Virus record (IMG/VR): IMGVR_UViG_3300025671_000372 | Coordinates: 1 to 28,848 of that record | Strand: one strand, 5' to 3' | DNA: 28,848 nt | Origin: a virus | In this document: piece after piece, positions 1-28,848 of the stretch | Position numbering within the stretch: the stretch's first letter is position 1 | Layout of the letters: each line of letters opens with the position of its first letter | Translations under genes and position numbers: made by a program | The notes under the pieces: generated by a model | Seen by the model: the letters and a program-made list of their open reading frames with translations, nothing else | Database searches by the model: none | Told to the model about the DNA's origin: nothing

Positions 1-415
1 GTCTACTAAGGACTACTAACTACAGCATCTCAACACACTAGGATGCTGGTAGGATTTCCACCTACAACTCTTTGCTTCTAGCACTTGTGATGTAGAACAG
101 AATCGAACTGTTCTTATATACCATATACATCTTAAAAAGCTGATCTTATTTTTGTTCAGGCACTTAATACCTAAACCCTAGGTGACTAACCTAGCTACTC
201 GGAGCGATAGCAGGAACTTCCCCTTGCTACTGTATCGGCAAACCTTTATCTTCTAACGGCACTTGTCCAGGTAATGAAGATAAGTCTCCTTATTCAGGTA
301 CACCTTCAGCTATCAGTGTACCATATCCTAACCCTCCTATATGTAGGAGTGTCTCTATTATAACTGCTGTTAGGAATAGCAGTTAGCCCCGTTGAAGTTA
401 TCGCAGGGGCTTTTA
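1..415 (+). ncRNA. Hairpin-rich non-coding region, candidate structured RNA
   Basis: No reading frame is supported here. Short perfect helices are dense: 23-29/42-48 (7 bp), 49-53/61-65 (7-nt loop), 95-100/108-113 (7-nt loop), 246-253/276-283 (8 bp), 297-303/316-322 (7 bp), 334-339/344-349 (6 bp) and 361-368/378-385 (8 bp), followed by a plus-strand terminator at 386-414. That supports a plus-strand RNA that begins before the window. The class is not recognised. The hairpin at 95-113, read on the minus strand, has a tRNA T-loop (TTCGATT), but no complete tRNA cloverleaf can be folded on either strand. Strand and extent are inference. Confidence 0.35.
386..414 (+). terminator. Intrinsic terminator
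   Basis: GCCCC at 386-390 pairs with GGGGC at 406-410 and is followed by TTTT at 411-414, with further T-rich sequence after it. It ends plus-strand transcription just before the convergent minus-strand gene at 474-740. On the minus strand no T-tract follows the stem. Confidence 0.65.
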
Positions 416-473
416 TATCTTTCTTAGTTTTTTCTGTTGCCAGGAAGATTGCGCTTCCCCGAATCTTATTCAG

Positions 474-740
474 TTAGCCATAGAGAAGAGACTCGGCGTA
501 CGAGTATGCTTCATCATGACTTTCAAAGACCTTTATATGTCTTTCAAAGTCATCACAAAGGCTCGTAGTACTTATCTTCGTCGCATGACCTCCATAATAC
601 ATAGGAGGAATATACAACGTAGTTAAGGTCACTACGCCTTCGGTTCCATCACTCAGTGTCGCTGGAACCTGCTCTTCTACCATGGCAACTATTTCTAATG
701 CCATACAAAGAGATTTGTATTTTTGAGAAATCTGTCTCAT
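474..740 (-). CDS. Small protein of unknown function (88 aa)
   Basis: This 88-residue protein matches no family I know. It is soluble-looking, with a mixed hydrophobic and acidic composition and no membrane segment or signal peptide. The start ATG (complement of 738-740) has a GGAGGTA-like sequence about 14 nt upstream (complement of 755-761), one of the few Shine-Dalgarno-like signals in the window. It is the last gene of a three-gene minus-strand block (2417 to 474) and converges on the plus-strand terminator at 386-414. GC content and codon choice are visibly richer in G and C than in the plus-strand genes. Coding status rests on the open frame, the RBS and the context; function is unknown. 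Confidence 0.55.
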   Translation of the reverse strand: MRQISQKYKSLCMALEIVAMVEEQVPATLSDGTEGVVTLTTLYIPPMYYGGHATKISTTSLCDDFERHIKVFESHDEAYSYAESLLYG

Positions 741-765
741 CAGTACAGGTAGATTACCTCCTGTA

Positions 766-797
766 GACTCCCCGCTACTTACAAGTGTAGCAGGGAG
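766..797. terminator. Hairpin between two minus-strand genes
   Basis: GACTCCC-C-GCTAC pairs with GTAGC-A-GGGAGT(T), giving an 11-bp stem with one mismatch and a short loop. It lies between the stop of the 806-1276 gene and the start of the 474-740 gene. No good T-tract follows on the minus strand, so it may be an attenuator or RNA-stability hairpin rather than a true terminator. Confidence 0.4.
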
Positions 798-805
798 TTT
801 CGACT

Positions 806-1276
806 TTATGGGCGTGTGTTTTCAAGACCCTCCCACCGGGTCATGAAGGCTTGCTCGTCTTCCCCAAACTTGGAGAAGTTCTCTTCGCTGATAGCTTTAT
901 CCCACGCCTTCTCGGCGTTGGATACGTACCTCTTGATGTCGCTGGCAGTTGCCATGACTTTGTAGCTGCTGTCATCAACCAGCGAATATTGACCGCCTTT
1001 CATTTCGCGGTCATAACTTTCAATCCAGCGGATCTTCATAGAACTGTGAGCGTACTCGCAGTATGGGATATAAATTCCCGTCTCAATTTCCTGAGGTAAG
1101 TACTCTGTGTCTTGCAGCGATATAATGTGCGACACCATTTCTGGGTCGTTCTTGTTAATGACTCCGAAGAGCCATTCAATAACGTCAACTCCCTGTTCTG
1201 ACAGCATCATTTTGAAGAATGCTGCTGCCATCTTGATTGTTGTCTTAATCGCTACGAAATTTTCTTGAATCTTCAT
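806..1276 (-). CDS. Protein of unknown function (156 aa)
   Basis: This 156-residue, mainly helical, acidic protein is not recognised. The first 40 residues (MKIQENFVAIKTTIKMAAAF...) form an amphipathic helix rather than a clear membrane span. The C-terminal part is rich in charged residues and Trp. The leader (complement of 1277-1290) is A/T-rich with no Shine-Dalgarno sequence. The gene follows the 231-aa gene after a long hairpin-filled spacer (1277-1721) and precedes the 88-aa gene in the same direction. GC content is moderate and above that of the late plus-strand genes. The plus-strand frame at 851-1099 inside it is a shadow. Function is unknown; I am fairly sure it is a gene because of its length and codon-like composition. 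Confidence 0.6.
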   Translation of the reverse strand: MKIQENFVAIKTTIKMAAAFFKMMLSEQGVDVIEWLFGVINKNDPEMVSHIISLQDTEYLPQEIETGIYIPYCEYAHSSMKIRWIESYDREMKGGQYSLVDDSSYKVMATASDIKRYVSNAEKAWDKAISEENFSKFGEDEQAFMTRWEGLENTRP

Positions 1277-1434
1277 AATTCTTAATTATTTATTGGTTAA
1301 CCACAATACGCGGTTTAGCTACTATGCCCGCCACTCTTTAAGATTATATATGTGTGCATATATTATCTCTCAAGCTTATTTAAGGCTTTTTATACTGGGC
1401 CTAAAGAACATTGACCAGTTTAAATTAGATATAA

Positions 1435-1532
1435 CCCTGTTTTAAGCGTTTCTAAGAAGACTTATTGTAGTATGTGGTATATATGTATATACTGTACTAT
1501 TGAGTCGCTTAGAAGGCCTTATAAAGGCTATA
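1435..1532 (-). repeat. Palindromic intergenic element, copy 1
   Basis: Read on the minus strand, this contains TTCTAAGCGACT, a TA-rich centre with GTATATA, then AAGTCTTCTTAGAA and GCTTAAAAC. The same blocks in the same order and spacing occur on the plus strand at 26118-26231. The two halves form an imperfect inverted repeat (TTCTAAG...CTTAGAA). Both copies lie between co-directional genes in the sense orientation, so an RNA-level role (processing, attenuation) or a protein-binding site is possible. Function is inferred only. Confidence 0.55.
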
Positions 1533-1680
1533 AATGAATATGCTGTGAATTGCATATTCTTTTGTGTATATATTGTAGTGGGTGTTGTTTTGTAACACCC
1601 ATATACACACAATACACTAGTAAACAGTTTATATACACATAGATATGGATATATCCTTATATATATATATGTATATAAAG

Positions 1681-1716
1681 GGGGAATGCCCTAGCCATTA
1701 CAGCTAGGACATCCCC
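1681..1716 (-). terminator. Terminator of the 1722-2417 gene
   Basis: On the minus strand GGGGATGTCCTAGC pairs with GCTAGGGCATTCCCC around the 7-nt loop TGTAATG, beginning 5 nt after the stop codon of the 231-aa gene. It is followed by CTTTATATA rather than a pure T-run. The long stem and its position make it a convincing transcript end for that gene. Confidence 0.65.
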
Positions 1717-1721
1717 AAAGG

Positions 1722-2417
1722 CTACAGCTCGGACGCTGCAGCTTCGGCTTCCGCAACCTGCTCAGGGCTAGCGTTAACCAGGCGGTCGTAACGCGCCTTT
1801 TTAATGTTGAAGTCGAGGAAGACCTCCTCGACCGCAATCTCCGCCTTAGCATCCACGACCATTTCCTTGACCCTTCTCTCTTTTGCCTCCACTTCCCGCT
1901 CCGAAGAGCAGAACAATGTGGAGTGATCGAAGTCCGCCTCTCTGACCGCGTAGGTCTCGGAGGTGGTCAAGAAAAAGAACTCCTGGGACGACTGCCCCGA
2001 AGAGTCGAGAACCCTGGTCAAATCGCCAGGGTCGTTCTTTTGCAAAAGCGCGGGGCCAGTGATGGTAACGGCCTTGTTTTCGCCGTTATCATCCTGGAAT
2101 TGTGAGATTGCTTTTATGATTCCCCCTCGGGGTTGGAAGTTACCCTGAGAATCCCAAGTGCCGAGCTGGACTCGGCATTGGCCCTTCTTTCGGCCAAAGT
2201 AACCCAGAATTCTCCCGGTAAATTCCTGGCTGGATGCGGTAACCTCCCCCATGAACATGGGGGTAACCACATCTGGGTTCAGGATTTTGACCATCTGTTT
2301 CCGGATGGTCGTTGGGTTAGGCAGTGCGGACACCGCCTGTACGTACTCCGCACTCCCTACTTGAACCATCTCGTAGTCGCCTTTCTGTAGCTTCTGGATG
2401 TTTGCTACTTGATTCAT
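1722..2417 (-). CDS. GC-rich protein of unknown function (231 aa)
   Basis: This 231-residue soluble protein is not recognised. Residues 1-90 contain polar beta-like stretches (KILNPDVVTPMFMGEV, FTGRILGYFGRKKGQC) and the middle is Gly- and Asp-rich. The last 70 residues (EREVEAKERRVKEMV... and EQVAEAEAAASEL) are helical and acidic, perhaps a coiled coil. GC is near 50 percent with codons such as CGG, CGC, GCC and CTC, very unlike the AT-rich plus-strand genes, which suggests a different origin or selection for high expression. It has its own terminator (1681-1716). The upstream leader (complement of 2418-2440) is A/T-rich with no Shine-Dalgarno sequence. Frames on the plus strand across this span are shadows. 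Function is unknown. Confidence 0.65.
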   Translation of the reverse strand: MNQVANIQKLQKGDYEMVQVGSAEYVQAVSALPNPTTIRKQMVKILNPDVVTPMFMGEVTASSQEFTGRILGYFGRKKGQCRVQLGTWDSQGNFQPRGGIIKAISQFQDDNGENKAVTITGPALLQKNDPGDLTRVLDSSGQSSQEFFFLTTSETYAVREADFDHSTLFCSSEREVEAKERRVKEMVVDAKAEIAVEEVFLDFNIKKARYDRLVNASPEQVAEAEAAASEL

Positions 2418-2446
2418 AACAATTTGAATTTAAAATTAAAAAATGA

Positions 2447-2483
2447 CCCCACAATTCTTGACAACACCTTAACGCATGTGGGG
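2447..2483. promoter_or_regulatory. Hairpin upstream of the 231-aa gene
   Basis: CCCCACA at 2447-2453 is perfectly complementary to TGTGGGG at 2477-2483, with a 23-nt loop. It lies about 30 nt upstream of the minus-strand start codon, where a leader hairpin or operator would be expected. The role is inferred; I see no promoter match that I trust. Confidence 0.3.
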
Positions 2484-2533
2484 GATGCATTCTGGCTTTT
2501 AGCTAGTGGGGGATATATAATGAGGTGGATCTA

Positions 2534-2645
2534 GAGTTTATGGAAACAGAATTTATGGAAACAGAGTTTATATATACAGAGTTTATAGAAACAGGGTTTA
2601 TGGAAACAGAGTTTATACAAAAAGAGTTTATACATAGAATTTATA
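2534..2645 (+). repeat. 15-bp tandem repeat, seven copies plus a partial
   Basis: The unit GAGTTTATGGAAACA is repeated head to tail at 2534, 2549, 2564, 2579, 2594, 2609 and 2624, with drift in the second half of the unit and a partial eighth copy at 2639-2645. There are no spacers, so it is not a CRISPR array. Since 15 is a multiple of 3, the plus strand stays open and would encode a repeating EFMET/EFIET pentapeptide (in-frame ATG at 2540, TAG near 2666, about 40 aa). Nothing else supports translation. Iteron-like protein binding or a structured transcript are alternatives. Confidence 0.8.
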
Positions 2646-2664
2646 TAATTGACTCATTAGAAGA

Positions 2665-3360
2665 GAATTAGCGTATATATAATAATTTTTTTATTATATT
2701 CGCAATGAAACGGTTTTGCTAGATGTGTTGGCCACCTTTTTGAGATCTAAGTTATTAGTTATGATAATATGATTTGGTTGGAGGTGACTTCCAGCATTGC
2801 GTAAGTAGAATTGATATTAAGAAGCAACTGCCACCTTAAATTCCTAGTCCCCGACAGTTGAGAGAACTGAAAATAAAACAGGTAGTATATGAGGTAGGGA
2901 AGCGCAGTTTGTATGTGTTAGCATACTAATTTATGAATAGTTTTAGTTTCTTTAGCCATAAGAAATACTAGTGGTTATATAGTCTAAAAAGATAGATATA
3001 TAGCAATGATTTACAGAAGGGATATAAAAAATATCCATTAGCTTTTGTAAAGAAAGGTATTAGATAACTATGATTAAACTCCGATAAAGCTGGAGGAAAC
3101 GAAAGCTTGAACCCGTGATTCAAAATATCAATAAAGGTTATAATAATATAACTAAACGTTTCATTTTATTGGATAAGAAAAGGTTGCATCTAAGAATGCG
3201 ACTGGGCGAAGCCTATTTAGTTGTAAGGACATAAGCAGTTATATTATAATTGATATAATTGTTTATTTTTTATCCTTCTGTTTTTTTTAGGTACAACCCC
3301 ATAGAGGTATTTTAATATACTTTAGTAATTAAATAACTATAATATTAAAATACATCAATG
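2665..3360 (+). ncRNA. Candidate large structured non-coding RNA
   Basis: About 700 nt with no credible reading frame but many local helices: 2671-2673/2701-2703 extended through a TATATAATAA/TTATTATAT stem, 2855-2859/2865-2869, 2911-2915/2922-2926, 3020-3025/3031-3036, 3079-3082/3092-3095, 3107-3111/3119-3123, 3137-3142/3147-3152, 3183-3189/3196-3202, 3205-3207/3211-3213 and the 12-bp stem 3307-3318/3342-3353. It runs directly into a strong plus-strand terminator (3361-3428). G/C residues concentrate in the stems and short loops, as in real structured RNAs. Large ornate phage RNAs such as GOLLD and ROOL have similar size and setting, but I cannot match it to either. It is not a group I intron: no P7/P3 core was found. 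Confidence 0.5.
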
Positions 3361-3428
3361 CCCTTACTATATCTTATTGTAAACAATATATATTATTGTA
3401 AGCAAAAGGATGTGGTAAGGGTTTTTTT
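3361..3428 (+). terminator. Strong intrinsic terminator
   Basis: 3361-3373 pairs over 13 bp (two G-U) with 3409-3421, with a secondary TATTGT/ACAATA hairpin inside the loop. TTTTTTT at 3422-3428 follows directly. It ends the candidate ncRNA and separates it from the gene array starting at 3563. Confidence 0.8.
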
Positions 3429-3562
3429 GTTTATATAGGTAATGGAGGGGGGGATATTATTGTTATAATATATTATGGGGGATATATTATTAATAAATAA
3501 TTATATTGTGTTTTGTACTTAAAAGACAGTACAAACAATAACATAAAAATAACAGAAGTAAT
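3429..3562 (+). promoter_or_regulatory. Leader region of the plus-strand gene array, with G-run/AT motifs
   Basis: GGGGGATATTATT (about 3447) and GGGGGATATATTATT (about 3477) resemble GGGGGATATATAAT at about 2509, just before the tandem repeat. A hairpin TTGTAC/GTACAA (3513-3518/3529-3534) precedes an A-rich leader to the first gene. A promoter must lie here, because the terminator at 3428 isolates the array, but I cannot fix -33/-7 boxes with confidence. Confidence 0.35.
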
Positions 3563-4090
3563 ATGATAATAGGATTTAGTGGTAATGAAGGATGTGGTAA
3601 AGATACAGCTAGTAATATGATGTGTAGTATAATAGGTAATAATTGCAAGCACAAGAAGTTTAGTGATATTCCTTCTGCTTTTTACAAAGAGCTAACTGGT
3701 ATAGATTATACTAGTATTGTAGATAGGAGAATGAAGAATAAATTTAGAAGTGATTTTATTACTTATTGTGAAGGAACTAAAAAGCTATTGAATAATCAAG
3801 TATGGGCTAGAGCTTTATTAAAGGATTATACTGATAATATGTCTTGGATTATATCAGATGTTAGATTTATTGAAGAATGTAACTATATTAAGAGATTTGA
3901 TGATACATATATTGTTAGTATAATTAAAGATAAAGAAGATCTTAAGTACTTAAATGATTATCCTTTTGATTATACTATATATAATAATGGTAGCTTGAAT
4001 GACTTATTCTCTTCTGTACAAAAACTATACGATACTATTATTAATAAAAATAAGATTAAATATGAAGAGCAAAAAAGAAAAGAAAAATGA
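3563..4090 (+). CDS. Deoxynucleoside monophosphate kinase
   Basis: It phosphorylates dNMPs to dNDPs using ATP, feeding phage DNA synthesis in the cytoplasm. Evidence is a P-loop at residues 7-15 (GNEGCGKDT), the ISDVRF...EE segment at 97-105 and the ending FDYTIYNNGSLNDL at 135-148. This three-part pattern is typical of the T4 gp1-like phage dNMP kinase family, as is the length of 175 aa. It is the first gene of the plus-strand array, with a long A-rich leader after the terminator at 3428. The basic C-terminal tail (KIKYEEQKRKEK) overlaps the next gene by 29 nt in another frame. Related P-loop kinases with other NMP specificities cannot be excluded. Confidence 0.8.
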   Translation: MIIGFSGNEGCGKDTASNMMCSIIGNNCKHKKFSDIPSAFYKELTGIDYTSIVDRRMKNKFRSDFITYCEGTKKLLNNQVWARALLKDYTDNMSWIISDVRFIEECNYIKRFDDTYIVSIIKDKEDLKYLNDYPFDYTIYNNGSLNDLFSSVQKLYDTIINKNKIKYEEQKRKEK

Positions 4091-4322
4091 TACTAGTGAG
4101 AATAGTATTATTGAAGAGCTAATATCTGAGTTTAACAGTCAGAATAAAAATGAGTATATAATATTTGATGAACATAAGTGTATAGTTGTTCATAAAAGGT
4201 GTGTTGATAATGATACTAATAATATATATATAGGTATGGATTTTGATGATTTAATTAATTATTTAGATAATGGTTATAAGTTATATGACAATAAAGGTAA
4301 TATTATAAATTACGTATTATAG
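4062..4322 (+). CDS. Small acidic protein of unknown function (86 aa)
   Basis: The start at 4062 (MKSKKEKKNDTSENS...) is preferred over the in-frame upstream ATG at 3999, because 3999-4061 lies inside the kinase frame and would encode an unrelated hydrophobic stretch. From 4062 the protein is 86 aa. It has a charged Lys/Asp/Asn-rich N-terminus followed by an apparent small alpha/beta domain (EYIIFDEHKCIVVHKR, IYIGMDFDDLINYLDNGYKLYD). It overlaps the kinase gene by 29 nt and ends 2 nt before the next start, so translation is probably coupled. No family is recognised. Confidence 0.65.
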   Translation: MKSKKEKKNDTSENSIIEELISEFNSQNKNEYIIFDEHKCIVVHKRCVDNDTNNIYIGMDFDDLINYLDNGYKLYDNKGNIINYVL

Positions 4323-4324
4323 TT

Positions 4325-4696
4325 ATGGATAATCTAGTATCTAAAGGTGAAAGAAAAGTTAGAAGTTGTTTGTTCTCAATGGGTATATCCTTTGAGACAG
4401 AAAAAGAATTTGATAATTTGATTAATCCAGATACAAAAGCTAATCTAAGATTTGATTTTTACTTACCAGAATATAATGCTGTAATAGAATATGATGGATC
4501 TCATCATCATACATCTAATAGTAAGTATCATAAAGGATGTAAGAAGTCATTTATAAAGCAGAAGAAAAAAGATTATATAAAGGATAAGTATTGTAAAGAT
4601 AATAAGATATATATGTTGCGATTAGACGGTAGTCATTATAATAAAATTGCAAGTATAATTAAGAAGTTTATTGACAACATTAAAAGTAATAATTAA
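4325..4696 (+). CDS. PD-(D/E)XK endonuclease, homing-endonuclease-like
   Basis: This 123-residue protein resembles compact Vsr/DUF559-type endonucleases common in phages. It has SKGERKVRSCL near the N-terminus (E9), then the core RFDFYLPEYNAVIEYDG (D44, E55, D57) followed by HHH at 60-62, and a C-terminal KKDYIKDKYC...IYMLRLDG segment. D44 and E55-x-D57 fit the metal-binding residues of the fold. Proteins of this kind are often free-standing homing endonucleases that cut intron- or intein-free alleles. Here it could serve the ORF-less intron at 19905-20347 or act only on its own locus; that link is inference. Its start is 2 nt after the previous stop, in the same operon. Confidence 0.72.
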   Translation: MDNLVSKGERKVRSCLFSMGISFETEKEFDNLINPDTKANLRFDFYLPEYNAVIEYDGSHHHTSNSKYHKGCKKSFIKQKKKDYIKDKYCKDNKIYMLRLDGSHYNKIASIIKKFIDNIKSNN

Positions 4697-4774
4697 GCTA
4701 TATAGAGAATAATAGAATTTATTGAAAAAATAAATATATATATTTGTCAATAGTTTATTAAAAAAAAACAAACC

Positions 4775-5311
4775 ATGCCAAAACATACTAAATTACAAGT
4801 AAGATTAAGAAAGGATCATAGATTCTTTAATACGATTATTGAGAATATAGGATCTTTTTCTTTAGATAAGGAAGAAATTGACAACGATAAAGAAAACCAA
4901 ACAGTAACTGCTAGAGTTGATGATACTGTATCTGAATTGGACTTCTATAAATGCTTTCTGCACTTGAGAAGTGGATTAGCTAAAACTGTTTATTCTACTG
5001 ATAAACAAAGGTTGACAGATGTAACTATAGAGTATATGGCTACTATAATGAGTAAGCCTTTGGATTTTACTATGCCATCCAATGCAAAGAATAATGTACA
5101 AATCAATCTAGCTAAGGAGTTAGGCAGAACACCTAAGAGTGCTTATAGTGCAATTAACAGGTTAAAGAAAGCAGGTTATTTAGTTGTTACAGAAGATAAC
5201 TTAATAATGCCTAACAGTGAATTACAAAAATTAAGGATTATAACAAAACAGCATTTAGATAAGCTCAGCAGCTTTCCTTTATGCTATATGATTAATTTTG
5301 TTGTAAAATGA
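4775..5311 (+). CDS. Helix-turn-helix DNA-binding protein
   Basis: This 178-aa protein has a likely winged helix-turn-helix at residues 107-147: INLAKELGRTPKSAYSAINRLKKAGYLVV followed by a short wing. That fits a phage transcription or replication regulator that binds DNA. Residues 1-100 are charged and hold no motif I recognise (FYKCFLHLRSGLAKTVYST may be a dimerisation or second helical domain). It follows a 78-nt A/T-rich gap after the endonuclease gene, which may contain a promoter. Its TGA overlaps the next ATG (ATGA), indicating translational coupling. The target is unknown, but a phage encoding its own stage-specific regulator next to late genes would be ordinary. Confidence 0.6.
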   Translation: MPKHTKLQVRLRKDHRFFNTIIENIGSFSLDKEEIDNDKENQTVTARVDDTVSELDFYKCFLHLRSGLAKTVYSTDKQRLTDVTIEYMATIMSKPLDFTMPSNAKNNVQINLAKELGRTPKSAYSAINRLKKAGYLVVTEDNLIMPNSELQKLRIITKQHLDKLSSFPLCYMINFVVK

Positions 5312-5805
5312 AAGCAAAGCTAGACCCTCTTATAGAGCAAGCAATTCGTAAAGCAGCTGCAAATAATAATGTAAGCTATTCTGTAGCTAGAGAAGTAGTA
5401 ATGCATAATTTTAATTGGTTAAGATCTAGTATAAGTAAGGCAGAATACGCTGCATACATTATGCCCAGATTTGCCAAGTTTGAATATTTTGTAAGACCTA
5501 AGTATAAGGGTATTGACGTTAATGAAGATGATTATCTAACATATGTAAACAATAGAAAGATTAAAGAGAGAAGGATGATAATTGAAGATGTTGATGAAGA
5601 AGAATATGATCCTAGTGTTATTAAAATTATTGATGATATATGTAAAGTCAAACCTTGTGATTTAACGGAATTACAGAAGAATGATGATTTTAAAAAAGCA
5701 TATTGGTGCCACGGTGATGAGCACGGATGGAATAGAAAATATATGCTTATAACTTATGACTTAGATAAATTAGTTGAATTAAAAAATATATTATATAATG
5801 AGTAA
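5308..5805 (+). CDS. Protein of unknown function (165 aa)
   Basis: The ATG overlaps the preceding stop (ATGA at 5308-5311), and its own end overlaps the next start (5798), so it sits in a tightly coupled trio. The N-terminal 60 residues (DPLIEQAIRKAAANNNVSYSVAREVVMHNFNWLRSSISKAEYAAYIMPRFAKFEYF) are helical. They resemble small phage proteins next to DNA-packaging genes, but I cannot name the family. The middle is acidic (IIEDVDEEEYDP) and the C-terminus carries YWCHGDEHGW. There is no membrane span or signal peptide. Function is unknown. Confidence 0.6.
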   Translation: MKAKLDPLIEQAIRKAAANNNVSYSVAREVVMHNFNWLRSSISKAEYAAYIMPRFAKFEYFVRPKYKGIDVNEDDYLTYVNNRKIKERRMIIEDVDEEEYDPSVIKIIDDICKVKPCDLTELQKNDDFKKAYWCHGDEHGWNRKYMLITYDLDKLVELKNILYNE

Positions 5806-6604
5806 GAAAGTTGTACCAAACAAAACCAAAATACGTAGGAAAAAAACCTCAATTAAATCATCAGATAAAGTTAACTCAGAATCAAGCACTAGTACTTTAG
5901 ATAAGAATACAAGAAACTTGTTAATTGAACTAGAGCAGATATCAGTTGATATGCATAACAATACTAATGTATATAAGATTGATAAGCATTTTAAGAATTT
6001 AACTTTGAGCGGTGATAAGATTATAATTAAAATATTTAGGGAGAATTATATAAAGTATAAAGATAATAGTGACCCTACTAACCCTCAGTACATTTATGGT
6101 TATAAAATGATTGATGCTAGAGAAAGAGTAACTGATGAACCTAATTATGTACCTACACCCTTTCCTTATGTAGAAAAAGGTATTATAGTTGCTATATCAC
6201 CTAAAGTTCAATTAGAGTTTGTTGAACAATCTAATAAGCTTTCTGAAGCGGGTGTTAAAGCTAATGTAAAAATACCTGAAGTAGGAGATATAGTTGAGAT
6301 TAAGAGTTACTATTCTAGTACATGGTTTAAAGAAAATCGTTACTATATTAATAAGCAGGAAGCCGTACTTGATTATGTTGTAAACCCTTCAGATACTTCT
6401 GTAAATGTATTTGAACATTATTACGTTTTTGAAAGCTATGATTTGCTAGGAGTTAGCAAAGCAGATAAGGAATATTTTTATGATGAGGGTAATGACGGAG
6501 AGCCTAAGTGGTATAGAAACGAAATGAATTATTATCAACAAGAAATCAAAAAGATTGATAATATACTATCTGAAGAAGTAATGACTTCGATGAATAAACT
6601 TTAA
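5798..6604 (+). CDS. GroES-like co-chaperonin candidate (268 aa)
   Basis: Residues 1-60 are a basic, Ser/Lys-rich extension. Residues 69-219 read like a GroES beta-barrel in order: LSGDKIIIKIFRE (compare PLHDRVIVKRKE), a long polar segment where the mobile loop would be, VEKGIIVAISP (compare RGEVLAVG), VGDIVEIKSYY (compare VGDIVIFNDGY), and HYYVFESYDLLGV (compare VLIMSESDILAIV). The classic hydrophobic mobile-loop tripeptide is not evident and the loop is longer than in GroES, as in phage co-chaperonins such as T4 gp31. A groEL-type gene at 15658 in the same array strengthens the call. The likely role is capping the phage or host chaperonin during capsid protein folding. The assignment rests on motif-order resemblance and needs structural confirmation. 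Confidence 0.5.
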   Translation: MSKKVVPNKTKIRRKKTSIKSSDKVNSESSTSTLDKNTRNLLIELEQISVDMHNNTNVYKIDKHFKNLTLSGDKIIIKIFRENYIKYKDNSDPTNPQYIYGYKMIDARERVTDEPNYVPTPFPYVEKGIIVAISPKVQLEFVEQSNKLSEAGVKANVKIPEVGDIVEIKSYYSSTWFKENRYYINKQEAVLDYVVNPSDTSVNVFEHYYVFESYDLLGVSKADKEYFYDEGNDGEPKWYRNEMNYYQQEIKKIDNILSEEVMTSMNKL

Positions 6605-6614
6605 TAAATTTAAT

Positions 6615-7283
6615 ATGTCTAATTCAAGTAATAAAAATAATAACAAAAGCAGTAAGAAAACATCTACTAATAAAAGTAACACTACTAAAAATAATACAGT
6701 TACTAAAAAGCAAGAATCAAAACCAACCACTGTAGATACTACAACTGTAAATACTAAAACATCAGTTGATGATAAATCAGTAAAGCAATACACAAAAGCA
6801 GAGTTAGCACAGGAATATTCTAAACTACAGGGTAAGTTTAATAGTGTAAAGAAAGATCTGGATAGAACTAAATCTTTCTCAAGCACTGTTGAACGAGAAT
6901 TAGAGCAGATAAGTAAATTGCATATCAAAGCAAAAGAAGAAGTGAAAAATCTTAGTAACACAGTAAATGTTCTTAGTTCTGAAAAGAATATGTTGATTGA
7001 TAAAGTCAATGAATCTGTACCCAAAGAAATACTTAGATCTGAAAAGTTAATAAACAGACTTAACTGGTATTACAAAGATCTTAAGGGATGGGAAAGAATT
7101 ACTGCTCATATTATACTGTTAGTAGCATTAAGTGGTATATGTTTAGGTTTGTATTATATTCTTAATATAGTTATTAATAATGAAGAGTTGTTTAATACAA
7201 TAGCTCCTATCGTTTTGTCTCTGTTAGGAATATCTGGTATAACATTCCAAGCTAGCTCACTTAAGTCACCAAACAAGAAGTAA
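6615..7283 (+). CDS. Membrane protein with coiled coil and two C-terminal helices (222 aa)
   Basis: Residues 1-60 are low-complexity Ser/Asn/Lys/Thr. Residues 62-135 form a coiled coil (KLQGKFNSVKKDLDRT...KAKEEVKNLSNTVNVL). Residues 164-187 and 193-212 are hydrophobic spans separated by a short Asn/Glu turn, giving a C-terminal membrane hairpin. There is no signal peptide, so the N-terminal coil is probably cytoplasmic. It is the first of three adjacent genes for membrane/coiled-coil proteins (to 8210). A holin-like or inner-membrane anchoring role in lysis or virion assembly is possible, but no family is recognised. The minus-strand frame 6566-7024 is a shadow of the repetitive codons. Confidence 0.65.
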   Translation: MSNSSNKNNNKSSKKTSTNKSNTTKNNTVTKKQESKPTTVDTTTVNTKTSVDDKSVKQYTKAELAQEYSKLQGKFNSVKKDLDRTKSFSSTVERELEQISKLHIKAKEEVKNLSNTVNVLSSEKNMLIDKVNESVPKEILRSEKLINRLNWYYKDLKGWERITAHIILLVALSGICLGLYYILNIVINNEELFNTIAPIVLSLLGISGITFQASSLKSPNKK

Positions 7284-7285
7284 TA

Positions 7286-7810
7286 ATGTTATATTTTATA
7301 TCGATAGCAGTAATATCTTTATTTGCTTATGATATAATACATAAAGAAGATCTGGAGGAGCATAAGGGAATACTAATTAATGTATCTCTTTTGCTTTCTC
7401 TAGGTTTTATAGTGTATTATTATGAAAGTACAATGCTACTTATATATTATACTATTATAGTGTTTTTATCATTTATGTTTAGATTAATGTATTTGAATGT
7501 AAATAAGCTATATAGTCTAATACCCATAGCTATTATAATATTAGTTACTTTTTTTGCTTCTGTAAAATATTCAGACATAACATCTGCTATTAACGTTATT
7601 AATCCTTTTGTTAATAACGACTATATTAAAGAATTGAATATGATAAATAATCATAAAGAATTAATAGATAGTTTGAATAATGAAGTCGTAAAACTAGAAA
7701 CTACTATAAGCAGAAATAGTATGAAGTTAGATTCATTAAATAAGATTATTAATGAAAGTAATTATGATGAGTCAGCAGACTTCTTAAGAGATTTTTTGAA
7801 AATAAAATAG
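7286..7810 (+). CDS. Multi-pass membrane protein with C-terminal coiled coil (174 aa)
   Basis: It starts 2 nt after the previous stop. Hydrophobic segments are near residues 2-15, 28-46, 50-69 and 78-94, and a coiled coil follows at about 112-157 (YIKELNMINNHKELIDSLNNEVVKLETTISR...). The gene ends with TAG, 1 nt before the next start. This architecture, between two other membrane/coiled-coil proteins, suggests that the three proteins form one envelope complex (holin/spanin-like lysis machinery or a superinfection-exclusion system). No family is recognised. Confidence 0.65.
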   Translation: MLYFISIAVISLFAYDIIHKEDLEEHKGILINVSLLLSLGFIVYYYESTMLLIYYTIIVFLSFMFRLMYLNVNKLYSLIPIAIIILVTFFASVKYSDITSAINVINPFVNNDYIKELNMINNHKELIDSLNNEVVKLETTISRNSMKLDSLNKIINESNYDESADFLRDFLKIK

Positions 7811-7811
7811 A

Positions 7812-8210
7812 ATGAAATTATTAATAAAAACAATACTATCTGTTTTGTTTATAACACTATCTACTTCTGTATACTCTCAAGTAAAATACGAACCACAAGA
7901 TACTTGCATTAATAATATATTGTGGCAAAGAGTAAGGAGTTCAGTTAAGGATGTGTTAGAATATAACAGCATATTGGAAGAAAAGCTTGAAATAACAGAA
8001 AATAACTTAATGAATAAATCATTACAATCATCTGTTCTGAAAAAGCAATTAGATGAATCTAATAAGATAATAGCCAGAAATGAATTAACTATAGTATCTC
8101 TTAATAGAGATTTACAAAAGGCTAGGGAGAAGAATAAGATAGACTTATTAGATAAAGGGAACTTGCTGTTCTTAAGCATAGTAACATTAACAATATTAAT
8201 AGTAAGATAA
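7812..8210 (+). CDS. Secreted coiled-coil protein with C-terminal membrane anchor, spanin-like (132 aa)
   Basis: Residues 1-22 are a signal peptide (basic start, hydrophobic core, cleavage near VYS/Q). Residues 45-108 are a long coiled coil (DVLEYNSILEEKLEITENN...LNRDLQKAREK). Residues 116-131 are a hydrophobic membrane anchor ending in VR. The mature protein would lie in the periplasm as a coiled coil anchored at its C-terminus. That resembles unimolecular spanins, which fuse inner and outer membranes in the last step of lysis, except that no lipobox cysteine is present at the cleavage site. A spanin subunit or another envelope protein is therefore plausible but unproven. Its end overlaps the next ATG. 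Confidence 0.65.
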   Translation: MKLLIKTILSVLFITLSTSVYSQVKYEPQDTCINNILWQRVRSSVKDVLEYNSILEEKLEITENNLMNKSLQSSVLKKQLDESNKIIARNELTIVSLNRDLQKAREKNKIDLLDKGNLLFLSIVTLTILIVR

Positions 8211-8566
8211 TGGAGATTATAGATAGTTTAGTAGCTGATATATTAAGAGTAAATCTTTCAAGTAAATATTGGCATTGGATAACTACAAGTGAAGCAGAAC
8301 ATAATGCAACTACATATTTATATAAGAATCTTAATAAATTAGTAGATGTATTAGTTGAATCACATCAGGGATATAATAATACTAGAATAACAATACCTAG
8401 TAATGTAGATATGATATCGTATAGAGAAATGATTCCTTCTGTAAAGGAGTTGATATCTAAGTGTGAGACATCCTTTAATAAAATAGATTCAGAAGATGTT
8501 AAAAATACTATAGCTGAAATTATATCAGTATGTAATATATTTATGTATAAACTATCTTTACGATAG
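8210..8566 (+). CDS. Small conserved phage protein, DUF5856/ferritin-like fold candidate (118 aa)
   Basis: The N-terminal half reads KYWHWITTSEAEHNATTYLYKNLNKLVDVLVESHQGY at about residues 19-55. This matches the HW..T....H.A...LY..L...VD..VE...G pattern of small phage proteins annotated DUF5856, which recalls the Dps/ferritin four-helix bundle. The remainder (MIPSVKELISKCETSFNKIDSEDVKNTIAEIISVCNIFMYKLSLR) supplies further helices. Biochemical function is unknown; metal binding would be inference. The start overlaps the previous stop (ATAATGG), so the two are translationally coupled. Confidence 0.6.
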   Translation: MEIIDSLVADILRVNLSSKYWHWITTSEAEHNATTYLYKNLNKLVDVLVESHQGYNNTRITIPSNVDMISYREMIPSVKELISKCETSFNKIDSEDVKNTIAEIISVCNIFMYKLSLR

Positions 8567-8595
8567 TTAAGCAGTTAATAAAATATAACATTGAA

Positions 8596-9360
8596 ATGAA
8601 GATAACCAAAGACAATCTTACTTTTGATAATGTTAAAAGCTTTATTAGAGGTAATACAAATATGTATCTAGATAAATTAGGAGTTGAAGTATTAGAAGAC
8701 TATGAAAAAATACAAGTACTTCTTAGACAAACTTTGTGTTCTCCATGTGTAGATGCTGGTAAGTGTTTAGTATGTAATTGTACAACACCTAATCTGTTCT
8801 ATGATACTAAAAGAATAGATTCCAAAGCTAAATGGAGACAGATGTTAAATAAAGAAGAATGGGATAAGTTCATCAAAGAAGCTTCAGATAAAAATGTATC
8901 AGTTGATAATCTAGAAGCTTTATCATTATTATATAGCGATTACTATAAGAATAGTAATAGTACAGTTTCAGTGAAATCAGTAAAAGACGTAACACATGTT
9001 GTATCCAACGGTAGTAATTCATCTGAAGTATCTTCGATATATATTAATCCAGAAAGACTTGTCAAAGATTTTAAGAATGTTAAGCACAAGTCTAGCTTAA
9101 ACTATACATTTTCATTTCCAAACACAACTAAGCATACATTATCAATATCAGGAGTGAATACTTCGTGTGGTTGTACTGTTCCTTCATTTACAAACAAAGT
9201 TTCAGGACCAGGGACATATCTATCATTTACAGTTTCATACGATACTAATATATTAGGTGCTTTCAAAAGAACTATTAATCCCAAGCTTAGAGTTCATGAT
9301 TGTAATAACTGTCATGTAATGTGTCCTTCTTTTGTAATACAAGGAACTGTTATTAAATAA
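8596..9360 (+). CDS. Cys-cluster protein with C-terminal DUF1573-like domain (254 aa)
   Basis: There are two parts. Residues 48-62 carry a cysteine cluster (C48, C51, C57, C60, C62: CxxCxxxxxCxxCxC), likely a zinc site, followed by a conserved-looking segment (NLFYDTKRIDSKAKWRQML). Residues 148-254 resemble DUF1573, the beta-sandwich common in Bacteroidota: YTFSFPNTTKHTLSISGVN, then TSCGCTVPSF (CGC at 191-193), PGTYLSFTVSYDT and a final beta strand. More cysteines (C236, C239, C243) lie near the end. There is no signal peptide, although DUF1573 proteins are usually exported, so this one probably works in the cytoplasm or virion. It sits four genes before the terminase. The role is unknown. 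Confidence 0.65.
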   Translation: MKITKDNLTFDNVKSFIRGNTNMYLDKLGVEVLEDYEKIQVLLRQTLCSPCVDAGKCLVCNCTTPNLFYDTKRIDSKAKWRQMLNKEEWDKFIKEASDKNVSVDNLEALSLLYSDYYKNSNSTVSVKSVKDVTHVVSNGSNSSEVSSIYINPERLVKDFKNVKHKSSLNYTFSFPNTTKHTLSISGVNTSCGCTVPSFTNKVSGPGTYLSFTVSYDTNILGAFKRTINPKLRVHDCNNCHVMCPSFVIQGTVIK

Positions 9361-9374
9361 TAAATATATCACAA

Positions 9375-10049
9375 ATGAGAGATAGACTTTTTACTATCAT
9401 AGATGGGGAGCCAGTAGTTACTGCTCCCCTTGTGAATTTAAAATCTTTCAAAAAACTATGGGAGACAGACAAAACAGAAGATAAATCTATATATAAAAAA
9501 TGGATGTTATACATATACTATATGTATGATTATCGTTCTGAATTTTTTGAAGAGAAAGATAAAGAATCAAAAATACTAAAAGAGGTATTCGGGAAAACAG
9601 ATGTTAGAATACCTAAAAGGTTAACACCTTGTATTGATGATTATATTTCCCGTAATACTCCAGCAGAACAAAGAACATTACAAGCAGCTATTAACTCAGC
9701 AGACAATATAGCTGATAACTTATCTAAACTACAACAAAATGTAAGTCAATTAGATAATGTTATAGAAGCATTAGAAAAACAAGTAGATAAAAGCTTAAAG
9801 GAAGGAGATGTATTAGTCTGTGTAGAATTGACAAAAGAAAAGTTAAAGATTCAGGAATCACAAATGACTCTTATTAATAAATCTGCAGATCTAATACCTA
9901 AGATTGAAAGAAATGTTGAGAGTATTATTAACCTGAGAGATAAGGTAGAAAAGTCAATGAATAAAATATCAGATAGCGGAGAGAACTTAGAATCTTATAT
10001 TATTGATGATTTCCTTACTAAGAAAGAATTAGGTGTATATAATCAATAA
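9375..10049 (+). CDS. Coiled-coil protein upstream of terminase (224 aa)
   Basis: Residues 1-95 are globular with many aromatics (IYKKWMLYIYYMYDYRSEFFEE) and residues 100-215 are a long coiled coil (NSADNIADNLSKLQQNVSQLDNVIEALEKQVDKS...). Similar proteins are common next to the packaging genes of Bacteroidota phages, but none I know has a defined role. A small-terminase or packaging-accessory function is suggested only by position, three genes upstream of and co-directional with terL. No HTH motif typical of TerS is evident. Confidence 0.6.
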   Translation: MRDRLFTIIDGEPVVTAPLVNLKSFKKLWETDKTEDKSIYKKWMLYIYYMYDYRSEFFEEKDKESKILKEVFGKTDVRIPKRLTPCIDDYISRNTPAEQRTLQAAINSADNIADNLSKLQQNVSQLDNVIEALEKQVDKSLKEGDVLVCVELTKEKLKIQESQMTLINKSADLIPKIERNVESIINLRDKVEKSMNKISDSGENLESYIIDDFLTKKELGVYNQ

Positions 10050-10077
10050 GTATAAACTATTAAATAAATAATCAAAC

Positions 10078-10410
10078 ATGCCAGACAATCCACTCCATTT
10101 AGATCATTATGTATCATTTCATATAATTATTGAATCAATAAAACCTGTAGAAAATGTTGATAAAAATTCAGGATTAAGAAGCTATTACACTCAAAGTAAT
10201 ATGTATGAAGTTAAATTAGCTAATTACAAAAAGGAAAATATTAACATACCTAAAGGATTAGATACAGAAGCAGACAAATTAGATATTGATAATAAGAGTG
10301 TAGTTATTCTGAACAGAGTTACTATGTCAGAACCTGAAGACGTTGATAATCTTATAACTTTTTTACAAGGATTGAAAGATAAAATGGTGAAGACAAAAGA
10401 GAATAAATAA
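10078..10410 (+). CDS. Protein of unknown function preceding terL (110 aa)
   Basis: A small soluble protein beginning MPDNPLHLDHYVSFHIIIES, with alternating hydrophobic residues suggesting beta strands and a charged C-terminal helix (NLITFLQGLKDKMVKTKENK). It ends 14 nt before the terminase start. It lacks the GroES signatures (no VGD.V near the end), so it is not the chaperonin partner. It could be a packaging accessory protein; no family is recognised. Confidence 0.6.
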   Translation: MPDNPLHLDHYVSFHIIIESIKPVENVDKNSGLRSYYTQSNMYEVKLANYKKENINIPKGLDTEADKLDIDNKSVVILNRVTMSEPEDVDNLITFLQGLKDKMVKTKENK

Positions 10411-10424
10411 TATAATTATAAATA

Positions 10425-12899
10425 ATGAGCAATGACGAATTTGATAACTTACAACCTCAGTCCTATTTAAATGTAGACCAATTAATAAAACTATATGATT
10501 CTTATAACAAAAGATCATTAGAACCCACCACCAAAGAAAAGCTAATTATAAATCCTAAGTTAGCATACGAAATTACAGACCAGTTGTTACATGACTCTAT
10601 ACCTTATGAATTAATCAAAAGATATAGAGATGTATATGGAGAAATAAGTAAAGTATCAAAAGTAAATCCTGTATCAAATCTGAATTGGGATTTTTTATAC
10701 TTTGTTAATTCTGACTATTTTAGACCAGCAGCATTAGCTTTTGAAAGATCAGAAAGAGCTGTCATAGGTAGTAAAATAAAAGCATCATATACTCAACATA
10801 TTCCTGGTACAAAATCTTACGAGAAATTTTGGGAGCAAGAGTTTACTAGAATAGTAAGTGGATATGAGCCTATTATTGATGGTAAACCATGTGGATTAAG
10901 AATATCAGGAGAATTCTATTTCTACCTTAATTATTGTAGAATAGAAAAAGTAACAAGAGATAATTCAGGTAAAACAATAGTTAGATCATCCTTTCCTGAC
11001 TTTTTAGCTATGGACTATTACTACTTTAAAGAATTAGAGTCTAGAGAGAATCCATCAATATATGGATATGATGATAGTTATAAAAGATCTATTGCGTTAG
11101 TTAAATCAAGACGTAAAGGATTTAGTTATAAAGCGGCTGCAGGATGTGTATGGATAGCTGCATTTAATAAAAAAGCACGTGTAGGTATAGCTAGTGAACC
11201 CAATACAAGTGATGCAACAGATGCTGTTAAATGTGCTAGAAAGTGTTTACCTATTATAGATCATTTAACATTATATACTCCTTTTGGTAGAAAGAATCCA
11301 GGTGATCCTAAGATAAATGGAGGATGGATACACTCTAAAGCTAAAAACACTGATAAATACTTTTCATTTACATTCGGATTAGAGAATACAAAAACCAGAG
11401 GTCAAAGAGGTAGGATGTCATCTATATTTACAATGTCATTATCTAAAGATGATGCTGCTTCAGGTGAAGGTCTCAATAGATTGTACTTTGAAGAATCTGG
11501 TAAAATATCTAACCTTGATAAAGCATGGATATTTGCTAGAGAGTCGATGAAAGCAGGATCGTTATTTCGAGGGGTGGCTGTTCTATACGGAACCGGAGGT
11601 GAGATGAAATCGTCATCAGGTGCAGATGGTTCATCCAAAGCATTTAGTACACTATTTAATAATCCTGTAGCAGCAGAACTAGCTGCTTATGATAATATAT
11701 ATGAGTACAAAAACAGTAATGAAAAGTGTGGCTATTTCGTAGCTGATATGTGGTCTAACTTTGGAGCATATATAAAGATTGACGGTAAGATATATGAGTC
11801 TTTAGATAGAATGGGTAATGCATTCTTTTGGGTTGCAGAACTAGCTCTAAACAAAGAAAGGTATGATAAGATGCCACCTAAAGGTAAACAGAAGGACTAT
11901 AATGATTTCTTAACGCAGAGGTGTAAGACTCCTTCTGAAGCTTTTTTAGTAACTTCAACAAACATATTTAATTCCGCAGATATTATAGCGAGAATAAATA
12001 AAATCAAAATGGAAAAAGGAGGGTTTTCTAAATACAGAACACCCGGAGAACTATATACTACTACTAATAATAATGTACAGTTTAAACCTAATAACCTATT
12101 AGAACCTGTAACTAATACTAATCAATCATCATCAAATAGAGAAGGTTGTTTATTAGTATACGAAAACCCTATCAAAATTAATGGATCTATACCTGAAGGA
12201 GCATACATAATTGCTGTTGACCCAATAGCTATGAATAATTCAGGAGGTAACTCTCTTAATGCAGTTATTGTTATGAAAACACCTAGATATTCTGATGTAA
12301 TGGGTCCTGAAAAAATAGTAGCTACATATTTTGGTAGATCTTCAGTTAGACCTTTAGACTATCTACATAGATTGCTTTTGAACTTAAGTAAGTATTATAA
12401 CGCACAAATATCACACGAGAATGATAGAGATGGAGGTATATTAAGTTTCTTTACTCACAAGAATGAACTACATAGACTTATGCCTTCACCTAGACTTGTC
12501 ACTAAAAAATACTTACCAGGTAGTAAAACATTGCTAAGAGAATTCGGACATTCTATGGGTAATGAAAGATTAAAGAGTGTTGGTGAAGGTTATTTGAACG
12601 AGTGGTTAGACTTTAGACATCCTTCTAGAAAATTAGTAAATGAATCCACAGGTAATATAGAAGAGAAAGAGGGTCTGAGAAATCTTGATATGATATATGA
12701 CGAATTAATTCTGGATGAATTAGTTAATTATAATCGTAATGGAAACTTTGACTCTACTATGGCTCTTATGGGAGCAATGGTTCAATTGTCAGATAAGTTT
12801 AATACACAAGGAGATGTATTTGTAGATAATGACTATTATAATGAAATAGATAGGCAAATGGTATCATATATTAAAGATAAAGTAGGTGATTACTTTTAA
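10425..12899 (+). CDS. terL: Large terminase subunit (ATPase-nuclease)
   Basis: This is the packaging motor that cuts concatemers and pumps DNA into the prohead at the portal. The ATPase half has a deviant Walker A at 227-236 (KSRRKGFSYK, in place of GxGKS/T), Walker B at 353-358 (LYFEES, with the catalytic Glu) and coupling motif YGTGG at 388-392. The RNase H-like nuclease half has AVDP (D599), SHENDRDG (E665, D667) and FDSTMALMGA (D776), the three acidic clusters that bind metal. At 824 aa it is longer than T4 gp17 (about 610) but near the size of TerL in large Bacteroidota phages. It is followed by the portal gene after 70 nt. The frame is intact with no intron. Confidence 0.9.
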   Translation: MSNDEFDNLQPQSYLNVDQLIKLYDSYNKRSLEPTTKEKLIINPKLAYEITDQLLHDSIPYELIKRYRDVYGEISKVSKVNPVSNLNWDFLYFVNSDYFRPAALAFERSERAVIGSKIKASYTQHIPGTKSYEKFWEQEFTRIVSGYEPIIDGKPCGLRISGEFYFYLNYCRIEKVTRDNSGKTIVRSSFPDFLAMDYYYFKELESRENPSIYGYDDSYKRSIALVKSRRKGFSYKAAAGCVWIAAFNKKARVGIASEPNTSDATDAVKCARKCLPIIDHLTLYTPFGRKNPGDPKINGGWIHSKAKNTDKYFSFTFGLENTKTRGQRGRMSSIFTMSLSKDDAASGEGLNRLYFEESGKISNLDKAWIFARESMKAGSLFRGVAVLYGTGGEMKSSSGADGSSKAFSTLFNNPVAAELAAYDNIYEYKNSNEKCGYFVADMWSNFGAYIKIDGKIYESLDRMGNAFFWVAELALNKERYDKMPPKGKQKDYNDFLTQRCKTPSEAFLVTSTNIFNSADIIARINKIKMEKGGFSKYRTPGELYTTTNNNVQFKPNNLLEPVTNTNQSSSNREGCLLVYENPIKINGSIPEGAYIIAVDPIAMNNSGGNSLNAVIVMKTPRYSDVMGPEKIVATYFGRSSVRPLDYLHRLLLNLSKYYNAQISHENDRDGGILSFFTHKNELHRLMPSPRLVTKKYLPGSKTLLREFGHSMGNERLKSVGEGYLNEWLDFRHPSRKLVNESTGNIEEKEGLRNLDMIYDELILDELVNYNRNGNFDSTMALMGAMVQLSDKFNTQGDVFVDNDYYNEIDRQMVSYIKDKVGDYF

Positions 12900-12969
12900 A
12901 AGTATTACAACAGTATAAATAATATAGTTCTCAGTATTAATAGCATAGTTATTATAAACAATAAATAAA

Positions 12970-15645
12970 ATGATATTTCCTACTCAAAAGATAGATTCAA
13001 AAAAGAAGGATAAAACTTGGGCTAGACGATGTATAGACTTTGTTATAGCTGAAGGAAACTCAACTCTTCGTTCTGATATAATTAGAATGCTAAGTAACTA
13101 TAGACTGATTAATTCTCAGATGGAAGAAGAAGAGATGAGATCTATATGTAAAGTATTAGGAGTTAATGAAAAAGCAGGCAAGAAGTACATAAGCATGTAC
13201 AACAAAACACCTAATATATTATCTACACTTAAAGGTGAAGAATTAGATAGACCCTTTACATGGACAGTTACATCTCTTACAGATCAACCAGATAGTAAAT
13301 ACATAAGAGATCAAGAAATTGAATACTCTAAAATAGTTGATGAGATATTTAAATTAGAATCAGAAAAGATATCTAAGATTATAGAGATTGAAGTACAAAA
13401 CGAATTACAGAATATACCTGAAGATAAAAAGGAACAAGCTATACAGGAATTGGAAGCTAAGTATAAAGAGAAGTATTCTAAGATACTTGATATAGAATCT
13501 ATAGAATCAAAAAGAAAAAATATATTAAAAGAAAAAGAATCAGCAATATCTAATCTTATGAAAATAGCATTCAGAAGAATAGATATGAGATTTATTAAGA
13601 ATGAATGCTTTTCAGATGCAGCAATAGCAGGTAAAGAGTTTGTAGAAATAACCTTTGAACCAGGCAATCCTATTCCTATTATTAGACAGTTAAATCCTAC
13701 TAATGTATTTTATCATAAATCGCCAGACAGTCCTTTTACACATGATTCAGATTATGTCGGATATCAGGAAGAGATTACATTAGGACAAGCGTTAGATCAT
13801 TATGGTGAACTAATGACAGATAATGAAATTAAGAGATTACAGACGTTCTCTTATGATAATACAGGTAAATATGGTACTAGCGATAGTATGTTTCATACTA
13901 GAGCAGATAGACATGCATCCTCGTGGTCAGCAAAAAGAGAAGCTGGAATGTTTCCATCAGGAGCTAACATAGATCCACAAGCTATGATGGTAATGGATGG
14001 CAAGTATATGGGAATACCTACATCTAGTTATACTAATGGTAATAATATATACGGTCCTGGTTTATATGCAGACTCAAGAACTTATAATGGTCGTTATGTT
14101 TCTGTTTATACAGTTTATTGGAAATCATATAGAAAAGTATATAAATATACCTATACTGATGAATATAACGAATTGTGTGATGAGATAGTAGATGAGTCAT
14201 TTGTTGTACCTGATAATTACAAAACTGAGAAATATAGACCAACACCTTTTGCTGATTATAAAACTAAAAAGATATGGTATGATGATGATGATAAATACAA
14301 TTGTATTGAAGAAATGTGGATACCTGAAATATGGAAAGGTGTAAGACTTAACGGAGATATTTACGTTAATGTTGGTCCTTTAGAAAATGCATATCAATCT
14401 TTAATCAATCCATACAAAACTAAAATACCTGTATTAGGTTTTATATATAACAGCAGAAATACAGGAATACTTTCTATTGTTGACAGACTTCAGTCCTGGC
14501 AGAAACTATATTATGCTGTTATGGCTAGACTTGTTAAAAACCTCTCTCAAGACAAAGGTGTATTAACATTCTTAAACTCTCTTATGGTAAGTGACGAAAT
14601 AGGACTAAAAGCTACACTTGCTATGGCAGAAGATGGTAATATAACTCCGTATAATCCTTTGGCTTATTCTAAAGGTAATGTAGGTGTAATGAATACTATG
14701 AAAGTAGCAGAAAGAATAGATGCTACTAACTCTACAGTAATACAATACTATATACAATTATTACAGTTTATCGAGAACCAAATGATAGAAGCTGTAGGTA
14801 TGTCTCCTCAAAGACTTGCTAAGACTAAAGTAAATACTACAGCTACTGACAATCAAAGAGAGACAATGCATAGTATGAATATTACAGAACCATTGTATTA
14901 TGCTCATGATCTTCTGTGGGAAAAAATATGCCAGACTTATATGGAAATGTTAATATCATCTTTATCAGAATCCAAAGGAAAATTTAGAGGTATGATAGAT
15001 GATAAGCATATGGCTCTTATCGACTTAGAATTGTTGTCACTAGAAGATGAGTATCTTATTAAAATATCAAATAATATTAAGAATAATAAAATACTTGATA
15101 TTATGAAGTCACAAGTTCACGCTATTATTCAAAACGATAAAGCTAATTTATCTACACTTATATCTATGCTTAAGACAGATGACCTAACAGAATTGGAAGA
15201 TTATCTGTTAGATCTTGAAACTAAGATGAGCAAACAAGAAGAAATGCGTGAACAATCTAGGAGAGAACAAGAAGAGAAGATTGAAAAAATGAGATTAGAA
15301 CAAAGAGAAGATGAGCAAATAGCTAAACTTCAATCTGACTATCTCAATAATATTATGAAGAGAAATACTGATATTGAAAGAGAGCATATCAGAGGTAAGT
15401 ATTTAATAACATCTTATAATTTACAGAACGATAATGATGCTGACGGTATTCCTGACATTATGGAAGCTGACATTAAATACAAGAAATTTATTAATGACGT
15501 AGCTGCTAGAGAAGAAAAGATAAATTCTGATAGACTAAAGTTATTATTAGATCAGGAGGAAATGGAAAGAAAGAAGAAAGAACATGAAGATAAGATGCAG
15601 CTAGAAAGAGAAAAACTGAAACAGCAAAATACAAAACAAGCATAA
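12970..15645 (+). CDS. Portal protein
   Basis: This should form the dodecameric channel at the capsid vertex through which TerL packages DNA. The 891-aa length, the position directly after terL, and the sequence style support the call. The style includes the core segment FFRRIDMRFIKNECFSDAAIAGKEFVEI-like wing/clip (about 200-225), QLNPTNVFYHKSPDSPF, the central VDRLQSWQKLYYAVMARLVKNL and GMSPQRLAKTKVNTTATDNQRE. Residues 120-190 and about 755-890 are highly charged coiled coils (for example MSKQEEMREQSRREQEEKIEK), the latter the expected crown/barrel helices. Similar long portals occur in crAss-like and related phages. Its end is 12 nt before the chaperonin gene. No single diagnostic motif exists for portals, so context carries weight. 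Confidence 0.82.
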   Translation: MIFPTQKIDSKKKDKTWARRCIDFVIAEGNSTLRSDIIRMLSNYRLINSQMEEEEMRSICKVLGVNEKAGKKYISMYNKTPNILSTLKGEELDRPFTWTVTSLTDQPDSKYIRDQEIEYSKIVDEIFKLESEKISKIIEIEVQNELQNIPEDKKEQAIQELEAKYKEKYSKILDIESIESKRKNILKEKESAISNLMKIAFRRIDMRFIKNECFSDAAIAGKEFVEITFEPGNPIPIIRQLNPTNVFYHKSPDSPFTHDSDYVGYQEEITLGQALDHYGELMTDNEIKRLQTFSYDNTGKYGTSDSMFHTRADRHASSWSAKREAGMFPSGANIDPQAMMVMDGKYMGIPTSSYTNGNNIYGPGLYADSRTYNGRYVSVYTVYWKSYRKVYKYTYTDEYNELCDEIVDESFVVPDNYKTEKYRPTPFADYKTKKIWYDDDDKYNCIEEMWIPEIWKGVRLNGDIYVNVGPLENAYQSLINPYKTKIPVLGFIYNSRNTGILSIVDRLQSWQKLYYAVMARLVKNLSQDKGVLTFLNSLMVSDEIGLKATLAMAEDGNITPYNPLAYSKGNVGVMNTMKVAERIDATNSTVIQYYIQLLQFIENQMIEAVGMSPQRLAKTKVNTTATDNQRETMHSMNITEPLYYAHDLLWEKICQTYMEMLISSLSESKGKFRGMIDDKHMALIDLELLSLEDEYLIKISNNIKNNKILDIMKSQVHAIIQNDKANLSTLISMLKTDDLTELEDYLLDLETKMSKQEEMREQSRREQEEKIEKMRLEQREDEQIAKLQSDYLNNIMKRNTDIEREHIRGKYLITSYNLQNDNDADGIPDIMEADIKYKKFINDVAAREEKINSDRLKLLLDQEEMERKKKEHEDKMQLEREKLKQQNTKQA

Positions 15646-15657
15646 CCAATATTAATT

Positions 15658-18288
15658 ATGATTACCGATTCTAATACAACCAAAATGAGCATACTCCGTG
15701 GAGCTAAATTACTATCAGATACTGTTAAAGTTACTTTAGGTACAAAAGGTAGATTAGTAATGTATACTAATTATAGGGATTTTTCTGATCCAGAAGGATA
15801 TCCTGTACTAACAAAAGACGGAGTTACTGTAGCTAAAAATGTTAAATCAGATGATCCTGTAGAACAACAAGCTATTAAAATAGTAAGACAAGCAGCAAAA
15901 AATACAGTAAATAGTAGCGGCGATGGACCACAACCACTATACGCTAAAGTTCTTACACCTAATGGTTTTGTTACTATGGGATCTCTGAAAGTAGGTGATG
16001 AGATATGTGGTACTGACGGTAGTATACAGAAAGTACTTGAAATACATCCTAAAGGATTAAAGAAGGTGTGTAAAGTAAAATTCTCAAGAGGTAAAGTAGT
16101 TGAATGTTGTGAAGATCACTTGTGGGAAATACATGATCTGAATGGTTATAAATCAATTAAGACTACTAGAGAAATATATGATTCTGGATTATTATATCAT
16201 AGAAATTCAGGTAAACATCAGCTTAGGTTTTTTGTAAGAAAACCTAACATAGATTTTTCTGAGAAGGAGTTAACAGTTCCTCCATACTTGTTAGGTATAC
16301 TGATAAGTAATCCTACTCTTTCTGATGACAACAATAAGCTTACAGTTAATATATTACAGAAGAAAGCTAGTGTTATTAGATATATAAATGAATATCACAA
16401 TGTATCTATGAAAACATATATTGATGATAGTCCTGAAAGTGTTATTAGATCTAAAGCTAACAATACATATTACACTATAACTTTTGAGGATAATACTTTA
16501 TTAGATCAATTGAGAGATTTAAAAATATTTGATACTGATTATTACAGTAGAGTTATACCTGACATATATAAGTATTCCAGCTATTTACAAAGAGAAGATA
16601 TCCTTAACGGATTTATTGACGGTAGCGGATCTATAAAAAACAGAAGAACTTTTCAGTACAAAACAGCAAGTAGTACAATAAAAGATGATTTTATAGAATT
16701 GTGTCAGTCATTAGGTCAGGATGTTAAAAACAAAAGATATACTACAACCGAAAATGGAAGATATCTTATTCCAGAACCTATATATAAAATATATGAGGTA
16801 TCTAATTATAAGTATGGAGATAGAATAGAAGATATTGAATTTACAGATACAGAGATAGAAATGATGTGTATTAAAGTATCTAATGAAGATCATCTATATA
16901 TTACTGATAATTATATATCAACACATAATACTACTACAACTGTTATACTATCTGAAAGTATTATATCAAAAGGATATGAGCTATTAAGTAAAGGCAATGT
17001 TTCTTCATGGGAGATGAATAAGGAGATAGATGAAGCTGTTGAAGATATATCACAATATATATTAGATAATTCAACAAATTTATCAAACGATATAACTGCT
17101 TTGAGAGAGTTGGCATCTATATCAGCTAATAGTAAAGAAATAGGAACTATGATATATGATATAGTTGATGAACTCTCTATTCATTGTGATATTGAGGTTA
17201 AAAAAACCAAAAGGAATATAACAGAAATAGAAGCAGTGAATGGTATGAAATTGCACAAAGGGTATTATGAATCATTTATGTGTAATGATTATAAATCAAT
17301 GACCTTCCAAGCCAGTAATGTTAATATACTTATATATGATGGTATAATTAAGGACTATAGTAATATAGCTCCTTATGTAAAAGCATCTATAGATGATGAT
17401 AATAATATAGTACCTCTTGTTATATATGCCCAAGATGTTAACAGGATAGCTATTAACAGAATAGAGGGTATGTTAAAATACAACCCCAGACCTTTAATTA
17501 TAGTAGAGCATGATGGATTTGGTGACAGAAGAATAGATATAATGGAAGATTTTGCTCTTATTACTGGAGCTACTATTGTAACAGAGAATAGTAACAACAA
17601 TGTAATAATGATTAAGAATGCTTTTGGTAAATGTGATGAAGTATTTATTAATGATAAGTATAGTTCTTTTGTAGGAGGTAAAGGAAATCAAGATCTAATT
17701 GACGATCAGATACTAGATATTCAAGATTTAATAAAAAATACAGATCCTAATAACAAGCAAGACATTAGATTTTATAATAAAAGAATAGCTAATCTATCTG
17801 GAGGTATTGCTGTTATCCACGTAGGAGGTAATACTCCTTTTGAAATGGAAGAAAAGTATATGCGTATAGATGATGCTGTACTAGCTGTAAAGTCAGCAAT
17901 AGCTTCTGGTATTAGTATCGGAGGCGGTGTAACTTGGATAAGAGCTAGCCATTATGCTATAAACAAAACAAGAGGATATAATAGAATTGATAATCCAGCA
18001 TATTTTATGGTTTTTGATAGTCTTCAAGAAATACCAATGCAACTACTAAAAAATTCAGGAGAATATACTAGTGAATTCTTTAAAGAACTTAAATCAAAAT
18101 ATCTAAGCGATAAACCTAAAGGTTACAATCTTGTTGACAGAAAGTTCTATGATATCTCTAATTATAAAGTAATGGATGCAACTTCTGTATTATTAGACGC
18201 TATATCTAATTCATCTAGTGTTGCTAAATCTCTTCTGTCTGTAGAGAAAGCTATACATTTTGATAATAACGTAACTGGATTAAACTAA
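15658..18288 (+). CDS. groEL: GroEL-type chaperonin interrupted by an intein
   Basis: The precursor is 876 aa. Excising residues 91-424 leaves 542 aa, close to E. coli GroEL (548). GroEL landmarks run throughout: KVTLGTKGR (24-32), LTKDGVTVAK (51-60), SGDG (87-90) joined to TTTT (425-428), SANSKEIG, VNGMKLHKGYY, GDRRIDIMEDFALITGATIV, RIANLSGGIAVIHVGG, RIDDAVLAVKSAIASGISIGGGV and SSSVAKSLLSVE. Asp equivalents of D52, D87 and D398 are present, so an active ATPase is expected. The GGM tail is absent and GPKGR reads GTKGR. Position between portal and scaffold/capsid genes suggests a chaperonin dedicated to virion proteins; a GroES-like partner may be encoded at 5798. Activity requires protein splicing. 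Confidence 0.93.
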   Translation: MITDSNTTKMSILRGAKLLSDTVKVTLGTKGRLVMYTNYRDFSDPEGYPVLTKDGVTVAKNVKSDDPVEQQAIKIVRQAAKNTVNSSGDGPQPLYAKVLTPNGFVTMGSLKVGDEICGTDGSIQKVLEIHPKGLKKVCKVKFSRGKVVECCEDHLWEIHDLNGYKSIKTTREIYDSGLLYHRNSGKHQLRFFVRKPNIDFSEKELTVPPYLLGILISNPTLSDDNNKLTVNILQKKASVIRYINEYHNVSMKTYIDDSPESVIRSKANNTYYTITFEDNTLLDQLRDLKIFDTDYYSRVIPDIYKYSSYLQREDILNGFIDGSGSIKNRRTFQYKTASSTIKDDFIELCQSLGQDVKNKRYTTTENGRYLIPEPIYKIYEVSNYKYGDRIEDIEFTDTEIEMMCIKVSNEDHLYITDNYISTHNTTTTVILSESIISKGYELLSKGNVSSWEMNKEIDEAVEDISQYILDNSTNLSNDITALRELASISANSKEIGTMIYDIVDELSIHCDIEVKKTKRNITEIEAVNGMKLHKGYYESFMCNDYKSMTFQASNVNILIYDGIIKDYSNIAPYVKASIDDDNNIVPLVIYAQDVNRIAINRIEGMLKYNPRPLIIVEHDGFGDRRIDIMEDFALITGATIVTENSNNNVIMIKNAFGKCDEVFINDKYSSFVGGKGNQDLIDDQILDIQDLIKNTDPNNKQDIRFYNKRIANLSGGIAVIHVGGNTPFEMEEKYMRIDDAVLAVKSAIASGISIGGGVTWIRASHYAINKTRGYNRIDNPAYFMVFDSLQEIPMQLLKNSGEYTSEFFKELKSKYLSDKPKGYNLVDRKFYDISNYKVMDATSVLLDAISNSSSVAKSLLSVEKAIHFDNNVTGLN
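15928..16929 (+). mobile_element. Class 3-type intein in GroEL, degenerate LAGLIDADG domain
   Basis: The insertion is 334 aa (residues 91-424) between GDG and TTT of the chaperonin nucleotide-binding motif. It starts with Pro (PQPLYAKVLTPNGF...), so it lacks the usual Cys/Ser nucleophile. It carries the Trp-Cys-Thr set that defines class 3 inteins: W156 in block B (CEDHLW, with H154), C404 in block F (MMCIKV) and T422 just before the terminal H423-N424; the +1 residue is Thr. A homing endonuclease region lies between. Its two LAGLIDADG-like motifs are LLGILISNPT (211-220) and LNGFIDGSG (316-324), and both have lost the catalytic Asp (N218 and S323). Splicing is therefore expected but DNA cleavage is not. 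Confidence 0.9.
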
Positions 18289-18401
18289 TTATATCTATAA
18301 CAACCATAGGTAAAATAAAAGGCTATTTATAAAAATGTTAGAAGCACTAACAAATGAGATAGCATCAAACTAAACAGAAAATAAATCTAAATTTAAGAAC
18401 C

Positions 18402-19679
18402 ATGTCTAATGAGTCAAAAGAAAGTGTTGAATATATGTTCGATGAAAGTATATTAGAACAATCAATACGAAATGAAGTAAGTAGTGCTGAACAAGGAAGT
18501 AATAACTCTAATAATAATGGAGGAGATACTGATAATAATAACAGTGTAAATCCTTTTAATTATGACTTGGATGCTGCTATTTATAATGAACTGTCAGGAT
18601 TAAAGTCAAAAACTGACAATAACGATCTTGATGAAAATATTAAAGAATTACATCAGGATGCGGTATCTAATAACAACGATGATACCAAAACATCAGAAGT
18701 TAATACAACCTCTAATAATAACTCTAATAGTATCGAAGATAACGATCCTTACCAATTAGCATTAGACGTTATTAGAGAAGAGAACTTATTGTATATACCA
18801 GATGATTTTGAAGGAGAACTAGATGCTGATGCTATTGATTACTTCAAAAGACAAACAGAAGCAATAAGAGCTAACCAAATAATCCAATCTCAAAGAAATA
18901 AATTTCAAAACGATCCTTATAAGTTAAGACTATTTGACTATTTCTTCACAGCAGGAGCTGATGCAGACATTCCTACTTTTACTCAAATAAATGATGGGCT
19001 AGAATATTGGGATAGTTTTGATACAAAAGATGAAGAAAATCAAAAACTAATTATATCAGAATATCTTAAAGACGGGTTAAACGAAAATAATCCAAGCTAT
19101 GAGATATTATTAGCTGATATAGATAAAAAGGTTGATGATATAATTTCATCGTACGAAGGTGAAGATAAAGCTAATGAAGCTAAAAACTACTTTATTGAAA
19201 AACATAAAGAGTATATGGCTGAAGAACTTCAAAGAGTTGAAGAGCAGAATACATTAAGAATGCAATATGAACAGTCTTTGGAACACCAAAGAATGGATTG
19301 GAATAAGAAATTTGCAGAATCAATTAATTCAAAGAGCTGGTCACCTTCTAAAAAACAAAACATAGTAAATGAACAATATCAGGAAGTAATGTATAATGGC
19401 CAATACATGCCAGTATGGTATGTCAAAGAATCAATAATTAAAAATAATCCTGAGTTGTATATTACTTACTTAGACTGGTTAAATAATAATTTTGATTTAG
19501 AAACCGAGTCATTTATTAAATCAAGTAACAGCGAATCAGAAGAAAAAACACAAGTTACTAGAAAGATATTAGATCTTATTAACAAAAAACAAGGGAAAGC
19601 AAAATCCCACCAGATGAATTATAATAGAGAATCTGAAGAAGAGGAGGATATAAAAGTAAATCCTCTGGATAATATTTAG
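18402..19679 (+). CDS. Probable scaffolding/prohead core protein (425 aa)
   Basis: This very acidic protein lies directly upstream of the capsid gene, the classic place for a scaffold. Residues 1-120 are low-complexity Asn/Asp/Ser. Residues 150-240 are helical (YFKRQTEAIRANQIIQSQRNKFQNDP). Residues 255-310 form a charged coiled coil (KHKEYMAEELQRVEEQNTLRMQYEQSLEHQRMDW), and the C-terminus is Glu-rich (ESEEEEDIKVNPLDN). This composition and the helical C-terminal region fit proteins that line the inside of the prohead. No protease is seen in the window. The assignment is by position and composition, not by a motif. The 113-nt gap before it (18289-18401) contains no clear structure. Confidence 0.65.
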   Translation: MSNESKESVEYMFDESILEQSIRNEVSSAEQGSNNSNNNGGDTDNNNSVNPFNYDLDAAIYNELSGLKSKTDNNDLDENIKELHQDAVSNNNDDTKTSEVNTTSNNNSNSIEDNDPYQLALDVIREENLLYIPDDFEGELDADAIDYFKRQTEAIRANQIIQSQRNKFQNDPYKLRLFDYFFTAGADADIPTFTQINDGLEYWDSFDTKDEENQKLIISEYLKDGLNENNPSYEILLADIDKKVDDIISSYEGEDKANEAKNYFIEKHKEYMAEELQRVEEQNTLRMQYEQSLEHQRMDWNKKFAESINSKSWSPSKKQNIVNEQYQEVMYNGQYMPVWYVKESIIKNNPELYITYLDWLNNNFDLETESFIKSSNSESEEKTQVTRKILDLINKKQGKAKSHQMNYNRESEEEEDIKVNPLDNI

Positions 19680-19695
19680 AAACAAATTTTTAATA

Positions 19696-21797
19696 ATGAG
19701 TATTAATACTGTAGATTTTACTCAAGCTAAAGTAAGTAATAAAAGACCAACTAAGTTAACTGACGGACTTACTGTTACTGAAGAGCTTAAAGGAAAACAC
19801 CTGCACCAAGCATTTGGTACAGATAATCTTGCTAATATCAATATTGGTTATGCACAAATCTTTGCTGCAACTGACAGATATTATGGCAAACCTTTAGTAG
19901 GGATAAAATAGTTGTCCCTCCTCATAGTAATATGGGGACAAATAAGAGAGTAAATTGCTGGAAACTCTCAAAGCCTCTATGCCACGGACATAACTTGTAA
20001 AAGTAAATATCTAAGGAGCGAAAGCAGAAAAAAGTTAGAGGATTACCTATGGGGAAACCCTAATGGCGAATGAACAGACAATCAGCAGGCAAGACTTATG
20101 AAAATCGTACTTTCTGAAAAACAAATAGCAAGGCATGTACAGACTTGAAACTTATTCTATCAGTGCCAGTAGTAAAGTTTGTAATTACCTCTATCAAAAC
20201 TCAACGATTTATTTGGAAAGAAAGTACAATAAGTATATTAAATATACTAGTAAGTAAGCTTCATCGACTATAATCTCTCCATCCTACTGTAAATTAAGAG
20301 GATGATGGTATAGTCAGGCCTTTGTAGAAATATAAAGGATAAATTCGGACCGAGGCTAAAGGAAAAATTAAGAAGATAAACTCACACGGGTTCCGCTGGG
20401 AACTTTCAGGAGGTGCAGCTCAAAAAGCACGTGTAACAAAAGTAGTTAACACTGATGCATATCCTGGTATCAACCACAGCTATGTTGATATCGTAGTTGA
20501 TAAGCCATACTTCAATATCTCAGATATTGTACAGCCACAAAGCAATGAATACCGCCTTCGTGTTGTATCTAAGGATGGATCTCGTAAGTATCGTAAGCTT
20601 GGACCTAACCAGTTCCAGTATACTTTACAGTTTACAACTAATGATAGAAATATGAGCTTACCTCGTACATTCCTTCAGAATGGTGCAGAATGGAACAAAG
20701 TATCTAGTGCAGTTGCTAATGAAGACAACCGTGACTTTGGTGGATTCCAGTTCTATAGCATCTTCCAAAGCGAAGGGTATGTTCAGCAGCACGCTATCAA
20801 AGTAGAACTTTCTGACAAAGCTGCTCGTAAAGCTAAGGCTTTTGCTGACGAAGGTGACTTTGATAAAGCTGGTAATGACCTTGGACGTTATGCTAACTCT
20901 ATCCGCCACATGTGGACAAGCGTTGGATTCAACAAAACAACAGGTCTTCCAATCATGCGTTTTATGTCTCTGCTTGATGCAGAAGCATTCAACGAACTAT
21001 ACCGTAACGTAGAGAACACTCTTATGTTCGGACAAGAATCTAATATTCTTTATTCTCCAGAAGGACATCAGATCTATACTGCAAGCGGTCTTCGTGAGCA
21101 GCTTCGTTCTGGTTGGGTATTGGAGCATAACGGAAACATGAGCCTTCAAGAACTTGAAGATTGGTTCGATTCAATCATCAAAGATAAAATCTCTGAAGGT
21201 GAGCAGCAGATTGTATTATCGGCTGGACGTGAGTTTCGTAAGATGTTTGATCGCATGATCAAAGCTGATGCTTCTTCTTTCGTAACTCTTGACACTATGT
21301 TCCTTCGTAAAGGAGATGGTGTACGTCACTTAGATTACGGATCTTACTTCGCAAGCTACAAAGGATTCACAGTGGATATCACTGTAATGGAGAATCCAGC
21401 ATATGACAATGCATTCTATTGCCCACAGATGCACCCAGTAAAAACTAACACTCCAATTGATTCTTGGCGTGCAGATATCCTTGACTTTGGTTATTCAAAG
21501 CAGCAGGGAACTGGAATGACAACTGACAATATCAGTATGATAGCAGAGGATTACTGTGACTATCACATAACTTATAACGGAAAGTGGTACGCTTTCGACG
21601 GCAAATCAGGTCTTCCAATTACTGACGGCGGGTTGGGCCAGGCAGGTGGAGTATCTGGTTACTCTATCGTTCGTGAAAAATCAGCAGGTCTGATGGTAGC
21701 TGACGTAACTCGTTGTGGAAGCATTTATCTGTCTATTGATGAAAGTGAATATGCAGTTGATGCACCAAGCTCTGCACCAGCTTATTGGAACTGGTAA
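19696..21797 (+). CDS. Major capsid protein, gene split by a group I intron
   Basis: The coding sequence is join(19696..19904, 20348..21797), giving 552 aa. Exon 1 alone would stop at a TAG 5 nt into the intron (71 aa). After splicing, the codon ATG (Met70) is completed across the junction and reading continues TEAKGKIKKINSHGFRWELSGGAAQ. Size, position after a scaffold-like gene, and sequence style (VVDKPYFNISDIVQPQSNEYRLRVV, FGGFQFYSIFQSEGYVQQHAIKVEL, RSGWVLEHNGNMSLQELEDW) fit the HK97-fold major capsid proteins of large Bacteroidota/crAss-like phages. Exon 2 uses CGT, GCT, ATC and CAG far more than its neighbours, as expected for the most abundant virion protein. The ATG at 20652 is internal, not a gene start. 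Confidence 0.8.
19905..20347 (+). mobile_element. ORF-less group I intron (443 nt)
   Basis: Core elements are visible in order. P1 pairs exon AGGGAU (19899-19904) with GUCCCU (19914-19919), with the U-G pair at the splice site. P3 is GAGAG (19946-19950) with CTCTC (20275-20279). The P element AATTGCTGGAAA (19953-19964) and Q element AATCAGCAGGCAAG (20080-20093) form P4. P7 is GACTATA (20266-20272) with TATAGTC (20309-20315), and P8 is CATCCT (20280-20285) with AGGATG (20299-20304). The last base is G20347, and P10 pairs GUU (19911-19913) with exon 2 GAC (20348-20350). These boundaries restore one frame. No endonuclease ORF is inside. Confidence 0.93.
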
Positions 21798-21816
21798 TTT
21801 TAGAAACATTATTAAA

Positions 21817-21847
21817 CCTAGGGATTAGATAAATACTAGTCCCTAGG
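21817..21847 (+). promoter_or_regulatory. Hairpin after the capsid gene
   Basis: CCTAGGGAT at 21817-21825 pairs with GTCCCTAGG at 21839-21847 (9 bp including one G-U, 13-nt loop), 20 nt after the capsid stop. No T-tract follows, so it is more likely a 3' stabilising or partial-termination hairpin than a full terminator. Confidence 0.45.
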
Positions 21848-21877
21848 ATTAATTAAACTCAAATCAAAATACTAAAA

Positions 21878-22942
21878 ATGAATAAAAATAAAATAATCAG
21901 ATTACAGCCAAGCCCTTATGTTAGTACAAGTATTCAGCTAAAAATGGCGCAACCTAAAACTAATTCTTCAGGTTATGCCGTTACTGATAGTCAAGGAAGA
22001 ATACTACAATCAGAAGTATCTGTTAATGACGCTGTTCAAGTACCAGGTACATCTAAAACAATTTCTCCAGTACTAACTTCTTCTGGCTTAAAAACAGGAT
22101 TAGAGAAGATCGTAGAGAATCCTTACAAAGACTTAGATGGATATTCTCCGTCTTGGGGAGAGAAAATATTTAAAGGTAAAGACAAAGTATCATTACAACA
22201 TATACTTGAATATAAGCACGGTAGAGAATATAACTACTATAGTAACAGGTATATGGATACTATTGTTAAGTCTACAGAACTACATGAAAAGCCATTCTTT
22301 CTTACCGACAAATGTAAACTAAGACTGGACGGTAACGTAGTCTTTTTAAATCTCAACAATCCATTAGACGAAGTCAGATACTATATGATTTTGATACATC
22401 CTTTTGTAGCTAACTCATATAAAGACTTAGACGATGGTAAAAACAGAAAAGCTGGATATTACATTGTAGATGAAGAAGAAGTAATGGATCTGAAGCTAGA
22501 GAAAGTTAAGAGGCAAACTAAATCTGCTGCAGCTCTTGAAGAACTTAACGAAAAAGAAGATTCTATAATTGTAAACATGGCTTACGCATTAGGTATTGAA
22601 GAGCGCAATCCGATTAAAACATTATGCTATAAATATATACACTCATACTATAATAGATCAGAAGAGAACTATGCAATATTTATGAAGTTCTTTGATATGT
22701 ATAAAGACAGTGGTAGAAGAGACAGATTCTTCGCTAACGGTCTTGTACAAGAGTTATTAAACTATAATGTATTGAGAAGTAGAGATAGTAAACTATATTG
22801 GGTTATGCCTGAAACAGACGATAAACCTATGCGTACTTTCGAGTGGTCTTCAAAGGACAAGTTTATATCTGAATTTATTTTAGCTCCTGAATATCAGGAA
22901 GAATTTGAAATCATGAAGAGTATTCTTGAGTCGAGAAAATAA
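21878..22942 (+). CDS. Structural module protein of unknown function (354 aa)
   Basis: It lies between the capsid gene and a connector-like gene and begins 80 nt after the capsid stop, past a hairpin. The N-terminal ~75 residues are polar and probably extended (AQPKTNSSGYAVTDSQGRILQ). The rest is helical and charged, with KCKLRLDGNVVFLNLNNPLDEVRYYMILIHPFVANSYKDL, a central EE-rich helix and a C-terminal FFDMYKDSGRRDRFFANGLVQELLNY...LAPEYQEEFEIMKSIL. This resembles conserved head/neck-associated proteins of large Bacteroidota phages, whose role is not known to me. No signal peptide or membrane span is present. The short frame at 22137-22322 is a shadow. Confidence 0.65.
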   Translation: MNKNKIIRLQPSPYVSTSIQLKMAQPKTNSSGYAVTDSQGRILQSEVSVNDAVQVPGTSKTISPVLTSSGLKTGLEKIVENPYKDLDGYSPSWGEKIFKGKDKVSLQHILEYKHGREYNYYSNRYMDTIVKSTELHEKPFFLTDKCKLRLDGNVVFLNLNNPLDEVRYYMILIHPFVANSYKDLDDGKNRKAGYYIVDEEEVMDLKLEKVKRQTKSAAALEELNEKEDSIIVNMAYALGIEERNPIKTLCYKYIHSYYNRSEENYAIFMKFFDMYKDSGRRDRFFANGLVQELLNYNVLRSRDSKLYWVMPETDDKPMRTFEWSSKDKFISEFILAPEYQEEFEIMKSILESRK

Positions 22943-22954
22943 AATTAATTAAAA

Positions 22955-23812
22955 ATGCTTATTGATCAGTTACATTATAATGTAAAATTAGAAGCTGAAA
23001 GAGTTGATTCACAAGACAAGATTGATCTTGAACCTGTAGAAATTGACGCTTATTTGAACAAAGCTATATGGGTATATTTGAAAGAAAGATATTCTGTATT
23101 ACCTGATAAACCTAAAAGAGGTTTTGAAACTGATCAAATGAGAATATCACAACTAAGTTCATTACATATAAAGTCTCCACATGTACAACCTCCATTACAA
23201 CCTATATTGTTACAGGATGGTTTATATGAGGTAAGATTAAATGATTTAGGTAATAATATTGATGGTCAATATTTTAGATACTTATTCTTAACAGATGGTT
23301 ATATAAAAGGTATCAAAGATGGTTGTACAAAAATGATAGGTCTTAAGCATCATCAGGTTGATGATAGTAATACAATATATACTGCTGCAAATTGGACTTG
23401 GAGACGAGTTAATTACAATTTTGGTAAGAGCAGTTTTGTTAACGATCATATAACTATAGATGAATCAGCACAAAGCCCTGATGTTACAATGGATTTAGTT
23501 GACAATAACAGCAGAAATAATAACGATGAATTATCAAGTCTATACTTAGATACTAGAAACAAGTATGGAGAACCTCAGTTTGAAATTGAGGAAGTTTACT
23601 TATCATATATTAAATATCCTAACAGAGTATTCTATGGAGGATATGATCATATAGACGGAATGTCTAACTCTAACAGTCCTAAAATACATTGTGATTTCGA
23701 TGAAATTACATGTAATGATATTGTATCTATAGCTGTAAGATTAATACAAAAAGATATATTGTCTGATTATAATGCTATGGTTCAGGACGAAGTTAGAAAC
23801 TTAAAAAACTAA
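22955..23812 (+). CDS. Head-tail connector (adaptor) candidate (285 aa)
   Basis: The N-terminal third (LEPVEIDAYLNKAIWVYLKERYSVLPDKPKRGFETDQMRISQLSSLHI, residues 26-72) follows the EID.YLN.A...(Y/F)..ERY......FE..Q.R...L pattern. I associate that pattern with adaptor/ring proteins encoded downstream of the capsid gene in crAss-like and related phages. The middle and C-terminus contain beta-rich segments (FEIEEVYLSYIKYPNRVFYGGYDHIDG) and a final helix (CNDIVSIAVRLIQKDIL). The likely role is to bridge portal and tail. The start is 12 nt after the previous stop. The call is by pattern and position, without a strict motif. Confidence 0.55.
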   Translation: MLIDQLHYNVKLEAERVDSQDKIDLEPVEIDAYLNKAIWVYLKERYSVLPDKPKRGFETDQMRISQLSSLHIKSPHVQPPLQPILLQDGLYEVRLNDLGNNIDGQYFRYLFLTDGYIKGIKDGCTKMIGLKHHQVDDSNTIYTAANWTWRRVNYNFGKSSFVNDHITIDESAQSPDVTMDLVDNNSRNNNDELSSLYLDTRNKYGEPQFEIEEVYLSYIKYPNRVFYGGYDHIDGMSNSNSPKIHCDFDEITCNDIVSIAVRLIQKDILSDYNAMVQDEVRNLKN

Positions 23813-23827
23813 TTAAATAATTAAGAA

Positions 23828-25153
23828 ATGGTATCTATTTCAGACGTTGAAAAGATTATAGTAACTCGTTCAGGTGCAGCTGTACCTGTAGCTGGTACTA
23901 GTTTATTTAATCCAACTACAGGCGTATTTAACGGAGCTGTAGGAGGATTAGGTGCTTACATTGATCAAGCTGGTTCTGGCAACCCTGTTGCTGTAACAAC
24001 TGGTTCTTATGCAGGTGAGCCAATTCGTTTTATCCAGGTTCGTGATACATCTAACGATCGTACACCACTACCTAACCGTTACCTTGAGCAGTCTCAGTAC
24101 ATTCACGGAAACTGCCAGTTTGGCTTGGAGATTGCTGGTCAGCCAGTAGTAGCTCCTTCTGTAAACTCTTGGTTACTTGGTGCACCTAACGCTCAAGTAA
24201 CAGACACAGGTAAAGTATCAGTATCGTCATTGAATACTTATGTACTTAACGCAACTTCTCACGGCTACCGTACAGATATGTACAACTCTCTGTACAACAT
24301 GCCTACATCTTATGGTCGTTTTGAATCACCAGATTGGGCTACTACTTCTGTAACTACAGAAGCAGCTCGTCGTGACTATACTATCCAGAACCTTGTAGCT
24401 GACTTCAACCGCAAGAACTCTGGAAGCCAGTGGAGTCAGTATGGATTTGCTTTAGCTATCTCTACTGCTGATGTAGCTGCTGGTATTGATGTTGGTTCTG
24501 TTACTCTTAATAGCACTATCACAATTGGTTATGACAAAGGATGTAAGCCAGTTAACGTATTGGTTACAGCTGAGCGTAAAGCAGCTCTTGATGCTCTTGC
24601 AGCTCACTTAGATGCATTGACTTACACTAACGCATCTATCGTACCTTACAATGTATCACCTAACTGCGGTTCTGGTGTTGCTGCTGGTACTAGCACATCT
24701 GATATGATTTTCATTGTAGCTATTGACGAAGAGTTAGCTTACTATGATGAAATTCCTAATACTAAGCGTCGCTTAGAGGTTAGCTTAAACGAAGGATCAT
24801 TGATCCCTTCTGTAGCTAAAACACTTATCACTGAGCCTAGCGAAGGACAAGGACAAGCTCGTAACCTGCGTTTAGATTACATCAACGAAGAGCACTACCG
24901 TAGCTATACTAGCTCACGTGAGTGGGGTGCAAACCATGTTGCATATCCAGACGAAATTGATTTGTCTAAGACATACAACATTTACACTATTACTCACTGC
25001 CACACTCGTTCTGCAACTAGCGGACTTCCTAGCGTATCACCACACCGTACAGTAATTGCTGTACCTAGCGATGATGCTACTATGAAGAACTATGTAGAAT
25101 CTGTAGTAAATGCAGTAGCTACTTATTACGGATACCCTACGGTAACACTGTAA
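23828..25153 (+). CDS. Abundant virion protein, tail tube/sheath or capsid-associated candidate (441 aa)
   Basis: The protein is rich in Ser, Thr, Ala and Gly with many short beta strands and few charges, typical of a major structural subunit. Codon use shifts to CGT, GCT, CAG and AAC, just as in capsid exon 2, which implies strong expression. Recognisable stretches (EPIRFIQVRDTSNDRTPLPNRYL, KSGSQWSQYGFALAIST-like, KTYNIYTITHCHTRSATSG) do not match a family I can name. Position after the connector candidate and before fibre-like genes, with its own terminator at 25197-25228, points to the major tail tube or sheath, or a capsid decoration protein. I cannot choose between them. Confidence 0.6.
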   Translation: MVSISDVEKIIVTRSGAAVPVAGTSLFNPTTGVFNGAVGGLGAYIDQAGSGNPVAVTTGSYAGEPIRFIQVRDTSNDRTPLPNRYLEQSQYIHGNCQFGLEIAGQPVVAPSVNSWLLGAPNAQVTDTGKVSVSSLNTYVLNATSHGYRTDMYNSLYNMPTSYGRFESPDWATTSVTTEAARRDYTIQNLVADFNRKNSGSQWSQYGFALAISTADVAAGIDVGSVTLNSTITIGYDKGCKPVNVLVTAERKAALDALAAHLDALTYTNASIVPYNVSPNCGSGVAAGTSTSDMIFIVAIDEELAYYDEIPNTKRRLEVSLNEGSLIPSVAKTLITEPSEGQGQARNLRLDYINEEHYRSYTSSREWGANHVAYPDEIDLSKTYNIYTITHCHTRSATSGLPSVSPHRTVIAVPSDDATMKNYVESVVNAVATYYGYPTVTL

Positions 25154-25196
25154 TCTGAGCTAATAGAATAAATATAATAACATAAGTTATTAACAT

Positions 25197-25228
25197 AAGG
25201 GGAGGGACCTAATCCCTTCCCTTTTTTT
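25197..25228 (+). terminator. Intrinsic terminator
   Basis: AAGGGGAGGGA (25197-25207) pairs over 11 bp, one G-T, with TCCCTTCCCTT (25213-25223) around CCTAA, and seven T residues follow (25222-25228). It ends the highly expressed head/tail transcript 44 nt after the 441-aa gene. Confidence 0.88.
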
Positions 25229-25251
25229 GTAATAAGAAAAAATATAATAAA

Positions 25252-25554
25252 ATGACAACTGTTGATATTCGTTTACCTAAATCCTTTTTTGTAAGCAGAA
25301 AGTCTGGTTCAAATGTAGCAGGTCTTATTCCTTCTGCTAAAGAAACACGTAGCCTTATGGAATGGGTTAATGAGAGAATTACAGAAGAAGATCTAGTACT
25401 TCTCCAGTGGTTAGAGACTAACGTAACTGCTGCTACTCCTAGCTTTATCGCAGGAGCATATGTAGATAATGACGCAGCAATTAATGGAGGACTTAGTGAA
25501 GGAGATATTTACTATAATACTTCAACTGGTTTTCTTACTGCTGTTACTGCATAA
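25252..25554 (+). CDS. Small fibre-associated protein with RLPKSF docking-type domain (100 aa)
   Basis: Residues 4-45 (DIRLPKSFFVSRKSGSNVAGLIPSAKETRSLMEWVNERI) are paralogous to the N-terminus of the next protein (DIRLPKSFVVIKKTDENVPGLIPSEKQTLSLADWINYAI). This suggests a shared docking module that attaches different C-terminal parts to the same virion site. The rest (AGAYVDNDAAINGGLSEGDIYYNTSTGFLTAVTA) resembles a common phage fibre segment in which a GLxEGDIYYNTSTG loop precedes the end. It follows a strong terminator by 24 nt, so it needs its own promoter or readthrough. The role is inferred. Confidence 0.6.
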   Translation: MTTVDIRLPKSFFVSRKSGSNVAGLIPSAKETRSLMEWVNERITEEDLVLLQWLETNVTAATPSFIAGAYVDNDAAINGGLSEGDIYYNTSTGFLTAVTA

Positions 25555-25570
25555 GCAAAAGCAATAAACA

Positions 25571-26113
25571 ATGAACATTAGAGATATAAGATTACCTAAG
25601 TCTTTTGTAGTTATTAAAAAGACTGATGAAAATGTACCTGGTCTTATACCTAGTGAAAAGCAAACCTTAAGTTTAGCAGATTGGATAAATTATGCTATAC
25701 AACAGGGGATTATTGATGTATCATCTAAGATAAAATATCTTGAATATGCAACTAATACTTACAGTATAAAGATTACATATGAAGGACTATTAGCTCCTAT
25801 GATTACGGAGTTTGCCGTAGGAGAATATAATATATCTATACCACTAAATACGGGTATACATTCTATTACATTCTACGGTAATTTAAATACATTAAATGAA
25901 TCTAATGAATTAGTTATTAAAGTAATCAATGATGATAATAACTATGTAAGAAGATGCTTAGCACAAGTATATGACAATGCAACTAATACATCAATTAGTT
26001 CTGCTGTATCAGGTGTATATGTAAGACAAACAGAAGATAATTATACAACTACACTTCTGTTTACAACATTGGATAATTTATCAAGTTTAGGATACACAGT
26101 AGAAATAAGGTAA
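25571..26113 (+). CDS. Fibre-associated protein with RLPKSF docking-type domain (180 aa)
   Basis: The N-terminal 45 residues are the same module as in the 100-aa protein upstream. The C-terminal 120 residues form a beta-rich domain (SIKITYEGLLAPMITEFAVGEYNISIPLNTGIHSITFYGNL, then VIKVINDDNNYVRRCLAQVYD) likely to be a beta-sandwich exposed on the virion. Gene duplication with swapped C-termini is the simplest history. No enzymatic motif is visible. It ends 4 nt before the long palindromic element at 26118-26231. Confidence 0.6.
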   Translation: MNIRDIRLPKSFVVIKKTDENVPGLIPSEKQTLSLADWINYAIQQGIIDVSSKIKYLEYATNTYSIKITYEGLLAPMITEFAVGEYNISIPLNTGIHSITFYGNLNTLNESNELVIKVINDDNNYVRRCLAQVYDNATNTSISSAVSGVYVRQTEDNYTTTLLFTTLDNLSSLGYTVEIR

Positions 26114-26117
26114 TCAT

Positions 26118-26231
26118 ATGCGCTATAGGCTATTTTAAAGACTTCTAAGCGACTTTATTTAAAAATGTATATGTATATACTAGTTAGTAATTAAAGTCTC
26201 TTAGAACAGCTTAAAATGGCTTATAGCGCAT
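26118..26231 (+). repeat. Long palindromic intergenic element, copy 2
   Basis: ATGCGCTATAGGCTATTTTA at 26118 pairs with the segment ending TTATAGCGCAT at 26231, over 21 bp with two G-U pairs. Next comes an inner arm TTCTAAGCGACTTTA...TAAAGTCTCTTAGAA, giving a stem of nearly 40 bp with a TA-rich loop (ATGTATATGTATATACTA). It shares block order and sequence with the minus-strand element at 1435-1532. It begins 4 nt after a stop codon and ends 40 nt before a start codon. There is no T-tract, so it is not a standard terminator. Confidence 0.75.
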
Positions 26232-26271
26232 TTTATATTATATATAATATGTAAAATTAAATAACAAACAA

Positions 26272-27582
26272 ATGAAAGCATTATACAAATACGTTATGGC
26301 TATATTATTATTTACTATTGTTTTTGTAACTAATAGTTATGGTCAATTTAAATTAGTTGGCGATGCTAGTTCTGCAGGGTTCAATAATGCAGGTAGTAAC
26401 AGATATAGTGCTACTATAGTTTTTAGACCTGACTTAACTGGTAATTATTACGATGGTACTGATGTACTAAGTGGATATAAGTTATTTACTTCTTCTGAAC
26501 AGATGTATACTATACTTAGTGTATCATCTACTACTTATAATACTGCTTCTGTAACTGTACAAGCAGATACAGTACTTAATGCTAATTCATCTACATTTTA
26601 TGGTATACCTTCTGGTCAAGTATTAATATATGATACTTCTGAATCAGAAGGAGCATTACAAGTACCTTTTGGTTCTGTAGGAGCAAGTGCCAGGATGCAA
26701 GCAGCTGTTGATAGTTGGAACATTAAAGTTATATCTAATTTGCTAAGTAAAACAGTTAATGTAGAACCTTCATTCCTTACTAATATAATTAGATTCAATA
26801 TTAATACTGATTCTGTAGGTACAGAAGAAGGTCACGTTATATGGAATACAGAAGATCATACATTAGATATTCATTCTCAAAATGGTACTGTATTACAAGT
26901 TAATCAGGAAATGGTTATACCTGTAAAGAATAAATCGGGAGTTACTATAGAAGATGGTATGCCTGTTAGATTTGCAGGTACAGAAGGTGCTAGTGGTAGA
27001 CTATTAGTACAAGCAGCTGTAGCTGATGGATCATATCCTGTATATTATAATTTAGGTACAACTACTAATACTATACCTAATGATAGTACAGGATTAGTTA
27101 CTGTTTTTGGTAAGGTTAGAGGAATAGATTTAGATGGTATATCTTATCTGAATTGTAATGATGAAGAATGGGATGATGGTACATTATTATACTTAGATCC
27201 AGTTACAGAAGGATGTTATACAAGCATTATGCCTTCTGCCCCTAACGATAAGGTATTATACGCAGCTATTGTTGCTGCTAAGAATAATGGTACTATGATG
27301 GTTAGACCTAGCTTGTTTCCTAACATAGGAGATTTAAATGGAGTTAATATAGTTGATGAAGCAGAAGGTGATGTATTGTTATATAAAAACAATGTCTGGA
27401 CAAATGATATTTATATACTAGAACCACTGTCTGGATCAGGACCTCCTGTCATTGCACCTAGAGCTAATGGAGATACTTATTTTGATTTCCTTAATAATAA
27501 ATGGTATAAAGCTTGGGATAATGAATTAAACAATGGTTCTGGCGATGGGTTAGATATTGATGATTGGATTATATTAAATTAA
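26272..27582 (+). CDS. Fibre-like protein with signal peptide (436 aa)
   Basis: Residues 1-24 are a signal peptide (MKALYKYVMAILLFTIVFV..., cleavage near SYG/Q, Bacteroidota-like). Residues 25-215 are Ser/Thr-rich and beta-rich. Residues 216-345 (VPVKNKSGVTIEDGMPVRFAG..., VTVFGKVRGIDLDG, DDGTLLYLDPVTEGCYT, KNNGTMMVRP) follow a phage fibre domain style in which G.v...G.v.GiD and G..LYLdp strands alternate. The end (GDTYFDFLNNKWYKAWDNELNNGSGDGLDIDDWIILN) recalls fibre C-termini. A signal peptide is unusual for a virion component. Either the protein is exported and assembled at the envelope, or it is a secreted decoy or host-surface protein. Confidence 0.65.
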   Translation: MKALYKYVMAILLFTIVFVTNSYGQFKLVGDASSAGFNNAGSNRYSATIVFRPDLTGNYYDGTDVLSGYKLFTSSEQMYTILSVSSTTYNTASVTVQADTVLNANSSTFYGIPSGQVLIYDTSESEGALQVPFGSVGASARMQAAVDSWNIKVISNLLSKTVNVEPSFLTNIIRFNINTDSVGTEEGHVIWNTEDHTLDIHSQNGTVLQVNQEMVIPVKNKSGVTIEDGMPVRFAGTEGASGRLLVQAAVADGSYPVYYNLGTTTNTIPNDSTGLVTVFGKVRGIDLDGISYLNCNDEEWDDGTLLYLDPVTEGCYTSIMPSAPNDKVLYAAIVAAKNNGTMMVRPSLFPNIGDLNGVNIVDEAEGDVLLYKNNVWTNDIYILEPLSGSGPPVIAPRANGDTYFDFLNNKWYKAWDNELNNGSGDGLDIDDWIILN

Positions 27583-27674
27583 TTAAACCAAAAGAATAAT
27601 AAGAATAATAGCACAAACGTGTTAATAGATTATATATAATATTGTCGATATATAACAATACGATTTGTTTTGAA

Positions 27675-27706
27675 GGGGGGAGTGGCTAATGCTGCTTCCC
27701 CTTTTT
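27675..27706 (+). terminator. Intrinsic terminator
   Basis: AAGGGGGGAG (27675-27684) pairs with CTTCCCCTT (27695-27703) with one bulged G, followed by TTTTT to 27706. It lies between the 436-aa gene and the last gene. 27583-27674 is AT-rich with no gene. The segment 27707-27771 (TATACTATAGTATA palindrome, then an A-rich leader) probably carries the promoter of the next gene. Confidence 0.82.
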
Positions 27707-27771
27707 GTTAATTATACTATAGTATAAAGAGGGTGTGTACAGCCCTTAATTAAAATATAAAATAGAAACAT

Positions 27772-28848
27772 ATGTTTTTAATGATACAAGGTAATGTATT
27801 GGGTGCAGGAAGATCTGCTGCTTTTGGTAATAGACTATTATTAGATAAGTTTCCAGGTGCAGCAGTTGCTTATGCATTATTACCATTAAGTAAAAACTTT
27901 GTAGATCAACCTTTAATTAGGGTTAGAAGATCTTCTGATAATACAGAGAGAGACTTTACTTATGAAGAGATACAAGACAATACATTATTACAATGGTCAC
28001 AATCATCTGACTTTGATAATATGTTACTGCTTGATGAATTCCCTAATGCTACATCAGCATATTCTTTAAGGAATTTATCAGTTAATTATAACGGTCCAGT
28101 AATTAGAGCTAGACGTACTATAGATGATACTGAAGCAACGTTTATAGCAAAAGAGATAACTGATGGTACAATAGAAGATTGGAGTACAGGTAAAGGATTC
28201 AAAGACTTTAGAATAGTTGTTAATACAGAAAATAGTGGTGTTAGTAATAACGATCAGTTTCAATTTACAGGAGCATTAGGTAATTATGATGTAGATGTAT
28301 ATGATGAGACTGGTACAATATATTATGAAACAATAACTGGACTTGTTGATGAAGCTACTATTACTATAGCTAATGGGCCTGGTATATATGAGCTTAGAGT
28401 TTTCCCGGCTGCTACGAATGGGTTTAATCGGATTAACTTTCTCAACGGCGGGGATAAGGATAAGCTGTTAGAAGTAAGAAATTGGGGGGAGATTGTTTGG
28501 TCAACGATGTCATCTGCTTTATCTGCTTTTTACGGCTGCACGAATGTTACGAGCATGACAAGTAGTGTGCTGCCTGACTTATCTAACGTGAGTAATTTCG
28601 CCTCTTTCGCATTTGGTTGCAGCAGCTTAACTACCCTAGACGTGAGCGGGTGGAACACAGCAAGTGTGACAAATTTCGGCGCTTTCGTATTTCAATGTCG
28701 CAGCTTAACTACCCTAGACGTAAGCGGGTGGAATACAGCAAGCGTGACAGTTTTCGCCTCTTTCGCATTTGGTTGTAGCAGCTTAACTACCCTAGACGTA
28801 AGCGGGTGGAATACAGCAAGCGTGAGTAATTTCTCCTCTTTCGTACGG
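27772..28848 (+). CDS. Receptor-binding/adhesin-type protein with BspA-like leucine-rich repeats, cut by the window end
   Basis: The first 359 residues are present and the gene runs off the window. Residues 22-140 hold two copies of a motif (AAVAYALLPLSKNFVDQPLIRVRRSSDNTE and TSAYSLRNLSVNYNGPVIRARRTIDDTE). Phage tail proteins with this motif are often annotated as resembling the arabinofuranosidase-B N-terminus. Residues 140-210 form a beta domain. From residue 211 the DNA becomes markedly more GC-rich and encodes a BspA/DUF285 region (KLLEVRNWGEIVWSTM...FYGCTNV) leading to 26-residue repeats SLTTLDVSGWNTASV. The likely role is binding a host surface molecule. The GC break suggests acquisition of the repeat domain from a bacterial gene. 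The start is ATG at 27772, after an A-rich leader. Confidence 0.78.
   Translation, partial: MFLMIQGNVLGAGRSAAFGNRLLLDKFPGAAVAYALLPLSKNFVDQPLIRVRRSSDNTERDFTYEEIQDNTLLQWSQSSDFDNMLLLDEFPNATSAYSLRNLSVNYNGPVIRARRTIDDTEATFIAKEITDGTIEDWSTGKGFKDFRIVVNTENSGVSNNDQFQFTGALGNYDVDVYDETGTIYYETITGLVDEATITIANGPGIYELRVFPAATNGFNRINFLNGGDKDKLLEVRNWGEIVWSTMSSALSAFYGCTNVTSMTSSVLPDLSNVSNFASFAFGCSSLTTLDVSGWNTASVTNFGAFVFQCRSLTTLDVSGWNTASVTVFASFAFGCSSLTTLDVSGWNTASVSNFSSFVR
28624..28848 (+). repeat. 78-bp tandem repeats encoding BspA-type LRRs
   Basis: The unit starting AGCTTAACTACCCTAGACGT recurs at 28624, 28702 and 28780 with few changes, mostly silent or in the variable last third (NFGAFVFQCR, VFASFAFGCS, NFSSFV). 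Such near-identical units permit repeat-number change by recombination. The array continues beyond the window. Confidence 0.9.

Follow-up and report, generated by a model that had tools for sequence, protein, structure and literature searches.

How does a phage obtain a working GroEL-type chaperonin from a gene whose ATP-binding motif is split by 334 extra codons, and what has become of the insert itself? The gene lies in a 28,848-nt stretch of viral DNA (IMG/VR record IMGVR_UViG_3300025671_000372, positions 1 to 28,848; hereafter the window), which carries terminase, portal and capsid genes of crAss type in module order (Table 1). The portal and capsid proteins match mainly crAss-like phages, and on the basis of these genes we assign the phage to the Crassvirales.

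The interrupted chaperonin and its insert

The 876-aa open reading frame matched GroEL on both sides of the insert (phrog_5725, E 6.6e-97; TIGR02348, E 8.2e-86; Cpn60_TCP1, E 8e-43), with the interrupted protein scoring 288.5 bits, below the TIGR02348 equivalog cut-off of 582 bits. When joined, the exteins match the GroEL/Cpn60 family profile over their whole length and are 39-41% identical to intein-free relatives. KDG, GDGTTT (post-splicing) and the DDA-segment Asp are all present in columns invariant in the chaperonin alignment, and we take these to be the nucleotide-site residues from their roles in established GroEL biology, in which GDGTTT binds phosphate. The frame is kept whole in another contig of this phage, 99.72% identical over 10,878 nt; together with 46 other contigs of the intein family, this contig rules out a chance reading frame or an assembly artefact. 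The coordinates of the frame and insert, the positions W156, C404 and T422 and the HN preceding T425 were exactly as an earlier sequence-only reading of this DNA had given them. AlphaFold modelling of the entire precursor (pTM 0.49) gave a result too poor to serve as a basis, and no Cpn10 match that would point to a phage GroES partner was found in the window or in nine related records, all of which may be partial.

Table 1 Features of the window discussed in the text (positions are those of the window).
Feature	Position	Strand	Basis
Terminase large subunit	10425..12899	+	phrog_6681, E 9.5e-85
Portal protein, immediately 5' of the chaperonin	12970..15645	+	phrog_6547, E 6.5e-72; crAss-like matches
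Chaperonin-intein precursor gene	15658..18288	+	876 aa, frame unbroken; GroEL matches; same frame in contig L004
N-extein, GroEL as far as GDG (G90)	15658..15927	+	Cpn60 profile positions 1-62; empty-site alleles
Predicted class 3 intein, 334 aa, P1 to N334 (P91-N424)	15928..16929	+	Empty-site comparison; family alignment; fold model
Block B His64-Leu65-Trp66 (His B:10, Trp B:12 of WCT)	16117..16125	+	Aligned to HQW of 6rix and 6bs8; invariant in intein alignment
Degenerate LAGLIDADG motif 1, LLGILISNP (consensus LLGxLLGDG), Asn128 for catalytic Asp	16288..16314	+	Family and PI-SceI profile alignment
Degenerate LAGLIDADG motif 2, LNGFIDGSG (consensus LxGLIDTDG), Ser233 for catalytic Asp	16603..16629	+	Family alignment; PF05204 match around it
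Block F Cys314 (F:4 of WCT), expected first nucleophile	16867..16869	+	Opposite MchDnaB1 Cys124; invariant in 47 inteins
Block G Thr332-His333-Asn334 (Thr G:5 of WCT, terminal Asn)	16921..16929	+	Family and reference alignment
Thr+1, predicted C-extein nucleophile, first Thr of GDGTTT	16930..16932	+	Junction sequence; empty sites
C-extein, GroEL, TTTT to stop codon	16930..18288	+	Cpn60 profile positions 63-486; TIGR02348
Protein between chaperonin and capsid gene, scaffold-like by position alone	18402..19679	+	Place conserved; 23-37% identity in relatives
Major capsid protein, crAss type	20391..21797	+	PF23898, E 5.4e-20, E 2.2e-29; ORF start 20652, family match from 20391

The insert sits between SSGDG and TTTT and has Pro at position 1, with no Cys, Ser or Thr there. 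Relatives were gathered by portal and capsid scans of viral contigs and by a GroEL scan, and 13 related contigs with the chaperonin 3' of the portal gene (L140, L142, L146, L148-L156 and L158) have an uninterrupted SGDG/TTTT. The joined window exteins equal this empty-site string, so both junctions are set by comparison, beyond motif reading. Within them, W156, C404 and T422 of the precursor become W66, C314 and T332 of the intein, and His B:10 (H64), the C-terminal Asn (N334) and the +1 nucleophile (Thr+1) are all present. Class 3 inteins are defined by Trp B:12, Cys F:4 and Thr G:5 and by the absence of an N-terminal nucleophile (PMC3196547); in MchDnaB1, the catalytic triad is Cys124, His65 and Thr143, and Trp67 completes the WCT set (PMC7664689). 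A profile of mini-inteins from the chaperonin site (L058, L125 and L127) matched MchDnaB1 (6rix, E 1.3e-7) and MsmDnaBi1 (6bs8, E 1.7e-5) over nearly the full reference length, and the profile alignment placed the Trp, Cys and final THN of the chaperonin-site inteins opposite those of both. The alignment of W156, C404 and T422 with class 3 reference inteins was thus looked for and found, and every sequence feature tested agreed with the proposal, made in the sequence-only reading, of a class 3 intein at the ATP-binding motif of a phage chaperonin. None of the NCBIfam intein models matched the insert even at E 10, and Pfam saw the endonuclease alone (PF05204, E 9.3e-7), so the insert could escape routine annotation.

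A Hint fold was likewise looked for in a structural model of the 334-aa segment and found: the AlphaFold model of the window intein, built from a 15-row alignment (pLDDT 84.8, pTM 0.84), predicts a Hint fold plus a LAGLIDADG domain. Among PDB matches, PI-SceI came first (E 1.9e-17) and was the best whole-length fold match, while class 3 inteins stood lower in the list (TM 0.77-0.80 by target length); the endonuclease domain also matched the I-DmoI fold. The best matches in a viral structure library include terminases, RecA, AAA proteins and helicases, and no chaperonin-named entry was among the 50 matches listed, many of which are nameless.

Together, these data make us highly confident that a class 3 intein of 334 aa interrupts GDG/TTT of a crAss-like phage GroEL and that this copy should splice but no longer home unaided. 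Cys314, aided by His64 and Thr332, would attack the Gly90-Pro1 peptide bond, and the N-extein would then be transferred to Thr+1; cyclisation of Asn334 would follow, and the exteins would join into a 542-aa chaperonin with GDGTTT restored. The window copy most likely splices in this way. Because Thr+1 is the first Thr of the phosphate-binding GDGTTT, unspliced precursor should not bind ATP normally, and we infer that the chaperonin needs splicing for ATP binding.

A mobile intein family at one chaperonin site

Homologous in-frame inteins occupy the identical codon boundary, chaperonin GDG/TTT, in 46 other contigs, several of them near-copies of one another, and four more chaperonin-site inteins are partial or frameshifted (L035, L037, L106 and L130). 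The family was found by scans with the intein, with the intein alignment and of a genome collection. W, C, T, HN and Thr+1 are present in 47/47 chaperonin-site inteins, where conservation of W and C is partly by construction (search patterns held ECCEDH(LW) and CIKVSN), T stood in no pattern, and W was unselected in about a dozen loci without the ECCEDH string (L085, L088, L092, L094-L097, L102-L104, L125 and L127, among others). When 36 chaperonin inteins were compared with 32 from other sites, the chaperonin set formed one side of a branch (SH-aLRT 99); by this tree, the chaperonin-site inteins are one clade, widespread in phage chaperonins. Bacterial chromosomal GroEL was rejected as a carrier: the only intein match inside a chaperonin in the genome collection, L070, adjoins terminase and portal genes and is therefore phage DNA.

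Members of the clade differ in form. Three inteins inside the class 3 chaperonin clade (L097:3998-4972, L103:3998-4954 and L124:3998-4954) combine Cys1 (GDG/CQP) with a complete WCT set and may be intermediates or revertants between class 1 and class 3; such forms make gain and loss of intein class testable at one site. Natural mini-inteins of 139-150 aa, from which the endonuclease is gone (L058:5001-5417, L125:4001-4438 and L127:2792-3241), are candidate tools for class 3 protein engineering. In the phage of L016, the intein profile matches once more, though less strongly (G007:C1:110687-111193), over the endonuclease part only, in a 905-aa frame.

Median pairwise identity was 49% among chaperonin-site inteins vs 31% among their host chaperonins. 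Unequal constraint could account for part of this difference, so closer pairs weigh more. L094 and L121 differ at 1 of 329 intein codons vs 89 of 489 chaperonin codons, and their identity rises from ~94% in the flanks to 99.9% in the intein, with a step at both junctions. In L089 and L129 the inteins are ~95% identical vs ~75% for the adjoining exteins, and between L018 and L040 dS is 0.57 in the extein vs 0.03-0.07 in the intein. L091 and L100, a pair picked after identities were seen, are sisters in the intein tree (support 99), whereas the chaperonin data reject the pair (AU p 2e-5). The chaperonin tree requires six intein gains or losses, at least four by starred branches. Six copies from these pairs keep both endonuclease-motif Asp, with the exception of L100, whose motifs are odd. 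These comparisons indicate that chaperonin-site inteins move between phage chaperonins like selfish elements, recently in relatives of the window intein, and the clade would have spread among phage chaperonins by homing. As tree proof of transfer, the pair L019 and L085 was not significant (p 0.40), despite 63% vs 29% identity; for the window and L007/L008 inteins, the data are as compatible with separate entry into the crAss-like clade as with a common one (AU p 0.50).

Most of the 13 intein-free contigs have scaffold-like and then capsid genes 3' of the chaperonin, and among relatives capsid identity to the window was ~68-80% where a long match was measured. Gene order in L008 and L144/L145 is as in the window, with the intein present. 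More distant crAss-like contigs (L131-L138) gave no GroEL match within the stretch fetched; their portal and mostly their terminase matched. The chaperonin lies in the head module of the window and near terminase or portal genes in other carriers (L070, L013, L015 and L094), a setting which suggests that the phage chaperonin assists head-protein folding.

Other observations concern individual genes. The scaffold-like product is rich in Asn, Asp and Glu and evolves fast. In the intein-free relative L146, the capsid gene is in three pieces (L146:7382-10411), and its insertions of roughly 0.9 and 1.1 kb are possibly introns, which have been reported for crAss-like capsid genes. L144 and L145 (IMGVR_UViG_3300002231_000712 and 3300002242_000061) have frame breaks in the terminase, portal, intein and capsid genes that look non-biological, as if both assemblies contained sequencing errors. 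The chaperonin frame of L008 (L008:1410-3836) stops ~50 residues short of its relatives' C-terminus, through a frameshift or true truncation. At the far end of the window, a frame still open at the window end (27772-28848) encodes C-terminal BspA-type leucine-rich and DUF285 repeats (PF03382, E 2.5e-10; PF13306, E 9.3e-7), unusual for a phage structural region; its product is possibly a host-binding protein.

Endonuclease decay and the fate of the window intein

The LAGLIDADG domain of the window intein lies between blocks B and F, as seen in the PF05204 match and in the PI-SceI and I-DmoI fold matches. The catalytic Asp is missing from both of its motifs, LLGVLLGDG having become LLGILISNP and LIDTDG having become FIDGSG. 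We take the catalytic positions to be the Asp in GDG and the second one in DTDG, from general LAGLIDADG knowledge plus the PI-SceI profile alignment. With both replaced, the window intein is most likely unable to home by itself; its endonuclease is probably inactive and the intein stranded, and on the motif residues (Asn128 and Ser233) we reject active homing by this copy. The changes are identical in contig L004/L005. Decay is also seen elsewhere in the clade: L063 lacks motif 1, and L058 and L125-L127 lack the endonuclease. The sequence-only reading was right about the class 3 intein but missed the LAGLIDADG domain and its decay, and it treated a member of a widespread family as an isolated oddity.

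That reading had also suggested that splicing could act as a timing or redox control. The window intein would then be domesticated, with conditional splicing keeping the phage chaperonin inactive until wanted. Its endonuclease has decayed while the frame stays intact, it contains six Cys (27, 48, 60, 61, 259 and 314), and there is a class 3 precedent in MsmDnaBi1, which H2O2 blocks through a disulfide of the catalytic Cys (Cys48-Cys118; PMC6195587). However, no sign of regulation is visible in the sequence, 13 related crAss-like contigs manage without an intein, and inteins at this site travel between chaperonins as selfish elements; on these grounds, timing or redox control went unsupported. 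Furthermore, Cys48 of the window intein is one residue off the MsmDnaBi1 disulfide partner in the alignment, and inteins of other proteins commonly have the Cys60-Cys61 pair too. A Cys-Cys redox site special to chaperonin inteins was rejected, ECCEDHLW being equally common in other proteins' inteins by a count that is biased, as ECCEDHLW was also a search pattern. We therefore regard domestication as unlikely, although redox control of the window intein is possible. The specific form in which an intein with a dead endonuclease serves as a retained switch, with Cys314 blocked by oxidation or another host condition, the chaperonin delayed and head-protein folding so gated, seems to us improbable.

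Decay could instead have gone further, so that splicing has ceased in the window intein, the phage has no working chaperonin of its own and host GroEL substitutes. Neither endonuclease motif is intact, no other branch of the chaperonin-site clade is as long as that of the window intein, which makes loss of splicing compatible with its sequence, and a class 3 pseudogene intein is known in Arthrobacter (PMC3196547). Yet every splicing residue is still in place, no stop interrupts the chaperonin frame, and the exteins of the phage's two contigs differ by two silent changes only (532 codons compared), so there is little chance, in our judgment, that this insertion is dead. A class 2 route, in which Thr+1 attacks directly and the block F Cys goes unused, would suit the Pro at position 1, which leaves no N-terminal nucleophile, but is barely credible given a full WCT set common to 47 inteins and class 2 inteins known from KlbA genes only (PMC3196547). 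Our reading of the window copy remains a class 3 intein that most likely splices and has probably lost homing.

Relation to known inteins and chaperonins

The sequence-only reading knew of no described intein at this site in a phage chaperonin, and none of the papers searched described one in any phage chaperonin either (InBase and NCBI nr lay outside the search); a survey of intein-rich crAss-like phages leaves GroEL unmentioned. Among named phages, 0 of 50,697 records cover 80% of any of three intein-bearing precursors at the sensitivity used. In nr, 1,701 class 3 inteins were counted in 2020 (PMC7891396), so unremarked chaperonin cases there are possible. From these searches, the element is of a known type, but its host protein and insertion site are apparently new. 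Chaperonins would thereby join the proteins invaded by inteins, and the preference of inteins for ATP-binding motifs would extend past P-loop ATPases, with the intein taking its nucleophile from the phosphate-binding motif, whose first Thr it borrows. At this one site, stages of the homing cycle can be seen side by side: empty alleles, recently transferred copies whose endonuclease motifs are intact, copies with a decayed endonuclease, and mini-inteins.

GroEL proteins of Myxococcus phage Mx1, Bacteroides phage DAC23 and Vibrio and Flavobacterium phages belong to the same family as the window chaperonin, but they are intein-free, their alignment running unbroken across the site. MchDnaB1 (6rix, 6riy) and MsmDnaBi1 (6bs8) resemble the window intein in WCT and His B:10, the lack of an N-terminal nucleophile, the terminal THN, the Hint fold (predicted for the window) and insertion in an ATP-binding motif (the DnaB P-loop for MsmDnaBi1). 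They differ in being mini-inteins without endonuclease in a bacterial helicase host, and their weak similarity to the window intein is confined to the splicing blocks. Phage terminases and helicases also contain class 3 inteins (mycobacteriophages, PMC5050341; crAss-like TerL, PMC7886860). These share the phage host and the ATP-binding-motif preference, and many combine Hint and LAGLIDADG as the window intein does; however, they sit in other host proteins, and the 32 that were fetched lie outside the chaperonin clade. Finally, PI-SceI, the yeast VMA1 intein, has the same plan of Hint plus two-motif LAGLIDADG endonuclease, but it is a class 1 intein (Cys1) of a eukaryotic V-ATPase whose active endonuclease retains both Asp.
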